Assembly (NCBI RefSeq): GCF_900188485.1
Contig: NZ_FZPH01000002.1
Location: forward strand, 434,001 to 498,000
Direction: 5' to 3'
DNA length: 64,000 nt
From: Asanoa hainanensis
GTDB taxonomy: Bacteria > Actinomycetota > Actinomycetes > Mycobacteriales > Micromonosporaceae
Shown: positions 1-64,000 of the stretch, one piece after another
Layout of the letters: every line of letters begins with the position of its first letter
How positions within the stretch are numbered: position 1 is the stretch's first letter
Program-made: the position numbers and the translations under genes
The notes under the pieces: model-generated
Seen by the model: the letters and a program-made list of their open reading frames with translations, nothing else
Databases searched by the model: none
Told to the model about the DNA's origin: nothing

Positions 1-1221
1 GCTCTGGAAGCCCGAGACCAGGACGTCGTAGTAGCCGGGAACCGGCCAGTCCGGGTAGAAGGCCAGACCGTCCTGCGAGCTGACGGTGTTGAAGTTCTCG
101 ATCAGCTTCTTGTTCTTCGGGTCGGTGATCTGCGAGGCGTCGGCCTTCACCGGGACACCACCGTTGTTGCCGATCAGCGCCTGGATCTCCGGACGCATGG
201 TGATGTCGATGAAGTCGTACGCGAGGCTCTTGGCCTTGCTGCTGGTCGGAACGACCCAGAGGTTGCCGGACGAGCCGGCGCTGAACTTGTTGCCGGGGAA
301 CAGGAACGAGTCCCAGTTCGCCTTCATCTCGTCCTTGAAGCGGCCGTACCACCAGCTACCCGAGACGATCATCGGCGCCTTGCCGGAGATGAACGCGGTG
401 CCCATGTCCTCGGCCTTGAGGCTCGCCGACTCCTTGGAGACGTAGCCCTTGGCCACGTAGTCCGCGAAGGTCTCCGCGCCGTACTTCAGCGGGTCGGCCT
501 TGAAGTCGACCGGGTTCTTGTAGAGCTGGTAGTTGTCGACGAACGAGCGGTCGGCCTTGCTCAGCGCGAGCTGGTAGAACAGCTGCCCGGCCGGGTACTC
601 CGCACCGGCCTCGGCCAGCGGGGTGATGCCCTTGGCGACGAACTTGTCCATCGCCTGGGTGAACTCGTCGTACGTGGTGGGTACGGCGATGCCGTTCTTG
701 TCGAACAGGTCCTTGTTGTAATAGACCATGACGTACTCGCCGTAGTTCGGCACGCCGTACCAGTTGCCTTCGCCCATCACGCCCTTGTCGCTGTAACGGG
801 CGGTGGTCTGCAGGCTGGGGCTCAGTTCCTTGTCCCAGCCACGCTTGGTGGCCTCTTCGGTCAGGTCGGTCAGCAGGCCCTGGGAGGACAGCAGGCCCGC
901 CGTGGCGTTGCCCTTGTTGTACTCCATGATGTCCGGACCTTCGTCCGAGTTGATGATCATGCCGGCGTTCTGCTGGATCTGCTCGAACGCCTTGCGCTCG
1001 AACGTCACCTGCACGCCGGGGTGCTCGGTCTTGAAGATCTCGATCGCCTTGTCCCACGCGATGCCCATCGCGCTGTTCTCGCTCTCGTAGTGCCAGAGCT
1101 TGAGAACCTTGGCGTCACTGCCTTCCGCGGCACCGCCGTCGTCGCTGCCGCACGCGGCCAGCGTCGTGCCGGCTATCGCGGCCAACGCGACCGCGACGCC
1201 CAGCTTGCGGAATCGCCCCAT
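1..1221 (-). CDS. ABC sugar transporter substrate-binding lipoprotein (3' end beyond window)
   Basis: Extracellular solute-binding protein that would capture a sugar outside the cell and deliver it to an ABC permease. The gene reads leftward, stays open for 407 codons and leaves the window without a stop. An ATG preceded by a strong AGGAGG six bases upstream gives a lipoprotein signal peptide (MGRFRKLGVAVALAAIAG) ending in the lipobox LAAC, so the mature protein should be a membrane-anchored lipoprotein. The mature part is typical of family 1 binding proteins: KLWHYES near the start, GPDIMEYNKG, NWYGVPNYGEYVMVYYNKDL, and late PMIVSGSWWYGRF. The LacI gene directly upstream on the same strand suggests a sugar-inducible locus. 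Permease genes are expected to the left. The exact sugar cannot be read from the sequence. Confidence 0.93.
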   Translation of the reverse strand, partial: MGRFRKLGVAVALAAIAGTTLAACGSDDGGAAEGSDAKVLKLWHYESENSAMGIAWDKAIEIFKTEHPGVQVTFERKAFEQIQQNAGMIINSDEGPDIMEYNKGNATAGLLSSQGLLTDLTEEATKRGWDKELSPSLQTTARYSDKGVMGEGNWYGVPNYGEYVMVYYNKDLFDKNGIAVPTTYDEFTQAMDKFVAKGITPLAEAGAEYPAGQLFYQLALSKADRSFVDNYQLYKNPVDFKADPLKYGAETFADYVAKGYVSKESASLKAEDMGTAFISGKAPMIVSGSWWYGRFKDEMKANWDSFLFPGNKFSAGSSGNLWVVPTSSKAKSLAYDFIDITMRPEIQALIGNNGGVPVKADASQITDPKNKKLIENFNTVSSQDGLAFYPDWPVPGYYDVLVSGFQS

Positions 1222-1301
1222 TGCTATCCTCCTGTTGAGTATCGAGCCCGGTACTTACTGGCCCGCCGTTGCGTGGCAGCGCGGCGGCGGGCCGTCGCTT
1301 G

Positions 1302-2354
1302 TCAACCGCCCGGCAGCCCCGTGCCGGTCAGTTCGTTCTTCGGCCGTGCGACCGGGCACGTCGAGCCCCGGACCTCCAATGCGCACGGCAACAGTTGTTG
1401 GTGCTGGGCGCCCGTGCCGTCGAGCTGGCGCAGCAACGCCTCGACCGCGAGCCGGCCCAACGCCGCGCCCGGCGAGGTCATCGCGGTCAGGGCGGGATGG
1501 GCGAGCTCGGCCACCGCCGGCGACGTCACCATCGAGACCACCGAGACGTCGTGCGGCACCCGGCGGCCCCGCACGGAGAGCTCCGCGAGGATGCCGAAGA
1601 TGGCGTTCTCGTTCATGGCCAGAACGGCGGTGAGGTCGGGGGCTTTGCCGAGCGCCTCGGCGAGTGCGGCCCGCCCGCCGGCTGCGCTGTCGTCGGCCGG
1701 GATCATCACGGGCTCCAGGCCGTAGCCGGCCATCGCGGCGACGAACGAGTCCCGGGTGCGCAGCGCCGGGCCGTAGCCGGCCGCGATGGTGGCGGCCGAG
1801 TGGTTCACGTAGACGATCTTCTGGTGGCCGAGGCCGACCAGGTGGTCGACGGCTTCGCGGACCGTCTGGTCGAAGTCGATGTCGACGTACGACATGTCGG
1901 TGGTGTCGCTGGTCCGGCCGATCAGCACCAGCGGCACGCCGAGTTCCTGGAGCGCGGTGACCCGCCCGTCGTCGACCTGCACCTCCATCAGCGCGACGCC
2001 GTCGACCATCCGCTGGCTGGCGAGCCGGCGCAGGTCGTCGAGGTCGCCGGCGCCGATGGGGGAGAGCACCAGGTGGTAGCCCGCGTCGCTGGCGGCGGCC
2101 GCCGCCCCGGTCACGAAAGCGGTCTCGGTGGCACCGAAACCGCGCTCGCTCATGGGCATCAGGAGGCCGACTATCCGGCTGCGCCGGGTGGCCAGCCCGC
2201 GCGCCATGGCGTTGGGCTGGTAGTCGAGCGTGGCCATGGCCTCGAGCACGCGGGCCCGGGTGGCGTCGGAGATCGGCCGGGTGCCGGTGAGCACGTAGGA
2301 AACCGTGCTGACGGAGACGCGCGCAAGGCGGGCGACGTCATGCATCGTAGCCAC
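1302..2354 (-). CDS. LacI family transcriptional regulator
   Basis: A 350-residue LacI/GalR-type repressor. The N-terminus carries the canonical helix-turn-helix and hinge helix (MHDVARLARVSVSTVSYVL, then ATLDYQPNAMARGLATRRS). It is followed by a periplasmic-binding-protein-like effector domain to about residue 335 (IVGLLMPM, VNHSAATIAAGYG, LTAVLAMNENAIFGIL). It lies 80 bases ahead of the sugar-binding lipoprotein gene on the same strand and probably controls it, and itself, through the palindrome in its own upstream region. The ligand is presumably a sugar. GTG or ATG starts four codons apart are possible at the N-terminus (MATM). Confidence 0.95.
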   Translation of the reverse strand: MATMHDVARLARVSVSTVSYVLTGTRPISDATRARVLEAMATLDYQPNAMARGLATRRSRIVGLLMPMSERGFGATETAFVTGAAAAASDAGYHLVLSPIGAGDLDDLRRLASQRMVDGVALMEVQVDDGRVTALQELGVPLVLIGRTSDTTDMSYVDIDFDQTVREAVDHLVGLGHQKIVYVNHSAATIAAGYGPALRTRDSFVAAMAGYGLEPVMIPADDSAAGGRAALAEALGKAPDLTAVLAMNENAIFGILAELSVRGRRVPHDVSVVSMVTSPAVAELAHPALTAMTSPGAALGRLAVEALLRQLDGTGAQHQQLLPCALEVRGSTCPVARPKNELTGTGLPGG

Positions 2355-2398
2355 CGCGCACCTCCTTTGGCCTGCAGTGGGACCGCTCCCGTCCGATT

Positions 2399-2427
2399 GT
2401 CGAAGCGTTTCGACTAACCGGTTCGAC
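2399..2427. promoter_or_regulatory. Candidate LacI-family operator upstream of the LacI gene
   Basis: A perfect 16-bp palindrome, GTCGAAGCGTTTCGAC, with the central CG step typical of LacI-family operators occupies 2399-2414. A second palindromic core, AACCGGTT, and a third copy of the half-site TTCGAC follow at 2416-2427. The site lies 45-73 bases upstream of the LacI start, where an autoregulatory operator is expected. Assignment to this LacI protein is an inference from position and symmetry. Confidence 0.6.
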
Positions 2428-2480
2428 GAGACCGTAAGTCACGTGTTACGGCGGCGTCAATAGCTGATGTCGAAAGCGGG

Positions 2481-3122
2481 TCAAACTGGAGACGCCACCG
2501 CGGGGGTGCGGGCGGCGGCTAGGACGAGGTCGACGACCTCGGGGTGGGTGATTAGCGGCGGGGTGACCGCGTCGGCGCCGGCTTGGTGGAGGGCCCGGTG
2601 GAAGCGGCCATCGGCCAGGAGAAAGGCCAAGATCACGATCCGCTCGGCGCCGTTGGCCCGCAGGCTCTGGACCGCCTCGGGCACCGTGGGCGACGCGGAC
2701 GCGGCGTAGCCGACGGACGCCGGGACCGGCAGGGCCGCGGCCGTCGCTTCGACCTCGGCGCGGGAGCGGGGGTCGCTCGACCCGGCGGCGGCCAGGACGA
2801 CCGCGTCCGCCGGCCCGGCGGCGGCGAGCCGGTCGGCCAACACACCGAGCAGCCGCCCGGCGGTGCCGAGCGGCGGCGCGAGGCTCGCGCCGCCGGCGAA
2901 CGCCTGGGCGATGTCGACGCGGACATGGTGGCCAGCGGTCAACAGCAGGGGAACGACCACCGCCGCCCCGGCCGCCACCTCGCGGACATGCGGCGCCTGG
3001 ACATCGACGTAGGCCAGCCGGACGGCCCCGGCGTGGCGGCGGGCCACCCGCCGGGCGAGGTCCCGGACCTGCGCCTGCCCGGCCAGCACCCGCGTGCCAT
3101 GAGCGACGAGCACCAGGGTCAT
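2481..3122 (-). CDS. CbiX/SirB-like sirohydrochlorin chelatase
   Basis: A 213-residue class II chelatase homologue, predicted to insert Fe2+ (or Co2+) into sirohydrochlorin. As last gene of the nitrate-assimilation operon it most likely makes siroheme for NirB. The N-terminus MTLVLVAHGTR holds the His typical of these enzymes, and VVPLLLTAGHHVRVDI contains the second conserved His motif. The C-terminal half (PASVGYAASASPTVPEAVQ, IVILAFLLADGRFHRAL) looks like a degenerate second chelatase repeat. Its ATG overlaps the hemD stop (ATGA), so the two are probably translationally coupled. Metal specificity cannot be decided from sequence alone; context favours iron. Confidence 0.88.
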   Translation of the reverse strand: MTLVLVAHGTRVLAGQAQVRDLARRVARRHAGAVRLAYVDVQAPHVREVAAGAAVVVPLLLTAGHHVRVDIAQAFAGGASLAPPLGTAGRLLGVLADRLAAAGPADAVVLAAAGSSDPRSRAEVEATAAALPVPASVGYAASASPTVPEAVQSLRANGAERIVILAFLLADGRFHRALHQAGADAVTPPLITHPEVVDLVLAAARTPAVASPV

Positions 3123-4207
3123 GCCGACGTCCGGAGGCGGTAGCCGCGCTTGATCACGGTCTCGATCAGGTCGGCGGAGCCGAGGGAGGACCGTAGGCGG
3201 GCCACGGCCATGTCGATGGCGCCCTGGGTGCCGCTCGGTAGGGCCGACGCCAAGCGGGCCCGCGAGACGACCGTGCCGGGCTGGGCAGCGAGGGCCCGCA
3301 GCACCGCCATCGAGGCGGGTGCCAGCGGAAGGAACTCCCCGTCGACGATCGCGGCATGGCCGCGCAGCTCGACGGTCCGTCCGGCCACCTCCAGTCGTCG
3401 GGCCCGGGAGGGTAGGGCCTCGGTGACCGCCCGGACGAGGGCACCCAGTCGCGACCGGTCGGGCACCAGCGTCGGCACATCGCGCTCGCGCAGTGGGGCC
3501 GCTGTGACCGGGCCGACGCAGGCCGCCAGCACCCCGTCCCGGAAGGCGTCGAGCACGGCCGGTGCCCGCCCGTCGCCGGCCGCGTCCAGCAGCGCGGTGA
3601 CCGCCGGTGCGCTGGTGAAGGTGACGGCGTCGACCACCCCGCCGATGATCTGGTCGACCAGCCGGCGCAGTGGCTCCTGGTCCTCCCGGGCCGTCCAGCG
3701 GTAGACCGGCACCTCGACGACCTCCGCCCCGGCCGTGCGGAGCGCCGTCGTGAACTCGTCCTGCGGTCCGCCGTGCAGCTGCACCGCGATCCGCCGGCCG
3801 GCCACGCCCTCGGCGAGCAGCTTGTCGAGGATCTCCGCGCACGACTCCGTCGGCGCCGACCATTGCTCGGTCAGGCCCGCCGCCCGGATCGCGCCGCAGG
3901 GCTTGGCTCCCCGCGCGATCAACCGGGCCGCGCCCAGGCCGCCCCGCAGCTCCTCGCCGACACCCCAGCCCTCGGCCGCCTCCAGCCAGCCGCGGAAGCC
4001 GATGCCCGTCGTGGCGACCACGACGTCCGGGGCGTGCTCGACGCACGCGACCGTCGCGGCCCGCAGCGCCGCGTCGTCCAGCAACGGGATGATCGTGATG
4101 GCGGGGGCCGAAACCACCCGGGCGCCGCGGCGTTCCAGCAGCGCGCCGAGCTCGTCCCGCCGCCGTTCCGCGGTGATCGCGACCGTGAAACCCCGCAGCG
4201 GCGTCAC
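3119..4207 (-). CDS. hemD: Uroporphyrinogen-III synthase fused to a C-terminal winged-helix domain
   Basis: A 362-residue fusion. Residues 1-255 are a HemD-type uroporphyrinogen-III synthase (GFTVAITAERRRDELGALL, VVVATTGIGFRGWLEAAEGW, DAVTFTSAPAVTALLDAAG). Residues 265-360 form an OmpR/PhoB-like winged-helix DNA-binding domain (LPLAPASMAVLRALAAQPG, then GTQGAIDMAVARLRSSLG and LIETVIKRGYRLRTS). There is no receiver domain. The GTG start overlaps the nirD stop as GTGA, which fixes the start. The fusion is known from actinobacterial nir loci. It suggests a moonlighting regulator that could tie tetrapyrrole precursor state to nitrogen genes, but DNA binding is inferred from fold only. Confidence 0.93.
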   Translation of the reverse strand: MTPLRGFTVAITAERRRDELGALLERRGARVVSAPAITIIPLLDDAALRAATVACVEHAPDVVVATTGIGFRGWLEAAEGWGVGEELRGGLGAARLIARGAKPCGAIRAAGLTEQWSAPTESCAEILDKLLAEGVAGRRIAVQLHGGPQDEFTTALRTAGAEVVEVPVYRWTAREDQEPLRRLVDQIIGGVVDAVTFTSAPAVTALLDAAGDGRAPAVLDAFRDGVLAACVGPVTAAPLRERDVPTLVPDRSRLGALVRAVTEALPSRARRLEVAGRTVELRGHAAIVDGEFLPLAPASMAVLRALAAQPGTVVSRARLASALPSGTQGAIDMAVARLRSSLGSADLIETVIKRGYRLRTSA

Positions 4208-4524
4208 GCCGTGCCCACCTCGACCACGCCGCCGCGGACCCGGACCGGGAACACCGGCACGCGGGCGTCCGCGTCCAGACACTCGCCGGTGTCCAGGTCG
4301 TACGCCTGCTTGTGCATCGGCGAAGCCACCACCGGCCGGTCGCCGCGGCTGCCGACGACACCCCGGGACAGCACGTGCGCGCCGCTGACGGGGTCGCGGT
4401 TGCCGATCGCCCGCACGCGGTCGTCGTGCAGTCGGAAAACCGCCACCTGCGCGTCCCCGATCAGAGCGGCGACGCCGCGCTCCGCGAGCAGGTCGGTGAA
4501 CCGGCAGACCGGTGTCCAGGTCAT
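4204..4524 (-). CDS. nirD: Nitrite reductase (NADH) small subunit NirD
   Basis: A 106-residue Rieske-fold small subunit of the assimilatory siroheme nitrite reductase; it partners NirB in the cytoplasm. Recognisable blocks are WTPVCRFTDLLAERGVAAL, VRAIGNRDPVSGAHVLSRG and VASPMHKQAYDLDTGECL. The CxH/CxxH iron-sulfur ligands of true Rieske proteins are absent, as usual for NirD. Its start overlaps the nirB stop (ATGA) and its stop overlaps the hemD start (GTGA). Confidence 0.95.
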   Translation of the reverse strand: MTWTPVCRFTDLLAERGVAALIGDAQVAVFRLHDDRVRAIGNRDPVSGAHVLSRGVVGSRGDRPVVASPMHKQAYDLDTGECLDADARVPVFPVRVRGGVVEVGTA

Positions 4525-6964
4525 GCCCGGGGGCCCAACGACACGAGAGGCACGGGCTGCCCGCGCTCACTGCCGAACGAGATCGACGGGTCCGGCGTCG
4601 ACGGCGCGTTGATGAACGAGACGAAGCGCCGCAGTTTCACCGGATCCTCCAGCACGTCCCGCCACTCGTCCGTATGAGATGCGACGTGCCGGGCCATCGC
4701 CGCGTCGAGGTCGGCGCACAGGCCCAGCCGGTCGTCGACGATGACCGCGCGCAGGTGGTCCAGGCCGCCGTCGAGTCCCTCGATCCAGGCCGCCGTGCGC
4801 TGGAGGCGGTCGGCGGTGCGGATGTAGTACATGAGGAAGCGGTCGACGGTCCGGACCAGCGTGTCGGTGTCCACATCAGACAGGAATAGGTCGGCGTGCC
4901 GGGGCCGGAAACCGCCGTTGCCGCCGACGTAGAGATTCCAGCCCTGCTCCGTCGCGATGATCCCGAAGTCCTTGCTCCTGGCCTCCGCGCACTCGCGCGC
5001 ACAGCCGGACACCGCCGACTTGATTTTGTGTGGCGCCCGCAGTCCCCGATAGCGCAGCTCCAAAGCCACGGCCAGCCCGACCGAGTCCTGCACCCCGTAG
5101 CGGCACCACGTCGAACCGACGCACGACTTCACCGTGCGCAACGCCTTCCCGTACGCGTGCCCCGACTCGAACCCGGCCGCGACCAGCCGCCGCCAGATCT
5201 CCGGCAGCTGCTCGACCCGCGCCCCGAGCAGGTCGATCCGTTGCCCACCCGTGATCTTCGTGTAGAGCCCGAAGTCCCGGGCGACCTCGCCGATCACGAT
5301 CAGCCGCTCGGGGGTGATCTCGCCGCCGGGTATCCGCGGCACCACAGAGTACGTGCCGTCGCGCTGGATGTTGGCCAGGAAATGGTCGTTGGTGTCCTGC
5401 AGCGCGGCCTGCTCGCCGTCGAGCACGTGCCCGTTGCCGAGCGAGGCGAGAATCGAGGCCACCGTGGGCTTGCAGATGTCACAGCCGCGCCCGGTGCCGT
5501 GCGCGGAAACCAGCGCCGAGAACGTGCGGATCCCGCGCACCCGGACCAGGTCGAAGAGCTCCTGCCGGGAGTACGCGAAGTGCTCGCACAACGCCTTCGA
5601 CTGCGCGACGCCGGCCTCGGCGAGCAGCGACTTGAGCAGCGGCACGCACGACCCGCACGTGGTGCCGGCCCGGGTGCACGCCTTGACCGCCGGCACGTCG
5701 CCGCACCCGTCGCCGATCGCCGCCAACACCTGGTCCTTGGTGACGTTGTTGCAGCTGCAGACCTGCGCGTCGCCCGGCAACGCCACGTCCGGTGCGCCGG
5801 TCGAGAGGAAGTCGGCCAGCCTGCCGGGAACCGGCCCGCCTACGGCGGCCCGCAGCGCACCGTAGGCGCTCGCGTCCCCGACCAGGATCCCGCCGAGCAG
5901 CGTCCGCGCGTCGTCGGTCAACGCCAGCTTGGCGTAGAGGCCGTTGGCCGGGTCGGCGTAGACGACATCGAGCGCGCCAGTGGTCCGGCCGAAGCTGGCC
6001 ACGTCGACCCCGAGCAGCTTGAGCTTGGTCGACGTGTCGGCACCCCCGAAGGTCGCTTCGCCACCCAGCAGCCGGTCGACGACGACGTCGGCCATGGCGT
6101 AGCCGGGGGCGACCAATCCGTAGCAACGCCCCTCGACGGCCGCGCACTCGCCGATCGCGAAGACGGTCGGATCGCTGGTCCGCAGCGCGTCGTCGACCAG
6201 GACGCCGCCGCGTTCGCCGACCGCGAGGTCGGCGGCCCGGGCCAGGTCGTCGCGCGGGCGAACGCCGGCCGCGAAGACCACCAGGTCCGTGTCGAGGGCC
6301 AGCTCTCCGGCGGTGTCGACCCGCAGCCGCTCCCCGTCGGCCCCGATCGCGGTCACTCCGGTGCCGGTGTGCACCGCGATGTCGAGCTCCTCGATCCGGC
6401 GGCGCAGCATCGCCCCACCGGCCGGGTCGAGCTGCATGGGCATCAGGTGCGGTGCGAACTCCACCACGGACGTCCGCAAACCCAGCAGCCGCAGGGCGTT
6501 GGCCGCTTCGAGCCCGAGCAGGCCCCCACCGACGACGATGCCGGTCGACCGGCCGTTCGCGTACTCCCGCAGGGCTTCCAGGTCGTCCAGCGTGCGGTAG
6601 ACGAAGCAGCCACGGGCGTCGTGACCCGGAACCGGCGGCACGAACGGGCGAGATCCGGTCGCCAACACAGCGCGTCGTACGGGTAGGACCCAGCCGAAGT
6701 CCGCACGACCCGCGCCGCCCGGTCCACCTCCAGTGCGGGCTCACCGAGCCGGATCTCCGTGCCGGACGGCACGCCGGCGGGAGCGAGGGTGAGCTCCTCG
6801 GCCGTCACGCCCTCGAAATAGGCCGACAGCCGCACCCGGTCGTACGCCCGCCGGTGCTCCTCGGCCAGCACGGTCACCGACCAGCGGCCGTCCGTGTCGC
6901 GGGCGGCGAGCGCCTCGACGAGCCGCTGCCCGACCATTCCGTTGCCGACGACGACCAGTCTCAT
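4521..6964 (-). pseudogene. nirB: Nitrite reductase (NADH) large subunit NirB, interrupted by a 1-nt frameshift
   Basis: Large subunit reducing nitrite to ammonium with NADH. The first ~98 codons (MRLVVVGNGMVGQRLVEALA to SYPYDAL) are in one frame; the rest (VLATGSRPFVPPVPGHDARG onward) is in the next. Restoring one G near 6668-6670 (CTGTG to CTGGTG) rejoins the family sequence YDALVLATG and gives about 814 residues, near normal length. Domains in order: FAD/NAD(P) Rossmann domains (GGGLLGLEAANAL), BFD-type [2Fe-2S] domain (VCSCNNVTKDQVL, TTCGSCVPLLK), a second BFD-like segment (GCDICKP), and the siroheme/[4Fe-4S] domain with CVGSTWCRYG and SGCARECAEARS. Every downstream motif is intact, so a sequencing deletion is as likely as a real, recent mutation. 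Both ends overlap neighbours by ATGA. Confidence 0.93.
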
Positions 6965-8373
6965 GCCGCGACCTCCGTGTCAGGGTCCCTCGTGTCCGGG
7001 TCCACCATGGACAGCCAATCGACGAGTCCACACACCGCTTCTCGGCAGCCGCCGCAGCCGGTCGTGGCGCGGGTCGCCGCGGCGACGTCCGCGACGGTCC
7101 GCCCGCCGGCCCGCCACACCGCCGTGATGGCCGCCTTCCGCACCGTGTTGCACCGGCAGACGACGGCCGCGTCCGGCATCAGCGCGGGGGAGTCGGCCGC
7201 GACCGGCGGGTCGGCGCCGTGCGCGCGGCCGAGCAGCAACGTCCGCCGGTCGGCCGGCGCCTCGGCGTCGCGGTCGAAGAGCTGCACGACGGTGCCGACC
7301 GCCGGGTTGTCGCCCAGCAGCACGGCGCCGGTGATCCGGTTCTCGTGGAGGACCAGCCGGGCGTACGTGCCGCGGGCCGGATCCGCGAAGCTGACCACCT
7401 CGGCGTCGGCGCCGGTCTCCAGCGAGCCCATGGCCGCGAGGTCGACGTCGCTCGCCTTGAGCCGGGTCACCACTCGCGATCCCCGGTACGCCGCGCGCCC
7501 GCCGGTGATCCGGTCGGCGACCGTGGCCGCCTGGTCCCAGGCCGGCGCCACGAGCCCGTACACGCTGCCGCGATGCTCCGCGCAGTCGCCGATCGCGTAC
7601 ACGTGCGGGTCGCTGGTCCGCATCGCGTCGTCGACGACGATGCCGCGGCCGACGGTGAGCCCAGCCGCGGCGGCGAGCCGGGTGTCGGGCCGAACTCCGC
7701 AGGCGAGCACAAGCAGATCGGCCGGGATCACCGCGCCGTCGAGGTGCAGGGCGTTGCCGGTCCACTCGCGGGCGCTCGCGCCGACGTGCGTCCGGACCCC
7801 GAGGCCGGCCAACGTGCGGGCCAGGACACGGCCGGCGTCGCCGTCGAGTTGCCGATCCATGAGGTGGGTGCCGACGTGGACGACGTCGACCGCCAGGCCG
7901 CGTCCGGCCAGGCCACGGGCCGCCTCCAGACCGAGCAGCCCGCCGCCGAGCACGACGGCTCGCCGCGCGCCGTCGGCCCGCGCGACGATCCGTCGGCAGT
8001 CGTCGAGGGTGCGGAAGGCGTACACATCGGGCGAATCGAGGCCCTGCAAGGACGGAAACACCGGCAACCCGCCGGTGGCCAGCACCAACGCGTCGTACTC
8101 GTGCTCTTCCCGCGTCGTGCGGACGACCCGGCGCCCCGGGTCGACGGCGACCACCCGCTCGCCGAGCCGCACGTCGGCCCCGGACGGTGCGGCCGAGATC
8201 GCCAGGTCGTCCTCGCCGACCTTCCCGGCGAGCAGGGACGAGAGCAGGATCCGGTTGTACGGCCGGTGCGGCTCGGCGCCCAGTGCGGTGACCTTGACGT
8301 CGGCATCGCGCGACCGCAGCTCGGCGACCGCCCGCGAGCCCGCCATCCCGTAGCCCACCACCAGGACCCTCAT
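6961..8373 (-). CDS. FAD/NAD(P)-dependent nitrate reductase electron-transfer subunit with BFD-type [2Fe-2S] domain
   Basis: A 470-residue flavoprotein resembling the N-terminal half of NirB but lacking the siroheme domain. It has an N-terminal FAD-binding Rossmann fold (MRVLVVGYGMAGSRAVAEL), YDALVLATGGLPVFP, an NAD(P)-binding GGGLLGLEAARGLAGRGL, and the second FAD motif DPHVYAIGDCAEH. A C-terminal BFD-like [2Fe-2S] domain follows with cysteines in VVCRCNTVRKAAIT and TTGCGGCREAVC. Placed between nasA and nirB with ATGA overlaps on both sides, it most likely passes NADH electrons to the nitrate reductase NasA, the role of NasB-type subunits. Assignment to NasA rather than NirB is by context. 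Confidence 0.88.
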   Translation of the reverse strand: MRVLVVGYGMAGSRAVAELRSRDADVKVTALGAEPHRPYNRILLSSLLAGKVGEDDLAISAAPSGADVRLGERVVAVDPGRRVVRTTREEHEYDALVLATGGLPVFPSLQGLDSPDVYAFRTLDDCRRIVARADGARRAVVLGGGLLGLEAARGLAGRGLAVDVVHVGTHLMDRQLDGDAGRVLARTLAGLGVRTHVGASAREWTGNALHLDGAVIPADLLVLACGVRPDTRLAAAAGLTVGRGIVVDDAMRTSDPHVYAIGDCAEHRGSVYGLVAPAWDQAATVADRITGGRAAYRGSRVVTRLKASDVDLAAMGSLETGADAEVVSFADPARGTYARLVLHENRITGAVLLGDNPAVGTVVQLFDRDAEAPADRRTLLLGRAHGADPPVAADSPALMPDAAVVCRCNTVRKAAITAVWRAGGRTVADVAAATRATTGCGGCREAVCGLVDWLSMVDPDTRDPDTEVAA

Positions 8374-10445
8374 GCGGGTGCCACCCGCGCCGCGCAGACC
8401 TTGAACTCCGGCATCCGGGAGATCGGGTCGAGTGCGGGGTTGGTGAGCAGGTTCGCGCCGCCGTAGTGGAACGGCACGAACACGGTGTCGGCGCGGATCG
8501 TCGTGCTGACCCGGGCCGGCGCCGTCGCGCTGCCGCGCCGGGTGGCGACCGTGACCGGGGCGCCGTCGTCGACCCCGATTCGGCTCGCGAGGTCGGGGTG
8601 GAGCTCCACGTACGGGTCGCCCGGCAGCGCCGCGATCCGGCGGGTCTGCGCGCCGGACTGGTATTGAGTCAGCACCCGCCCGGTCGTCAGGTAGAGCGGG
8701 AAGTCCGCGTCGGGCTCCTCGGCCGCCGGCCGGTGCTCGACCGGCGTGAACCGGGCGCGGCCGTCAGGTGTGGCGAACCGGTCGAGGAACAGCCGCGGGG
8801 TGCCAGGGTGCGACTCGTCGGGGCAGGGCCAGAAGACGCCCCCTTCGGCGTCGATCCGCTCGTACGTGATCCCGGCGTAGTCGGCCACGCCACCGGAGCT
8901 GGCCCGGCCCAGCTCGGCGAAGACCGTTCGCGGGTCGCTCGAGGTCGGCGCGCCCAACCGGCCGGACAGCTCGGCCAGCACGGCGAGGTCGGTCCGCACG
9001 CCCGCTGGCGGCGGCGTCGCTCGTCGGCGGCGGATCACCCTGCCCTCGAGGTTGGTCATCGTGCCGTCCTCCTCGGCCCACTGCGCGGTCGGCAGCACGA
9101 CGTCGGCCAGCGCGGCCGTCTCGGAGAGCACGAAGTCCGCCACCACCAGCAGGTCGAGCGCGCCCAGCCAGCGCCGCACGCCGGCGGCCCGCGGCGCGGA
9201 GACCACCGGGTTCGACCCGAACACGAGCAGGGCGCGGACGGCATCCGAGCTGAGCAGCTCGTACGCCGACGGGCCGGCCCCGGGAATGTCGTCGGCCGCG
9301 ACGCCCCACACCCGCGCCACGTGCGCCCGGGCCGCCGGGTCGTCGATGCGCCGGTAGCCCGGGAGCTGGTCGGCCTTCTGCCCGTGCTCGCGTCCGCCCT
9401 GCCCGTTGCCCTGCCCGGTCAGGCAGCCGTAGCCGGAGCCGCGCCGCCCGGGCAGGCCCAGGGCGAGCGCGAGGTTGACGAACGCGGTGACCGTGTCCGT
9501 GCCCTTGGCGTGCTGTTCCGCGCCGCGGGCGGTGAGCACCATCGCCTTCTGGGCGTTCGCGAGGCGTTCGACGGTCGCGTACAGGTCGGCGACCGGCACA
9601 CCGGTCAACCGCTCGACCCGGGCCGGCCACCACTGGGCCACCGCGGCGCGGACCGCGTCGAAGCCGGTGGTGCGCGCGTCCACGTACGCCCGGTCGAGGT
9701 GCCCCTCGGTGATCGCGATGTGCAGGAGCCCGTTGCCGAGCGCGAGGTCGGTGCCGGGAGTCGGTTGCAGGTGCAGCGCGGCCAGCCGGGCGGTGGCCGT
9801 GCGCCGCGGGTCGACGACGACCAGCCCGTCGCCGCCCAGGTGGCGCACGAACGGCGGCATCGTCTCGGCGGGGTTCGCGCCGACCAGCAGCACCGCGTCG
9901 GCGGCGGCGATGTCCTCGACCGGGAACGGCAGCCCGCGGTCGACGCCGAAGGCCCGGTTGCCGGCCGCGGCGGCCGACGACATGCAGAACCGCCCGTTGT
10001 AGTCGATCGTGCTGGTGCGCAGCGCGACCCGGGCGAACCGGCCCAGCGCGTACGCCTTCTCGTTGGTGAGCCCGCCCCCGCCGAAAACCGCTACGGCGTC
10101 GCGTCCGTGCCGCTCCTGGATCGCGGTGATGCCGGCCACGACGCGGTCGAGCGCCTCCGGCCAGGTCGCCGGCCGCAGCGTTTCGCCGTCGTGTACCAGT
10201 GGCGTGGTGAGCCTTTCGGGGTGGCGCAGCAGGTCGGCCGACGTCCAGCCCTTCTGGCACAGGCCACCCTGGTTGGTCGGGAAGTCGCGCGCCTCGACGT
10301 CGACCCCGTCCGGGCCGGCCCGCAACCTCATCGCGCACTGGAGCGCGCAGTAGGGGCAGTGGGTGTCGGACATGCCTATCACGGTCGCGAGCTGCCGTTT
10401 CGGGGTCGGCTCCCGGCTGTTACCGGGTTGAAAATCGCGCATCAC
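8370..10445 (-). CDS. nasA: Assimilatory nitrate reductase, molybdopterin catalytic subunit
   Basis: Cytoplasmic Mo-bisMGD enzyme reducing nitrate to nitrite. An N-terminal [4Fe-4S] site is built from CPYCALQC and the later GGLCQKGWTSADLLRHPERL. The likely Mo-ligand Cys lies in NGRFCMSSAAAAGNRAFG. Cofactor-binding segments include LLVGANPAETMPPF, GYGCLTGQGNGQGGREHG and LLVFGSNPVVSAPRAAG. The C-terminal molydopterin-dinucleotide-binding domain begins around PLYLTTGRVLTQYQSGAQT. At 691 residues the length is normal. GTG and ATG are adjacent at the listed start; an ATG 24 codons later (MSDTHCPYCALQC) is an alternative. The stop overlaps the next gene by ATGA. Confidence 0.95.
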   Translation of the reverse strand: MMRDFQPGNSREPTPKRQLATVIGMSDTHCPYCALQCAMRLRAGPDGVDVEARDFPTNQGGLCQKGWTSADLLRHPERLTTPLVHDGETLRPATWPEALDRVVAGITAIQERHGRDAVAVFGGGGLTNEKAYALGRFARVALRTSTIDYNGRFCMSSAAAAGNRAFGVDRGLPFPVEDIAAADAVLLVGANPAETMPPFVRHLGGDGLVVVDPRRTATARLAALHLQPTPGTDLALGNGLLHIAITEGHLDRAYVDARTTGFDAVRAAVAQWWPARVERLTGVPVADLYATVERLANAQKAMVLTARGAEQHAKGTDTVTAFVNLALALGLPGRRGSGYGCLTGQGNGQGGREHGQKADQLPGYRRIDDPAARAHVARVWGVAADDIPGAGPSAYELLSSDAVRALLVFGSNPVVSAPRAAGVRRWLGALDLLVVADFVLSETAALADVVLPTAQWAEEDGTMTNLEGRVIRRRRATPPPAGVRTDLAVLAELSGRLGAPTSSDPRTVFAELGRASSGGVADYAGITYERIDAEGGVFWPCPDESHPGTPRLFLDRFATPDGRARFTPVEHRPAAEEPDADFPLYLTTGRVLTQYQSGAQTRRIAALPGDPYVELHPDLASRIGVDDGAPVTVATRRGSATAPARVSTTIRADTVFVPFHYGGANLLTNPALDPISRMPEFKVCAARVAPA

Positions 10446-10469
10446 ATCGACCTTCGTGCGGCGGTGAGA

Positions 10470-11747
10470 TCAGACGGCGGTCGGCCGGCGCAGGTAGCAC
10501 CACCAGGTGACCACCAGGCAGACGGCGTAGCCGGCCAGGAAGACGAGCAGGGCGGCGTCGATCGAGCCGGTCCGGCTGATCGACATACCGAACCCGCGCG
10601 GGATCAGGAACCCGCCGAACGCGCCGACGGCGGCCGCGATCCCGATGACCGCCGCCGCGGCCCTCTTTTCGAAGATCGCCGGGATCATCCGGTACGTCGA
10701 GCCGTTGCCGACCCCGCTGGCCACGAAGAGAAGCAGGAACGCGGCGAGAAACGGGGCGAAGTCGTTCGTCTTCAGGCCGACCAGCACCGCGACCACACCG
10801 GCGGCCATCACGGCGAAGGCGGCGACGGTGACCCGGGCGCCGCCGAGCCGGTCCGCGAGCCAGCCACCGACGGGCCGCGCGGCGGAGCCGACCAGCGGGC
10901 CGAGCGCGGCGAAGTGCACGCCGGCCACGGCCGGGAACTCGGCCTTGATCAGCAGCGGCAGCGCCGCGGAGTAGCCGATGAAGCTCCCGAACGTGCCGAT
11001 GTAGAGGAAGGACATGACCCAGGTGTGTTTCTGCCGGAGCGCTGCGGCCTGTTGTCTGAGGGGAGTCCGGGACACCGCCAGGTTGTCCATCCGGAGCCAG
11101 GCGAACGCGGTGGCGAGCAACACCGGGACCAGCCAGAGCAGTGGGGCGTACGCGATGCCGGCCACGACCACCAGCGGCACCGCGAACTGCACGACGGCCA
11201 CGCCGAGGTTGCCGCCGGCCGCGTTGACACCGAGCGCGAGGCCCTTGTGGCGCTCCGGGTAGAAGTAGGAGATGTTCGCCATCGACGACGCGAAGTTGCC
11301 GCCGCCGAGCCCCGCGGTGGCTGCCGCGACGGCGAACGCCCAGTAGGGCGTGCCCGGGTTGGCCACGCAGGCCAGCATCAGCCCGATCGGGACGAGCAGC
11401 AGCGCGCTGGAGACGGTCGTCCAGTTCCGCCCGCCGAACCGCGCCACCGCCGCCGTGTACGGGATGCGCATCGCCGCCCCGACCAGGTTGGGCAGAGCGA
11501 CGAGCCAGAAGAGCTGGTCGACGGAGAACGCGAACCCGGCCGCCGGCAGGCTGACCGCGACCGCGCTCCAGAGCAGCCAGACCGAGAAGCCCAGATGCTC
11601 GACGACGATCGACCAGACGAGGTTGCGTTTCGCGACCCGACGGCCCGTCGACGCCCAGAAGTCGTCGTCGTCGGGACGCCAGTCGGTGATCCAGCCACGT
11701 TGCTCGACGGGCCGGACCTGGGTGAGAGCGGTCGTCATGGCGGTCAC
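10470..11747 (-). CDS. narK: NarK/NasA-type nitrate/nitrite MFS transporter
   Basis: A 425-residue major-facilitator protein with about 12 hydrophobic segments and a short soluble N-terminus (ITDWRPDDDDFWASTGRRVA). It contains both glycine-rich nitrate signatures of the NNP family: AGLGGGNFASSMANISYFYP in TM5 and GVGNGSTYRMIPAIFEKR in TM11. It should import nitrate and/or export nitrite across the cytoplasmic membrane. First gene of the nitrate operon, 24 bases ahead of nasA. GTG/ATG starts three codons apart (MTAMTT) are possible. Confidence 0.95.
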   Translation of the reverse strand: MTAMTTALTQVRPVEQRGWITDWRPDDDDFWASTGRRVAKRNLVWSIVVEHLGFSVWLLWSAVAVSLPAAGFAFSVDQLFWLVALPNLVGAAMRIPYTAAVARFGGRNWTTVSSALLLVPIGLMLACVANPGTPYWAFAVAAATAGLGGGNFASSMANISYFYPERHKGLALGVNAAGGNLGVAVVQFAVPLVVVAGIAYAPLLWLVPVLLATAFAWLRMDNLAVSRTPLRQQAAALRQKHTWVMSFLYIGTFGSFIGYSAALPLLIKAEFPAVAGVHFAALGPLVGSAARPVGGWLADRLGGARVTVAAFAVMAAGVVAVLVGLKTNDFAPFLAAFLLLFVASGVGNGSTYRMIPAIFEKRAAAAVIGIAAAVGAFGGFLIPRGFGMSISRTGSIDAALLVFLAGYAVCLVVTWWCYLRRPTAV

Positions 11748-11761
11748 TGTCTGGCCCGACC

Positions 11762-11777
11762 GTTGCGTGGCTGTGAC
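11762..11777 (-). promoter_or_regulatory. Possible GlnR half-box upstream of narK
   Basis: On the minus strand, 15-30 bases upstream of narK, GTCACAGCCACGCAAC fits the actinobacterial GlnR arrangement gTnAC-N6-GaAAC with one mismatch. GlnR is the known activator of nitrate-assimilation genes in actinomycetes, so such a site is expected here. The second half of a full box is not convincing, and the match is short enough to occur by chance. Confidence 0.25.
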
Positions 11778-11859
11778 CGCCGGTGTGCGGTGTCGGTGAA
11801 ATCGGCATCACCACGCTCGTTCTTCCGTGGATAGGTCGCGGCCCGCGCATGATTGAGAA

Positions 11860-12159
11860 ATGACGGCCTACTGGATCAATACGTTCATCGCCATCCACGA
11901 CGAAGCCAAGCTGGCGCGTTACATCGACCTGGCCGGCCCGGCGATGCGGGCGGCGGGCGGGGTCTTCCTGGCCCGCGGCAACCCGGTGCACGTGCTGGAG
12001 GGGCGGTCCGCCCTGCGCACCACGGTCATCCGGTTCGACAGCGCCGACGAGGCCGTCGCGGCGTATCACAGCCCGGCATATCAGGCGGCGCTCGCGGAAC
12101 TCGGAGACGGCGCCGAGCGCGACATCCGCATCGTAAACGCCGCGGACGAATCGGCATGA
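11860..12159 (+). CDS. DUF1330-like small protein
   Basis: A 99-residue protein of the ferredoxin-like dimeric alpha-beta barrel type. Sequence blocks such as TAYWINTFIAIHDEAKLARY, GGVFLARGNPVHVLEG and EAVAAYHSPAYQAALAEL match the DUF1330 pattern. Function is unknown for most members. It is divergent from narK, sharing a 112-bp intergenic region, and its stop overlaps the methyltransferase start as ATGA, so the two are co-translated. No catalytic assignment is possible. Confidence 0.82.
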   Translation: MTAYWINTFIAIHDEAKLARYIDLAGPAMRAAGGVFLARGNPVHVLEGRSALRTTVIRFDSADEAVAAYHSPAYQAALAELGDGAERDIRIVNAADESA

Positions 12160-12782
12160 GCGGCGGCTCGGCGACGGCCAAGCAGCGGCGGGTGTGGGAC
12201 AGGAACGCGTCCACGTACGACAGGCAGGTCGCGTTCCTGGAGAAGATCTGGTTCGCCGGCGGACGGGAGTGGCTGGGCGAACGCGCGCGCGGCCGGATCC
12301 TCGAGGTAGCGATCGGCACGGGCCTGAACCTGTCCCACTACGGGCCTGACACGACCGTCACGGGCATCGAGCTGAGCCCGGAGATGCTCGCGATCGCCCG
12401 CCGCCGCGCCGCCGACCTGGGTGTCCCCGCGGACCTGCGCGAGGGCGACGCGGAACACCTGCCCTTCGCGGACGCGTCGTTCGACACGGTCGTGTGCGCG
12501 TTCGCGCTGTGCTCGATCCCGGACCCGCGCGCGGCCATCGGAGAGATGCGCCGGGTGCTGGTTTCGGGCGGGTCCCTGCTCCTGGTCGACCACATCGCCA
12601 GCACCTGGCCCCCCATTCACGCGGGGCAGTGGCTGCTGGAGCGGATCACGGTCCCACTGGCGGGCGAACACTTCACCCGGCGGCAGTTGGCCCTGGTCGA
12701 GGCCGCAGGATTCGAGATCGTGGAGGTCGACCGCCTGAAGGCAGGCTCGGTCGAGCGCATCCACGCCCGCGCGCTCAGCTGA
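12156..12782 (+). CDS. Class I SAM-dependent methyltransferase
   Basis: A 208-residue UbiE/PhEM-like methyltransferase. Motif I is ILEVAIGTGLNLSHY. TGIELSPEMLAIARRRA supplies the acidic residue for SAM ribose, FDTVVCAFALCSIPDP is motif II and MRRVLVSGGSLLLVDHI motif III. The N-terminal RRVWDRNASTYDRQVAFLEK is typical of the phosphatidylethanolamine/ubiquinone-type subfamily. The ATG start overlaps the preceding stop (ATGA). The gene converges on the deaminase gene with an 8-base overlap. Substrate unknown. Confidence 0.9.
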   Translation: MSGGSATAKQRRVWDRNASTYDRQVAFLEKIWFAGGREWLGERARGRILEVAIGTGLNLSHYGPDTTVTGIELSPEMLAIARRRAADLGVPADLREGDAEHLPFADASFDTVVCAFALCSIPDPRAAIGEMRRVLVSGGSLLLVDHIASTWPPIHAGQWLLERITVPLAGEHFTRRQLALVEAAGFEIVEVDRLKAGSVERIHARALS

Positions 12783-13218
12783 AGAACGCGTCGATCGGGG
12801 CGCGGGCCTCGTCGAACAACGCGGGACCGTCGCGCTCGACCCGTTTCGGGTTGGTGGTGCGCGAAAGCTCCTGGAACTGCTCGCCCGACAGGGCGAACAC
12901 GACCCGGCCGAGCCCGGCGCGGTCGATCGCGTACGCGCACATGTCGCAGGGCTCGCAGCTCGTGTACATGGTGGTCGCGGCGGCGGTCGACGGCTCGAGC
13001 TCGCGGGCGGCCCAGCGGGCGAGCTTGAGCTCGGGGTGAGCGGTGATGTCACCGTCACCGGGCACCGTGTTGTGCGCCTCGGCCAGCACAGCACCGTCGG
13101 GCCCTACCAACAGCGAACCGAACGGCCGCCCACCGGTCGCGGGAGCCGCCGCAGCCAACGCGATAGCGCGGCGCAGAAACTGCTCGTCTCGTTGATCCAC
13201 GCGCTTCAGCGTACCCAT
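12775..13218 (-). CDS. CMP/dCMP-type nucleoside or base deaminase
   Basis: A 147-residue zinc deaminase of the cytidine/guanine/tRNA-adenosine deaminase superfamily. The first zinc ligand and catalytic Glu are in ITAHPELKLARWA (H-P-E rather than the common H-A-E); the two Cys ligands are in MYTSCEPCDMCAYAIDR (PCxxC). GGRPFGSLLVGPDG is the usual N-terminal strand. The length fits guanine deaminase-like nucleobase deaminases better than the longer tRNA enzymes, but the substrate is not settled. An internal GTG six codons later (VDQRDEQFL) is an alternative start. Confidence 0.86.
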   Translation of the reverse strand: MGTLKRVDQRDEQFLRRAIALAAAAPATGGRPFGSLLVGPDGAVLAEAHNTVPGDGDITAHPELKLARWAARELEPSTAAATTMYTSCEPCDMCAYAIDRAGLGRVVFALSGEQFQELSRTTNPKRVERDGPALFDEARAPIDAFFS

Positions 13219-13286
13219 TAATTGATCGAAGCCCGTTGACTGCGGCTGGTACCGTGCGCCGCGACTATGAGGATCACGGGGGATCA

Positions 13287-13754
13287 ATGAAGCTTTTCCT
13301 GACCGGTGTGACGATCACGGCGCTGGTCGCGCTGTCGGGTTGCGGCACGGAGACCAAGTCGGAGGAAACCGCGAGCTCGCCGGCCCCAGCGGCCACGAGC
13401 GCGGCACCGACGACCGTCCCGACCACCGCTCCCGCGATCGACGCGATCACCGCGCAAGCCTGCGCCGACATCAAGAAGGACGTCAAAGACAACGCGGACA
13501 AGATCGCGAAAGCGGAGAAAATCGGCCCGCCGGCGGGCCACATCGCGGTGAGTGCACAGTGGATCGCGGGCTCGGCCGCGGTAATCGCCCACTCGATCGG
13601 CGCCAACGCGACGGTCAGCGCCGCCGCTGACAAGGTGCAGCAGGAAATGATGACCCTGGGCGAGGAAACCAACAAGTCGGCCAGGGCCAAGCCCAGCCGA
13701 AAGGCCCTGGACGCGGCGGTAGCGGAATTCAACACGGCCTGCTCGGCAACCTGA
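13287..13754 (+). CDS. Small secreted lipoprotein of unknown function
   Basis: A 155-residue protein with a lipoprotein signal (MKLFLTGVTITALVALSGC) whose lipobox LSGC marks the anchored Cys. A Ser/Ala/Pro/Thr linker follows, then a helical domain rich in Lys and Ala (ADIKKDVKDNADKIAKAEK, ATVSAAADKVQQEMM). One Cys pair (residues near TAQACADI and NTACSAT) could form a disulfide outside the cell. A GGGGGA tract just upstream of the ATG supports this start. I do not recognise the family. A hairpin terminator follows. Confidence 0.75.
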   Translation: MKLFLTGVTITALVALSGCGTETKSEETASSPAPAATSAAPTTVPTTAPAIDAITAQACADIKKDVKDNADKIAKAEKIGPPAGHIAVSAQWIAGSAAVIAHSIGANATVSAAADKVQQEMMTLGEETNKSARAKPSRKALDAAVAEFNTACSAT

Positions 13755-13770
13755 CCGCCCCACTGATCCG

Positions 13771-13814
13771 GCCAATCGGCTGTGCCGGTCACCCAACGGC
13801 CACAGCCGATTGGC
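13771..13814 (+). terminator. Hairpin terminator after the lipoprotein gene
   Basis: A perfect 14-bp inverted repeat (arms GCCAATCGGCTGTG and CACAGCCGATTGGC) with a 16-base loop lies 17 bases after the lipoprotein stop. There is no T-run, as is common for actinobacterial hairpin terminators. Confidence 0.6.
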
Positions 13815-13895
13815 ACCTCGGCGGGAGCCTGCGCCTCGCCACCGAGCCGGCGAACTGGGTGGCAGGTCGAAGGTCAGTATGAAGATAATCCCTCC

Positions 13896-14747
13896 GTGAC
13901 GAATCCCGTTGTCGACTGGTCGCCCGCAGACCACCCCGAGGCGATCGCGCTCTCGGAGATCCAGTGGTGGCAGCGCACCGCAGAGCTTGCGTTGTTGCGC
14001 ATGGACGATCCCGACGATGACAGGATCTCCTGGTTCAGCTCGCGTCAAATCGACGCCCGTCAGCTCGTCATTGCTCTCCGGCAGCTCCTTTACGCTGTTG
14101 CCCTCATCGATGGCCACCTGCGTAAGCTCGGTCTTGATCAGGCTCTACGTGATGTCACGCAGGCCCAGGACGCGTTCAAGCAGGCCTTGCCGGGTTTGGC
14201 CGACGTGCGCAACGCCCTGGTGCACTTCGACAAGTGGGCGCTCGGCGACGGCCGTGGCCCGCAGAAGCGGCGTGTCGACGCAGGTGCTCCCGCGCGCGAA
14301 GTCGCGAGCGAGTATTGGGGTTTCGAATACGACCCCGGCTGCCGGCACCATTTCTCTTGGCCCCCAAACCCTCTCGGTGAGCGCCGTTCCCCTAGCCGTC
14401 GCGCAACTCGTGGAAGCCGTGTATCTGGCTGCCCGCGAGGTCGACCGCGCGAATGCCGTCAAACTGGCGCCGACGTCAAGAGTGCCCTGATCGCGGGCGG
14501 ACTCTCGACAAGCGACGGATCGTCACTCACCAGATTGATCGTTGGCAGCGACAACAAGCTCCGGCTGTCCCTTCGTGCGGACGGACATGCCGAGCAACGA
14601 GATCGCGGTTCGTTGGCCAACCGCATCGTCGGCGCGCTCCGTGCGGCCGATATCAGGCTCCTCTCTCACGAGACGCCCGACGAACTCGATGTAGTTGGCC
14701 AGTTGGCCAGTGGTCGCGCTCTCATCTGCGAAATCGTTCCCCGCTGA
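13896..14747 (+). pseudogene. Hypothetical protein with two compensating frameshifts
   Basis: A GTG start (VTNPVVDWSPADHPEAIAL) opens a frame with HEPN-like character: helix-rich ARQLVIALRQLLYAVALIDG followed by LADVRNALVHFDKWALGDG, where RNxxxH-like spacing (R-N-A-L-V-H) is notable. Near 14331-14336 a run of four C moves coding into the +1 frame, which continues sensibly (AAGTISLGPQTLSVSAVPLA, VAQLVEAVYLAAREVDRANA). Near 14460-14470 coding returns to the first frame (ADVKSALIAGGLSTSDGSSL) and ends at the listed stop. Third-position GC follows the switched frames. The repaired product would be about 283 residues. Function is unknown; HEPN relationship is a guess from one motif. Confidence 0.6.
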
Positions 14748-14791
14748 GGCGAACCGCCGCCGGCTCGGCCCGGCCAGGGAAGCCGTGGTGA

Positions 14792-14812
14792 TGTAGAACT
14801 TTATGTTCTACA
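14792..14812. promoter_or_regulatory. Operator palindrome of the toxin-antitoxin operon
   Basis: A perfect 8-bp inverted repeat, TGTAGAAC and GTTCTACA, separated by five bases (TTTAT), ends eight bases before the antitoxin ATG. It sits where antitoxin/toxin complexes of type II systems normally bind to autorepress. The surrounding AT-rich stretch also contains the likely -10 region. Confidence 0.72.
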
Positions 14813-14820
14813 CTTGCCTT

Positions 14821-15099
14821 ATGGAGCGCATCGGTGTCCGCGAGCTGAACCAGAACACGAGTCAGGTTCTGGCTCGGGTTAGCGGCGGTGAAACCGTCGA
14901 GATCACCGATCGCGGGCGTCCGATCGCCCGCCTGGTTCCCGTCGGCGACGATCGATCCACCCTCAACAAGCTTGTCGCCGGCGGCCGAGCCGTGTCTCCG
15001 ACCGGCAGCGGCCCGGTCCCGCTGCCCCCGAAGCTCGGTGACGAAGAGGTGGATGTGGCCGCTGCGCTCGCTGATATGCGCGACGAGGAACGCTGGTGA
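14821..15099 (+). CDS. Type II antitoxin, Phd/YefM-like
   Basis: A 92-residue antitoxin. Its N-terminal DNA-binding part MERIGVRELNQNTSQVLARV and GGETVEITDRGRPIARLVP is the prevent-host-death pattern. The acidic C-terminus (LGDEEVDVAAALADMRDEER) is the expected toxin-neutralising tail. It overlaps the PIN toxin gene by GTGA, the usual order of antitoxin before toxin, and is preceded by an operator palindrome. The ATG is chosen over an upstream in-frame ATG that lies inside the operator. Confidence 0.93.
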   Translation: MERIGVRELNQNTSQVLARVSGGETVEITDRGRPIARLVPVGDDRSTLNKLVAGGRAVSPTGSGPVPLPPKLGDEEVDVAAALADMRDEERW

Positions 15100-15506
15100 T
15101 CTATCTCGACTCGGCCGCCGTCGTCAAACTCGTTCGCCAGGAATCAAACAGCGCGGACCTTGTCGCCTGGCTGAACGCGCACGCCGATGCGCCTCTTGTC
15201 TCGTCCGCTCTTGTCGAAGTCGAAGTTCCAAGGGCATTGCGACGGTCGGCCCCGCAGGCGCTGGTCGGCGTCCCCGCCGCGGTCGGCCGGCTGTTCCGGC
15301 TGGAGATCGACAGCACGATCCGGGCAACAGCGGCAGCATTCACGGATCCGATGCTGCGCAGCCTCGACGCGATCCATTTGGCCACGGCACAAGTCCTCAC
15401 GAACGAGTCAGGATCGGCACTCCTGGCGTTCGTCACGTACGACCGGCGCCTGCTCGACTCCGCCAAAGCAGCGGGACTCCCTACAGCGAGCCCAGGCCAA
15501 AGCTAG
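15096..15506 (+). CDS. VapC-type PIN domain ribonuclease toxin
   Basis: A 136-residue PIN-domain protein. The acidic metal-binding residues are D5 (MIYLDSAAVVKLV), E41/E43 (SSALVEVEVPRAL), D91 (RSLDAIHLATAQ) and D116 (VTYDRRLLDSAKAAGL), so the active site looks complete. VapC toxins cleave tRNA or rRNA and are held inactive by the cognate antitoxin. The GTG start overlaps the antitoxin stop (GTGA). RNA target cannot be predicted. Confidence 0.93.
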   Translation: MIYLDSAAVVKLVRQESNSADLVAWLNAHADAPLVSSALVEVEVPRALRRSAPQALVGVPAAVGRLFRLEIDSTIRATAAAFTDPMLRSLDAIHLATAQVLTNESGSALLAFVTYDRRLLDSAKAAGLPTASPGQS

Positions 15507-15620
15507 ATCACAGCCGGAAGCCCGCCACATCGCGTCCGGTGGGTGACCACCACACCGCGGACCGTTTGTGGCAGGCTCCGGCCGTGCGATTCTGTTCGAT
15601 TCCCGCTCCTGGAGTTTGCC

Positions 15621-16034
15621 TTGGCCGACCAGTCCACTGACTCGCCTGCCGTCGTTGCGACCCGTTCGCGCAGCTTGCGGTGGATCGGGCTCGTCACCGC
15701 TGTCGTTGTCATCGGTGGCGTCGTGGCCGCTGCACTCGTGTGGCAAGCGAACCGAGGCGCTCTTACCGAGGGCAACGCCCAGCGGGAATGTCGGTCCGCG
15801 CTGGAGCGGGACGCCGAGAGCCGTGGCGAGATGATGAGCGACGCGGCGTCGTTCACGGTTGACGGTATTGAACTCGAGCAGACACGGAAGACCGCCGTCG
15901 GATACTCGATCGACGCAACCGTCAATTACACCCTCGCCCTGGCAGGGCCCGAGAAGTTCCCGTCGTCGCTGAGGTTCACCTGCGAGGTCCTGCGAACTGA
16001 GGACGGGTTGACAGCCTCGCTCACCGACCGCTGA
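15621..16034 (+). CDS. Single-pass membrane protein of unknown function
   Basis: A protein of about 137 residues starting at TTG, seven bases after a GGAG. An in-frame GTG 26 codons upstream is an alternative. A short basic cytoplasmic N-terminus is followed by one membrane helix (IGLVTAVVVIGGVVAAALVW) and an extracytoplasmic domain of about 85 residues with two Cys (QRECRSALERD, RFTCEVLRTE) that could pair. This domain resembles small DUF4333-like extracytoplasmic modules in size only; I do not recognise it. It runs in the same direction as the toxin-antitoxin pair but is 114 bases away. Confidence 0.65.
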   Translation: MADQSTDSPAVVATRSRSLRWIGLVTAVVVIGGVVAAALVWQANRGALTEGNAQRECRSALERDAESRGEMMSDAASFTVDGIELEQTRKTAVGYSIDATVNYTLALAGPEKFPSSLRFTCEVLRTEDGLTASLTDR

Positions 16035-16154
16035 ACGACCAGGACCGCGCTCTTCCGCTGATCTGAGGCCACGTCGATGTAGTCGCCGTGCATGGACCCA
16101 GGCCCGCACGGGGACCTCACGCGCCCCGCGGAGCGCACCCACCACACCGTGGGG

Positions 16155-16173
16155 TCCGGGGGTCGCCCCCGGA
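16155..16173. terminator. GC-rich hairpin
   Basis: TCCGGGGG and CCCCCGGA arms with a three-base loop form a stable hairpin between the membrane-protein gene and tRNA-Ala. It could terminate transcription from either side. Confidence 0.4.
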
Positions 16174-16187
16174 ATAGGAAGATGCGA

Positions 16188-16247
16188 CACAAATGGCCGG
16201 TGGATCGTTTTCGCGATCTCGCGAACACGATCCACCGGCCATTTGTG
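16188..16247. repeat. 60-bp near-perfect palindrome abutting tRNA-Ala
   Basis: The two 30-base arms are complementary apart from a mismatch near the tip. The outer arm reads CACAAATGGCCGGTGGATCG, and its mirror CGATCCACCGGCCATTTGTG reaches into the last two bases of the tRNA gene. In RNA transcribed from the tRNA it would form a stem of close to 30 bp immediately after the discriminator base. It may act as a terminator or processing signal. It is unusually long for that. Confidence 0.7.
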
Positions 16248-16318
16248 GAGCCGAGGGGACTCGAACCCCTGACCCCCACACTGCCAGTGTGGTGCGCTAC
16301 CAGCTGCGCCACGGCCCC
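16246..16318 (-). tRNA. tRNA-Ala (anticodon GGC)
   Basis: A 73-nt cloverleaf on the minus strand: 7-bp acceptor stem GGGGCCG/CGGCTCC, D stem GCGC/GCGC, anticodon stem CCACA/TGTGG with loop CTGGCAG, T stem AGGGG/CCCCT with TTCGAGT. The G3:U70 wobble pair, the alanine identity determinant, is present. The anticodon GGC (complement of 16283-16285) reads GCC, the commonest Ala codon in such genomes. The 3' CCA is not encoded. Confidence 0.96.
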
Positions 16319-16394
16319 AATTCGCACCCGGTGTCCCGGGCACTCGCGCAATATTACACATGCCCCACCCGTGGGTCATCTCGCAGGGGGTGGG

Positions 16395-16949
16395 TCAGTT
16401 GAGGGCCACGTCCGCCGGGAAGTGGGCCACCGCCGACAGGATGCCGCCCTGGCGGCGTAGGACCATCGGCCACAGGTCGTCCGGGCGGTCGACGAAGGCG
16501 TCACCCGGGAGGGCGTCGAACACGAACCACGAGCCGCTCTGGATCTCTTCCTCCAGCTGGCCCGGTGACCAGCCTGAGTACCCCGCGAAAACCCGTATGC
16601 AGGTCAGCTTCTCCCGCATCGCGTCCGGGTCGATGGAGAGGTCCAGCGTGCCGATGGAGCCCGACACCGGGTGGAAGCCGCGCATCCGCGGGCGCTGCGC
16701 GCGCATGCGGGCCAGGCAGATCGCCGACTCGGGTTGGACCGGGCCGCCTTCGAAGAGCACCGCCGGGTCGCGGGCCAGGGTGCCCCAGGCGCCGAGGACC
16801 TCGGAGACCGGCACCTCCGTCGCCCGGTTGAGCACGACACCCAGCGCCCCGCCGGGCTCGTGGGCGACCAGGAGGACGACCGTACGGTCGAAGTTCGGGT
16901 CTTTGAGCGCCGGCGTGGCGACCAGGAGTCGTCCGGTCATCGACTCCAT
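16395..16949 (-). CDS. YqgE/AlgH family protein
   Basis: A 184-residue UPF0301 protein. Landmarks are MTGRLLVATPALKDPNFDRT, VVLLVAHEPGGALGVVLNR, VLFEGGPVQPESAICL and VFAGYSGWSPGQLEEEIQSG, with the end FVDRPDDLWPMVLRRQGG. The family is widely conserved; its biochemical role is unknown. Start chosen at MESMTGRLL; ATG three codons later is equally possible. Confidence 0.93.
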   Translation of the reverse strand: MESMTGRLLVATPALKDPNFDRTVVLLVAHEPGGALGVVLNRATEVPVSEVLGAWGTLARDPAVLFEGGPVQPESAICLARMRAQRPRMRGFHPVSGSIGTLDLSIDPDAMREKLTCIRVFAGYSGWSPGQLEEEIQSGSWFVFDALPGDAFVDRPDDLWPMVLRRQGGILSAVAHFPADVALN

Positions 16950-17156
16950 CGATCGGCCCCCGATCGCCTGGCCTTCGCCTTGCACGCGCCTACCCTCCGA
17001 ACCCACCGGAGGGCGGCCGCGACCCGTCGCCGCCGCACGTGGACAGGACATCAGGGGCGACCATCCACGCGCAACACATCCGGGGAGTCGTTGCCATGCA
17101 TCGCACCCTAGCCTGACCTACGGCCATGGTTAAGGCTGACAGCCTCGGCGAGAGGG

Positions 17157-17966
17157 ATGAAAGTGACAGCACGTGCGGAGCTTGCGGTAATCGGCGGTTC
17201 GGGTCTCTACGCCCTTCTCGACGACGCCACGGAACACGAGATGGACACCCCGTACGGGCCTCCGTCCGACCCGATCACCGTGGCCACTGTCGGGGACCGG
17301 ACCGTGGCGTTCCTGCCCAGGCACGGTCGTGACCACCGTTTTCCGCCGCACAAGATCCCGTACCGCGCGAACCTGTGGGCTTTGCGCGCGCTCGGTGTGC
17401 GGCAGATCCTCGCGCCGTGCGCGGTCGGCGGCCTGCGCCCGGAGCTCGGCCCGGGCAGCTTCGTGATCCCCGACCAACTGGTCGACCGCACGACGAGCCG
17501 GGTGCAGACCTACTACGACGAGGGCGCAGTGCACGTGAACTTCGCCGACCCCTACTGCCCGGTCGGCCGCGCGACCCTGCACAACGCGACAAAAACCAAC
17601 CAGATCACCCCCACAGACGGCGGCGCCATGGTCGTCATCGAAGGCCCGCGGTTCTCGACCCGCGCCGAATCCCGTTGGTTCACCTCGATCGGCGGCGCCG
17701 TCGTCAACATGACCGGCTACCCGGAGGCCGTGCTGGCCCGCGAGCTCGCCCTCTGCTACACGACCATCGCTCTGGTCACCGACCTGGACGCCGGCGTCGA
17801 GGGTGACCACGGTGTCACCCAGGAGGAGGTCTTCCGCGTCTTCGGCGAGAACACCGAGAAGCTCCGCGGCGTACTCATGGACGCGCTCAAGACGATCCCC
17901 CTCGACCGCGACTGCCCGTGCGGCCACGCCCTCGACGGCCTGAAACTCCCGATCGAGCTGCCCTAA
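17157..17966 (+). CDS. mtnP: S-methyl-5'-thioadenosine phosphorylase (purine nucleoside phosphorylase family)
   Basis: A 269-residue PNP/MTAP family 2 enzyme that would split methylthioadenosine to adenine and methylthioribose-1-phosphate for methionine salvage. Phosphate-binding IGGSGLY lies near the N-terminus. FLPRHGRDHRFPPHKIPYRA and APCAVGGLRPELGPGSFV are diagnostic. VIEGPRFSTRAES and the purine-site VVNMTGYPEAVLARELALCY follow. MTAP is favoured over inosine/guanosine phosphorylases by MTGYPE, but substrate range should be considered open. A GTG two codons downstream has better spacing from the GAGAGGG ribosome-binding site. Confidence 0.9.
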   Translation: MKVTARAELAVIGGSGLYALLDDATEHEMDTPYGPPSDPITVATVGDRTVAFLPRHGRDHRFPPHKIPYRANLWALRALGVRQILAPCAVGGLRPELGPGSFVIPDQLVDRTTSRVQTYYDEGAVHVNFADPYCPVGRATLHNATKTNQITPTDGGAMVVIEGPRFSTRAESRWFTSIGGAVVNMTGYPEAVLARELALCYTTIALVTDLDAGVEGDHGVTQEEVFRVFGENTEKLRGVLMDALKTIPLDRDCPCGHALDGLKLPIELP

Positions 17967-17974
17967 GCCAACAC

Positions 17975-18919
17975 CTAGGAGCCCACCGGCAACAGCGTCC
18001 CGTTCAAACCGTCTAGCACAGGCCGGTCGCCCAACGGCTCGCGGAGGGAAACGGTCACCGGCGAGATGATCAGCTGGTCCGTGCAGGTCCCGTCGTCGCG
18101 GGTGACGCCACCGGTGACGACGACCACGTGCGACCGCTCGGCGACGATCGGGGTGATGTCGTGGTCGCACGCGCCGACCCCGAGCGAATAGTGCAGGTTC
18201 AGACCGTCGGCGCCGGTGACGCTCTGGGCCGCGACCATCCCCGACGGCACCGCGCGGTCGGTCGGCGTCGCCGCGGGCGAAGGCAGCGGAGCGGGGTCCG
18301 CGACCGCGGCGCGCAGGACTCCGCGCCCGTCGCCGATGTCGAACCGCCACGCCGGCACGGTCGCGACGCCACGGCTGGTGCGCAGCTCCATGGTGCGCAA
18401 CGACACCCCGGACACGGTCAGTCCGACGCAGTCACCACCGACGGGCGCCGACACCGAGCCGTCCGGGCCGGAGGGAACCACGACCGGGGAAGGCGTGACA
18501 CCGCACGGAGGCGGATCACCCAAATCCATCTTCTGGTACGCCGCCGCGGCGCTGAGCAACGGCGCCTTCAACGAGCCGTCGCGGAACACCACCGTCCCCG
18601 GCGCGGGCGGGTCGGTGGGCAGCGTGACGGTCGTCGTCCACCAGCCGGCCGCGAGGGCCTGCTTCTCCGCGCCGATCAGCGAGCCGTCCACGGAAACCGG
18701 CTCCTGCAACGGCACGTAGCCCTGCTTCCACGCGGTGTCCGTCGGCGACCAGGCGTCGGCCACGTCCTCGGCCCACCGCTCGATCGCCTCGTCACGGTCG
18801 GAGACCGCTGGCCCGCCGCCGTCGCCGACACCACCCGGCGAGGCGCACGCCGACAGCGCCACGACAAGCACAGCACCGGCAACGGCGGCAAGATGACGAC
18901 CCGCGCGTACGAGACCCAT
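17975..18919 (-). CDS. Lipoprotein of unknown function
   Basis: A 314-residue secreted lipoprotein: signal MGLVRAGRHLAAVAGAVLVV followed by the lipobox LSAC. The body is rich in beta-type sequence, with four further cysteines (PPPCGVTP, GGDCVGL, VGACDHDI, GTCTDQL) that could pair outside the cell. No enzyme motif is seen. It converges on mtnP eight bases away. Function not recognised. Confidence 0.78.
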   Translation of the reverse strand: MGLVRAGRHLAAVAGAVLVVALSACASPGGVGDGGGPAVSDRDEAIERWAEDVADAWSPTDTAWKQGYVPLQEPVSVDGSLIGAEKQALAAGWWTTTVTLPTDPPAPGTVVFRDGSLKAPLLSAAAAYQKMDLGDPPPCGVTPSPVVVPSGPDGSVSAPVGGDCVGLTVSGVSLRTMELRTSRGVATVPAWRFDIGDGRGVLRAAVADPAPLPSPAATPTDRAVPSGMVAAQSVTGADGLNLHYSLGVGACDHDITPIVAERSHVVVVTGGVTRDDGTCTDQLIISPVTVSLREPLGDRPVLDGLNGTLLPVGS

Positions 18920-18972
18920 GTGGGTGTGACGGCAGCAGCGCCCGCCCGGTTCCGCGAGATCACCCGATCGGG

Positions 18973-19431
18973 TCAGGTTTCTCCCCCGATGTCGGTCTCG
19001 TACGCGTCGTAGACCAGGTCGGCACCCCGCTGCCGGTGCCGGGACAGCGCCCGCAGCACCTCGCCGCCGCCGCGACGCAACTCGTCCACCCTCGACCCGG
19101 GCACGTCGGTCCGGCGCTGCAACGCCGACATCGACACCGCGATCGCGGCGTGCTCGCGGGTGAGCACCTGGACCCGGCGGTGCAGCCGCGGAGCGTGCTC
19201 CAGCAGTTCGGCGTAGAGCCCGTCCTCGCCCTCGGTCACCACGATGTGTTCGGCGAACGCACCCCGCAGCGTCCGCAACCGGATCCCGAACCGCTCCCGC
19301 CAACCCGGCTCGGCACTCGGCGACGCGATCGCATGCTCGAACAGATGGATCTCGTGCAGCAACGCCGCCCGGTGCCGCCGTGCGATCTGCAACGACACCG
19401 CGTCAGTCGAGCTCGGTTGTGTGCCGCCCAC
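18973..19431 (-). CDS. Helical protein, possibly hemerythrin-like
   Basis: A 152-residue alpha-helical protein starting at GTG, six bases after AGGAGG. Histidines and acids are spaced along helices (IARRHRAALLHEIHLFEHAI, RGAFAEHIVVTEGEDGLYAE, VQVLTREHAAIAVSM) as in HHE/hemerythrin bundles that bind di-iron. The match is suggestive, not complete, so iron or oxygen binding is an inference. It ends 53 bases before the lipoprotein gene on the same strand, so both may share a transcript. Confidence 0.68.
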   Translation of the reverse strand: MGGTQPSSTDAVSLQIARRHRAALLHEIHLFEHAIASPSAEPGWRERFGIRLRTLRGAFAEHIVVTEGEDGLYAELLEHAPRLHRRVQVLTREHAAIAVSMSALQRRTDVPGSRVDELRRGGGEVLRALSRHRQRGADLVYDAYETDIGGET

Positions 19432-19575
19432 CGCACACCTCCTGGTCTGAAGCGACCTCTGCACCGATAGTGACGGCGGTCACACCGCGCTGTAAAGGGG
19501 ATCGGCGGAACCCGTTCGTACCCCTGCGATCTTGTGGTCCCACCCGCACCGCCGGACCCGCTAGCGTGGCTGACC

Positions 19576-20586
19576 ATGACCCGGTACGGCGCCATGTACG
19601 GACCCGACATCACCTTCCTCGGCGTACCCCCGTGTGACCTGGATGTTCCGGATGGCTGGGCGGACGCGGACGTGGTCATCCTCGGCGCGCCGTTCGACGG
19701 CGGCACCTCGCACCGGCCCGGCACGCGCTTCGGTCCGTCGGCCATGCGGCAGGCCTGCTATCTGCCGCACGACGGGTCGCGGCCGGCGCTCGCCCTGCGC
19801 ACGGACGGGCTCAAGGACCTCACGGTGTACGACGCCGGTGACGTCGAGTGCTTCTCCGGCGACATCGAGCGCAGCGTCCGGGTGATCGAGGCGGCGGTGG
19901 CGACGATCGCGGGCGCCGGGGCGATTCCGGTCGTGCTCGGCGGCGACCACACGATCGCGCTGCCCGACGTCACCGGTGTCGCGCGCGCCAAGGGCTTCGG
20001 CCGCGTCTCGGTCGTGCACTTCGACGCCCACGCCGACACGGGTTACAGCGAGTTCGGTTCGCTGCTCGGCCATGGCCAGCCGATGCGCCGGCTGATCGAG
20101 TCGGGTGCGGCCCGCGGCGACCGCTTCCTGCAGATCGGCCTCCGCGGCTACTGGCCCGGTCCGGAGACGCTCGACTGGATGGCCGAGCAGGGCATGCGCG
20201 CGTACGAGATGACCGAGATCGTGGCCCGCGGCCTGGACACCTGCCTGTCCGAGGCGTTCGAGATCGCGGTCGACGACTGCGACGGCGTGTTCCTCTCCGT
20301 CGACGTCGACGTGGTCGACCCGGGCATGGCGCCCGGCACCGGCACACCCGAACCGGGCGGCCTCACCTCGCGCGAGCTGCTCGACGCGGTCCGCCGGGTC
20401 TGCTTCGAACTGCCGGTCGTCGGCGTCGACGTGGTCGAGGTGTCGCCGCCGTACGACCACGCGGAGGTGACCGCGTTCCTGGCCAACCGGGTCGTCCTGG
20501 AGGCGCTGTCGGCGATCGCGTTCCGCCGCGGCGGAGGCACCTGGGACCCGACCCGGCCGCTGCTCGACGGTCGGCGCCAGCGATGA
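19576..20586 (+). CDS. Agmatinase/ureohydrolase family enzyme
   Basis: A 336-residue arginase-agmatinase superfamily hydrolase with the binuclear Mn site complete: VVLGGDHTIALPDV, VVHFDAHADTGYS (DxHxD) and FLSVDVDVVDPGMAPGTGTP (DxD). GAPFDGGTSHRPGTRFGPSA is the N-terminal substrate-loop motif. Agmatinase (agmatine to putrescine and urea) is the commonest function for this form, but guanidinobutyrase and guanidinopropionase share the motifs. ATG at MTRYGAMYGPDITF is preferred over upstream GTG codons. No other polyamine gene is nearby. Confidence 0.9.
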   Translation: MTRYGAMYGPDITFLGVPPCDLDVPDGWADADVVILGAPFDGGTSHRPGTRFGPSAMRQACYLPHDGSRPALALRTDGLKDLTVYDAGDVECFSGDIERSVRVIEAAVATIAGAGAIPVVLGGDHTIALPDVTGVARAKGFGRVSVVHFDAHADTGYSEFGSLLGHGQPMRRLIESGAARGDRFLQIGLRGYWPGPETLDWMAEQGMRAYEMTEIVARGLDTCLSEAFEIAVDDCDGVFLSVDVDVVDPGMAPGTGTPEPGGLTSRELLDAVRRVCFELPVVGVDVVEVSPPYDHAEVTAFLANRVVLEALSAIAFRRGGGTWDPTRPLLDGRRQR

Positions 20587-20637
20587 AATTGGTCACCGCC
20601 GATTGTCCTCGCCGGCCGGTCGCGGTCTGATCGACGC

Positions 20638-21666
20638 ATGGTCGAGGTCACCGGCACCGCGCAACGCGCCGCCTGGCAGCAGAAGACGTTGCCGCCGGTG
20701 GAGCTCGTCCGGCCCGGCCTCTGGTCGATCCCGGTGCCGATGACCGGCAGCCCGTTGCGCTACGTCCTGGTGTACGCGCTGGCCCGGCCCGACGGCGTGG
20801 CCCTGGTCGACGCGGGCTGGCCGACCGACGACGCCTGGACGGCGCTGGTCGACGGCCTGGCGTCGTGTGGCTACGCGCTCACCGACGTGCGTGCGGTGCT
20901 GGTCACCCACTGGCATGCCGACCACCACGGTCTGGCCGGTTCGGTGCGCGAGGCGTCGGGCGCGTGGATCGGCATGCACGCCCTGGACGCCGCGGCGATC
21001 AAGGGCCGCAGTGACCCGCGGGACTGGGTCGCCAACATCTCTGCCTGGGTACGCAACCGCGGCGGCAGCGACGCGGACATCGCCGAGACGGTCGGCTCGG
21101 TCGAGGACGCCCGCCGGTTCCGCTCGCTGGCCGAGCCCGACCGCCTGATCGAGGACGGCGAGCGGCCGCTGGACGGCATCCGCGCGGTGTGGACGCCGGG
21201 CCACACCGCCGGCCATCTCTGCTTCTTCGACGAGGGCCGGCGGCTGCTGCTCTCCGGCGACCACGTGTTGCCGAGGATCAGCCCGAACATCACCCTCCAC
21301 CCAGGACAGACCGCCGACCCGCTGGGCGACTTCCTCGAATCCCTCACCCGCACGGGTGAACTCGAGGCCGACGAGGTGCTGCCCGCACATGAGTACCGGT
21401 TCGCCGGCCTGCGCGACCGCGTAGCCGCGCTGCACACCCACCACGCGGACCGGCTGGCCGAGGTGACCCGGCTGGTCGCCGCCTCACCTGGTGCCACCAC
21501 GTGGGAACTCGCCTCGCGGCTCACCTGGTCGCGTCCGTGGCCGCAGGTGCAAGGAATGATCCGGCGTTCGGCAGTGGGTGAGACGTATGCCCATCTGGCG
21601 CACCTGGCGCGCGGCGGTGTGGTGCGGCGGGCGGACGGCGACATCGACCACTGGCGGCTAGCCTGA
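20638..21666 (+). CDS. MBL-fold metallo-hydrolase
   Basis: A 342-residue metallo-beta-lactamase-fold hydrolase. The signature VTHWHADHHGLAG (HxHxDH) supplies the dinuclear metal site; VWTPGHTAGHLCFF and LLLSGDHVLPRI give the remaining His and Asp ligands, and EVLPAHEYRFAGL the last His. The C-terminal 70 residues form a winged-helix-like tail (TTWELASRLTWSRPWPQVQG), as in glyoxalase II-like or LACTB2-like enzymes. Substrate unknown. The next gene starts five bases after its stop. Confidence 0.9.
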   Translation: MVEVTGTAQRAAWQQKTLPPVELVRPGLWSIPVPMTGSPLRYVLVYALARPDGVALVDAGWPTDDAWTALVDGLASCGYALTDVRAVLVTHWHADHHGLAGSVREASGAWIGMHALDAAAIKGRSDPRDWVANISAWVRNRGGSDADIAETVGSVEDARRFRSLAEPDRLIEDGERPLDGIRAVWTPGHTAGHLCFFDEGRRLLLSGDHVLPRISPNITLHPGQTADPLGDFLESLTRTGELEADEVLPAHEYRFAGLRDRVAALHTHHADRLAEVTRLVAASPGATTWELASRLTWSRPWPQVQGMIRRSAVGETYAHLAHLARGGVVRRADGDIDHWRLA

Positions 21667-21671
21667 CCTCC

Positions 21672-22085
21672 ATGAACTGGACCCTGGAAGTCGTCATCGT
21701 TCCGGTTTCCGATGTGGACCGGGCCAAGGAGTTCTACGCTTCGAAGCTCGGGTTCGCGGTCGACCACGACACCGCCGGGCCGGGCTTCCGGATCGTCCAG
21801 CTGACCCCGCCGGGCTCCGGCTGCTCGGTGGTCATCGGCTACGGCGCGGTCCCCGACATGCCGGCGGGGTCGCTCAAGGGCCTGCAACTGGTGGTCAACG
21901 ACCTGGACGCGGCCCGGGCCCAGTTGGTCGAGCGCGGCGTCGAGGTCTCGGAAATCGTCGTCTACGGAGCCAGCGGTCCGCGTGCGCGCGAGGAGGGCGA
22001 CGACCTCAACAACGTGGGCTTCGTCAACTTCACCGACCCGGACGGCAACGCGTGGGCGGTGCAGCAGATCACGAACCGTCCCTGA
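21672..22085 (+). CDS. VOC family (glyoxalase/bleomycin-resistance fold) protein
   Basis: A 137-residue two-repeat VOC protein: VVIVPVSDVDRAKEFYASKL opens repeat one, LKGLQLVVNDLDAARAQLVE repeat two, and FVNFTDPDGNAWAVQQI is the usual C-terminal strand with a potential metal-ligand region. It lies five bases after the MBL hydrolase stop and is probably co-transcribed. Its end overlaps the convergent DUF2071 gene by 17 bases. Reaction unknown. Confidence 0.9.
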   Translation: MNWTLEVVIVPVSDVDRAKEFYASKLGFAVDHDTAGPGFRIVQLTPPGSGCSVVIGYGAVPDMPAGSLKGLQLVVNDLDAARAQLVERGVEVSEIVVYGASGPRAREEGDDLNNVGFVNFTDPDGNAWAVQQITNRP

Positions 22086-22785
22086 CCGCGCGCCAGCCAC
22101 TGACCCGCACCAGCACGCCCGCTGAGGTGTGCACGAGCGGTCCACCGGTCGGCGTGGCCAACCCGCCGGCTTCCAGCAGGTTCTGGTCGAGGTCGAGCAG
22201 TTCGCCCTGTCGCAGCGGCCAGGGACCGTGCTCGGCGTCGGCGGCCACCATCCGCCCCGACCGCACGCTGTAGAGCCGATGCCGCGCGGTGAGGAACTCC
22301 TCGAGCGGCGCCGGCTCGGGAATCGGCTGACCGACCCGCACGGTGGCGTCACAGCGCCGACCGGGTTGGAGATGCCGCCGACAGCGGTAGCGGTGCTCGG
22401 GCCCGTCGACCCGCACGGACATGGCGGACCACACGTAGGGCAGCGAGTAGGTGAGGTGCGCGACCACAACGGGCGCGAGCCGCGCGGCGTCGAGGGACAA
22501 GAACCAGATCCCAGGCCGCCCATCGGGCCCGATGACGTACGTGCGGACGTTGGTCTCGGGAAACCGGGAGAGCCAGGGAAGCGCGGGCACGTAGGGCGCC
22601 CGAACACCGGCCATCACGAACGGCACGAGCCCAACCCAAGCGTCCCCGTCGTACGTGTCGACAGTCAGCCCGTCGGGCAACACGGCTTGCACGTCCGCCG
22701 CCGGATAACGCCAGTGCAAAAACGTCAGATCACGCCAGGCCTGAAACATGACCGGACGCTCAACCACCACCGGCGACGGGTTCAC
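22069..22785 (-). CDS. YqjF/DUF2071 family protein
   Basis: About 238 residues of a DUF2071 (acetoacetate decarboxylase-like fold) protein: MFQAWRDLTFLHWRYPAADV, VGLVPFVMAGVRAPYVPALP, FPETNVRTYVIGPDGRPGIW and PWPLRQGELLDLDQNLLEAG. Biochemical function is not established for the family. The start is uncertain: the GTG used here follows a GGAG closely; an ATG 12 codons in is an alternative. A short copy of its C-terminal coding region recurs at 31.8 kb. Confidence 0.85.
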   Translation of the reverse strand: MNPSPVVVERPVMFQAWRDLTFLHWRYPAADVQAVLPDGLTVDTYDGDAWVGLVPFVMAGVRAPYVPALPWLSRFPETNVRTYVIGPDGRPGIWFLSLDAARLAPVVVAHLTYSLPYVWSAMSVRVDGPEHRYRCRRHLQPGRRCDATVRVGQPIPEPAPLEEFLTARHRLYSVRSGRMVAADAEHGPWPLRQGELLDLDQNLLEAGGLATPTGGPLVHTSAGVLVRVSGWRAVRDGS

Positions 22786-22957
22786 GGCTCCAACCGTACG
22801 GCGAACGGGCAATATCGAAAAGCCTTTCGGCGACCACGACTAGTCCCACATCCGTCCACATGGGTGAGTGGAACTGATCGGTCGTCCGCTCATTCGAGCG
22901 ACTTTCTGATTTAACGCGGGTGTAACTTTCCGACAGCCAAAGTCGAAAGGGTGACCG

Positions 22958-24352
22958 ATGACCGAGGAAACGTGGCAGGGAGCTCGGCTGATTCCTACGT
23001 CCGGCATCAATGGGCCCGAAGAACAGGAGCGCCGGGCGACCTCCGCGCTCTTGGCGGTCATGAGCGCCGTACGCGAGTTCGGGCGAGCGCTGACCGCACC
23101 CCTCGGTGCACCGGCCGGGCCTGTGCAGACCTTCATCGAAGTGCCGTTCGAGCACGGTGGGAAGAAGTATTTCCCGGATGGCCTGCTTCGGGTCTCTCGC
23201 GGTCAGCGCCAGTGGACGGCCCTGGTCGAGGTCAAGACCGGTAACAATGAGTTGCAGACGGAGCAGTTGGAGTCGTATCTCGACATCGCGCGAGAGGAAG
23301 GCTTCGACGCTCTGATCACGATCTCCAATCAGATGCCGCCGATGCCAGGGCAACACCCCACACCGGTCGACAAGCGCAAGCTGAAGAAGGTCGTGCTGCA
23401 CCACATTCCGTGGACCGAAATCCTCACTGCGGCGGTCATGCAGAAGGAGTACCGCGGCGTCGCCGACGCCGACCAGGCGTGGATTCTGGGTGAGCTGATC
23501 CGCTATCTCGAGCACCCACGTTCAGGCGCTATGGAGTTCACCGACATGGGTCCGGCGTGGGTGACCGTGCGGGAGGCAGTCGCGTCGGGCACGCTGCGGT
23601 CGACCGATCCGGTCGTTTCCGAGATCGCAAGCCGCTTCGACGCGCTGGTTCGTTACGCGAGTCTCCGGCTTGGTCGCCGCCTCGGCACCGAGGTGGTGCC
23701 AGCCCTGACCCGGCGCGAGTTGGCCGAGCCCGCATCGCGAACGCAGGTACTGACCGGTCAGCTGACGACGAGTGGCACGATGACCGCCGCGCTGCGCATC
23801 CCCGGGGCGGTCGGTCCGCTGCAGGTCGTCGCCGACCTGAGAGCTGCGAAGGTGATCTGCTCTGTCGACATCGACGCGCCCAAAGAAGGCCGGCCGACGA
23901 CGCGGGTCAACTGGGTGGTTCGCCAGTTGAAGAACGCACCAGACACCGTGACGGTCGAAGCGTTCGCGATGCACGCCCGCGGTCAGGGAACGGTTGATCC
24001 GTTGCGGCTGGTACGCGAGGACCCGGCCAGGCTCATCGTGGATCCCACCAAGGAACTTCGCGCGTTCCGCATCACGCAGGTGACATCGGCGGGAACCAAG
24101 CGGGGCGCCGGCCGCGGCTCCTTCATCGATTCCGTCCTCGCCGCGATCGACGACTTCTACGAACAGGTTTTGCAGTCGCTCAAGCCGTGGATGCCCGCGC
24201 CGCCGCGGCTGCGCTCCACGGACGAGCCCACGACGGCCGAGCCGGTGTCGTCGAGCTTGATCGCGTCGGCGATCTCGTCGCAGGACGGACCGGAATTAGC
24301 ACGAGTCCCACGGCCGGCTGCGGACGTCGACGAAGCCACTCGGGCGGGCTAA
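22958..24352 (+). CDS. Putative PD-(D/E)XK nuclease-like protein
   Basis: A 464-residue protein I cannot place in a named family. Residues 58-125 contain a full PD-(D/E)XK core: E61 (TFIEVPFEHGG), P73-D74 (KKYFPDGLLRVSRG), E91-V-K93 (WTALVEVKTGNNELQ) and Q103xxxY107 (EQLESYLDIA), the arrangement used by RecB/Cas4-like nucleases. The remaining 340 residues have no recognised motif; a low-complexity Pro/Thr/Ser region lies at the C-terminus. AAGGG eight bases before the ATG supports the start. It stands alone on its strand next to duplicated and decayed genes, a setting typical of defence or mobile genes. Nuclease activity is inferred from motif spacing only. Confidence 0.72.
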   Translation: MTEETWQGARLIPTSGINGPEEQERRATSALLAVMSAVREFGRALTAPLGAPAGPVQTFIEVPFEHGGKKYFPDGLLRVSRGQRQWTALVEVKTGNNELQTEQLESYLDIAREEGFDALITISNQMPPMPGQHPTPVDKRKLKKVVLHHIPWTEILTAAVMQKEYRGVADADQAWILGELIRYLEHPRSGAMEFTDMGPAWVTVREAVASGTLRSTDPVVSEIASRFDALVRYASLRLGRRLGTEVVPALTRRELAEPASRTQVLTGQLTTSGTMTAALRIPGAVGPLQVVADLRAAKVICSVDIDAPKEGRPTTRVNWVVRQLKNAPDTVTVEAFAMHARGQGTVDPLRLVREDPARLIVDPTKELRAFRITQVTSAGTKRGAGRGSFIDSVLAAIDDFYEQVLQSLKPWMPAPPRLRSTDEPTTAEPVSSSLIASAISSQDGPELARVPRPAADVDEATRAG

Positions 24353-24523
24353 GGTCGCGCACGGCACCTGGCGCTGCCCGCCGGGCAAGGCCTTCGGAAC
24401 CGGTTCGCGATTTCGAGGCCTCGTCGCGATCGACGTGGCGTTCTTCTGGAGGCGCATGCCAGTCGACGTCGGTGGCCACGTCCGCCGCTTCCCGGTGGCC
24501 GGCCGCCGTAGCCCGAGCCCGCG

Positions 24524-24940
24524 GCGCGGGCCTTCGTGTGTGCTTACCTTCTTGGTGTGGCACACCCCATCATGTTCGATGAGGCCGATCCGGTGCTCGG
24601 CCGGGTGCGGGCGCTCGCGCTGGCCTTTCCGGACGCGACCGAGAAGATCTCCCACGGTCGTCCCGCTTTCTTCACGACCAAGGTCTTCGCCTACTACGGG
24701 GGTTCGGTGAAGGTCGAGGGCGCGTACCAGCAGCATGATCGCTCGGTGCTCGTGCTGGTCGATCCCGACGAGCGCACGGCGCTGCTGGCGGACAGCCGTT
24801 GCTACGTGCCGGCCTACCTCGGCGCCTACGGGTGGATCGGCGTAGACGTTGCCGATGACAGCGACTGGGATGAGATCAACGAACTGCTCGACGCGAGCTA
24901 CCGGCGTACCGCCGGGCCCCGCAGGGTCGCCGTCCTCGAC
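24524..24940. repeat. Inverted duplication A, left copy (MmcQ/YjbR gene)
   Basis: About 415 bases that recur in inverted orientation at 31400-31816 with very few differences. The match begins some 30 bases before the gene start (shared GTGTGCTTACCTTCTTGGT) and stops abruptly 27 bases before the stop codon of the left copy. Confidence 0.9.
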
Positions 24941-24967
24941 CGTCTTCGCCAAACCCCGCCTGGCTGA
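24557..24967 (+). CDS. MmcQ/YjbR family protein, copy 1
   Basis: A 136-residue CyaY-fold/YjbR-type protein (HPIMFDEADPVLGRVRALAL, FPDATEKISHGRPAFFTT, GAYGWIGVDVADDSDWDEIN), often called DNA-binding but with little experimental support. The GTG start matches copy 2. It is 127/128 identical to the copy at 31.4 kb over the shared part; the last residues (RLRQTPPG) are unique. Directly followed by the 281-aa gene. Confidence 0.9.
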   Translation: MAHPIMFDEADPVLGRVRALALAFPDATEKISHGRPAFFTTKVFAYYGGSVKVEGAYQQHDRSVLVLVDPDERTALLADSRCYVPAYLGAYGWIGVDVADDSDWDEINELLDASYRRTAGPRRVAVLDRLRQTPPG

Positions 24968-24969
24968 CC

Positions 24970-25815
24970 GTGCCAGAATTTCGACCCATGTCCGAGACGT
25001 ACGACGTGTCGCCGCAGGCACTGCGCGGGCTCCTGGAGACCTACTGGGGACCGCACGGCTGGCGGACGCCCAACAAACTACCTAAAACACCAACCGTCGA
25101 GCGCGCCCTCGCGGCCGGCGTGATGTTCGCGGAGCCCTGGACGACCGGCCACGACGACCTCGTCGAACGCGCGGTCGCGGCCGCGGCCGCATTGTCCGCC
25201 GGGGAGGTTGGTCAGGCATTCCTGGCCAGTCTGACCAGCCGCAGGCTCGACCTTCGATCCGCGCTCGGCAGTTACGCGGTGGCCCGCTTGCTGCCGTCCC
25301 ACCCGTTCCAAGAACCATCTGCCGGCAATCCGTGCCGCCTCTGCGGCCTTTATCCGGGCAAGAGGACGGTGGACGTGAACGTCTTGAACTTCGAACGGTT
25401 CAAGTGGGGTGGCGTGCGCCGCGACGACCTCGAATACCTGGCCTTCGACCTGGAGCAGTTCACCCGCGCCCCGAAGCTCGATCCCACGGGCGCGGACATC
25501 GAAGTCGGGAAGCACCTTCTCGAAGTCCTGCGAACCAGCAGCACCAAGACCACCTCCACGTCGGTGCTTTCGACGCTGCGGATGGTGCCGGGAAACAAAG
25601 ACGAACGCAGCGCGCTCGTGGAAATCCTCGGTGTGTGTGGCGTTCTGGAGACGCGCGACCACCCCGGCTACGCCGAGAGCTACATACCGTCCGACGAACG
25701 CGAACTGCCGGCGCGCCACCACGTCGACACCGCGTACCCCGCCTGCTGGTGGACCGGGGCCGACGGCGTCAACGATGCCAACCTCGCAAAGTTCCTGCCC
25801 CAACTCGCGGCGTAG
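24970..25815 (+). CDS. Unknown 281-residue protein, copy 1
   Basis: Not recognised. A soluble protein with one CxxC (GNPCRLCGLYPGKRTVDVNV) near the middle and a well-conserved core (VLNFERFKWGGVRRDDLEYL, AFDLEQFTRAPKL). It differs from its paralogue at 31.9 kb at about 35 of 281 positions, mostly in the N-terminal third, while residues 83-110 and 125-168 are identical, marking the constrained core. GTG is used as start because both copies keep it in frame; an ATG six codons later is equally possible. No function should be assumed. Confidence 0.72.
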   Translation: MPEFRPMSETYDVSPQALRGLLETYWGPHGWRTPNKLPKTPTVERALAAGVMFAEPWTTGHDDLVERAVAAAAALSAGEVGQAFLASLTSRRLDLRSALGSYAVARLLPSHPFQEPSAGNPCRLCGLYPGKRTVDVNVLNFERFKWGGVRRDDLEYLAFDLEQFTRAPKLDPTGADIEVGKHLLEVLRTSSTKTTSTSVLSTLRMVPGNKDERSALVEILGVCGVLETRDHPGYAESYIPSDERELPARHHVDTAYPACWWTGADGVNDANLAKFLPQLAA

Positions 25816-25904
25816 GGCCGTTACCCACCCGGCAATGGTCCTGGAAAGACGGCTCACGGTCTCGACCGAGCCGGCTTCGACGCTGTTCTCACCCACGAGT
25901 TGAC

Positions 25905-26272
25905 GTGGCCCGGTCCTACGCCGAACTGTCCCGGGGCCGCGACGTCGTCGTCGAGGTGACCGAGGAGGCCGTGATGCGCCAACCGGTCAAGCTGCTGGAC
26001 GCCGTGCGCGACGCCCGCCGACGGAACGCGTGGTTCGCCCTGGACGACGTCGGAGTCGAGCCGGCCGGCGTGGCTGCCATGCCACTGATCAATCCGGACA
26101 TCGTCAAGCTCGACCGCTCTATCGTCCGCGACCGCGCGAACTCGCCCGCCGCACCGTCCGCCGGTCTCGGCAGCCGCTGACCCGGGTCGGACCCCGCCCG
26201 GCCTCGGTCACGACCCCGTTCGAGCTGCTGGCGAAGACCTCCGAGGTACGCAGCGCGCGGTACACCGCGTAG
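25905..26272 (+). pseudogene. Decayed EAL-domain (c-di-GMP phosphodiesterase) remnant
   Basis: An open segment reading VVVEVTEEAVMRQPVKLLDA, NAWFALDDVGVEPAGVAAMP and LINPDIVKLDRSIVRDR matches the central and late part of EAL domains (E-V-T-E metal motif, A-L-D-D-V-G, P-D-x-x-K-L-D). The EAL motif itself and all upstream domains are missing. After a stop at 26180 the downstream frame continues with SVTTPFELLAKTSEVRSARY, resembling the tail following EAL domains. It is a truncated, frameshifted leftover. Confidence 0.65.
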
Positions 26273-26284
26273 GGATGTCGCTCC

Positions 26285-26295
26285 TGTAGCATACA
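26285..26295 (+). promoter_or_regulatory. Promoter/operator of the GntR gene
   Basis: TGTAGCATACA is a TGTA-N3-TACA inverted repeat overlapping a plausible -10 element (TAGCAT) only 8 bases before the GntR ATG. No ribosome-binding site precedes the ATG, so a leaderless transcript is likely. That the protein binds here is an inference. Confidence 0.35.
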
Positions 26296-26300
26296 AATCT

Positions 26301-27050
26301 ATGACAGGTCCGCGGTTCGAGGCCGTCGCTGCTGAGCTGCGTGAACGCATCGCGCTCGGGGACTTCGGGGCCTCCGGTGCGCTGGAGAGCGAGGCCGAGC
26401 TTGGTCGCCGTCACGAGGTCAGCCGGGTCACGGTGCGCAAGGCGCTCGAGCGGTTGCGCGACGAAGGCCTGATCGCCGCCCGCAAAGGCGCCGGGTGGTA
26501 CGTGCGGTCCGGCACCTCGTTCGGCCAGACCCTGGCCCTGGGCAGCTTCCGGCACGCCCGGTCCGCGGTCGCCGACGCTGGTCTCGCGCTGACCCGCACC
26601 GTGACCGGCTACGAATACCGGCCCGTCCCGCCCGACGTGGCGACCCTGCTGCGCACCAGCGGCGAGGCGCTGCGGGTGCGGGCCGTCCGGCTCGCGGGCG
26701 GGAACCCGCTCGACGTCGTCACGGAGTGGGTGCCGCTGGCCTTCGCCAGCCCGGTCAGCCGCGCCGACGCGGAGGAGCCCGGAGTCTGGGAGACCCTGCG
26801 CCGGCAGGGCCACGACATCGACGTCGTGCGGCAGAGCATCGCCGCGACCGCGGCCACCGAGTCCGTCGCGCGGGGTCTCGAGACCACCACCGGGGCGCCC
26901 GTGCTGCTGGTCCGCCGGCTCGCGGTGCGCGCCGACGGCACGCCACTCGCCCTGTCCGAGCACCGCTACCTCGGGCACCGATTCCGCCTGGAGGTGGAGT
27001 TCCGGGGCGGCCCGGGCACCGATCCACCCGGCGTCATGCCCGTCCAATAG
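26301..27050 (+). CDS. GntR family (HutC-type) transcriptional regulator
   Basis: A 249-residue regulator: N-terminal GntR winged helix (SEAELGRRHEVSRVTVRKAL, ERLRDEGLIAARKGAGWYVR) followed by a UTRA effector domain from about residue 95 (LRVRAVRLAGGNPLDVVTEW, TGAPVLLVRRLAVRADGTPL). The HutC/UTRA subfamily often senses sugars, phosphonates or amino acids. The dehydratase gene starts 11 bases after its stop, so the two look co-transcribed. Confidence 0.92.
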   Translation: MTGPRFEAVAAELRERIALGDFGASGALESEAELGRRHEVSRVTVRKALERLRDEGLIAARKGAGWYVRSGTSFGQTLALGSFRHARSAVADAGLALTRTVTGYEYRPVPPDVATLLRTSGEALRVRAVRLAGGNPLDVVTEWVPLAFASPVSRADAEEPGVWETLRRQGHDIDVVRQSIAATAATESVARGLETTTGAPVLLVRRLAVRADGTPLALSEHRYLGHRFRLEVEFRGGPGTDPPGVMPVQ

Positions 27051-27061
27051 GGAGGACCTTC

Positions 27062-28033
27062 GTGCATCTGCTGGTCACCGGCGCTGCCGGGTTCATCGGC
27101 AGCAACTTCGTGCGCTACTGGCTGCGGCACCATCCGAGCGACACGGTCGTGGTGCTCGACGCGCTCACCTATGCCGGCAACCGCGCCAGCGTCCCGGATG
27201 GGGTCGAGTTCGTGCACGCCGACATCGCCGACGCCGCGTACGCCCTCACCGGGGTCGACGCCGTCGTCAACTTCGCCGCCGAGTCCCACAACAGCCGGGC
27301 CGTGCAGGACCCGCAGGCCTTCTTCACGACCAACGTGCTCGGCACCCAACGCCTGCTGGAGGCCTCCCGGCGGGCCGGAGCGCGCTTCCACCACGTCTCG
27401 ACCTGCGAGGTGTACGGGGACCTGGCGCTCGACGACCCCGGCGCGTTCACGGAGGAGTCGCCGTACCGCCCGCGCACCCCGTACAACGCCAGCAAGGCCG
27501 GCGCCGACCATGCGGTGCGCGCCTACCACGAGACGTACGGGCTGCCCGTCACCATCACGGTCTGCGCCAACAACTACGGGCCGTACCAGTTCCCGGAGAA
27601 GGTGATCCCGCTCTTCACCACCCGGGCGTTGCGCGGCCTCCCGCTGCCGGTCTACCGCTCCAGCGCCAACCGCCGCGAATGGCTGCACGTCGACGACCAC
27701 TGCGCGGCGATCGACCGGGTGCTGCACGACGGCCGGCTGGGTGCGACGTACCACGTGGGATCGGGTGTCGAGGCAAGCGTCGCGGACCTGGCGGTGTCCA
27801 TCTTGGACCGACTGGGCCTTCCCCGCGACCTGATCGAGACGGTGCCGGACCGACCGGGCCACGACCGCCGCTACCTGCTCGACTCGACCCTGATCCGCAG
27901 TGAGCTCGGCTGGCAGCCGACGATAGACTTCGAGCAGGGCCTGACCAAGACCATCACCTGGTACGAAGAGAACCGCGCGTGGTGGGAGCCGTTGCTGGAC
28001 CGCGCCGCAGTCAACGAGGGCGCCTGGGCCTAG
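27062..28033 (+). CDS. NDP-sugar 4,6-dehydratase-like SDR (RmlB family)
   Basis: A 323-residue extended SDR of the dTDP-glucose 4,6-dehydratase type. NAD-binding VTGAAGFIGSNFVRYWL opens the protein. VNFAAESHNSRAVQDPQAFF and the catalytic STCEVYGDL (in place of STDEVYG) follow, then TPYNASKAGADHAVRAYHET with the YxxxK pair and CANNYGPYQFPEKVIPLF. The start is GTG seven bases after GGAGG. The Cys in place of Asp in S-T-C-E departs from true RmlB, where that Asp helps dehydration, so another NDP-sugar reaction is possible. No other sugar-nucleotide gene is adjacent. Confidence 0.85.
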   Translation: MHLLVTGAAGFIGSNFVRYWLRHHPSDTVVVLDALTYAGNRASVPDGVEFVHADIADAAYALTGVDAVVNFAAESHNSRAVQDPQAFFTTNVLGTQRLLEASRRAGARFHHVSTCEVYGDLALDDPGAFTEESPYRPRTPYNASKAGADHAVRAYHETYGLPVTITVCANNYGPYQFPEKVIPLFTTRALRGLPLPVYRSSANRREWLHVDDHCAAIDRVLHDGRLGATYHVGSGVEASVADLAVSILDRLGLPRDLIETVPDRPGHDRRYLLDSTLIRSELGWQPTIDFEQGLTKTITWYEENRAWWEPLLDRAAVNEGAWA

Positions 28034-31000
28034 TTCCGCTTCAACACGTCGGCGATTTCCCCGCTCCCGAGTTCCGAGAGCAGCGCCAGCGCGGCGTGCC
28101 ACTGTTCGCGGGCGATCGTGCCCAGGCCGTTCGCGCGGGCGATGTCGCCGAGCAGTCGCAGGGAGCGCGCCTCGCCCAGCCGGTGGCCGGTCTGGCGGTG
28201 CAGGGTGAGCGCGCGCTGTCCACTGTCGACAGCCCCGTCGATGTCGCCGTTGCGCAGGTGGATGCTGCCGAGCAGGAGGTGCGCGTTTCCGGCCGGCACC
28301 CGGTGGCCGGCGCGCCACGCGTCCGCCAGCGCGTCCGTGGCGATCGTGGTCGCCGAAGCCAGGTCGCCGGTGTCACGCAACGCCGCGGCGAGGCCGATGT
28401 TGGTCCGGGTACGCACGTACTCGCTGCCGGCACCCAGCATGGCCAGCCCGCGTCGGTGCTCCTCGATGGCGCGCTCCGGGTCGCCGCGCCAGTGGTGCAC
28501 GGTGCCGAGCAGCGAGAGGATGTCGCCCTCGACCATCGGGTCGGCCGCCTCCCGGGCCTTGACCAGGGCCGCCTCGGCGTTGGCCAGGGCCTCGGCCAGC
28601 TCACCCCGGTCGCGTTGCACAGCCGCCAGCCCGCTGAGCAGGTGGGCCTGCGAGTAGACCTTCGCCACGTCGGCCTGGAGCTCCATCGCGGCCCGGAACC
28701 GGTCGGCGGCGGTCGGCTCGCCGAGCAGGTGCTCGACCGCGCCGAGGTTGTTCAGCGCGATCAGCTGCCCGATCGACGAGCCGATCTCCTCGTGCATGGC
28801 CAGCGCCGTCACGCAGTAGTCGGCGGCGCGGCGCAGCTCGCCGAGATCGTGGTAGAGCCCGCCGAGGGTGATCAGCGTGCTGGCCTCACCGGGCCGGTAG
28901 CCGTCGGCCCGGTGCAGCTCCAGCGCCCGCTCGCTGCTGCGCGCCGAACCCGCGAAGTCGCCCAGGTTCTTGCGGACCACGCCGAGGTTGCCGGCCGCCG
29001 CGGCCTGCCCGCGCGACCAGCCGGCCTGGGCGGAGAGGTCGGCGGCCGCCTCGAACTCGGCCGCCGCCCCGGCCAGGTCCAACTGGCTCTGCCGGGCCAG
29101 CGCGATGCTGGTGCGCATCGCGGCCTGGGCCTGCAGGTCGCCCTCCGCCTCGGCGGCGGCGAGGCTGGCGTTGACCGCGGCGAGCCAGTCGACGGTGTGG
29201 CTGGTCTGCCAGAAGTAGCCGCGCAGGGCGTCGGTGAGCTGCCAGGACACCTGCGGCGGGCCGGCGGTGGCGGCGTGCCCGATCGCGGCGAGCAGGTTGC
29301 GATGCTCGGCGTCCAGCCAGGCCAGCGCGGCCGGGTTCGTCTCGAAGCCGGCCACGGCCGGCAGCTCGCCCTGCGGAAGCCGGATCATGTGCGGGTAGAG
29401 CCGCCGCGCCGCCGCGTCGGCGGTCGCCAGGTAGTGGGCGTGCAGGCGCCCGACCGCCGCATCCGCTTCGTCGGGGCCGGTCAGCTCACGCGCGTACGCG
29501 CGGAGCAGGTCGTGCAGGCCGAACCGGCCCGGCCGCGGCGTGGTGACCAGGTGCGCCTTGCGCAGGCCGTCGAGCGCGCCGGCGGCCTCCGCCCGGGACA
29601 GGCCCACGAGCGCGGCGGCCCCGGCGGCGTCCACGTCGGTGCCCGGCACGGCGCCGAGCAGCCGGAACACCTCACGTTCCGGCGGGCCGAGGCGTTCGTA
29701 GGAGGCGCGGAAGGTGTTCCGTACACCGGACAGCTCGTCGCCCTCGATCGTCAGACGGTCGAGCGGGCCCTTGTCGAGCAGGCGGAGATAGTCGCCGAGC
29801 GTGCTCGCCGAGCCCGCGGCGTCGAGCTGCGCGGCCGCGATCCGCACGGCGAGCGGCAGGAGGCCGCAGGCCCGCACGAGCTCGGTCGCGGCGGCCGGCT
29901 CGGCGTCGACCCGCCGGGCGCCGATGATCGTGCTCAGCAGCGACAAGGCCTCGGGCTCGGTGAGCAGGTCGACGGTGAGCCGCCGGGCGCCGTGGCTGGC
30001 GGTCAGCCCGCCGAGCTGAGCCCGGCTGGTCACCACGACCACGCAGCCCGGCGCCCCGGGCAACAGCGGGCGAACCTGCTCGGCGGTGGCGGCGTTGTCG
30101 AGCACGATCAGCACCCGCCGCCCGGCGAGCTCGCTGCGGAACAGGGCGCCGGCCTCGTCGGGGTCCGGGGGAATGCGATCACCGGGTACGCCGAGCGCGC
30201 GCAGGAACCGGGCCAGCACGTCGATGGGCCGCACGGGAGGCGCGGTCTCGTACCCCCGAAGGTTGACGAAGAGCTGCCCGTCCGGGAACCGGTCAGCGAC
30301 CCGGTGCCCCCAGCGGACGGCGAGCGCGGTCTTGCCGACCCCGCCGGCGCCGTCGATCGCCGAGACGACCACGGTCGTGCGGCCGTCGCGCAGCAACTCG
30401 TCGAGCTGGTCGAGCAAGGCGGCTCGCCCGACGAAATCGGGCACGGCGGCCGGAAGCTGCGCGGGCAGCTTGCCGGCCGGCGCCGGGCGCAGCGCCGGGT
30501 CGTCCCGCAGGATCCGGGTGTGCAGCTGGCGCAGCTCCTCGCCGGGCTCCAGGCCGAGCTCGTCACGAACCCGATCACGGATCCGCCCGTACGCGGCGAG
30601 CGCGTCGGACCGGCGCCCGTCCCGGAACAAAGCGGTCATCAGCTGCCCGGCGAACCGCTCGTCCAGCGGCGCGGCGGCACACAGCTCGGTCAGCTCACCG
30701 ACCAGCTCGCCGTGCCGCCCGGCCTCGAGGTCGGCCGCGATCCGCAGGTCGAGCGCGGTCCGGCGGGCCTCCTCCAACCGGGCGGCGAGCCGCTCCCGCC
30801 CGGGTCCGACGTCTTCGAGTGCCGGCCCCCGCCAGAGCGCGAGGGCGTCGCGGAGCAGCTCGCCGCGGTGGTGCGGGTCGTCGCTCTCCCGGGCCTCGGC
30901 CACCAGCGCGGTGAACCGGTGCGCGTCGACCATCTTCGGGTCGACGTCGATCCGGTAGGAGCCGTTGGCCAGCTCGATCCGGGCATCGTCGCCGAGCAGG

Positions 31001-31212
31001 GCCCGCAACCGGGAGATGTAGGTCTGCACGACCCCGCGCGCCCCACGCGGCGGCTCGCCCTCCCAGATCAGCTCGACCAACCGGCCGACGGGCACGCCCT
31101 GACCGGCCTCGAGCAGCAGGATGGCCAGAACCCACCGCTCCTGCCGCCGCCCGATCCCGACACGACCCCCACAAGCGCTGACCTCGACCGGACCGAGCAG
31201 GCGAAACTCCAC
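28030..31212 (-). CDS. SARP/AfsR-like regulator with BTAD, NB-ARC ATPase and TPR domains
   Basis: A 1060-residue Streptomyces-antibiotic-regulatory-protein homologue of the large AfsR type. Residues 1-95: OmpR-like winged helix (VEFRLLGPVEVSACGG). Residues 95-245: bacterial transcriptional activation domain. Residues 265-550: NB-ARC ATPase with Walker A GAGGVGKTAL near 294 and Walker B RVLIVLDNAA. Residues 640-1060: about ten TPR-type repeats (AAAGNLGVVRKNLGDFAGSA, LITLGGLYHDLGELRRAADY). A TATAAG hexamer six bases before the GTG suggests a leaderless message. The stop overlaps the convergent dehydratase stop. No biosynthetic cluster adjoins it, so its targets are unknown. Confidence 0.92.
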   Translation of the reverse strand: MEFRLLGPVEVSACGGRVGIGRRQERWVLAILLLEAGQGVPVGRLVELIWEGEPPRGARGVVQTYISRLRALLGDDARIELANGSYRIDVDPKMVDAHRFTALVAEARESDDPHHRGELLRDALALWRGPALEDVGPGRERLAARLEEARRTALDLRIAADLEAGRHGELVGELTELCAAAPLDERFAGQLMTALFRDGRRSDALAAYGRIRDRVRDELGLEPGEELRQLHTRILRDDPALRPAPAGKLPAQLPAAVPDFVGRAALLDQLDELLRDGRTTVVVSAIDGAGGVGKTALAVRWGHRVADRFPDGQLFVNLRGYETAPPVRPIDVLARFLRALGVPGDRIPPDPDEAGALFRSELAGRRVLIVLDNAATAEQVRPLLPGAPGCVVVVTSRAQLGGLTASHGARRLTVDLLTEPEALSLLSTIIGARRVDAEPAAATELVRACGLLPLAVRIAAAQLDAAGSASTLGDYLRLLDKGPLDRLTIEGDELSGVRNTFRASYERLGPPEREVFRLLGAVPGTDVDAAGAAALVGLSRAEAAGALDGLRKAHLVTTPRPGRFGLHDLLRAYARELTGPDEADAAVGRLHAHYLATADAAARRLYPHMIRLPQGELPAVAGFETNPAALAWLDAEHRNLLAAIGHAATAGPPQVSWQLTDALRGYFWQTSHTVDWLAAVNASLAAAEAEGDLQAQAAMRTSIALARQSQLDLAGAAAEFEAAADLSAQAGWSRGQAAAAGNLGVVRKNLGDFAGSARSSERALELHRADGYRPGEASTLITLGGLYHDLGELRRAADYCVTALAMHEEIGSSIGQLIALNNLGAVEHLLGEPTAADRFRAAMELQADVAKVYSQAHLLSGLAAVQRDRGELAEALANAEAALVKAREAADPMVEGDILSLLGTVHHWRGDPERAIEEHRRGLAMLGAGSEYVRTRTNIGLAAALRDTGDLASATTIATDALADAWRAGHRVPAGNAHLLLGSIHLRNGDIDGAVDSGQRALTLHRQTGHRLGEARSLRLLGDIARANGLGTIAREQWHAALALLSELGSGEIADVLKRN

Positions 31213-31387
31213 GCCGACCGACCTTATAGAGCTGCACAACCGGACGAAACCCCAGGCGGTAAGTGATCCGGTATGCGCGGTGCGCCAATCTGGTCCCAAC
31301 GGGGGCGGCGAGCGTCGCGACTCACCGCAAAGCGGCACCGACTTGTGGGGGCGGTGCCGCTTCGTCGCGACCCGCACCCGATCAAGA

Positions 31388-31783
31388 TCAGGTCCGAGCG
31401 TCGAGGACGGCGACCCTGCGGGGCCCGGCGGTGCGCCGGTAGCTCGCGTCGAGCAGTTCGTTGATCTCATCCCAGTCGCTGTCATCGGCAACGTCTACGC
31501 CGATCCACCCGTAGGCGCCGAGGTAGGCCGGCACGTAGCAACGGCTGTCCGCCAGCAGCGCCGTGCGCTCGTCGGGATCGACCAGCACGAGAACCGAACG
31601 ATCATGCTGCTGGTACGCGCCCTCGACCTTCACCGATCCCCCGTAGTAGGCGAAGACCTTGGTCGTGAAGAAAGCGGGACGACCGTGCGAGATCTTCTCG
31701 CCCGCGTCCGGAAAGGCCAGCGCGAGCGCCCGCACCCGGCCGAGCACCGGATCGGCCTCATCGAACATGATGGGGTGTGCCAC
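31388..31783 (-). CDS. MmcQ/YjbR family protein, copy 2
   Basis: A 131-residue near-identical duplicate of the gene at 24.6 kb, in the opposite orientation. One substitution (T28 to G) separates them over 128 residues, and synonymous changes are few, so the duplication or a gene-conversion event is recent. The C-terminus is shorter here (VAVLDART) because the repeat ends before the stop. Function as for copy 1. Confidence 0.88.
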   Translation of the reverse strand: MAHPIMFDEADPVLGRVRALALAFPDAGEKISHGRPAFFTTKVFAYYGGSVKVEGAYQQHDRSVLVLVDPDERTALLADSRCYVPAYLGAYGWIGVDVADDSDWDEINELLDASYRRTAGPRRVAVLDART

Positions 31784-31816
31784 ACCAAGAAGGTAAGCAC
31801 ACCCAAGGCCCGCGTC
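31400..31816. repeat. Inverted duplication A, right copy
   Basis: Inverted partner of 24524-24940, including about 30 bases upstream of the gene start. Outside these limits the flanks are unrelated. Confidence 0.9.
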
Positions 31817-31823
31817 ACGGGCT

Positions 31824-31908
31824 ACGCCGAACGCGGTCCCTGGCCACTCCGTCAGGGCGAGCTGCTCGACCTCGACCAGAACCTGCTGGAAGCCGCCGGG
31901 CTTCCGGC
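31824..31908 (+). pseudogene. DUF2071 gene fragment
   Basis: An 85-base piece on the plus strand encodes RGPWPLRQGELLDLDQNLLE, almost the same as the C-terminal segment of the DUF2071 protein at 22.1 kb (HGPWPLRQGELLDLDQNLLE). Nothing on either side continues the gene. It is wedged between the second copies of the MmcQ and 281-aa genes, and looks like debris from the same rearrangements. Confidence 0.8.
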
Positions 31909-31912
31909 GGCC

Positions 31913-32758
31913 CTACGTGGCGAGTTGGGGCAGGAACAGGGCGAGGTTGGCATCGTTGACGCCGTCGGCGCCGGTCCACCAGCAGGCGGGGTACGCGGTG
32001 TCGACGTGGTGGCGCACCGGCAGCTCGCGCTGGTCGGACGGTAGGTAGCTCTCGGCGTAGCCGTGGTGGTCGGGCGTCTCCAGAACGCCGCACGCGCCGA
32101 GGATTTCCACGAGCGCGCTGCGTTCGTCCTTGTTTCCCGGCACCATCCGCAGCGCGGGAAGCACCGACGTGGACGTGGTCTTGGCGGTGCTGGTTCTCAG
32201 GACTTCGAGAAGGTGCTTCCCTACTTCGATGTCCGCGCTGGTGGGCGAGAGTTTGGGTGCGCGGGTGAACTGCTCCAGATCGAACGCTAGGTATTCGAGG
32301 TCGTCGCGGCGCACCCCGCCCCACTTGAACCGCTCGAAGTTCAAGACGTTCACGTCCACCGTCCGCTTGCCCGGATAAAGGCCGCAGATGTGGCACGGAT
32401 CGCCGGCGAACGGGTCTTGGAACGCGTGGGACGGCAGCAACCGGGCCACCGCGTAGCTGCCGAGCGCGGATCGAAGGTCGAGCCTGCGGCTGGTCAGACT
32501 CGCCAGGAAAGCCTGACCGACGTCGTCGGCGGACAGTGCGGCGGCGGCCCGGACCGCGCGGTCCACGAGGTCGTCATGGCTCGTCGTCCAAGGCTCCGCG
32601 AACATCAAGCCGGCCGCGATGGCGCGCTCGACCGCCGGTGTCTCCGGCAGCCGGCTCGGCGTCCGCCAGCCTCGCGGTCCCCAGTAGGTCTCCATGAGCC
32701 CGCGCAGGGACTGCGGCGACACGTCGTACGTCTCTGACATCGTGCGGAATTCTGGCAC
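31913..32758 (-). CDS. Unknown 281-residue protein, copy 2
   Basis: Paralogue of the gene at 24.97 kb: same length, same CxxC position (GDPCHICGLYPGKRTVDVNV), about 35 substitutions. It is therefore clearly older as a duplicate than the neighbouring MmcQ pair. Gene order relative to MmcQ is reversed compared with the left copy, so the two pairs did not arise as one block inversion. Function unknown. Confidence 0.75.
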   Translation of the reverse strand: MPEFRTMSETYDVSPQSLRGLMETYWGPRGWRTPSRLPETPAVERAIAAGLMFAEPWTTSHDDLVDRAVRAAAALSADDVGQAFLASLTSRRLDLRSALGSYAVARLLPSHAFQDPFAGDPCHICGLYPGKRTVDVNVLNFERFKWGGVRRDDLEYLAFDLEQFTRAPKLSPTSADIEVGKHLLEVLRTSTAKTTSTSVLPALRMVPGNKDERSALVEILGACGVLETPDHHGYAESYLPSDQRELPVRHHVDTAYPACWWTGADGVNDANLALFLPQLAT

Positions 32759-32761
32759 GGG

Positions 32762-33400
32762 TCAGGGCTGGCCGAGGCCCGCGTCGCGGGCTCGGGCTAC
32801 GGCCGCCGCGCGGTCTGCCACCCGGAGTTTGGCGAAGACGTTCGAGACGTTGTTGCGGACCGTTTTCTCGGTCAGGCCCAGCCGGCTCGCGATCGTCGCG
32901 TTCGGGGCGCCCGTCGCCATCAGGGTCAGGATCTCGCGTTCCCGCGTGGTGAGCTCGGGGAACGGCGTGGCAACCCCAGCGGCCGGGACGAAGAAGCGGG
33001 TCAGGCGGGCCGCGATGGCCGGGCCGAAGATGGCTTCGCCGTTGGCGACCGCCTGGATCGCGCGCAGGATCTCCGTCGGGTCCGCGCCCTTCAAGACGTA
33101 GCCGCGGGCGCCCGCGCGCATCGCCGCGAAGACCGAGTCGTCCTCGTCGACCATCGTGACCACGAGGATGGCCGTCGACGGTGCGGTGCGCAGGATGAGG
33201 CGGGTGGCCTCGACGCCGCTGAGGCCCGGCATGCGTAGGTCCATCAGGACTACGTCCGGGCGCTCCGCCAGCGCCACCGCGACCACCGCGTCGCCGTCGC
33301 CGGCCACGCCCGCCAGGGTCAGGCCCGGGGCGTCCTGGATCAGGGCGCGCAGGCCCTCGCGGAACAGCGGATGGTCGTCGGCGACCACGACGCGGATCAT
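32762..33400 (-). CDS. NarL/FixJ family response regulator
   Basis: A 212-residue two-component regulator. Receiver domain 1-120 with acidic pocket D8-D9 (RVVVADDHPLFREGL), phospho-acceptor D54 (PDVVLMDLRMPGL) and the Lys of GYVLKGADP. The LuxR-type helix-turn-helix is at 145-210 (ELTTREREILTLMATGAPNA, GLTEKTVRNNVSNVFAKLRV). Its ATG overlaps the histidine kinase stop (ATGA), pairing the two. Target genes unknown. Confidence 0.95.
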   Translation of the reverse strand: MIRVVVADDHPLFREGLRALIQDAPGLTLAGVAGDGDAVVAVALAERPDVVLMDLRMPGLSGVEATRLILRTAPSTAILVVTMVDEDDSVFAAMRAGARGYVLKGADPTEILRAIQAVANGEAIFGPAIAARLTRFFVPAAGVATPFPELTTREREILTLMATGAPNATIASRLGLTEKTVRNNVSNVFAKLRVADRAAAVARARDAGLGQP

Positions 33401-35349
33401 GGCGCCGTCAGCGGGAGGTCCGCGACCACCAGCGTGCCGCCCCCGGCACCCGGGCCGATCTCGAACGAGCCGCCCACCTCGGCCGCCCGTTCGCGCATCG
33501 ACGCGATGCCGACGCCGGCGCGGTAGCCCGCCGGGATGCCGGCCCCCTCGTCGGCGATGCGCAGCACCAGGCGGTCCGCCGACGAGACCGTGACCGTGAT
33601 CGGCGCGCCGGGCGCGTGGCGGCTGGCGTTGGCCAGGGCTTCCAGGACGATCCGGTACGCGGCCACCTCCACCGCCGCCGGCAAGGGTGGCAGGTCCGGC
33701 ACCGAGACCGTGGCGCAACCCAGCCGCAGAGAATGTTCGCGGACCGCGCCGGCCAGGCCGAGCTCGTCGAGGACCGGTGGGCGGAGGTCGTACACGATCC
33801 GCCGGATGTCGGTCACCGCGCGTTGGGCCTCGCCGCGGAGTACGTCCAGGTGGGCCGCGGAGGCGCCGCCGGGCAGGGCGCGGCGGACCGTGTCGATGCC
33901 CAGCGCGATGCCGGCCAGCGTCGGGCCCAGGCCGTCGTGCAGGTCGCGACGGAGCCGGCGGCGTTCCTCCTCGCGGGCGGTGACCAGCCGTTCCCGGGAC
34001 TGCCGCAGCGCGTCGGCCAGCGTCACCGCGTGCGCCACCACCGCCACCTGCCGCGCCAGGTTGGCCAGCAACGCCTCGTCGGCCCGGGTGAACTCCGGAT
34101 GCCGGCTCTGCAACACCAACCGGCCGATCGTCTCGCCGGCGAACAGCAGGGGCAGCTCGCGAACCGGCTCCGGGCCGCGCCGACCGTGGGTCGCCACCGG
34201 GACGCCGGACACCTCGATTACCACATAGGACAGTCGCAGGGCGTCAGCCACCACCCGGGCCGCGGCGGCGAGGGCGTCGACCGGAGCTCCGGCCGCGTCC
34301 AGGCGCTCGCCGAGCCGGGCCAGGGCGAACGCGGGCTCGTCGCGCAGGCCGTACACGAGATGGTTGATCCGTCTTTGCAACGCGTCGCGCAGGGGGAGCG
34401 CGGCGAGCACGGCGACGGCGGTGGCCACCGCGCCGCCCCAGAGCTGGCCGATCAGGAACGCGGTCACGAGATAGACCGCCAGCACCACCGCGGTCAGCAG
34501 CCCGTAGACGAGCGCGCGGCTGACCACGACCCGCGTGTCGAAGAGGCCGTAGCGCACGATGCCGACCCAGGCGGCGATCCCGAGCACGACCGGGCCGCAG
34601 TTCTCCAGCACCGAGATCTGCTCGGTGTCGCCGGTGGTCATGCCGACGGCCAGGCAGGCGAAGAACGTTGCCGAACAACCGAATCCGGCGTACGCCGCCA
34701 GCCGCATCGCCGCGCCCTGGTCGCCGCCGGTCGCCCGGGCCTTGCGCAGCAACGCCCAGGCGGCCAGCGCGATCAGCGGGCCCAGCAGCAGCACGACGAT
34801 CAGGAGCGCGGAGACCCACGAGCCCAGCGACAGCGGGTTGGGTGTGTCCGAGTCGAGCACCGTCGGCGAGGCGACGGCATAGACCAGGAGCAGAGCCAGG
34901 GCGACGCCGTACGTCCACGCGAGCACCCGCCGCCGACGCGAGCCGAGCCGGCCGTCGGGGAACAGCAGCACGCCGAACAGCGCGGCCAGTGGGACGCCGA
35001 GCACGAAGAGCGCCGAGTAGACGAGCTCGTTGGCCAAGCCGCCGATCAGGTGCAGCAGGTTGCCTACCGGGAGGGCGACGGCCGAGACCAGGAAGATCCA
35101 GCCGACGGGGTTGGCCGGCGCGCGGCGGGCCATCGCCGCACCCACGAGGGCCACCGGCAGGTAGAGCGCGGCGCTGGCGGTCAACCAGGCGTCCAACGGC
35201 GGGACGGGGCCACGCGCGGCGAGCAGCACACCGGCGGCCGCGGCGGCCACCGCCACCACGACCGCCGCCCGGCTGATCCACGCACGGCCCATCGACACCG
35301 ATTGTCCGGCGCCCGGCCCGGCCACGGAATCGGCCCGATCGGTGCTCAT
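33397..35349 (-). CDS. Membrane sensor histidine kinase (NarL-type partner)
   Basis: A 650-residue kinase. About ten hydrophobic segments fill residues 25-310, then a GAF-like region (ALARLGERLDAAGAPVDALA to about 440). HisKA_3 dimerisation follows with the phospho-His near residue 470 (LRRDLHDGLGPTLAGIAL), and an HATPase domain (EALANASRHAPGAPITVTVS, IADEGAGIPAGYRAGVGIAS). The membrane-rich N-terminus suggests a lipid-soluble or membrane-state signal. The gene lies one base after the upstream membrane protein stop and overlaps the response regulator, forming a three-gene operon. Confidence 0.94.
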   Translation of the reverse strand: MSTDRADSVAGPGAGQSVSMGRAWISRAAVVVAVAAAAAGVLLAARGPVPPLDAWLTASAALYLPVALVGAAMARRAPANPVGWIFLVSAVALPVGNLLHLIGGLANELVYSALFVLGVPLAALFGVLLFPDGRLGSRRRRVLAWTYGVALALLLVYAVASPTVLDSDTPNPLSLGSWVSALLIVVLLLGPLIALAAWALLRKARATGGDQGAAMRLAAYAGFGCSATFFACLAVGMTTGDTEQISVLENCGPVVLGIAAWVGIVRYGLFDTRVVVSRALVYGLLTAVVLAVYLVTAFLIGQLWGGAVATAVAVLAALPLRDALQRRINHLVYGLRDEPAFALARLGERLDAAGAPVDALAAAARVVADALRLSYVVIEVSGVPVATHGRRGPEPVRELPLLFAGETIGRLVLQSRHPEFTRADEALLANLARQVAVVAHAVTLADALRQSRERLVTAREEERRRLRRDLHDGLGPTLAGIALGIDTVRRALPGGASAAHLDVLRGEAQRAVTDIRRIVYDLRPPVLDELGLAGAVREHSLRLGCATVSVPDLPPLPAAVEVAAYRIVLEALANASRHAPGAPITVTVSSADRLVLRIADEGAGIPAGYRAGVGIASMRERAAEVGGSFEIGPGAGGGTLVVADLPLTAP

Positions 35350-35350
35350 G

Positions 35351-36049
35351 TCAGGCCGCCACCCGTTCGGGCGCCGGCGTCACCGCGGTGCGGGCCGGCA
35401 GGTCCCACTCGGCGTCCGGCATGCGCCACAGGGTCACCGCGCAACCGGCCGTCGCGACCAGCAGCAGGCCGTAGGCGACCGCGTCGACGGCCGGACCCAG
35501 GCCCATCGCGACCGCGTGCAGGAACGGGCTCAGCCCGAACAGGATGCCCACCCAGGCCGGCACGGCGCGCGACCGCCACAGTCCGATGCCGAGGACCAGC
35601 ATGCCGATCAGATGGCCGAGCACGAACACCAGCAGTTGGGTGTTGTAGACGGCGTCGGCGCTGACCGCGTCGAGCAGCGCCGCGACGGTGGCCCGGTCCT
35701 CGAGCCGCGACCCGTACCAGTAGGCGGCCTCGACACCGCCGATGCTGGCGATCCCGGCCGACCACGCCAGAAACGAGAGCGTGCCGCCGATCGCCGCGAG
35801 GCGGGGTGCGCCGCGCCGGGCAAGCCGCGCCGCGAACAGCACGGCGACAGGCATGAGCAGGATCAACAGCGCGACGAGGGTACGCCCGGCGGCGGCCGGA
35901 ACCGCGGTGCCGGAGACCTCGGCAAGCTGGTCGACCGCGGGCGCGTCCTGATCGAAATGCGGCTCGGTCAACGTGCCGGCGATCAGCCCGAGCGGGCCGA
36001 GCACCAGAACGGCGGCGCCGGTGAAGCGGGAGAGTCTGCGGGTGTCCAC
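35351..36049 (-). CDS. Polytopic membrane protein (DUF4386-like)
   Basis: About 232 residues with six hydrophobic segments (TGAAVLVLGPLGLIAGTL, TLVALLILLMPVAVLFAARL, LLVFVLGHLIGMLVLGIGLW, VDAVAYGLLLVATAGCAVTL). The pattern resembles DUF4386/DUF998-like proteins often linked to two-component systems. The GTG start used here has AAGGGA eight bases upstream; another GTG 11 codons earlier is possible. First gene of the operon, one base before the kinase, so it may modulate or be sensed by it. Function unknown. Confidence 0.75.
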   Translation of the reverse strand: MDTRRLSRFTGAAVLVLGPLGLIAGTLTEPHFDQDAPAVDQLAEVSGTAVPAAAGRTLVALLILLMPVAVLFAARLARRGAPRLAAIGGTLSFLAWSAGIASIGGVEAAYWYGSRLEDRATVAALLDAVSADAVYNTQLLVFVLGHLIGMLVLGIGLWRSRAVPAWVGILFGLSPFLHAVAMGLGPAVDAVAYGLLLVATAGCAVTLWRMPDAEWDLPARTAVTPAPERVAA

Positions 36050-36270
36050 GGCCGTGTCCCTTCGTTGGGGGTTTGTGGACACGAGCGTCCGACACGCCTT
36101 GACCCGGGCGGCAGAGTCACCGGTCCCGGGACGGCCGGGAAAACGCCGGACGGTGCGGTGATCATGAACAAACCTCGGTCGCCGTCACCGGGATGGGTGA
36201 GGTGAAACGGGGCGCGGCTACGCGAGACTTGGTAGTTCTGTGCCTGCCCCGGGCGGCAGAAGGGATTGGT

Positions 36271-39200
36271 ATGCCATACAGCGTGTTCGAGCGGTTCGAG
36301 GTCGAGGACGGCGAGCTGCGGGTCGAGCTGCTCGTCCAACCGGCCATCAACTACGCCCTGGTGCACAACCGGGTGCCGCTGGTACGCCACGTGGCTCTGA
36401 CCAATCGCACCGAGGCACCGCTGCGCGACGTTGACCTGCGACTGGAACTACACGGCCCGGACGGTGCCCTCGGCGAGGCATGGGAACGCTCCGTCACCGT
36501 GCCCGTGCGGCCGGGCGCGGAGATCGCCTGGGACGACTTCGCTGGGTTCGGGCCGGGGATGGCGCGGCTGCGCGGCACGGACGAGGCCTTCCCGGTCGAC
36601 TACGTGTTGACGGTGAGCCAGCCGACTCGGCCGGATGTCCGGTTGTCGGCACCCTCGTCGGTGCTGGCGCACAACGAGTGGTTCAACAGCCCAGCGCTGT
36701 ACGACTCGCTCGCGGCGTTCGTGCAGCCGAACACCGAGGCGGTGGCCGCCGTCCTGCGGTCGGCGGCGCAGATCCTTCTCGACCGGACCGGTTCCGGCTC
36801 ACTCCAGGGCTACCAGGCCGGTCCGGAGCGCGCCGCGCGGATCGCCGGGGCGGTGTACGAGGCCCTTCGCGGCATCGGGATCCACTATCAGGGCCTTCCG
36901 GCGTCGTTCGAGAACACCGGGCAGAAGGTCCGCACGACCGCCGGTGTTCTCGACGGCCGGCTCGGCAACTGCGTGGACCTCTCCGTCACCTACGCGGCGT
37001 GTCTCGAGCAGGCCGGCCTTCGCCCGTTGATCTGGCTGACCCGGGGACACGCCTTCGCGGGCTTCCACCTCGACGAGGACCGCTTGGACTCGACCGTGGT
37101 CACCGAGGGAAACCTGCTCGTGTCGATGGTCGAGTCCGGCAAAGCGGTCCCGGTCGAGCTGACGGGGATCGGCCCCGGCGCCGAGTCGTTCGACTTCGGT
37201 GCTGCGGTCGAGGCGGGGGTGGGCCATTTCCGTGTGGCCGCCGACCTGCTCGGCGTGGTCGACGTGTACCTGGCCCACCGATCGGGTATTCGGCCGATGC
37301 CGTCGGCTGACGAGACAGCCGCGCAGCCCACCGTATCGACCGGCCGCGCGGTGGCCGGCCAGGGCTCGATCGACCTGCCGTCGGGGGTCGCCAGGCTCCG
37401 GCTGGAGCAGCGCGAGCGCGCCGGCGACGACGCGCCGCAGCAGGTCGACGAGTCGCCGGCGCGCGTACAGCGGTGGAAGCGGTCGTTGCTCGACCTGAGC
37501 CTGCGCAACCCGTTGCTCAACCTGCCGAAGCGCGGCAAGGGTCTGGATCTGCACGTGCCGGCCGGCGCGCTCGCGAGCCTCGACGACCTGGTGCACAGCG
37601 GCAAACGGCTGGAGATCGTGCCGCAGGACGACTTCAGTCACGTCCACGAGCTGGCCGGCGCCCGGCGTGCGCAGGACCTCGATCCGGAGATGTTGACCCG
37701 GGAGCTCCGGGCGGACAAGCGCATCTACGGCAACGTGCTCGCCCAGCGCTACCGGAACGCCATGCGCGGTCTGCAACGCGACGCCCGCACGATGGAGCAG
37801 GAGACCGGCAGCAACTACCTGTACCTAACCCTCGGCACACTGGTGCACCCAAAGACCACAGGCGACGACGCGTACGCTCCGTTGTTCCTGCTCCCGGTCC
37901 GGATCGAGGGCGGCACCGGACGGCGGGGCTACACGCTGGCCATCGACGGGTCGGAGATCGCGTCTCCGAACTACTGCTTGGTGGAGTGGTTGCGGGTCAA
38001 GCATCGCGTCCAGATCTCCGAGCTGGAGCGGCCGATCCGCGACGAGCACGGCATCGACATCCCGAAGACGCTCGCCGCGATCCGCGACCAGCTCGTCGAG
38101 AATCGGCTCAACTACCGCATCGACGAAACGGCGAGCCTGCGGCTCTTGCAATTCTCCACGTTCCAGATGTGGCGAGACCTGACCGACCACTGGCAGACCT
38201 TCATCGCCAACCCGGTGGTCAACCACCTGGTGAAGACCACCGGTGCCACGTTCGACGATCCGGCCGGTGACGACGTGGATCCGCCGGTCGACGAAGGCGC
38301 CCTGCACCTGCCCATCCCCGCCGACGGTTCGCAGATGCAGGCGATTCTGCTGGCTGAGCGAGGTCATTCCTTCGTTCTCGAAGGTCCGCCGGGCACCGGG
38401 AAGTCGCAGACGATCACCAATCTGATCGCCCGGGCGGTCACGACCGGAAAATCGGTGCTCTTCGTCGCGGAGAAGCAGGCCGCGCTCGATGTGGTGAAGC
38501 GGCGTCTGGGTCAGATCGGCCTGGACTCCTTCGCGCTCGACCTGCACGGTCGCAAGCAGTCGCTCAATGCGATCCGACAGCAGCTCCGCGACGCGTTGGA
38601 GCAGGACGACACCGGCGACGACGCCACCTGGACCGCGGTGGAGACCGGCTATCGCTCCCGACTGGCGCCGTTGTCGGCGTACCCGGGACGGATTCACTCG
38701 GCCAACGGGGCCGGGATGACCGCATGGTCGGCGTACGAGGCCACCCTCGCCTACGGCGAAGGCATCACCGCCGCGGTGCCCGTTCCCCACCTCGCAGTCG
38801 CGGAGGAGCTGCGCGAACGGGTGGAACGAAACCTGCGCTCGTTCCCGGCGGTGGGCCACTCAGCGCGCCTGCGGTGGGACCATCCATGGGCGATCAGCGG
38901 TCGCCGCAGCGTCGACGGACTGCATCCCGACGCGCTCGTGCAGCTAGGTCGGGATCTCGAAGAAACGCGGACCGGCCTGCGTGACCGGCCCGCGCTGGCC
39001 GTGCTCGTGCGGGAGCTGCCGAACCCGGAAGACGTCGCGCGATTTCTGCCAGCCGCTCGCCTGGCTGTCCGTGGCGCGTTGCCGGACCGCCCCACCACCG
39101 TGCGGGCGACCGGCTCAGGCTGGGACGACGCGATCGTCGGGTACGTGTCGAGCCTGGCCGGATTCCGGCGCGAGTACGCCGGTGAGTTCATCACGTTCCG

Positions 39201-42200
39201 GCCCGAGGTTTTTCAGTTCCCTGGAGCTGGACAGCTGGCGTGACGAGGCGCACCAGGCAGGTAAGCGCCTGCTGAACAAACGCAAGGCGCTGGAGAAGGT
39301 GGCCGACAAGCTGCGGCCTCAGCTCGCACCGGCCGCGTCCGTGCTGGCCGAGAACCTACAATGGACTCTCGATCGGCTCGTCGCGGCGCGGGGTCACGCG
39401 AGTGCGCTCTACCAGCAGCTCGGCGCCATCGGCGGTCTTCGGCTGCCCGCCGGTTGGCTGCCCACGGCACCGGACGCGGAGCGTCAGCTGCACCAGGCCT
39501 GTGAAGCAACCGAGATCAGCCGGGTTCTGCTGCGCGAGCATCCGGCGATGTGGGCTCTCTTCGAAGCCGGATTCGGCCCCGCCGACCTCGAACTGCTGGA
39601 GCGGCTGCGCTCTGGATGGCAGGCGTGGCGCGGCGCTCTGCACTGCGGCCCCGCCGAGTTCGCCTTCTGGGCGGGCGAATCCGGCTGGCACGAGGCCTGG
39701 CAGCGAGACGGCTCGAGCTGGCTCGCGGCACTCAAAACCGACGGTCTGCTTCCGGTGCAACGATGGGGTGCCGCACTCGCGCACGCCGATGTTCTCGCCG
39801 AGGCCGGGTTGACCGAGTTCCGCACGCAGTTGCTGCGTGGCGTGATCGATCCTGACGAGGCCGAGGAGGCGTACCGGCGCGGCGTCGCGACCACGGCCCT
39901 CGCGGAACGCCTGCGGGCCGGTGAGGTCGAGTACTTCGACGCGCAGTTGCACGACACCCACATCGACCAGTTCGAGACGGTCGCCGCCCGGCTTCGTGCC
40001 GCGCTTCCGGAGCACCTGCCGTCGGTCCTCGTGCGGCGACGGCCGTTCAATCCGCACGAACGTCGTGGGCGCGTCGCGGACTTCACCGCCGAACTGCGTC
40101 GCAAGCGGGGCGGCAGGTCATTCCGGGAGCTGTTCCAGTCCTACCCCGATATTGTCCTCGCGCTGACGCCCTGCGTGCTGGTCAGCCCGGCCTCGGCCGG
40201 GCACTTCCTCGCGCCGGACGCCGCCAGATTCGACCTGGTCGTGTTCGACGAGGCGTCGCAGATCCGGGTGGCGGAGGCTATCGGCGCGATGGGGCGCGGC
40301 ACCTCGGTGGTGGTGGTCGGCGACTCGAAGCAGATGCCGCCCACCACCGTCATGCAGGCTTCCCACGGAGAGGAGGAGGACGCACCCGACAGCGGTCCGG
40401 TGCCCGAGGACCTCGACAGCATCCTGAGCGAGGCAGTCGAGTCCGGCCTGCCCCAGCGGTGGCTCTCGTGGCACTACCGGAGTAGGGACGAGTCGCTGAT
40501 CGCGTTCTCCAACCGCTACTACTACGACAACAAGCTTTCGAGCCTTCCCTCGCCGGGTGCCGATCCTGATGCCGGTGTGCGCTGGCGCCGCGTCGACGGT
40601 CAGTTCGACCGAGGTGAGTCGCGCACCAACGCGGTGGAGGCGCGGGAGGTCGTGGCGGAGATCGTGCGCCGGCTGCGGGAACCAGCGACCCGCGCCGACT
40701 CGATCGGCGTCGTGACCTTCAACGTGCAGCAACGCGACCTCATCCTCGACCTGCTCGAGGACAGCACGGACCCGCTCGTGCGGGAGCGCATGTCCGAGGA
40801 CGAGACCGAACCCATCTTCGTCAAGAACCTCGAGAACGTGCAGGGCGACGAGCGGGACGTGATCCTGTTCTCGCTGGCCTTCTCCACTAATCCGGAGACG
40901 GGCAAGTTGCCGCTCAACTTCGGTCCGCTCAGCCAGACCGGTGGCGAACGACGGCTTAACGTCGCCATCACGCGGGCGCGCAGGCAGGTCGTGCTGTTCT
41001 CGTCGTTCGACCCCGGCGACATCGACCTCGCCAGGACCACGGCGATCGGCACCCGCCATCTACGGGCGTACTGCGAGCTGGCCGCGTCCGGCGTGGACCG
41101 GCTGGGTGACCTGTCGTCGACCCGCCGGCAGCGCCGGGACCGGATCAGGGAAGAGGTCGCCGCCGCGATCCGGACGCGTGGCCACGAGGTGATCACCGGG
41201 CACGGCCTGTCCGACTTCACGGTCGACATCGCGGTGCGCGTCCCCGGCGCCCCGCGTTGGCAGGTCGCGGTCATCCTCGATGGGCCGCAGTGGAGCGCCC
41301 GCCCGACCGTCGCTGATCGCGACAGCGCGCCCGCGTACCTGCGCGGCATCATGGGTTGGCCGGAGCTGGTGCGCTTCTGGCTGCCGGCGTGGGTCCGCGA
41401 CCGGGCCGCGATTCTCGACCGTGTCGACGCCGCGGTCGAGCGCGCGGTGGGTGCGCAGGCCCGGGCGGCCGCGGAGGCGCGGACGGCCGCCGAGGCACAG
41501 CTGGCCGCGGCGGCCCGGGCTGCCTTGGAGGCAGCGGCAGCCGAGGAGCAGCCGGAACCCAGCACGCCCGTAGCCGACCCGTTCAGCGGCGAGCAGGTGC
41601 GCGCGATCGTCAGCGAGCGGCGCGGGCCGACCCCGACTCAGTCGCCCGCAGAGGTCGCGGTCGAACCCATGTCTTTCCAGCCGTACGAGCCGACACTGGT
41701 GGGTGACACGACCGACCTGGACGTTGTGCGAAGCAGCGCGCGGGTGCAAGCGGCCGTCCGAGCCGTCCTGCGTGAGGTGATCGCCACCGAGGGCCCTGTC
41801 GAGCAACACCGGCTGGCCCGGCTCACCCTCAAGTGTTTCGACCTGCACAAGACGAACGCGGACCGCCGGGCCTCGGTGCTGGCCCTGGTCGATCCGGGGA
41901 CGCTGCGGGTACACCCGATCGGCACGTTCGCTTGGCCATCCACATTGGATCCGGAGGCTTGGCGCGGCTTCCGTCGGGCCCGCAACAGCTCGGACCGCGA
42001 CTTCGACGAGATCGCACCCGAAGAGATCGTCAACGCCGTGTGTCACGCGCTGGCATCCGCTCGACGGGCCGAGCAGGATCTGCTGCGCGCGACCCTCGAG
42101 CGGCTCGGCTACCGTCGGCTGACCGAGAAGATCGAGAGCCGCTTGCGGTACGGCCTCGAGTTCGGTCAGGAGCGGGGGCGGATAGCCCGCGACCCCGACG

Positions 42201-42229
42201 GCCGCTACCGGTTGGGCCCGACGACGTGA
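36271..42229 (+). pseudogene. Giant SF1 helicase with transglutaminase-like, Vsr-like nuclease and DUF3320 domains; one frameshift
   Basis: Two overlapping frames join into one protein of about 1985 residues if a single T is removed from the five-T run at 39209-39213 (…FRPEVF|SSLELDSW…). Order of parts: beta-rich N-terminus; transglutaminase-like domain with C234 (LGNCVDLSVTYAACLEQAG), H260 (RGHAFAGFHL) and D268; DUF4011 region (SLLDLSLRNPLLNLPKRG, about 405-440). The SF1 helicase core has Walker A GPPGTGKS near 705, DEAS near 1326, VVVGDSKQMPPTT, WHYRSRDESLIAFSN, VQGDERDVILFS and LNVAITRARRQVVLF. A Vsr-like endonuclease domain near 1620-1720 reads FTVDIAVRV, VAVILDGPQW and MGWPELVRFWLPAW. 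The DUF3320 domain fills the last 170 residues. AGAAGG precedes the ATG. Such proteins are thought to be nucleic-acid-processing or defence enzymes; no direct function is shown here. Confidence 0.9.
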
Positions 42230-42275
42230 CCGGTGCCGGGGTGCCCGCCCCCGTGTGCGGGCACCCCGGCACCGG
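42230..42275. terminator. Strong bidirectional hairpin terminator
   Basis: A perfect 19-bp stem (arm CCGGTGCCGGGGTGCCCGC and its complement) with an 8-base loop starts one base after the helicase stop and ends five bases before the convergent MmpL stop. It can serve both transcripts. Confidence 0.85.
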
Positions 42276-42279
42276 ATGT

Positions 42280-44352
42280 TCAGCGGGTCAGCGCCAACGA
42301 CGGCGTGGGAGCCGCTTCGGGCGCGGACTCCGTGACGCCGAAGCGGGTGTGGAGGCGGGCCAGCCAGGCCGGCGCCCACCAGCTGTAGCGGCCCAGCAGG
42401 GTCATCGTTGCCGGGACCAGGAGCATGCGGACGATCGTCGCGTCCAGTAGGACTGCCAGCACCAGGCCCAGGCCTACCGAGCGGATCGGGACGAAGCCGC
42501 CCGCTACGAAGCCGGCGAAGACGATGGCCAGCAGCAGGGCCGCCGCGGTCACGATCCGGCCCGTCAGTTGCAGGCCCTCGGCGACCGCGGTCTCCGGTGA
42601 GGCGCCGGCCAGCCAGCGTTCGCGCATCCGCGACAGCAGGAACACCTCGTAGTCGACCGACAGGCCGAAGGCGATCGCCGCGACCAGGACCGGCACCGTC
42701 AGGTTCGTGCCGTCCAGCTCCGGCAGGCCCAGGTTGCCCCACTGGAAGACCCAGACGACCGCGCCCAGGGCGGCGCCGATGCTGAGCAGGTTGGTCAGCA
42801 CCGCCTTGATCGGCAGGATGATCGAGCCGGTGAACAGGAACAGCAGGAGCAGGGTGCCGAGCAGCACCAGCGCGATCGCCCACGGCATCCGCTCGCCCAG
42901 CATGGCGCGGTAGTCGATGAGCCGGGCCGCGTCGCCACCGACGAGGCTGTCGACGGGCAGATCGCGCACGGCGGTCGCCACCGCGTCCTGGTGCTCCTGG
43001 TCGACGTCCGCCTGGACCAACGACTCGTCGCCGATCGGGCGCACCTCGACCTCGCGTACGCCCGGCATGGTCTGGATCCGATCCCGCAGGGTGGTGACGG
43101 CGGGGCTGTCGGGCGCGGCGGCGACCACGGCGGAGACCTCGTCCGGGCGGACCTCGTCGGGGTAGTGGACGACCAGCTCGTCGTAGAGGGCGCGGGTTTG
43201 CGTGCTCGCCGGCAGCAGGCGGGCATCGCCGCCGGACAACCGCATGTCGAGCACCGGGATCGCGAGGAACAGCATGGCGACGAGGACCGTCAACGCGGTC
43301 ACGGCCGGGCGGCGCTGCACGAGCCGGGCGAGCCGGGCGAACACCCCGACACCGGCCGGGCGCGGCGCCCGCGGCTTGATCCGCTTGCCGAACAGGGCGA
43401 GCAGGGCCGGCAGCAGGGTCAGCGCGGCCAGCAGATCGAGCACCACGACCGCCGTGCCGGCAATGCCCATGGAGCGCAGGAACGGGTCCGGGAAGACGGT
43501 CAGCCCGGCCAGCGCGACCGCGACGGTCAGGCCGGAGAACAGCACGGTACGCCCGGCGGTCGCGGCCGTCCGCAGCACTGCGCCGTCGACCGCGGCGTCC
43601 ACCGCCCGCTCCTCGCGGAACCGGTAGACGACCAGCAGCGCGTAGTCGACGGCCAGGCCGACGGCGAGCATCGTGACGATCTGGATCGAGTACACGGACA
43701 CGTCGGTCACCTGGCTGAACGCGAACAGCACGCCGAACGTGCCGCCGACCCCGACCACCGCGATCAGCAGCGGCAGCCCGGCGGCGAGCAGGCCGCCGAA
43801 GACGATCAGCAGGAGCAGCAGCATGACCGGCGTACTGAAGATCTCAGCCCGGGCCACGTCGCTGGCCGCCTGTTCGCTGAACTCGTCCTCGCTCAGCGAG
43901 CCGCCCGACACGGTCACGGTGCCATCGGAAAGGCCGGCGCGGATGGTGGAGGCGGCCTGCGCCGCGACGTCGTCCGCGTCGTCGCCGAGGTCCATCGTGA
44001 CGGTGAACAGGAGCGCTCGTCCGGTGTCCGGAGCGGCCACCGGCGGACTGACCTCGGCCACTCCCGGCATGGCCGCCAGGTCCGCACCGACCCGGTCGAC
44101 CGCGGCCAGCACGGCGGGGTCGGTGGCGGAGATCCCGGTGACGATCGCGGTGATCTCCTCGGGCGCCGGAGCCAGCGCGTCGCGTCGGTCGGAAGCGCGG
44201 TCCGACTCGCTGCCGGGCACCACGCCGACGTCACCGACGAGGCGCTCGAAGACGCCGACACCGACGGTGAAGCCGGCTGCGACGACGGCCAGCCAGATCA
44301 CCAGCACGATGACGGGACGGCGTACGGAGAAGCGGGCGAGTGAGGTTGTCAT
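42280..44352 (-). CDS. MMPL-type RND transporter
   Basis: A 690-residue MmpL-like integral membrane exporter with the 12-helix RND plan: TM1 (PVIVLVIWLAVVAAGFTVGV), a first extracytoplasmic loop, five clustered helices, a second loop, and a final five-helix bundle. Family motifs are VGLAVDYALLVVYRFREER and the mirrored FGLSVDYEVFLLSRMRERW; the Asp-Tyr pairs are proton-relay residues. Actinobacterial members export lipids, siderophores or antibiotics; substrate unknown. The ATG after a short spacer from the response regulator (59 bases) suggests co-transcription with, or control by, that two-component system. Confidence 0.93.
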   Translation of the reverse strand: MTTSLARFSVRRPVIVLVIWLAVVAAGFTVGVGVFERLVGDVGVVPGSESDRASDRRDALAPAPEEITAIVTGISATDPAVLAAVDRVGADLAAMPGVAEVSPPVAAPDTGRALLFTVTMDLGDDADDVAAQAASTIRAGLSDGTVTVSGGSLSEDEFSEQAASDVARAEIFSTPVMLLLLLIVFGGLLAAGLPLLIAVVGVGGTFGVLFAFSQVTDVSVYSIQIVTMLAVGLAVDYALLVVYRFREERAVDAAVDGAVLRTAATAGRTVLFSGLTVAVALAGLTVFPDPFLRSMGIAGTAVVVLDLLAALTLLPALLALFGKRIKPRAPRPAGVGVFARLARLVQRRPAVTALTVLVAMLFLAIPVLDMRLSGGDARLLPASTQTRALYDELVVHYPDEVRPDEVSAVVAAAPDSPAVTTLRDRIQTMPGVREVEVRPIGDESLVQADVDQEHQDAVATAVRDLPVDSLVGGDAARLIDYRAMLGERMPWAIALVLLGTLLLLFLFTGSIILPIKAVLTNLLSIGAALGAVVWVFQWGNLGLPELDGTNLTVPVLVAAIAFGLSVDYEVFLLSRMRERWLAGASPETAVAEGLQLTGRIVTAAALLLAIVFAGFVAGGFVPIRSVGLGLVLAVLLDATIVRMLLVPATMTLLGRYSWWAPAWLARLHTRFGVTESAPEAAPTPSLALTR

Positions 44353-44411
44353 AGACGAAATCCAACGCCGAACGCGAAAAAAGGGGATCGCCGTCCGGAG
44401 TGGACTCCGGC

Positions 44412-45086
44412 TCACTCGCCGGAGCGAGGAACCACCAGTCCGGCCTCGTACGCGAGGACTACCGCCTGCACCCGGTCGCGCAGGGCGAGCTTCGTGAGCA
44501 GGTTGCTGACGTGCGTCTTGACGGTGTGCTCGGTGACGTAGAACTCGGCGGCGATCTCCGCGTTGGACAGTCCGCGGGCGACCGCCTTGAGCGTCTCGGT
44601 CTCCCGAGCGGTGAGCGCGGCCAGCCGGGCGTCAGCGAAGCCCCGGCGCGGGGCGGCGGCCCGCGCCACCACGTCAGCGATCAGCCGCCGGGTCACCGTC
44701 GGGGCCAGCAAGGCCTCGCCGCCGGCCACCACCCGCACCGCGTTGACCAGGTCGTCGCGGCGCATGTCTTTGAGCAGGAAGCCGCTCGCGCCGGCCCGCA
44801 GCGCGTCGTAGACGTACTCGTCGAGGTCGAAGGTGGTCAGCACGAGCACTCGGGTGTCGGACGCGGCGCAGATCCGGGCGGTGGCCGCGATGCCGTCGAC
44901 GTGCGGCATCCGGACGTCCATCAGCACCACGTCGGGACGCAGCCGGGCCGCTGCGTCGATCGCCTGCGCGCCGTCGGCGGCCTCGCCGACCACGGTGATG
45001 TCGGGCTGGGCGTCGAGGATGAGCGCGAACCCGCCCCGGACCAGCTCCTGGTCGTCGGCGACGAGCACGCGGATCGGTTCAGCCAC
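44412..45086 (-). CDS. LuxR-type response regulator
   Basis: A 224-residue regulator. Receiver residues D11-D12 (VLVADDQELVRGGFALIL), D57 (PDVVLMDVRMPHVDG) and the Lys of FLLKDMRRDD; C-terminal helix-turn-helix ALTARETETLKAVARGLSNA and EHTVKTHVSNLLTKLALRDR. Its start lies eight bases inside the end of the kinase gene, giving a coupled pair. Likely regulates the MmpL gene downstream. Confidence 0.95.
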   Translation of the reverse strand: MAEPIRVLVADDQELVRGGFALILDAQPDITVVGEAADGAQAIDAAARLRPDVVLMDVRMPHVDGIAATARICAASDTRVLVLTTFDLDEYVYDALRAGASGFLLKDMRRDDLVNAVRVVAGGEALLAPTVTRRLIADVVARAAAPRRGFADARLAALTARETETLKAVARGLSNAEIAAEFYVTEHTVKTHVSNLLTKLALRDRVQAVVLAYEAGLVVPRSGE

Positions 45087-46239
45087 GGACTACGACCGAC
45101 TCCACGACGGGCAGCGTAGCGTGCACCCGGAACCCGGGGCCATCCGTCGCGGCGCCGGTCAGCAGCGTCCCGCCGCACGCGGCCACCCGCTCCCGCATGC
45201 CGATCAGACCGTGTCCGCCGGTGCCGCCCGGCCGCCGGCTCGGGCCGCGGCCGTCGTCACGGACCTCCAGCACCAGCGCCTGGTCGGACCAACGCAGCAG
45301 CACCTCGACCCGGGCGGCGCGGGCATGTCGGACCACATTGGTCAGTGCCTCCTGCACGACCCGGTACGCGGCGACGGCGGTGTCCGCGGGGATCGGCCGC
45401 CGGTCGCCGGCCTCGTCGAGGGTTACCGCGAGGCCCGCCACCCGGGCCTGCTCGACCAGCGGCGGAATGGCGTCGAGCCCGGGTTGCGGTGTCCGGGTGG
45501 CCGGCTCCGACCGCAGCACGCCCAGCGTGCGCCGCAGTTGGGTGAGCGCGTCCCGGCCGGCGTCGGCGATCGCGTCGAACACCTGCTCGGCCCGGGCCGG
45601 GTCGCGGCGCACCACCACCGGGCCGGCCTCGGCCTGCACGACGATCAGGCTCACCGAGTGGGCCACGATGTCGTGCATGTCGCGGGCGATCCGCTCGCGT
45701 TCGCGGGCCGCGGCCTGGGCGTAGTCGGCGGCCAACTGCTCGGCGCGGGCCTCCAGGTTGGCGATCAGGCCGCGCCGGGAGCGGGCGATGGCGCCGAGCG
45801 CGTACGCGCCGCCGAACAGGATCACCGAGGCGCTCACCGGCAGGATGCTGTTCTTCGGCGTCAGCGAGATGGTCAACCCGACGATCGTGCCGACGATGCC
45901 GAACGCCCGCCAGGCCGGGCTCGCCAGCGACGCGAACGTGTAGGTGGCCACGAGCTGTCCGAACGGGACCTCTTTGATGAGGTCGTTGACGGCGAGGAAC
46001 GCCGTGGCGCAGCCGGTGACGAGGGTGACCGGGACGGGCCAGCGGCGCCGCCAGGCCAGGGGCAGCGAGCTCAGCGCCGCGAAGACGTACATGGTGAAGG
46101 TGTCCTCGCCGTCGACCACCGGCGAGGCGATCGTCGCGAGATAGCAGAGCAGGGCGATGATCGAGTCGATGACCAGCGGCGGCAGGCGGTACGCGGCGTC
46201 CGTCACCTGCCGGACGGCCCGGCGCGCCTGCTCGACCAC
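45079..46239 (-). CDS. DesK-like sensor histidine kinase
   Basis: A 386-residue kinase: about five N-terminal membrane helices (LVIDSIIALLCYLATIASPV, FGIVGTIVGLTISL, VSASVILFGGAYALGAIA), a coiled linker, HisKA_3 with H189 (RIARDMHDIVAHSVSLIVVQ) and an HATPase domain (VVQEALTNVVRHARAARVEV, DGRGPSRRPGGTGGHGLIGM). This is the compact membrane-sensing layout often paired with lipid or drug exporters. GTG start; overlaps its response regulator by eight bases. Confidence 0.93.
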   Translation of the reverse strand: MVEQARRAVRQVTDAAYRLPPLVIDSIIALLCYLATIASPVVDGEDTFTMYVFAALSSLPLAWRRRWPVPVTLVTGCATAFLAVNDLIKEVPFGQLVATYTFASLASPAWRAFGIVGTIVGLTISLTPKNSILPVSASVILFGGAYALGAIARSRRGLIANLEARAEQLAADYAQAAARERERIARDMHDIVAHSVSLIVVQAEAGPVVVRRDPARAEQVFDAIADAGRDALTQLRRTLGVLRSEPATRTPQPGLDAIPPLVEQARVAGLAVTLDEAGDRRPIPADTAVAAYRVVQEALTNVVRHARAARVEVLLRWSDQALVLEVRDDGRGPSRRPGGTGGHGLIGMRERVAACGGTLLTGAATDGPGFRVHATLPVVESVVVRG

Positions 46240-46392
46240 GCTGGCAGTATCCGTCGCGCCCGACCGCCCGCGCCTCCCTCCCAGGAGGGAGCCCGAAATT
46301 AATCTGAGGTGCTGTCGAAAACGGCGTCTCCCCGTTCGACCACCGGGTAGAAGAGGGTCGCGATGGCGGCCCGAGACACAGGAGGAAACATC

Positions 46393-46767
46393 GTGAAGGT
46401 CATGGTCATGATCAAGGGGACCGGCGCCGACGAGGGCAAGATCGCCCCGACCGCGGAGATGCTGAAGACGATGGGCGAGTACAACGACAAGCTGATCAAG
46501 GCCGGCATCATGCTGGACGGCGGCGGGCTGCGGCCCAGCTCCGATGGTCGGCAGATCGTCTTCGAGGGCGGCACGACGTCGGTCGTCGACGGCCCGTTCA
46601 CCGAGTCCAAGGAGATCATCGCCGGGTACTGGGTGTGGCAGGTCAGCTCGATGGAAGAGGCCGTGGAGTGGGCGCGGCAGTGCCCGAGCGACCCCGACCT
46701 CGGCGTGCGCGCGGTGCTGGAGATCCGGCCCTACTACGACGAGGCCGACTTCGCGGACCTCAGCTAG
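46393..46767 (+). CDS. DGPF/YciI-like protein, ECF sigma partner
   Basis: A 124-residue YCII-fold protein with the signature SVVDGPFTESKEIIAGYWVW. It starts at GTG seven bases after AGGAGG. The gene immediately precedes an ECF sigma factor; DGPF proteins are the conserved neighbours of ECF42-type sigma factors, so it may be a regulator or target of that sigma factor. Enzymatic activity has not been shown for the group. Confidence 0.92.
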   Translation: MKVMVMIKGTGADEGKIAPTAEMLKTMGEYNDKLIKAGIMLDGGGLRPSSDGRQIVFEGGTTSVVDGPFTESKEIIAGYWVWQVSSMEEAVEWARQCPSDPDLGVRAVLEIRPYYDEADFADLS

Positions 46768-46791
46768 AGAAAGAGCGGGGGGAGGGGCGAC

Positions 46792-48012
46792 ATGGACGCA
46801 CGGCGGACCGTCGAAGCGGTGTGGCGGATGCATTCCGGGCGGCTGGTCGCCTCCCTCACCCGGCTCGTCAACGACGTCGGGCTGGCCGAGGACTTCGCGC
46901 AGGACGCCTACCTGGCGGCGCTCGAACAGTGGCCGCGCGACGGCGTCCCGGACGAGCCGGCCGGGTGGTTGCTCACCACGGCCCGCCGCCGGGCGATCGA
47001 CATGATTCGTCGAGAGGGGGTACGCGACCAGAAGTACGCCCTGCTGGCGGTGGACGACGAGGCCGGCGCCGCCGCCGCGACCGACGAGGAGCTGCTCTCC
47101 CTGGTGTTCGTGGCCTGCCACCCGGTGCTGGCCCAGGAGTCCCGGGCTGCGCTGACGCTGCGGATGGTCGGCGGCTTGAGCACCGACGAGATCGGCCGCG
47201 CGTTCCTGCTGCCGTCGGCCACGATCGGCCAGCGGATCTCCCGGGCCAAGCGCACGTTGGCCGAGGCCGAGGTCCCGTTCGCGCTGCCAGACCCGGACGA
47301 CCTGCCGGCCCGCCTCAGCGCCGTGCTGGAGGTCGTCTACCTGATCTTCACCGAGGGCCACGCGGCGACCTCAGGCGACGACTGGATCCGTCGCGACCTG
47401 GCCGAGCAGGCGATGCGCTTCGGCCGGGTGTTGGCCGCGTTGATGCCCGCCGAGCCCGAGGTGCACGGTCTGGTCGCCCTGATGGAGCTGCAGGCGTCGC
47501 GGTTCGCCGCCCGGACCGGCCCGTCGGGGGAGGCGGTGTTGCTGGAGGACCAGGACCGGTCGCGCTGGGACCGCACGCTGATCGCACACGGCCTGACCGC
47601 CCTGGCCCGCGCCCGCCGGCTGCGCAAGCCCCTCGGTCCGTACACGGTGCAGGCCGCGATCGCCGCCTGCCACGCTCGCGCGCCAAGCTTCGCCGACACC
47701 GACTGGGTGGCGATCCTGGCTTTGTACGACGCCCTGTCCCAGCTCGCCCCGTCGCCGGTCGTGCGGTTGAACCGCGCGGTCGTCCTGCTGCAGGTGGACG
47801 GCCCACAGGCGGCCCTGGACGCGGTCGACGAGCTGGGCGCTGATCCGCGGCTGGGCCGCTACCACCTGTACGGCGCGATCCGCGGCGACCTGCTGCTCCG
47901 CCTGGGCCGCCGAACCGAGGCGGCCGAAGAGCTGGAACGGGCGGCGGGCCTGGCACCCACCCGCCAGGAACGCAACCTCCTGATGGAACGCGCGGCCGCC
48001 GCGACCCGATGA
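46792..48012 (+). CDS. ECF42-type RNA polymerase sigma factor
   Basis: A 406-residue ECF sigma factor with a long C-terminal extension. Region 2 is FAQDAYLAALEQWP with TTARRRAIDMIRREG. Region 4 is ALTLRMVGGLSTDEIGRAFL and SATIGQRISRAKRTLAEAEV. The C-terminal ~220 residues form the TPR-like DUF6596 extension (YLIFTEGHAATSGDDWIRRD, LVALMELQASRFAARTGPSG). ECF42 members lack a classical anti-sigma factor and are thought to be controlled by this extension. It is 24 bases after the DGPF gene. Confidence 0.93.
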   Translation: MDARRTVEAVWRMHSGRLVASLTRLVNDVGLAEDFAQDAYLAALEQWPRDGVPDEPAGWLLTTARRRAIDMIRREGVRDQKYALLAVDDEAGAAAATDEELLSLVFVACHPVLAQESRAALTLRMVGGLSTDEIGRAFLLPSATIGQRISRAKRTLAEAEVPFALPDPDDLPARLSAVLEVVYLIFTEGHAATSGDDWIRRDLAEQAMRFGRVLAALMPAEPEVHGLVALMELQASRFAARTGPSGEAVLLEDQDRSRWDRTLIAHGLTALARARRLRKPLGPYTVQAAIAACHARAPSFADTDWVAILALYDALSQLAPSPVVRLNRAVVLLQVDGPQAALDAVDELGADPRLGRYHLYGAIRGDLLLRLGRRTEAAEELERAAGLAPTRQERNLLMERAAAATR

Positions 48013-48046
48013 TTGAGACCTGAGCCGTCAGGGCACATCGACGGGC

Positions 48047-48259
48047 ATGGGTTCGAAGCAGCGCTGGTCAATCCGTCCAGGCTCGGTGGCGCTGACGCGC
48101 GCCCAGTGGGTAACCGCGGCGATCTGCGTCGCGGTCGCCGTCGTCGGCGGCCTCGCGCTGGGGTTGGCCGTGAGCGCCGCGGCGGCGGGCATTCTCGTCG
48201 GCATCGCCGGACTGGCGTTGGCGATGGTGGTCGCGTTCGGGCGCCGGCCCCGCCCTTGA
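48047..48259 (+). CDS. Small membrane protein
   Basis: A 70-residue protein with two closely spaced hydrophobic stretches (AQWVTAAICVAVAVVGGLAL, AAGILVGIAGLALAMVVAF) that read as a helical hairpin, a basic N-terminus and a basic tail. No family recognised. It follows the sigma gene on the same strand, and may be part of its transcript. Confidence 0.55.
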   Translation: MGSKQRWSIRPGSVALTRAQWVTAAICVAVAVVGGLALGLAVSAAAAGILVGIAGLALAMVVAFGRRPRP

Positions 48260-48331
48260 CCCTGGCCGCCAGGTATGACCTGGGCGGATGCGGGAATGCG
48301 GCACGTGTCCGAACGCGTCCAGGAGGCGATC

Positions 48332-48745
48332 ATGACAACGTCCACGCTGCCGATGCTGGAGACCTACCCGCAGGCGATCAGCCTGGATCGGATTCAGTTG
48401 GCGGCCACCATCGACATCCTCGACGACTGCGCGGAGGCGTGCACCGCGTGCGCGGACGCCTGCCTGAGCGAGCCCGACGTGGCCGAGCTGGTCAGGTGCA
48501 TCCGCACGAACCTCGACTGCGCGGACGTCTGCGCGACGACTGCACGCGTGCTGTCGCGGCACACCGGCTACGACGCGACGATCGGCCGCGCGATGCTGCA
48601 GGCCTGCGTCATCGCCTGCTCCGCCTGCGCCCAGGAGTGCGGCTTGCACGCCGAGATGCACGAACACTGCGGCATCTGCGCGGACGCCTGCCGCGCCTGC
48701 GAGCAGGCCTGCCGAGACCTGCTCGCCGCGATGGACGCGGTTTAG
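48332..48745 (+). CDS. Cys-rich four-helix-bundle copper-binding protein (Csp-like)
   Basis: A 137-residue protein with 16 cysteines, nearly all in CxxC/CxxxC steps along predicted helices (DDCAEACTACADACLSEP, CADVCATTARVL, ACVIACSACAQECGLHAEMH, CGICADACRACEQACRDLL). This is the pattern of Csp copper-storage proteins (DUF326), whose helix bundle holds many Cu(I) ions. No signal peptide is present, so a cytosolic Csp3-type role is likely. Start chosen at the ATG five bases after AGGAGG. Copper binding is by family; no copper exporter is adjacent. Confidence 0.9.
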   Translation: MTTSTLPMLETYPQAISLDRIQLAATIDILDDCAEACTACADACLSEPDVAELVRCIRTNLDCADVCATTARVLSRHTGYDATIGRAMLQACVIACSACAQECGLHAEMHEHCGICADACRACEQACRDLLAAMDAV

Positions 48746-49905
48746 GCCGCCGTTGCCCAGTCGACGTGGTAGTCGAAGACCTTGCGTTGGGCCGCGCTGT
48801 TGGCGGCCAGGCGCAGGATCGTGGGTAGCACCGCGTCGCGGATCACCCGGCCGACCGGGCCCGCCGCCTTCGAGCTGTTGCTGCGGGCGGCCGCCTTGAT
48901 GATGGCTTCGACGCGCGGGCGGCGGGCCGCCTCGTAGCGGGCGAACGCGTCCGCCGGCGACGCGTGGTCGCGCAGGCACTTGGCCAGCACCAGACCATCC
49001 TCGATGGACAGTGAGGCGCCCTGGCCCGAGGTCGGCGTCGGAGCGTGTGCGGCGTCGCCGACCAGCACGACCCGGTTGGAGTGCCAGGAGCGCAGGCCAC
49101 GGACCGACGAGATGGGGTCCATCGGCACGAACTCCGGCGTGGCGTCGATGATCGGGAGTGCGGGCCCTTCGTCGTCGGCGAACAGCTCGCGCAGCCGGGA
49201 CCGCCAGTCGACCGCGGCCAGTTCGGCGCGGGTCGGTTCGGGGCGGTGCGGCACGTTGGCGAACCACCAGATCTCGTCGCCCGGTGCGACCAGGTAGCCG
49301 AAGAACGCCCGCCGGCCGAAGATCATCTCGTAGTGGCCCGGGGCAGCGGTGACCGCCGAGACCGGTGGGGCGAAGCCGCCGTTGCCGACCAGCCCGGCGT
49401 AGGCCGGCGGCGGGGCGGTCGGCTCGATGGCCCGGCGGACCGCGGAGTGGATGCCGTCGGCGCCGATCAGCACGTCAGCCGTCGCGGTGGTGCCGTCGGC
49501 GAACGAGGCCTCCACGCCGGTCGCGGTCTCGGAGAGGCCCACGAACCGCTTGCCCGTCAACGCCGGGATGTCGCGCTCAGCGGCCGAGGCAGACAGGCCA
49601 CGGTAGAGATCGCTGCGCCGGAGGGTGAAGCTGCGCGACCCGCCCGTGCTGGACGAGCCGAGCACCTTGCCCGTGGTGCTGCGCAGCGTGATGCCCGGGG
49701 TCGGGAAGGCGTTGGCGAGGGCGGACTCCTCGGCGTCGAGCACCCGGAGCGCGTCGACCCCGTTGGGCGCCAGCGTGAGGAACGCGCCGCCGCGCGGTGT
49801 AGTAGCAGCCTCGTAGACGGTGGCGTCGATGCCGGCCTTGCGCAGCGCCATGGCGGTGGCCGGCCCGGCGATGCCACCACCGATGACCAGTGCGGTGCGA
49901 ATCAT
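48742..49905 (-). CDS. FAD-dependent monooxygenase
   Basis: A 387-residue class A flavoprotein hydroxylase: FAD motif ALVIGGGIAGPATAMALRKAG, the DG motif VLIGADGIHSAVRRAI, and GDAAHAPTPTSGQGASLSIE for the flavin pyrophosphate. Members oxidise phenols or antibiotics, including tetracycline-type inactivation in some; the substrate is unknown here. The start overlaps the PadR stop (ATGA), so the regulator and enzyme are co-expressed. Confidence 0.92.
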   Translation of the reverse strand: MIRTALVIGGGIAGPATAMALRKAGIDATVYEAATTPRGGAFLTLAPNGVDALRVLDAEESALANAFPTPGITLRSTTGKVLGSSSTGGSRSFTLRRSDLYRGLSASAAERDIPALTGKRFVGLSETATGVEASFADGTTATADVLIGADGIHSAVRRAIEPTAPPPAYAGLVGNGGFAPPVSAVTAAPGHYEMIFGRRAFFGYLVAPGDEIWWFANVPHRPEPTRAELAAVDWRSRLRELFADDEGPALPIIDATPEFVPMDPISSVRGLRSWHSNRVVLVGDAAHAPTPTSGQGASLSIEDGLVLAKCLRDHASPADAFARYEAARRPRVEAIIKAAARSNSSKAAGPVGRVIRDAVLPTILRLAANSAAQRKVFDYHVDWATAA

Positions 49906-50516
49906 GACTCGTACCCCTTCTGTCCTGTGTGGAACGCGGCCCATTGCGGACCCCAGCCCGTCTCCGGATCGGTGATCTGGCCGATGAACCGCTCGACGAA
50001 CGCGATTTCGGCGTCGAGCAGCGCGGCGCGGTAGTCCTCCTCGACGAGGAACAGCGGATGCAGCCCCGATGCGAGGGCGCCGTCGACCAGCGTTCGGGTC
50101 GACGACCGCAGCGAACCCAGGCGCACCAGGCGCTGCCGGAGCAGGGCGACCGCCTCGTCGGGTGGCAGCGCCGCGATCAGCGAGAGCGCGGCGACGAAGT
50201 GCGGGTATTCGTGGTCGGGCTCGCCGACGAGCTCGCGCAGCCAGTCGTGCAGCTCCGCACGGCCGGCGTCGGTGATCGCGTAGACCGTGCGCTCGGGACG
50301 CTGGCCCGCACGGGTGGTCTCCTGCTCGGCGACGAAGCCGGCCTTGGCCAGCTGCGCGATCACCATGTAGAGCGAGCCGTGGTTGAACCGGATGCTCCGG
50401 TCGTCGCCGTTGTCGCGCAGCGTCCGCGACAGCTCGTAGGGGTGCTTCGGCCCCATCGTCAGGTAGGACAGCACCGCCAGCGCCAGCAGGTTGCCGACCT
50501 TCCGCTTCGCAGCCAC
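49902..50516 (-). CDS. PadR family transcriptional regulator
   Basis: A 204-residue PadR repressor: winged helix KVGNLLALAVLSYLTMGPKH, HPYELSRTL, FNHGSLYMVIAQLAKAGFVA and ERTVYAITDAGRAELHDWL, then a C-terminal Vir-like helical dimerisation part. The GTG (VAAKRKVG) is used because it lies seven bases after GGAGG. It shares a short intergenic region, with two palindromic operators, with the divergent MFS exporter, and leads an operon with the monooxygenase. A ligand-inducible detoxification switch is the likely role. Confidence 0.92.
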   Translation of the reverse strand: MAAKRKVGNLLALAVLSYLTMGPKHPYELSRTLRDNGDDRSIRFNHGSLYMVIAQLAKAGFVAEQETTRAGQRPERTVYAITDAGRAELHDWLRELVGEPDHEYPHFVAALSLIAALPPDEAVALLRQRLVRLGSLRSSTRTLVDGALASGLHPLFLVEEDYRAALLDAEIAFVERFIGQITDPETGWGPQWAAFHTGQKGYES

Positions 50517-50530
50517 CAAAGCACCTCCAT

Positions 50531-50546
50531 TAGTTAGCTTCAACTA
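50531..50546. promoter_or_regulatory. PadR operator 1
   Basis: TAGTTAGCTTCAACTA has perfect 5-bp arms TAGTT/AACTA with a 6-base spacer. It is the site nearer the padR gene, 15 bases from its start. Confidence 0.72.
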
Positions 50547-50558
50547 TCCATCACCAAA

Positions 50559-50574
50559 TAGTTAGAGTCAACTA
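50559..50574. promoter_or_regulatory. PadR operator 2
   Basis: TAGTTAGAGTCAACTA repeats the same TAGTT-N6-AACTA element 28 bases (centre to centre) from operator 1 and nearer to the MFS gene. The pair lies in a strikingly AT-rich island in a GC-rich genome. Confidence 0.72.
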
Positions 50575-50606
50575 ATGAAATCGCGACAGGTTGCGTACGC
50601 GGCGGG

Positions 50607-51872
50607 ATGGCGGTTGGGTCGTTACTCATGGGGCAGGTGAGGCGGCGACCGTTGGTGGCGTTCCTGGTCGCCGAGGGCGCGTCGCTGGCCGGCAACAAGA
50701 TGACCATGCTGGCGCTGCCCTGGCTCGTCCTCGACTCCAGCGGCTCGCTGACCCGGGTCGGCCTGGTCGCGTTCGCGCAGACCGGCTGCTACGTGCTGGT
50801 GAAGATCGCGGGTGCGCCGTGGATCGACCGGCTCGGCCGCAAGCGCTGCGCCGTGGCCGGTGGGTTGGCCAGTGCCGCCGTCCTCGCCGCCGCGCCGGCG
50901 CTCAGCCATAGCGCCGGGCTGCCGTTCGCCGCCCTGCTGGTGATCGTCGCCGTGCTCGGCGCCGTCCAGAGCATCACGGACGCGGCCAAGCGGCTGATGG
51001 TGCCCGACCTGGTCGCCGCGAGCGGCGCGCCGCTGGAGCGGGTGACCTCGCTGTACGCCGGCGTCGAGCGGCTCTCGTTCCTGCTCGGCACGCCGGCCGC
51101 CGGGTTGCTGATCACGTTGCTGGGCGCGGTGAACGTGCTGCTGCTGGACGCCGCCTCCGCGCTGCTGGCGGCGGCGCTCATCGCGGTCGCGGTGCCGTCC
51201 GCGCCGCGGCAGGAGACCACCGACGGCTACCTGGAGTCGTTGCGGGTCGGGCTGCGCTACGTCCGCACCGATCGCCTGCTGCTGGCCATCTCCGCGCTGC
51301 TGCTGTTCGCCAACCTGATCGACCAGGCGACGATGGCGGTGTACGTGCCGGCCTGGATCAAGCAGGTCTTCGACGACCCGTCGCTGCTGGGCACGATCGC
51401 CGGCGCGTACGGCCTGGGCGCGGTGCTGGGTTCGATGGCGTTCGCCTGGCTGGGGCCGCGCCTGCCGCGCTACGCCACCTTCGCGCTCTCGCTGCTGCTG
51501 GCCGGGTCGCCGCTGCTGTTCGGCATGGCGCTGACCACCAGCCTGCCCCTGTTGCTCGGCATCTGCGTCTGGGCCGGCGCGATGTCGGCGTCGATCAACC
51601 CCATCATCAGCAGCGCGATGTTCGAGCGGGTGCCGCCTGACCTGCACGCCCGGGTGTTCGGCTTCACCGGGTCGCTCGCCTGGGCCGGGATACCGCTGGG
51701 TGGGCTGCTCGGCGGCCTGGTGCTGGACACGCTGGGGCGTACGCCGGGACTGTTGCTCTCGGCGTTTCTCTATCTGGGGGTCACCCTGCTCCCGCTGGTC
51801 TTCCGGCGGACCTGGCGCGAGCTCGACCGCGACGAGACTCCTGCCCCGCTGGCGGCCGCGGTCAGCGGCTGA
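50607..51872 (+). CDS. MFS exporter
   Basis: A 421-residue major-facilitator transporter with about 12 membrane helices, related to the MFS_3/enterobactin-exporter-like group (FLVAEGASLAGNKMTMLALP, APWIDRLGRKRCAVAGG, GLLGGLVLDTLGRTPGLLLS). It is divergent from padR across twin operators and so likely extrudes the same compound class that the monooxygenase modifies. A start seven codons later (MGQVRRRP) is possible. The gene abuts the convergent DUF1918 stop. Confidence 0.9.
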   Translation: MAVGSLLMGQVRRRPLVAFLVAEGASLAGNKMTMLALPWLVLDSSGSLTRVGLVAFAQTGCYVLVKIAGAPWIDRLGRKRCAVAGGLASAAVLAAAPALSHSAGLPFAALLVIVAVLGAVQSITDAAKRLMVPDLVAASGAPLERVTSLYAGVERLSFLLGTPAAGLLITLLGAVNVLLLDAASALLAAALIAVAVPSAPRQETTDGYLESLRVGLRYVRTDRLLLAISALLLFANLIDQATMAVYVPAWIKQVFDDPSLLGTIAGAYGLGAVLGSMAFAWLGPRLPRYATFALSLLLAGSPLLFGMALTTSLPLLLGICVWAGAMSASINPIISSAMFERVPPDLHARVFGFTGSLAWAGIPLGGLLGGLVLDTLGRTPGLLLSAFLYLGVTLLPLVFRRTWRELDRDETPAPLAAAVSG

Positions 51873-52061
51873 TCAGCTCTTCTGGTGCTCCACATGGGCC
51901 TCCGTGCCCGGGAACACCAGCCCTTCGGTGCCGTCCGGCCAGCGGACCAGGTACGGCGGGCTCCCGTCGGAATGCCGCACCTCGACGATCTCACCGAGTC
52001 GCCGCGGATCACCCACGTGGATGCCCTCGACGACGAGTCGGTCACCTACCTCGGCTTGCAT
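51873..52061 (-). CDS. DUF1918 domain protein
   Basis: A 62-residue protein: MQAEVGDRLVVEGIHVGDPR, RLGEIVEVRHSDGSPPYLVR and WPDGTEGLVFPGTEAHVEHQ is the standard DUF1918 small SH3-like barrel. GGAGG six bases before the ATG sets the start. Common in actinobacteria; role unknown. Confidence 0.92.
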   Translation of the reverse strand: MQAEVGDRLVVEGIHVGDPRRLGEIVEVRHSDGSPPYLVRWPDGTEGLVFPGTEAHVEHQKS

Positions 52062-52135
52062 GGCGTGCCTCCTCCCGCGCGCTAGACCTGCTCTTTCCCC
52101 CGCATTCCCGGTGCACACCTTGACGGGCATCCCAA

Positions 52136-52165
52136 CTAGAGTGCAACACTAGAGTCCGACTCTAG
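52136..52165. promoter_or_regulatory. Operator of the DrrAB-like exporter operon
   Basis: A palindrome CTAGAGT-CCG-ACTCTAG (52149-52165) is preceded by a further direct copy of CTAGAGT at 52136, 13 bases upstream. It ends 16 bases before the ABC ATPase start. The layout suits a TetR-type repressor, but none is encoded next to it. Confidence 0.62.
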
Positions 52166-52181
52166 GGATAGGGAGACGACC

Positions 52182-53120
52182 ATGCACGCTGTCGAGGCGT
52201 CGGGGCTGGTCAAGGCCTTCGGCGCGACCCGGGCGGTCGACGGCATCGACCTGACCGTTCCGACCGGCTCCGTCTACGGGTTTCTCGGCCCGAACGGGGC
52301 GGGCAAGACCACCACGATCCGGATGCTGGCCACGTTGCTGCGCCCGGACGCCGGCCAGGCGCGGGTGTTCGGCCACGACGTGGTCGCGGAGCCGGCCGCG
52401 GTCCGCGGCCGGATCAGCCTGACCGGCCAGTACGCCTCGGTCGACGAGACGCTGACCGGCCGCGAGAACCTGACCCTGCTCGGCCGGCTGCACAAGCTGA
52501 CCCGGGCCGCCACCGCGACCCGTGCCGACGAGCTGTTGGCCGCCTTCGACCTGGCGGACGACGGCGACCGGCTGGTCCGGACCTACTCCGGCGGCATGCG
52601 CCGGCGGCTCGACCTGGCCGCCGGCCTGGTCGTGCGGCCGGACCTGCTCTTCCTCGACGAGCCCACGACCGGCTTGGACCCGCGCAGCCGGAGCGAGGTG
52701 TGGCGGGTGGTGCGCGGGCTCGTCGCCGACGGCGCCACCGTGCTGCTCACCACGCAGTATCTGGACGAGGCGGACCAGCTCGCCGACCGGATCGCCGTCA
52801 TCGACCACGGGCGGCTGGTCGCCGCGGGCACCAACAGCGAGCTGAAGTCCTCCATCGGCGGCGGCACGCTGCACGTGCGGTTGCGCGACCCGGGGGATCG
52901 GGAGGCCGGGCTGGCCCTGCTGGCCCGGGCATTGGGCGCGGCGGTGCCGGTCGACGGCGATCCGGCCGGGCTCACCGCGCGGGCCGAGGCGGCCGGCGGT
53001 GCGGCGGCGGCGCTGGCCGAGCTGTCCTGGGCCGGCATCGAGGTCGCCGAGTTCGCCCTCGGCCAGCCCACCCTCGACGAGGTCTTCCTCGCCCTGACCA
53101 CGAAGGAGAAGGTCGCATGA
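52182..53120 (+). CDS. DrrA-like ABC transporter ATPase
   Basis: A 312-residue nucleotide-binding subunit: Walker [12 protein letters not shown]-loop [17 protein letters not shown], signature [16 protein letters not shown], Walker [14 protein letters not shown], and the H-loop-like [13 protein letters not shown]. The C-terminal ~90 residues match the DrrA extension ([19 protein letters not shown]). Daunorubicin-resistance type exporters expel hydrophobic drugs. It is coupled to the permease by ATGA. Confidence 0.94.
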
Positions 53121-53863
53121 CCGCCACGCTCGCGTTCGGTGGCCGCGCGCTCAAGAAGTTCCGCCGGACGCCCATCCAGCTCCTCGACGTCGCTGTGCAC
53201 CCGGTCGTGTTCACGCTGATCTTCAGCTTCCTGTTCGGCGGGGCGGTCGGCGGCTCGATCGACGCGTACATCGGCTATCTGGTGCCCGGCATCCTGGTGA
53301 TGACCCTGCTCGTCACCACCGGCACCACCGGCGCCGCGCTCAGCGTCGACATCGCCACCGGCGTGTACGACCGGTTCCGCACGCTGTCGATCCGCCCCGG
53401 TGCCGTGCTGACGGGCGCCCTGATCGGCGACCTGGTCCGCTATGCGCTGGCCTCGGTCGTGGTGATCGTGCTGGGGCTCGCGCTCGGCTTCCGGCCGGCC
53501 GGCGGTGTCGCCGGGGTGCTGGGCGCGGTGCTGCTCGTGCTGCTGTTCGCGGTCAGCCTCTCCTGGCTCTGGACGCTGCTGGCCCTCACCATCAAGACCC
53601 CCGGGGCGGTGCTCGCCCTGACCCAGGCGGTGCTCTACCCACTGTCGTTCTTCAGCAACATCTTCACCACGCCCGCGACGTTGCCCGGTTGGCTCCAGGC
53701 GTTCGTCGACGTCAACCCGGTCAGCCACCTGGTCAGCGCGGTCCGGGCGCTGATGGCCGGCACGGCGCCCGGAGCGTCCCTGGGCTGGCTGCTGCTCGGC
53801 TGCGCGTTGCTGACGGCGGTCTTCGCGCCGTTGGCGGTGCGTCGGTTCAACGCGGCCGGCTGA
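53117..53863 (+). CDS. DrrB-like ABC-2 permease
   Basis: A 248-residue ABC-2 permease with six membrane segments ([74 protein letters not shown]). The last of these is the conserved P-L-x-F-x-S-x-x-F/P family block. It forms the membrane half of the exporter with the preceding ATPase. Confidence 0.94.
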
Positions 53864-53877
53864 GGCATGATGCGGAG

Positions 53878-54834
53878 ATGGATCAACGGCTGCTCTGGGA
53901 GCAACACTGCTGCCTCCCGCTGGTGCCCGAGGCCGACCTCGACGAGCTGACCCGCTACGAGCGGCCCGGCGGCGCGTACGTGTCGGTGAACGTCGGTTTC
54001 TCGCCGCACTCCACGGAGCTCGTCTTCGAGCTCCTGCACACCTGGCGGCGCGGGGTGACCGAGCACGACCAGCTCACGCTCGTCCACGGAGTGGCCGACA
54101 TCGACGACGCGACCCGCGCCGGGCAGATCGGCGTGGCCTTCGACCTGGAGGACTCGGGGCCGCTCGGTGGGCGGCTGGAGCGGGTGAAGGAGTTCTACGA
54201 CCTCGGCGTACGCACGCTGTTGCCGACCTACAACCTGCGTAACGCGGCCGGCTCGGGCTGCATGGACGAGGTCGACGAGGGGCTCACCGCGTACGGGCGG
54301 GACCTGGTCCGGGAGATGAACGCGGTCGGGATGGTGGTCGACGGCTCGCACTGCAGCACCCGCACGGGGCTCGACCTGGCGTCGGTGACCCAGGCCCCGA
54401 TGGTCTACAGCCACTCGTGCATGCGGGCGCTGTGGGAGCACGAGCGCAACATCACCGACGACCAGGCCCGGGCGTGCGCGGAGACCGGCGGGGTGGTCGG
54501 CATCGCCGGCGTCGGCGTCTTCCTGGGTCCGAACGACGCCAGCGTGGAGGCGATGGTGCGGCACATCGACTACGCGGTGGACCTGATCGGCCCCGACCAC
54601 GTCGGCGTCGCCTCGGACTACTCCTTCGACCTCGAGGACCTCAACCGGGAGATGGCCCTGAACCCGGAGCTGTTCCCGGAGCCGTACCGGCGCTACGGCC
54701 CGATCAAGATCATGCCGCCGGAGGACCTGCTCCGGGTGGAACAGGCCCTGCTGGACCGCGGCTACCCGGCGGACGCCGTCACGGGCATCCTGGGCGGCAA
54801 CTTCCGCCGGGTGGCGGAGCAGGTCTGGCGTTAG
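53878..54834 (+). CDS. Peptidase M19 (membrane dipeptidase) homologue lacking the HxD motif
   Basis: A 318-residue renal-dipeptidase-family protein. Late metal and substrate motifs are kept: GVAFDLEDSGPLGG (bridging Glu), MVVDGSHCSTRTGLDLASV, MVYSHSCMRALWEHERNI, and HVGVASDYSFDLEDLNRE. The usual N-terminal zinc motif H-x-D (HNDLP) is replaced by WEQHCCLPL, so the Asp is a Cys. Dipeptidase activity is uncertain. Stop overlaps the convergent ATPase stop. Confidence 0.87.
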   Translation: MDQRLLWEQHCCLPLVPEADLDELTRYERPGGAYVSVNVGFSPHSTELVFELLHTWRRGVTEHDQLTLVHGVADIDDATRAGQIGVAFDLEDSGPLGGRLERVKEFYDLGVRTLLPTYNLRNAAGSGCMDEVDEGLTAYGRDLVREMNAVGMVVDGSHCSTRTGLDLASVTQAPMVYSHSCMRALWEHERNITDDQARACAETGGVVGIAGVGVFLGPNDASVEAMVRHIDYAVDLIGPDHVGVASDYSFDLEDLNREMALNPELFPEPYRRYGPIKIMPPEDLLRVEQALLDRGYPADAVTGILGGNFRRVAEQVWR

Positions 54835-57800
54835 GGTTTGTCGCCTAGCCGGTTGAGCGCGGCTTCGACTTCGCCGATGCGGTCGGCGACCAGGCCGACG
54901 GCGCCGACCGCGCGCGACATCGGGTCGTCGTCGGCGCCCCCGAGGGCGCGCTGCCGCAGGTACGCCGCCTTGACCTCCGACCACCGGGTCGCCTGGTCGG
55001 AGGTCAGCCGTCCGCGCAGCGAGGCCAGCTTGAGCAGGTTGGCCTCGGCCGCGGCGGCCAGGGTCTGCGCCTCGCCGACGTAGTGGTCGTCGAGGACCGC
55101 CTCCAGCTCGTCGTCGTTCATCACCGGCAGGATGCGCTCGGCGAGCTTGTTCATGTTGCGGTACGAGCCCTGGAGCAGGAACGGCGGCTCGGTGCGCGCC
55201 GCGTCGTCCTGGCCGGCCGAGGCGATGTACGCCCGGTTGACCGACAGCACCACGTCGCGCACGCGGAGCAGCTTGGCCAGCACCGAGCGGATCTGGGTGA
55301 GCTCGACCGCCGGGTACGGATGTGCGAGCTGGTCGGGCAGCACGGAGGTGTCGCCCCGGGCCATCCGCACCAGCAGCTCGACGTCGCCTCTGTCCCTCGT
55401 GGACAGCGGGGCCAGCACCGGGTTCGCGGTCAGCGCGTTCTCGACGTAGCTGAGCGCGAACAGCTCGTCCCGGCCCGACAGCACGTCGCCCAGGTTCCAG
55501 ACGTCGGCGCGGTTGGCCAGCATGTCGGGCACCCGGAAGCGCCGGCCGGACTCGGTGTACGGGTTGCCGGCCATGCACACCGCGAACCGCTTGCCGCGCA
55601 GGTCGTAGGTGCGGGTGCGGCCGTCCCAAACGCCTTCCATCCGGCGCTGCCCGTCGCACAGCGAGATGAACTTCTGGAGCAGCTCCGGGGAGGTGTGCTG
55701 GATGTCGTCGAGGTAGAGCAGCACGTTGCTGCCCATCTCCAGCGCGAACGAGATCTTCTCGACCTCCTGCCGCGCGGTCGCGTCCGGTGCCGACGCCGGG
55801 TCGACCGACGTCACCGCCGTGCCCAGGGCCGGGCCGTTGACCTTGACGAACACCAGGCCGAGCCGGCTCGCCACATATTCCATGAGCGTGGTCTTGCCGT
55901 AGCCGGGCGGGGAGATCAGCAGCAGCAGGCCCGACTGGTCGACGCGCTTGGCGTCGCCGGCCGCGCCCACCTGGCGGGCCAGGTTGTCGGCGATCAGCGG
56001 CAGGTAGACCTCGTCGAGCAGGCGGTTGCGCACGAAGCCGGACATCACCCGCGGCTTGTGCTCGTCGAGCCGCAGCCGGCGGCCGGCGTCCTCGGCGACC
56101 TGGGCCCGGAGCCGCTGGTACGCCCGGTAGGCCGGAACCCGGTTGGTCCGGAACTCCTCGGTGCGGGCCAGCGCCTCGTCCAGCCGCAACGTCAGCCGCC
56201 GCTCGGTGATCCGGGGGTGGGTGCCGAGCAGGCCCTCGACGGTCGCCGTCAGCTCGGCCGACGAGTCGTAGCGCGGGAGGTCGCACAGCTCGACCGCCAC
56301 CGCCTCGGCCAGAAAGTCGGTCTGTCCGGCGTATGCGGCCAACCACGCCTCGACGAGCTGGTGCCGGGCGGCCAGGTCCGGGCCGAGCGCGCGCAGGTCT
56401 TCGTCGAGCTCGCGGGCGCGCGGGCGACCCAGCGCCTTGCGGAAGCCGGCCAGCAGGGACCGGGCAGCCGCGCTGGTGCCGAAGCCGTTGCCCGCCGCCA
56501 GCTCCTCGAACAGATACTCACCGGCCAGCGGGTGGTCCGGCAGCCCGGGCGCGGCGGTGAAGGCGGTGATCGCGGCCGTCAGCTCGGCCTGGAGGTCGTC
56601 AATCGCCGGCGAGCCGCCGAAGACCGCGCGGGCGCGGGCGAGCGAGGCGGCGCGGCGGGTCCACAGTGGCCTATTTGCCTCGGAAGCGCCGTAGGCCCAG
56701 AAGAGCTGGGCCGCCGCCCGGGCCGCCGGCGGATAGCGCAGCAGGCCCGCGCCGGTGTGCAGGCGCAGCAGCGCGTCCAGGATCGCGGTCGCGTCGGCGT
56801 CGTGGATCCCGCGCTCGTAGCCCTCGTCGATGCGCTCCTCGGCCGCCCGCCGCACCAGGTCGGCCAGCGTGCCACCGGCGGCGGCCGCGTGCAGCGCGTC
56901 GAGGTCGGCGGTGGCCAGGATCGACGTGGCGAGAAACTCGGCGCGGCTGACCTCCGGGGATTCCGAGACCAGAGGCTGGTCCCAGAACTCCTTGGTGGTG
57001 AGGAATCGCGGGTCGTCGACGGGCGCGCGGAAGTCGGTGCCGGTGACCGCCACCGCCATGGCGCCGTCGTGCGGCACTAGGGCCAGCTCGATCGCCTGGG
57101 TGTTGACGGCGAACCGGTGCCGGCCGAGCTGGATCGTCTCGCCGCCGTCGCGGAACAGGTCGATGCGGTCGCGCAGGGCCCGGCCGGCCTCCTGTCGCGT
57201 GGCCTTGACCCGGCCGTCCAGCTCTTCACCGCGTACGGCGTCGCCCAGCGCGCGCAGCTCGTCGGCGACCGACCGGAGCTTGGCCACCATCGGGTCGCCG
57301 GCGAAGTACGTGTTGACGTCGTCGAGCGTGTCCATCGTGGACGCCCGGCGGCGGACGCTGGTGAGGATCCGGTCCGCCGACTCGACCAGCCGGTCGGCCC
57401 GCCGCGAGCGGTCGTCGACCAGCGCCTGCTTGCGGGCCGAGAACGCCTCGTAGACGTCGGTGCGCTTGGTCGACAGCTCGGTGAGGAAGTCGTCGAACTC
57501 GCCGTAACGCGACTCCAGGACCTCCACCTGGAGCAACAGGCGACCGAGCTGGTCGTCGCACGCCTCGGGGGTGTCGCTGGCGGCCAGCGCGCCGGTCACC
57601 GCCTGGTTGAGCAGGGCGAACTCGGCCGCGAAGCCGGCCCGGCCCTCGACGGCGGCCAGCTCGCGGCGGCGCGCGTCGAGGGTGGCCCGGGCCCGGTTGA
57701 CCGCGCCGAGCACCTCGCCGATCCGTTCCAGGATCGCGGTGCGCACGGTCGCGTCGGCGATGTCGAGCGTGCCGACCACGTCGGTCACCAGGCGCAGCGC

Positions 57801-59702
57801 GTCGGCTTGCTCGGTGAGCCGCTCGCCGACGGGCCCGGCGGCGGCGACGGTGGGCACCTGCGCGCCCTCGGTGGTGAGCCCCTCGACCTCGGCCTGGTAG
57901 TTGGCGAAGGCGTCGGGGCGTTCCAGGAACCCGACCGCGCGCCGGGCCGTGGCGTCGAGCTGGTCGGACAGCTCCGCGCCCAGCGCGTCGATCCGGGCCA
58001 GGTCGACGTAGCGGAGCTCGCGCAGCGTCTCCAGGTGTCCCTGGGCGCGGCGCAGGTCGGCGAGCTGGGTGATCCAGCCGTCGGTGCTGGCCGGCGTCTC
58101 GCCGTTGACCCGGCGCAGCAGGGAGGCCAGGTCGGCGGCGGCGCCCTCCAGCGCTTTGCCGGCGGCGGCGGTGAGGGCCTGGACCCGCTCGTACTCGTCG
58201 AGCACCTGCTCGGCGGTCGCGCGTACCTCGGCGAGCGGGGTGCGCAGGTCGCACAGCTCCGCCTCGCCCAGCCAGTGGTAGTGGTCGAAGACCCGGACGC
58301 ACGCGGCGATCAGCGCCTCGAACACCGGCACCGACGGCTGCATCTCGCCGACCATCGTGGCCACCGAGAGTGCGTCGGAGATGCCGCGGACGAGATCGGC
58401 GTTGCCGACCCGGGCCAGCGGGCCGGTGCCGGCCGGCTGGCGGGCGGCGTACGCGTCGGACCGGAACGGGGTTTGCCACACCTGCATCGGATGTACGCGG
58501 GTCGGCTCGTCGGAGGTGGCCCGGAAGACCACCAGCGTGCCGTCGTCGAACAGCGAGTAGCCGTGGCAGGCGAGCGGGGTGGCGACCTCTTTGCGGATCA
58601 CGTTGTACGGCAGGAGAAGGCTGCGTCCCTCGACGACGGCGTGGAAGACGAACAGCACGTCCTCGCCGTTGGGCGACCGGATCAGGCGCTCGAAGACCAG
58701 GTCGGAGGTGTCGGTCTCGAACGTCTTCACCACACCGGTGGTCAGGTAGTAGCCGCCCGGGAAGATGATGCCGTGGTCCTCCGGCAGCCGCTGGCAGGAC
58801 TGCCCGATGCCGTCGAGCCGGACCACGCCCTTGGTCCGGGTGTTGAAGACCAGATGGCGCCAGGCGCTTTCCTTGTACGGGCGGACGCGCAGCAGGATCA
58901 GCGGGCCGACCCGGGCCCAGTGCACGTCGGCGTCGGCCAGGCTCTGCAGCGGCTGCTCGACGGGCTCCGCGTAGATGCCCTCGCCGGACTCGGTGTTGTC
59001 CTCGACCTTGAGGGTGAGGTCGCCTCCGACCGTCTCCACGAACAGCTCGCCCGCGATCGAGATGTGCGGGTGCCGGCCCAGCACGTGGTCGTCGCGGGTG
59101 GTCTCCACCCACTCCAGGTCGTGGCTGGGCGGGAAGACGTGGTCCCGCTCGCCGCGGTTGTCGACGTATTCGACGGACCCGTCGGCGGCCAGCGCCCAGC
59201 GCAGCACGCGGATGTCCTCGGGCCGCGGGCCGGTCTGGAACACGGCGAGCAGTTTCCCGTCGACCTCGCGCAGCGTGGCCAGCCGGGTCTCTTTGTAGTA
59301 GCGGTACAGCTCGGCGAAGTCGCGTTGGAACGTCTCGTCGTCGAGCAGCCCGGGCACCTCGGCGGAGGGCACGTCGTCGAACCGGAACGCGTCGCCGTCG
59401 CGCAGGAACCGGTGCAGCGAGAACACGTCGCCGACCGCGGTCTCGGGTTTGAGGCCGAGGAACACGTTGTAGCCGAACAGCATCACGCCGGCGGCCGGGA
59501 CGATGTCGCGCGGCACGCAGTTGTGCTCGGTGCGGACCCGGTCGGTGCCGACCAGGCGGAGCTCGGTGCTGCCGAACTCGGCCAGCCGCCGGGCGTTGAG
59601 CTCCTCCGCGCGGCTGGCCAGCTCGGCGGACCTAGCCGCGAGCCGGGCGCTCAGCACCTCGTAGGTGCCGGCGTCCAGACTCGTGGTGGTTGCCTCAGCC
59701 AC
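54831..59702 (-). CDS. Large AAA+ ATPase (annotated in relatives as DNA repair ATPase)
   Basis: A 1623-residue protein. Residues 1-500 form a long beta-rich N-terminal region (VMLFGYNVFLGLKPETAVGD, IIFPGGYYLTTGVVKTF). Residues 500-860 are coiled-coil-rich. The AAA+ module has Walker A ISPPGYGKTTLMEYVAS near 1270, Walker B VLLYLDDIQHTSPELL near 1330 and sensor-1-like FAVCMAGNPYTESGRRF, a MoxR/midasin-like flavour. A C-terminal helical part follows (NMNKLAERILPVMNDDELEA). The GTG start lies eight bases inside the flotillin gene end. A DNA-repair role is a database label, not proven; coupling to a flotillin argues for a membrane-associated remodelling ATPase. Confidence 0.85.
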   Translation of the reverse strand: MAEATTTSLDAGTYEVLSARLAARSAELASRAEELNARRLAEFGSTELRLVGTDRVRTEHNCVPRDIVPAAGVMLFGYNVFLGLKPETAVGDVFSLHRFLRDGDAFRFDDVPSAEVPGLLDDETFQRDFAELYRYYKETRLATLREVDGKLLAVFQTGPRPEDIRVLRWALAADGSVEYVDNRGERDHVFPPSHDLEWVETTRDDHVLGRHPHISIAGELFVETVGGDLTLKVEDNTESGEGIYAEPVEQPLQSLADADVHWARVGPLILLRVRPYKESAWRHLVFNTRTKGVVRLDGIGQSCQRLPEDHGIIFPGGYYLTTGVVKTFETDTSDLVFERLIRSPNGEDVLFVFHAVVEGRSLLLPYNVIRKEVATPLACHGYSLFDDGTLVVFRATSDEPTRVHPMQVWQTPFRSDAYAARQPAGTGPLARVGNADLVRGISDALSVATMVGEMQPSVPVFEALIAACVRVFDHYHWLGEAELCDLRTPLAEVRATAEQVLDEYERVQALTAAAGKALEGAAADLASLLRRVNGETPASTDGWITQLADLRRAQGHLETLRELRYVDLARIDALGAELSDQLDATARRAVGFLERPDAFANYQAEVEGLTTEGAQVPTVAAAGPVGERLTEQADALRLVTDVVGTLDIADATVRTAILERIGEVLGAVNRARATLDARRRELAAVEGRAGFAAEFALLNQAVTGALAASDTPEACDDQLGRLLLQVEVLESRYGEFDDFLTELSTKRTDVYEAFSARKQALVDDRSRRADRLVESADRILTSVRRRASTMDTLDDVNTYFAGDPMVAKLRSVADELRALGDAVRGEELDGRVKATRQEAGRALRDRIDLFRDGGETIQLGRHRFAVNTQAIELALVPHDGAMAVAVTGTDFRAPVDDPRFLTTKEFWDQPLVSESPEVSRAEFLATSILATADLDALHAAAAGGTLADLVRRAAEERIDEGYERGIHDADATAILDALLRLHTGAGLLRYPPAARAAAQLFWAYGASEANRPLWTRRAASLARARAVFGGSPAIDDLQAELTAAITAFTAAPGLPDHPLAGEYLFEELAAGNGFGTSAAARSLLAGFRKALGRPRARELDEDLRALGPDLAARHQLVEAWLAAYAGQTDFLAEAVAVELCDLPRYDSSAELTATVEGLLGTHPRITERRLTLRLDEALARTEEFRTNRVPAYRAYQRLRAQVAEDAGRRLRLDEHKPRVMSGFVRNRLLDEVYLPLIADNLARQVGAAGDAKRVDQSGLLLLISPPGYGKTTLMEYVASRLGLVFVKVNGPALGTAVTSVDPASAPDATARQEVEKISFALEMGSNVLLYLDDIQHTSPELLQKFISLCDGQRRMEGVWDGRTRTYDLRGKRFAVCMAGNPYTESGRRFRVPDMLANRADVWNLGDVLSGRDELFALSYVENALTANPVLAPLSTRDRGDVELLVRMARGDTSVLPDQLAHPYPAVELTQIRSVLAKLLRVRDVVLSVNRAYIASAGQDDAARTEPPFLLQGSYRNMNKLAERILPVMNDDELEAVLDDHYVGEAQTLAAAAEANLLKLASLRGRLTSDQATRWSEVKAAYLRQRALGGADDDPMSRAVGAVGLVADRIGEVEAALNRLGDKP

Positions 59703-61710
59703 GGGCGGCCGACGAGTTGAGCGCGGCCAGCGGCGCGTCGGCGACACCGAGCTTCTCCGCGGTCGTCAGCAGCTCGCGCAGTTTGCCGGCGTCGTTGCCA
59801 CCCGCCTTGATCTGCTGGAGCAGGAAGGCCGACAGCGACAGGTTGGTGATGTCGGCGGTGTTCACCTTGCCGAGTAGCTTGCCCAGGTCGTCGGCGAAGC
59901 TGGACGAGCCGTCCAGCCACGGGCCGGCCAGCGAGGTGGCGACCGTCGAGTTGCTGACGAAGCCGTCGACGCTCTTGCCCGTCGAGATCGCGCCGATGAG
60001 CCGGTCGAAGAAGATGCTGTCGCCACCGACGATGTCGATGTCGGCCTTCTCCAGCCCCTTGCCGATGAGCTCGGCCTGCGCCTCGGCCACCTGCCGCTGC
60101 ACGTCGATGCCGGCCAGCCGGATCTCCTTCTCGGCCTCCAGCCGCAGGCGGAACTCCTCGTGCTCGCGGGTCGCGTCGTCGAGCGCGGCCATCGCGGCCG
60201 CCTTCTCGGTCAGGCCCTCGGCCTCACCCTTGAGCTTCTCGCGCATGCCCTCGGCCGCCGCGATCGCCTTCTCGCGCTCGACCACCGCTTCGGCCCGGCC
60301 GACCTTCTCGATCGCCTCGGCGTCGCGCTCGCGCACCTGGACGTCGGCCAGCCCGGTCGCGGCCGCCTCGGCCTGGGCGCCCTCGGCGAGCCGGATCTTC
60401 GCGCGGGTGTCCAGCTCGGCGGCCTGCTGCCGGGCCTCGGCCAGGACGAGCTGCTCGCGCGCCTTGTGCTTGGCCGCGGTTTCCGCCGCCTCGGCCGCCT
60501 TGATGTCCTTGACCAGGTTCTCCTGGGCCATCGCCTCGGCCTGGATGATGGTCGACTGGCGCAGCCGCTCGGCCTCTTCGACCACGCGGAGCCGCTTGAT
60601 GTGCTCCTCCTGCTCGGCGACGGTCTTCTCGACGGCGATGCGCTCGCGGATGACCTCGGCGATCGCCCGCTTCTCGGCCTCGACCTCTTTGTTCTTGGCG
60701 ATCGTCGAGAGCTCGGTCTCGCGTTCGCGGCCGATCACCTCGAGCATGCGGTCCTTCTCGATCCGCTCGGTCTCGATCGCGATGACCCGCTCCCGGTTCT
60801 TCTCCGCGACCGCGATCTCGCGCGCCTGGTTCTCCCGCTGGACGCCGAGCTGCTCGTCGGTGCGCAGGTTCGCGGCGTTGTAGCGCAGCCGTTGCTCGGC
60901 CCGGACCAGCTCGGTCTCGGCCTCCTCGCGGGCGCGGATGGTGTCGATCTCGCGCTTCTGCTTGATCTCCGCGTCGGCCTGGCGCCGCTGCAGTTCGAGG
61001 ATGGCTTCCTTCGCGTCGACGTTCTGCCGCGTGATCTCCTTCTCCTCGTTGCGCCGGAACTCGTTGGTGCGTACGTTCTCGGCGGCGGTCAGCTCGGTGA
61101 TCTTCCGGATGCCCTGCGCGTCGAGGATGTTGCGGGGGTCGAGCTGGTCGAGCGGGGTCTGCTCCAGCACGTCGATCGCGGCGTCCTCGAGCGAGTATCC
61201 ATTGAGGTCGGTGCCGATGACGGCGATGATGCGGTCGCGGAACTCGTTGCGCTTGGTGTAGAGGTCGACGAAGTCGAGCTGCTTGCCGACCGTCTTGAGC
61301 GCCTCGGAGAACTTGGCGCTGAACAGCTCCTGGAGCGTCTCCTGGTCGCTGGCGCGCGCGGTGCCGATCGCCTGGGCCACCTTCACCACGTCTTCGGCGG
61401 TCTTGTTGACGCGCACGAAGAAGGTGATTTTGATGTCGGCCCGGATGTTGTCCTGACAGATGAGGCCGTCGTTGCCGAACCGCTCGATGTCGATGGTCTT
61501 CACCGAGATGTCCATGATCTCGGACTTGTGGAACACCGGCAGCACCACGGCGCCGGTGAAGGTGACGTCGACCTTGCGGGTCTTCGAGATGATCAGCGCC
61601 TTGCCCTGCTCGACCTTCCGGAACAGCCGGCTGACCAACAGCAGCAGGCCCAGGAGGACGATTATGAGCACCACGACGAGGACGAGGAACCCGAGCGAGA
61701 TGACGTCCAT
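59695..61710 (-). CDS. Flotillin/SPFH-domain protein (YqiK-like)
   Basis: A 671-residue flotillin. One N-terminal membrane anchor (LGFLVLVVVLIIVLLGLLLL), then a Band-7/SPFH domain at about 35-220 (VDVTFTGAVVLPVFHKSEIM, FVRVNKTAEDVVKVAQAIGT, RDRIIAVIGTDLNGYSLEDA, NILDAQGIRKITELTAAENV). A long charged coiled-coil of EA-rich repeats (RRQADAEIKQKREIDTIRA, AAEGMREKLKGEAEGLTEKA) runs to about 570, followed by a globular C-terminus. Flotillins oligomerise and organise membrane microdomains. The ATG shares one base with the preceding stop (TGATG), and the end overlaps the ATPase start. Confidence 0.93.
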   Translation of the reverse strand: MDVISLGFLVLVVVLIIVLLGLLLLVSRLFRKVEQGKALIISKTRKVDVTFTGAVVLPVFHKSEIMDISVKTIDIERFGNDGLICQDNIRADIKITFFVRVNKTAEDVVKVAQAIGTARASDQETLQELFSAKFSEALKTVGKQLDFVDLYTKRNEFRDRIIAVIGTDLNGYSLEDAAIDVLEQTPLDQLDPRNILDAQGIRKITELTAAENVRTNEFRRNEEKEITRQNVDAKEAILELQRRQADAEIKQKREIDTIRAREEAETELVRAEQRLRYNAANLRTDEQLGVQRENQAREIAVAEKNRERVIAIETERIEKDRMLEVIGRERETELSTIAKNKEVEAEKRAIAEVIRERIAVEKTVAEQEEHIKRLRVVEEAERLRQSTIIQAEAMAQENLVKDIKAAEAAETAAKHKAREQLVLAEARQQAAELDTRAKIRLAEGAQAEAAATGLADVQVRERDAEAIEKVGRAEAVVEREKAIAAAEGMREKLKGEAEGLTEKAAAMAALDDATREHEEFRLRLEAEKEIRLAGIDVQRQVAEAQAELIGKGLEKADIDIVGGDSIFFDRLIGAISTGKSVDGFVSNSTVATSLAGPWLDGSSSFADDLGKLLGKVNTADITNLSLSAFLLQQIKAGGNDAGKLRELLTTAEKLGVADAPLAALNSSAARG

Positions 61711-62300
61711 CAACGGTCCTTCGATCGATTCGAGAGGTCGGCCGGCACGACCCAGAAGAACTCGCCGGCGGAGTCGTAGTCGTAGATGACCGCCCGCGTG
61801 CCGAGGGCGAAGGTGTCGGCGCCCGTCTGGCGCACCTGCACGATGGCCGACGATCCGTCGGCGGCATGCACCTCGGCCTGACCGAAGTCGACGCCGACCC
61901 GGCCGGTGCGGATCACGCATTCCCGACCGACGAAGTCGTGCCGGGACGCCTCGGGCGCGGTCGGGAAGAACCGGCGCAGCGGGCGGCGGAGCTGGTTCGC
62001 GGCCGCCCAGGCGACGGCCAGGCTGGCGATCAGCACCAGGATGTCGAGGAAGGCGTTGTCGGGCAACAGAACCGTGCCAACCAGGCTCGCGAACCAGGCA
62101 ACAGCCACCACAATGGACAACACGACGGTGGCCGGTGTGCCACCGAGCCCGAGCCGGTCGAGAATGCCGTCGAGCCCACCGTCGGTCTCGGTGTCGAGAC
62201 CGCCCGCCAGCACGACGATCCAGTAGCAGACGACGACCGCGAGCAGGACGGTGAACACCACGGATGGAAAGCCCAGCGCCGTGTCGATGAAGTCGCCCAC
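61710..62300 (-). CDS. YqiJ-like OB-fold membrane protein
   Basis: About 196 residues: three hydrophobic segments (FPSVVFTVLLAVVVCYWIVV, TVVLSIVVAVAWFASLVGTV, FLDILVLIASLAVAWAAANQ) and a C-terminal OB-fold/NfeD-like domain (FVGRECVIRTGRVGVDFGQA, IVQVRQTGADTFALGTRAVI). The pairing of a YqiJ-type OB-fold protein with a YqiK-type flotillin is known from enterobacteria. GTG start (VGDFIDTALGFP) is a choice among several. Confidence 0.82.
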   Translation of the reverse strand: MGDFIDTALGFPSVVFTVLLAVVVCYWIVVLAGGLDTETDGGLDGILDRLGLGGTPATVVLSIVVAVAWFASLVGTVLLPDNAFLDILVLIASLAVAWAAANQLRRPLRRFFPTAPEASRHDFVGRECVIRTGRVGVDFGQAEVHAADGSSAIVQVRQTGADTFALGTRAVIYDYDSAGEFFWVVPADLSNRSKDR

Positions 62301-62357
62301 CTGTCGAAACCACCCCCATGAATGTTCCTCAGGATGATGGCACGGGCACACAAGCGA

Positions 62358-62385
62358 GGGGTCATCCGAATGGACGGATGACCCC
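62358..62385 (-). terminator. Hairpin terminator upstream of the flotillin operon
   Basis: A perfect 11-bp stem (GGGGTCATCCG/CGGATGACCCC) with a six-base loop lies 15 bases after the stop of the leftward unknown gene and before the YqiJ-like gene. It separates the two transcription units. Confidence 0.65.
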
Positions 62386-62399
62386 AGGCAGGGAAGCTG

Positions 62400-63134
62400 T
62401 CAGGCGGACGGGCGCGGCGCCGGCTGCCGGACGACGGCGGCGACCGGGTCGACCTCGGGCGGCGGGCGGTCGGGTCGCGGGACGGGGTCGTTGGCGATGA
62501 TCGGCCCCAGGCCGTCGATCGCCTGGACGAACAGATGGACGCCGGTCACCCGCATCACCGCGACACCGAGCAGCATGGCCTTCGCGGCGTCGTCCAGCGT
62601 CTTGTCGTCGACCAGCGCGACGACGTCCGCGGACAGGCGCTGCTGCTCTTCCTTCGAGGCGCCTTCCAGGAGGTTGAGCGCGAAGGCGGGCAGGACGCCG
62701 TAAGCCTTGTCGAACGAGACCTTCGGCATCATCCGCTTCGCGATCATGCTGCGGCGTTTGGCCTGGGCCCGGTCGACCTGGCGGTCGCTGATCGCGAGCA
62801 GCCGGTCGAGCAGGCCGCTCGGGCTCCAGTTGACGGTCGACCCGCGCTCGGAGCCGGCGAACAGCTTGGTGCGGAACAGTGCCACGGCGCCGAGCCCGCC
62901 GACGAGCACGCGCACCAGATCCTGCGCCTGGCCCGTCTGCCCGAAGGTCCAGCCGAAGATGCGGATGATCGCGAGGGCGGAGGCGCTGGCCGCGCAGTTG
63001 ATGAGGACGTAGAGCAGGGCGGCCGGGCGGATCAGCGAACGACCGGGGTCGTCGCGGTATCGGCTGGCCAGTTCGGCCGCACCGACCGCTCCGCCGATCG
63101 CGGACGCGAGCGCGTAACAGGTGAGGGCGTCCAT
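62400..63134 (-). CDS. Membrane protein of unknown function
   Basis: A 244-residue protein: two or three N-terminal hydrophobic segments (YALASAIGGAVGAAELASRY, PAALLYVLINCAASASALAI, LVRVLVGGLGAVALFRTKLF), then a soluble basic region (QVDRAQAKRRSMIAKRMMPK) and a helical domain, ending in a Pro-rich tail. Not recognised. It follows the 144-aa gene by four bases, forming a two-gene unit. Confidence 0.7.
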   Translation of the reverse strand: MDALTCYALASAIGGAVGAAELASRYRDDPGRSLIRPAALLYVLINCAASASALAIIRIFGWTFGQTGQAQDLVRVLVGGLGAVALFRTKLFAGSERGSTVNWSPSGLLDRLLAISDRQVDRAQAKRRSMIAKRMMPKVSFDKAYGVLPAFALNLLEGASKEEQQRLSADVVALVDDKTLDDAAKAMLLGVAVMRVTGVHLFVQAIDGLGPIIANDPVPRPDRPPPEVDPVAAVVRQPAPRPSA

Positions 63135-63138
63135 GCGG

Positions 63139-63573
63139 TCAGCCGTCGCGGTTGATGCCGCGGATGAACTGGCTGAACGAGCCGGTCACGGCAACGGTGG
63201 ATTCGGCGTCCAGGTGCTGGCCGTAGGTCGCGCGGTGCAGCAGCGCGTAGGGGGCGTCCGGGCTTTCGCCGCTGATGTCGTCCAGGATCTGCCGCAACCC
63301 GTCGGCGGCGGCGTCGTCGGCCTCCAACAGTTGGCCGAACCTCCTTGTGCATTCGAAAAGCAGTCCCGATTTCAGGCCGATGGAGTTGCCCGAGCGGAGA
63401 AGCTGTTCGCGCATCTCGTCCAGCTCCTCGGTTATCGCGGCCCGCTCGCCGGCAGACGTGCGATCGAACAGATGGACAACCGCCGTTTTCGTCTTTCGCC
63501 AATTGTGCGTGGGCATCTGGGAAATGACCGCTGCCGCGGCCTGAGTCGCCAACATGACGGCATAAGCGTCCAT
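63139..63573 (-). CDS. Small helical protein of unknown function
   Basis: A 144-residue protein with an Ala-rich hydrophobic N-terminus (MDAYAVMLATQAAAAVISQM) followed by charged helices (SAGERAAITEELDEMREQLL, EADDAAADGLRQILDDISG). No family recognised. Coupled to the membrane protein gene that follows it, divergent from the protease gene at the window edge. Confidence 0.65.
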   Translation of the reverse strand: MDAYAVMLATQAAAAVISQMPTHNWRKTKTAVVHLFDRTSAGERAAITEELDEMREQLLRSGNSIGLKSGLLFECTRRFGQLLEADDAAADGLRQILDDISGESPDAPYALLHRATYGQHLDAESTVAVTGSFSQFIRGINRDG

Positions 63574-63834
63574 TTGCGCTTGCCTCTCCCGATCGGGCCG
63601 GCGGCTCTCTCGAATCTAAGCGCACGGTCACGCAAAATCCAGAACCCGCGAAGGTGGCGTTCTCCCCCGAACGGCGTAGCCCGTTCGTGCTCGGATGATT
63701 CTCGCGCATCGCGATGGGGATGTCGCACAAATCGCGCGCAACACGGCATCGGCCGACTCGTTGTCCGAGGTGCCTGGTCCCCGTACGGGGGACATGGCAC
63801 GGATCGTCGGCAACGAAGGTGATGGGGGAGGAAG

Positions 63835-64000
63835 ATGACTGACACTTGGCAAAGACCTCAGCTTGCGGCAAGCCTCAAGCCGTCCCGTTCGCCGCTCTTT
63901 GTCGCGCAACATTCGGAACGCTATGCCCGCCAGGCGCTGATCGGCGAATACGAGGACCGGTACGGCGTAACGCTGATCGTTATGATCGACGCCATTTTCG
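63835..64000 (+). CDS. Probable serine-dehydrogenase/ClpP-crotonase-type protease (start only)
   Basis: The first 55 codons of a gene leaving the right edge, preceded by a strong GGGGGAGGAAG. PLFVAQHSERYARQALIGEY and the following DRYGVTLIVMIDAIF match the start of SDH (serine dehydrogenase proteinase) family proteins, which are SppA-like. The catalytic residues lie beyond the window. Confidence 0.55.
   Translation, partial: MTDTWQRPQLAASLKPSRSPLFVAQHSERYARQALIGEYEDRYGVTLIVMIDAIF

What the first reader, a model, noticed from the sequence alone, without database searches (positions are those of the whole stretch)
54831..63573. Translationally coupled flotillin / OB-fold / giant AAA+ ATPase module beside unknown membrane genes and a protease
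The YqiJ-like protein, YqiK-type flotillin and 1623-residue AAA+ ATPase overlap by 1 and 8 bases, so they are made together and probably form one membrane-attached machine. The ATPase has a large beta N-terminus, long coiled coils and a MoxR/midasin-like AAA+ core. Two unknown proteins (one membrane, one small helical) and a probable serine protease adjoin it. This resembles the architecture of uncharacterised stress or conflict systems. The repair label on the ATPase is unsupported by the sequence itself.
Basis: partly seen in the sequence, partly recalled or inferred. Interest (0 to 1): 0.75.

Follow-up and report, generated by a model that had tools for sequence, protein, structure and literature searches.

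The report
Flotillin with giant AAA+ ATPase operon
Three neighbouring genes in this bacterium make a membrane scaffold protein, its small membrane partner and a very large ATP-driven machine; the set recurs together in distant bacteria and probably remodels the cell envelope under stress, it has been described before without a tested function, and the other genes beside it are chance neighbours.

Summary
The core is a real unit: of 200 family genomes the same 81 have flotillin and ATPase, neither was found alone, and 79 of 81 have them within 1.2 kb. The order recurs in Myxococcus, Gammaproteobacteria, Hymenobacter and Deinococcus records. The wider module is wrong: the 144-aa and 244-aa genes and the divergent ClpP-like protease form a 2.3-kb insert; three same-genus genomes show the empty site, and 120 other ATPase loci gave no match. 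The triad is already in print as an in-silico finding (Ravi et al. 2024, PMC11237479), an abbreviated CesT/Tir-PspA-YqiJ-flotillin-AAA+(-PLD) operon; I see PspA beside it in Pseudomonas and Hymenobacter plasmids. Most likely it is a membrane-tethered MoxR-type remodelling ATPase on a flotillin scaffold acting in envelope stress; complex and client are untested. No support for DNA repair beyond names and a generic RuvB-like AAA match; none for defence beyond weak AAA matches. New member of a known, uncharacterised kind.

The parts
54831..59702 (-). 1623-aa DUF3686 AAA+ ATPase (relatives labelled 'DNA repair ATPase'): beta domain about residues 49-410, long helices, DUF7902 at 597-681, AAA+ match 1260-1383
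59695..61710 (-). 671-aa flotillin (SPFH/Band 7, YqiK type); 8-base overlap with the ATPase gene
   Evidence: Band_7 1.1e-9 on the first 270 aa; no match at the full length; 29% over 452 aa to E. coli YqiK
61710..62300 (-). YqiJ-like membrane protein, three hydrophobic stretches by eye; start uncertain (GTG 62300 by conservation, or GTG 62351); 1-base overlap with the flotillin gene
   Evidence: profile to E. coli YqiJ: probability 78%, E 1.9e-5
62358..62385 (.). 11-bp perfect inverted repeat kept in three same-genus genomes; possible terminator between insert and triad (inference)
62390..64000 (.). NOT part of the module: insert of about 2.3 kb (continues past the window to about 64717) with the 244-aa, 144-aa and protease genes
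   Evidence: empty site in L043, L045, L046
62400..63134 (-). insert: 244-aa protein with N-terminal hydrophobic segments (by eye), no family
63139..63573 (-). insert: 144-aa protein, no family; a distant relative (28% identity, E 3.6e-5) precedes a 244-aa relative in L085
63835..64000 (+). insert: 5' end of a divergent 294-aa PF01972 SDH-type ClpP-like protease gene, cut by the window end
53689..54834 (+). NOT part of the module: convergent M19 dipeptidase; near the ATPase in 4 of 5 same-genus loci (the fifth is cut by a contig end) and in none of the other 115 loci

Best explanation
The triad encodes a membrane-tethered remodelling machine. The YqiJ-like protein and the flotillin build an SPFH scaffold at the inner face of the membrane. 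The giant ATPase docks on that scaffold, probably through its beta (propeller-like) domain and long helices, and its MoxR-type AAA+ ring uses ATP to remodel or disassemble a membrane-bound client during envelope stress; where the gene run also carries PspA and a CesT/Tir chaperone, the PspA (ESCRT-III-like) polymer is the most likely client. Shown here: gene order, pairing, conserved ATPase motifs, predicted domain folds, PspA/Tir/PLD neighbours in other lineages. Inferred: the physical complex, the docking surfaces, the ring, the client and the stress role.
For: Flotillin (E up to 1e-20) and DUF3686 occur in the same 81 of 200 family genomes; 79 of the 81 have them on one strand of one contig within 1.2 kb; the other two are G402 (ATPase match 294 bases from a contig end) and G320 (22 kb apart, prophage-like genes between). 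In 80 named loci the flotillin match ends within 1 kb upstream of the ATPase in 78; the two misses (L095, L158) start at a contig edge. Flotillin precedes the ATPase in 8 of 8 plasmid-collection loci examined and in L133, L148, L150 and L163. P-loop (G1267-T1272), D1332-D1333, N1380 and R1398 are invariant in 18 sequences (their roles recalled). Among the 50 Foldseek rows shown, MoxR-type CbbQ/NorQ have the best target-normalised scores, up to 0.56, against up to 0.39 for RuvB. PspA with YjfI or a Tir chaperone lies in the same gene run on pQBR103 and a Hymenobacter plasmid; PLD and TelA follow the ATPase in Vibrio.
Against: No PspA family was among the recurrent neighbours identified in the mainly actinobacterial loci; in the window's genome PspA is on another contig. 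All 81 triad genomes have PspA but so do 111 of the 119 others, so co-occurrence says little. By E-value the first Foldseek hit of the C-terminal part is RuvB, and MCM helicases are among the top rows. The beta-domain matches have low scores (TMt at most 0.33), so 'propeller' is likely, not shown. The P. aeruginosa flotillin PaFlo3 (PA14_16180, in an operon with a short NfeD) belongs to a set whose deletions gave no pronounced phenotype (PMC13086221, passages). Adjacency does not prove a complex.
Confidence: 0.5

Rival explanations
1. A dedicated assembly chaperone: like MoxR-type CbbQ or NorQ, the ATPase matures or inserts one particular membrane or metal enzyme inside a flotillin microdomain, with PspA incidental.
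For: Closest solved relatives by target-normalised fold score are CbbQ and NorQ; no PspA among the recurrent neighbours identified in the mainly actinobacterial loci.
Against: No client gene recurs: beyond the triad the commonest neighbour family is a PucR-type regulator in 37 of 129 loci. No VWA partner, usual for MoxR systems (recalled), among the families identified; not searched by profile.
Confidence: 0.25
2. An anti-phage or inter-bacterial conflict system.
For: Patchy distribution (8 of 296 phylum genomes and 81 of 200 family genomes, own included); 12 records of the plasmid collection, several of chromosome size; E 0.001-0.04 to the AAA part of IetA; the Vibrio PLD protein after the ATPase matches PLD-type defence models such as DrmC (E 1.3e-10), which may be superfamily similarity only.
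Against: PADLOC has no match for YqiJ or flotillin; none of the commonest neighbour families identified is effector-like. Defence genes in the flanks were not scanned systematically.
Confidence: 0.1
3. A DNA repair ATPase, as the databases label it.
For: Pfam and record names; weak RuvB matches around the P-loop; RuvB is the first Foldseek hit of the C-terminal part by E-value.
Against: No DNA-binding domain in the Pfam scan; the constant partners are membrane proteins; no repair gene among the commonest neighbour families identified; MoxR structures fit the AAA+ part better than RuvB by TMt.
Confidence: 0.03
4. A module that also includes the 144-aa, 244-aa and protease genes.
For: Adjacency in this one genome.
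Against: Empty site in three same-genus genomes; no match to any of the three in 120 other ATPase loci; 244-aa relatives in 2 of 199 other family genomes, neither of which has the triad.
Confidence: 0.02

Closest known systems
CesT/Tir-PspA-YqiJ-flotillin-AAA+ operon and its abbreviated YqiJ-flotillin(-AAA+) form (Ravi et al. 2024, PMC11237479, passages seen)
   Same: Band 7 plus coiled coil flotillin, YqiJ-type membrane protein and a large AAA+ ATPase with beta and coiled-coil parts, encoded together
   Different: No CesT/Tir, PspA or PLD beside it here. 'DUF3686' is in no paper of the library, so that their ATPase is DUF3686 is my inference from architecture and from the pQBR103 and Hymenobacter loci
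P. aeruginosa bacABCDEF operon (PMC10948618, PMC2587700, PMC13086221; passages seen)
   Same: bacB PspA; PA14_16160 (bacC) short NfeD and PA14_16180 (bacD) SPFH; bacA chaperone-like fold; six genes linked by RT-PCR
   Different: Whether bacE or bacF is the DUF3686 ATPase could not be checked; the word ATPase does not occur in PMC10948618
E. coli YqiJ-YqiK
   Same: Flotillin 29% identical over 452 aa; YqiJ a distant profile match
   Different: No ATPase gene in the E. coli K-12 locus
HflK-HflC with FtsH (recalled; mentioned in PMC13086221 passages)
   Same: SPFH proteins working with an AAA+ ATPase
   Different: Here the ATPase is MoxR-like and shows no protease domain in Pfam; transmembrane segments were not tested
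MoxR AAA+ ATPases CbbQ and NorQ
   Same: AAA+ fold and motifs
   Different: 1623 aa against chains of about 235-267 residues; flotillin partner instead of a VWA protein (VWA recalled)

Membership tests
YqiJ-flotillin-AAA+ operon of Ravi et al. 2024 (abbreviated form) | Band 7 domain protein | tested here: met
   Band_7 E 1.1e-9 on the first 270 aa
YqiJ-flotillin-AAA+ operon of Ravi et al. 2024 (abbreviated form) | TM, coiled coil and flotillin part of the same protein | tested here: inconclusive
   only by 29% identity to YqiK over 452 aa; no TM or coil predictor run
YqiJ-flotillin-AAA+ operon of Ravi et al. 2024 (abbreviated form) | 3TM YqiJ/YuaF-type partner | tested here: inconclusive
   profile probability 78%, E 1.9e-5 to E. 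coli YqiJ; three hydrophobic stretches by eye; no Pfam match
YqiJ-flotillin-AAA+ operon of Ravi et al. 2024 (abbreviated form) | AAA+ ATPase with N-terminal beta-propeller repeats and coiled coil | tested here: inconclusive
   AAA+ met; confident beta domain and helices; propeller hits with TMt at most 0.33
CesT/Tir-PspA full operon | CesT/Tir and PspA genes in the operon | tested here: not met
   one PspA match in the genome, on another contig; the genes beside the triad are otherwise identified or without family
MoxR-type AAA+ | P-loop, Walker B, sensor 1, Arg finger and MoxR-like fold | tested here: met
   motif names recalled; RuvB ranks first by E-value
MoxR systems | VWA partner | tested here: inconclusive
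   none among the neighbour families identified; not searched by profile
Known anti-phage systems (PADLOC) | match to defence models | tested here: not met
   only E 0.001-0.04 to the AAA part of IetA
DNA repair ATPase | DNA-repair activity | not testable with these tools
   by linkage, no repair gene among the commonest neighbour families identified

The most novel reading that the evidence does not exclude
An SPFH scaffold that permanently houses a giant, non-proteolytic MoxR-type AAA+ remodelase: a bacterial counterpart of ESCRT-III/Vps4, with the flotillin as platform and PspA polymers as client, seen here in records of five phyla (Actinomycetota, Myxococcota, Pseudomonadota, Bacteroidota, Deinococcota) and, as far as my searches show, never tested as a complex.
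Probability: 0.3. Interest if true: 0.75.

Novelty: new member of a known kind. Interest (0 to 1): 0.4.

Why it matters
Bacterial flotillins have few firm functions, and the DUF3686 ATPases carry a 'DNA repair' name for which I found little basis. The pairing seen here (81 of 200 genomes with both, none with one alone) makes one flotillin subfamily directly testable as the platform of a specific ATPase, and separates true partners from chance neighbours.

Tried and rejected
Rejected: protease, 144-aa and 244-aa genes as partners; M19 dipeptidase as a general partner (4 of 5 same-genus loci, the fifth cut by a contig end; 0 of the other 115); overlap lengths as a general feature; the defence reading as given; DNA repair.

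Led nowhere or limited: no target-site duplication or terminal repeat at the insert ends (one 8-base inverted match only); PspA co-occurrence (81 of 81 against 111 of 119) is too common to discriminate; PDB sequence searches with the flotillin, its N-terminus and the YqiJ profile gave nothing useful. The genome searches score a limited number of first-look candidates per genome (5 for the flotillin; 13 for the 244-aa protein), so an absence means none among those. Neighbour clustering uses ORFs called by codon composition, with ORFs over 1400 aa cut to 400; it finds YqiJ in 77 of 129 loci, while tblastn finds it in 39 of 41 and 62 of 80 and in 7 of 8 plasmid-collection loci. Of the clusters beyond the triad only two were scanned with Pfam, a few more were read by eye, the rest not identified. 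Left unused: 6 PDB, 5 family, 4 genome and 3 paper searches.
Full report
WHAT IS THERE. On the minus strand the window holds, in transcription order, a 144-aa ORF (63573-63139), a 244-aa ORF (63134-62400), a YqiJ-like ORF (to 61710), a flotillin (61710-59695) and a 1623-aa ATPase (59702-54831). YqiJ stop and flotillin start share one base (TGATG), flotillin stop and ATPase start share eight (GTGGCTGA). The ATPase matches Pfam DUF3686 at residues 27-476 (E 5.7e-220), DUF7902 at 597-681 and AAA models around 1260-1383. The flotillin has no Pfam match at full length but Band_7 on its first 270 residues (E 1.1e-9), and is 29% identical to E. coli YqiK over 452 residues. The YqiJ-like protein has no Pfam match; a profile of 16 relatives matches E. 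coli YqiJ with probability 78%, E 1.9e-5. A convergent M19 dipeptidase ends at 54834. The 'serine protease' starts at 63835 on the plus strand and runs off the window; in the genome it is a 294-aa PF01972 SDH-type, ClpP-like protein (E 6.9e-14).

THE TRIAD IS A REAL UNIT. DUF3686 is in 8 of 296 genomes across the phylum and 81 of 200 of the family, own genome included in both. The same 200 searched with the flotillin (E up to 1e-20, at most 5 first-look candidates scored) give the same 81 genomes. In 79 of the 81, matches lie on one strand of one contig, 57 to 1121 bases apart; in G402 they are on two contigs, the ATPase contig ending 294 bases beyond the DUF3686 match; in G320 they are 22,474 bases apart with a prophage-like gene set, including an integrase-like ORF next to the ATPase, between them (phage reading by eye). 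Of 41 DUF3686 loci read in stretches of up to 20 kb (window included), flotillin is found in 40 (the miss is G320) and YqiJ in 39. Of 80 named loci the flotillin match ends within 973 bases of the ATPase in 78 and YqiJ is found in 62; the two flotillin misses, L095 and L158, begin at a contig edge. Further afield flotillin precedes the ATPase in Myxococcus L150, in MAGs L133 (Deltaproteobacteria), L148 (proteobacterium) and L163 (bacterium), and in 8 of 8 plasmid-collection loci read: Pseudomonas pQBR103, Hymenobacter, Halomonas, Vibrio, Deinococcus (two), Streptomyces and Proteus. YqiJ was matched in all of these but Vibrio, where an ORF of the right size lies in its place. Short overlaps are not general: ATPase overlaps flotillin in 15 of 37 loci with all three genes called, YqiJ overlaps flotillin in 11 of 37 (L069 set aside as an artefact; starts chosen mechanically).

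THE OTHER GENES ARE NOT PART OF IT. In 40 other DUF3686 loci, five from the same genus, and in 80 named loci, tblastn (E up to 1e-3) found no relative of the 144-aa or 244-aa protein or of the protease (some loci are cut by contig ends). In three same-genus genomes (L043, L045, L046) an amidohydrolase gene directly adjoins the YqiJ gene; in the window's genome about 2.3 kb with exactly these three genes lies between them. L042 and L044 have other sequence there and do not inform. The insert has 68% G+C against 71-72% of its flanks, and no target duplication or terminal repeat of note. Insertion rather than loss is inferred from rarity: the 244-aa protein is in 2 of 199 other family genomes, G485 and G369, neither of which has the triad. 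In G485 (L085) it is again preceded by a distant relative of the 144-aa protein (28% identity, E 3.6e-5), with an FtsK-like ATPase gene nearby; in G369 (L086) the upstream gene differs. An 11-bp inverted repeat at 62385-62358, kept in the three genomes, lies between insert and triad and may end transcription (inference). The M19 gene is near the ATPase in 4 of 5 same-genus loci, the fifth being cut by a contig end, and in none of the other 115.

DOMAINS. AlphaFold models from 20 and 19 aligned sequences: residues 1-700, mean pLDDT 87.5, a helix, strands from 49 to 410, then long helices; residues 701-1623, mean pLDDT 82.9. Foldseek hits of the first include many proteins that I know as beta-propellers (clathrin terminal domain and linker, paraoxonase, YncE, WDR91; recalled), E to 1.1e-5 but TMt at most 0.33 with large rmsd, so a propeller is probable, not shown. 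The second hits AAA+ proteins. By E-value RuvB comes first and MCM helicases are frequent; by target-normalised score MoxR-type CbbQ and NorQ are best among the 50 rows shown (up to 0.56), RuvB up to 0.39, MCM up to 0.27. P-loop, D1332-D1333, N1380 and R1398 are invariant in 18 sequences.

NEIGHBOURS AND FUNCTION. Clustering of called ORFs in 129 loci gives the triad (117, 115 and 77 loci), then a PucR-type regulator (37 loci, mostly opposite strand; GGDEF_2 and HTH_30), an ABC ATPase (13, by eye), a double TrkA_N protein (12) and families in 10 loci or fewer. pQBR103 carries YjfI, PspA, rhomboid, DUF2491, DUF350, DUF1190 and a glutathionylspermidine synthase just before the triad; Hymenobacter carries a CesT_Tir_1 chaperone and PspA; Vibrio has a PLD protein and TelA after the ATPase, Proteus has divergent TPM and LemA genes upstream. 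The two Deinococcus loci and Streptomyces L172 show no gene named PspA. The window's genome has one PspA match, on another contig; all 81 triad genomes have PspA, as do 111 of the 119 others, so this does not discriminate. Together these point, modestly, to envelope stress and membrane remodelling.

LITERATURE. Ravi et al. [quoted passage not shown] 'DUF3686' is in 0 papers of the library; 'flotillin' with 'DNA repair ATPase' in 0; flotillin, AAA+ ATPase, PspA and operon together in that one paper. P. aeruginosa bacABCDEF (PMC10948618, passages; PMC2587700, passages) is linked by RT-PCR and contains PspA and, by PMC13086221 (passages), a short NfeD and an SPFH protein; in a bacA transposon mutant the other five proteins rose 6.1- to 13.5-fold. 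That bacE or bacF is the ATPase is my unchecked inference. PMC13086221 reports that deleting SPFH genes in that species gave no pronounced changes, which counts against a strong general role. SPFH/NfeD background: PMC2636767 (passages). Shewanella SO1376/SO1377 (PMC1468410, passages) is a DUF1449/COG2268 pair; loss of SO1377 altered iron metabolism and peroxide sensitivity.

VERDICT. A genuine, conserved three-gene unit with a plausible mechanism, already in print as an in-silico finding; the surrounding genes are chance neighbours. Added here: the pairing count, the empty-site evidence against the wider module, the prophage-split locus, and DUF3686 ATPases in gene runs with PspA.

Noticed in passing
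G320 contig C21 about 62921-84730 (L185, L186): A prophage-like gene set with an integrase-like ORF lies between the flotillin and ATPase genes, splitting an otherwise near-constant pair.
   Followed up: partly
window 62390-64000 and beyond (L012 about 10391-12718): 2.3-kb insert: ClpP-like SDH protease divergent from a 144-aa and a 244-aa membrane-type protein, no PADLOC match for any of the three; possibly a small system of its own.
   Followed up: partly
L085 5034-10563: A 172-aa/244-aa pair related to the insert's two genes lies near an FtsK/SpoIIIE-like ATPase (PADLOC mad8 E 1.9e-18); both 144-aa-type proteins carry a TGSFS-x-F motif near the C-terminus (by eye).
   Followed up: partly
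L181 7184-7627, L182 6968-7423: Distant relatives of the 144-aa protein in two same-class genomes have different tails (GPVIQ/GQVIQ type, by eye).
   Followed up: no
37 of 129 DUF3686 loci, e.g. L162 5953-7071: A PucR-type regulator recurs about 4.3 kb upstream of the ATPase, mostly on the opposite strand.
   Followed up: partly
L170 12735-14513: Vibrio record: PLD-like protein and TelA follow the ATPase directly.
   Followed up: partly
12 of 129 loci, e.g. L124 15044-17050: Protein with two TrkA_N stretches, probably ion-channel related, near the triad.
   Followed up: no
G128 and G182: Two DUF3686 copies in one genome.
   Followed up: no
G361 C1 4013926-4014738: Second, partial flotillin match with a stop inside, away from the ATPase.
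   Followed up: no
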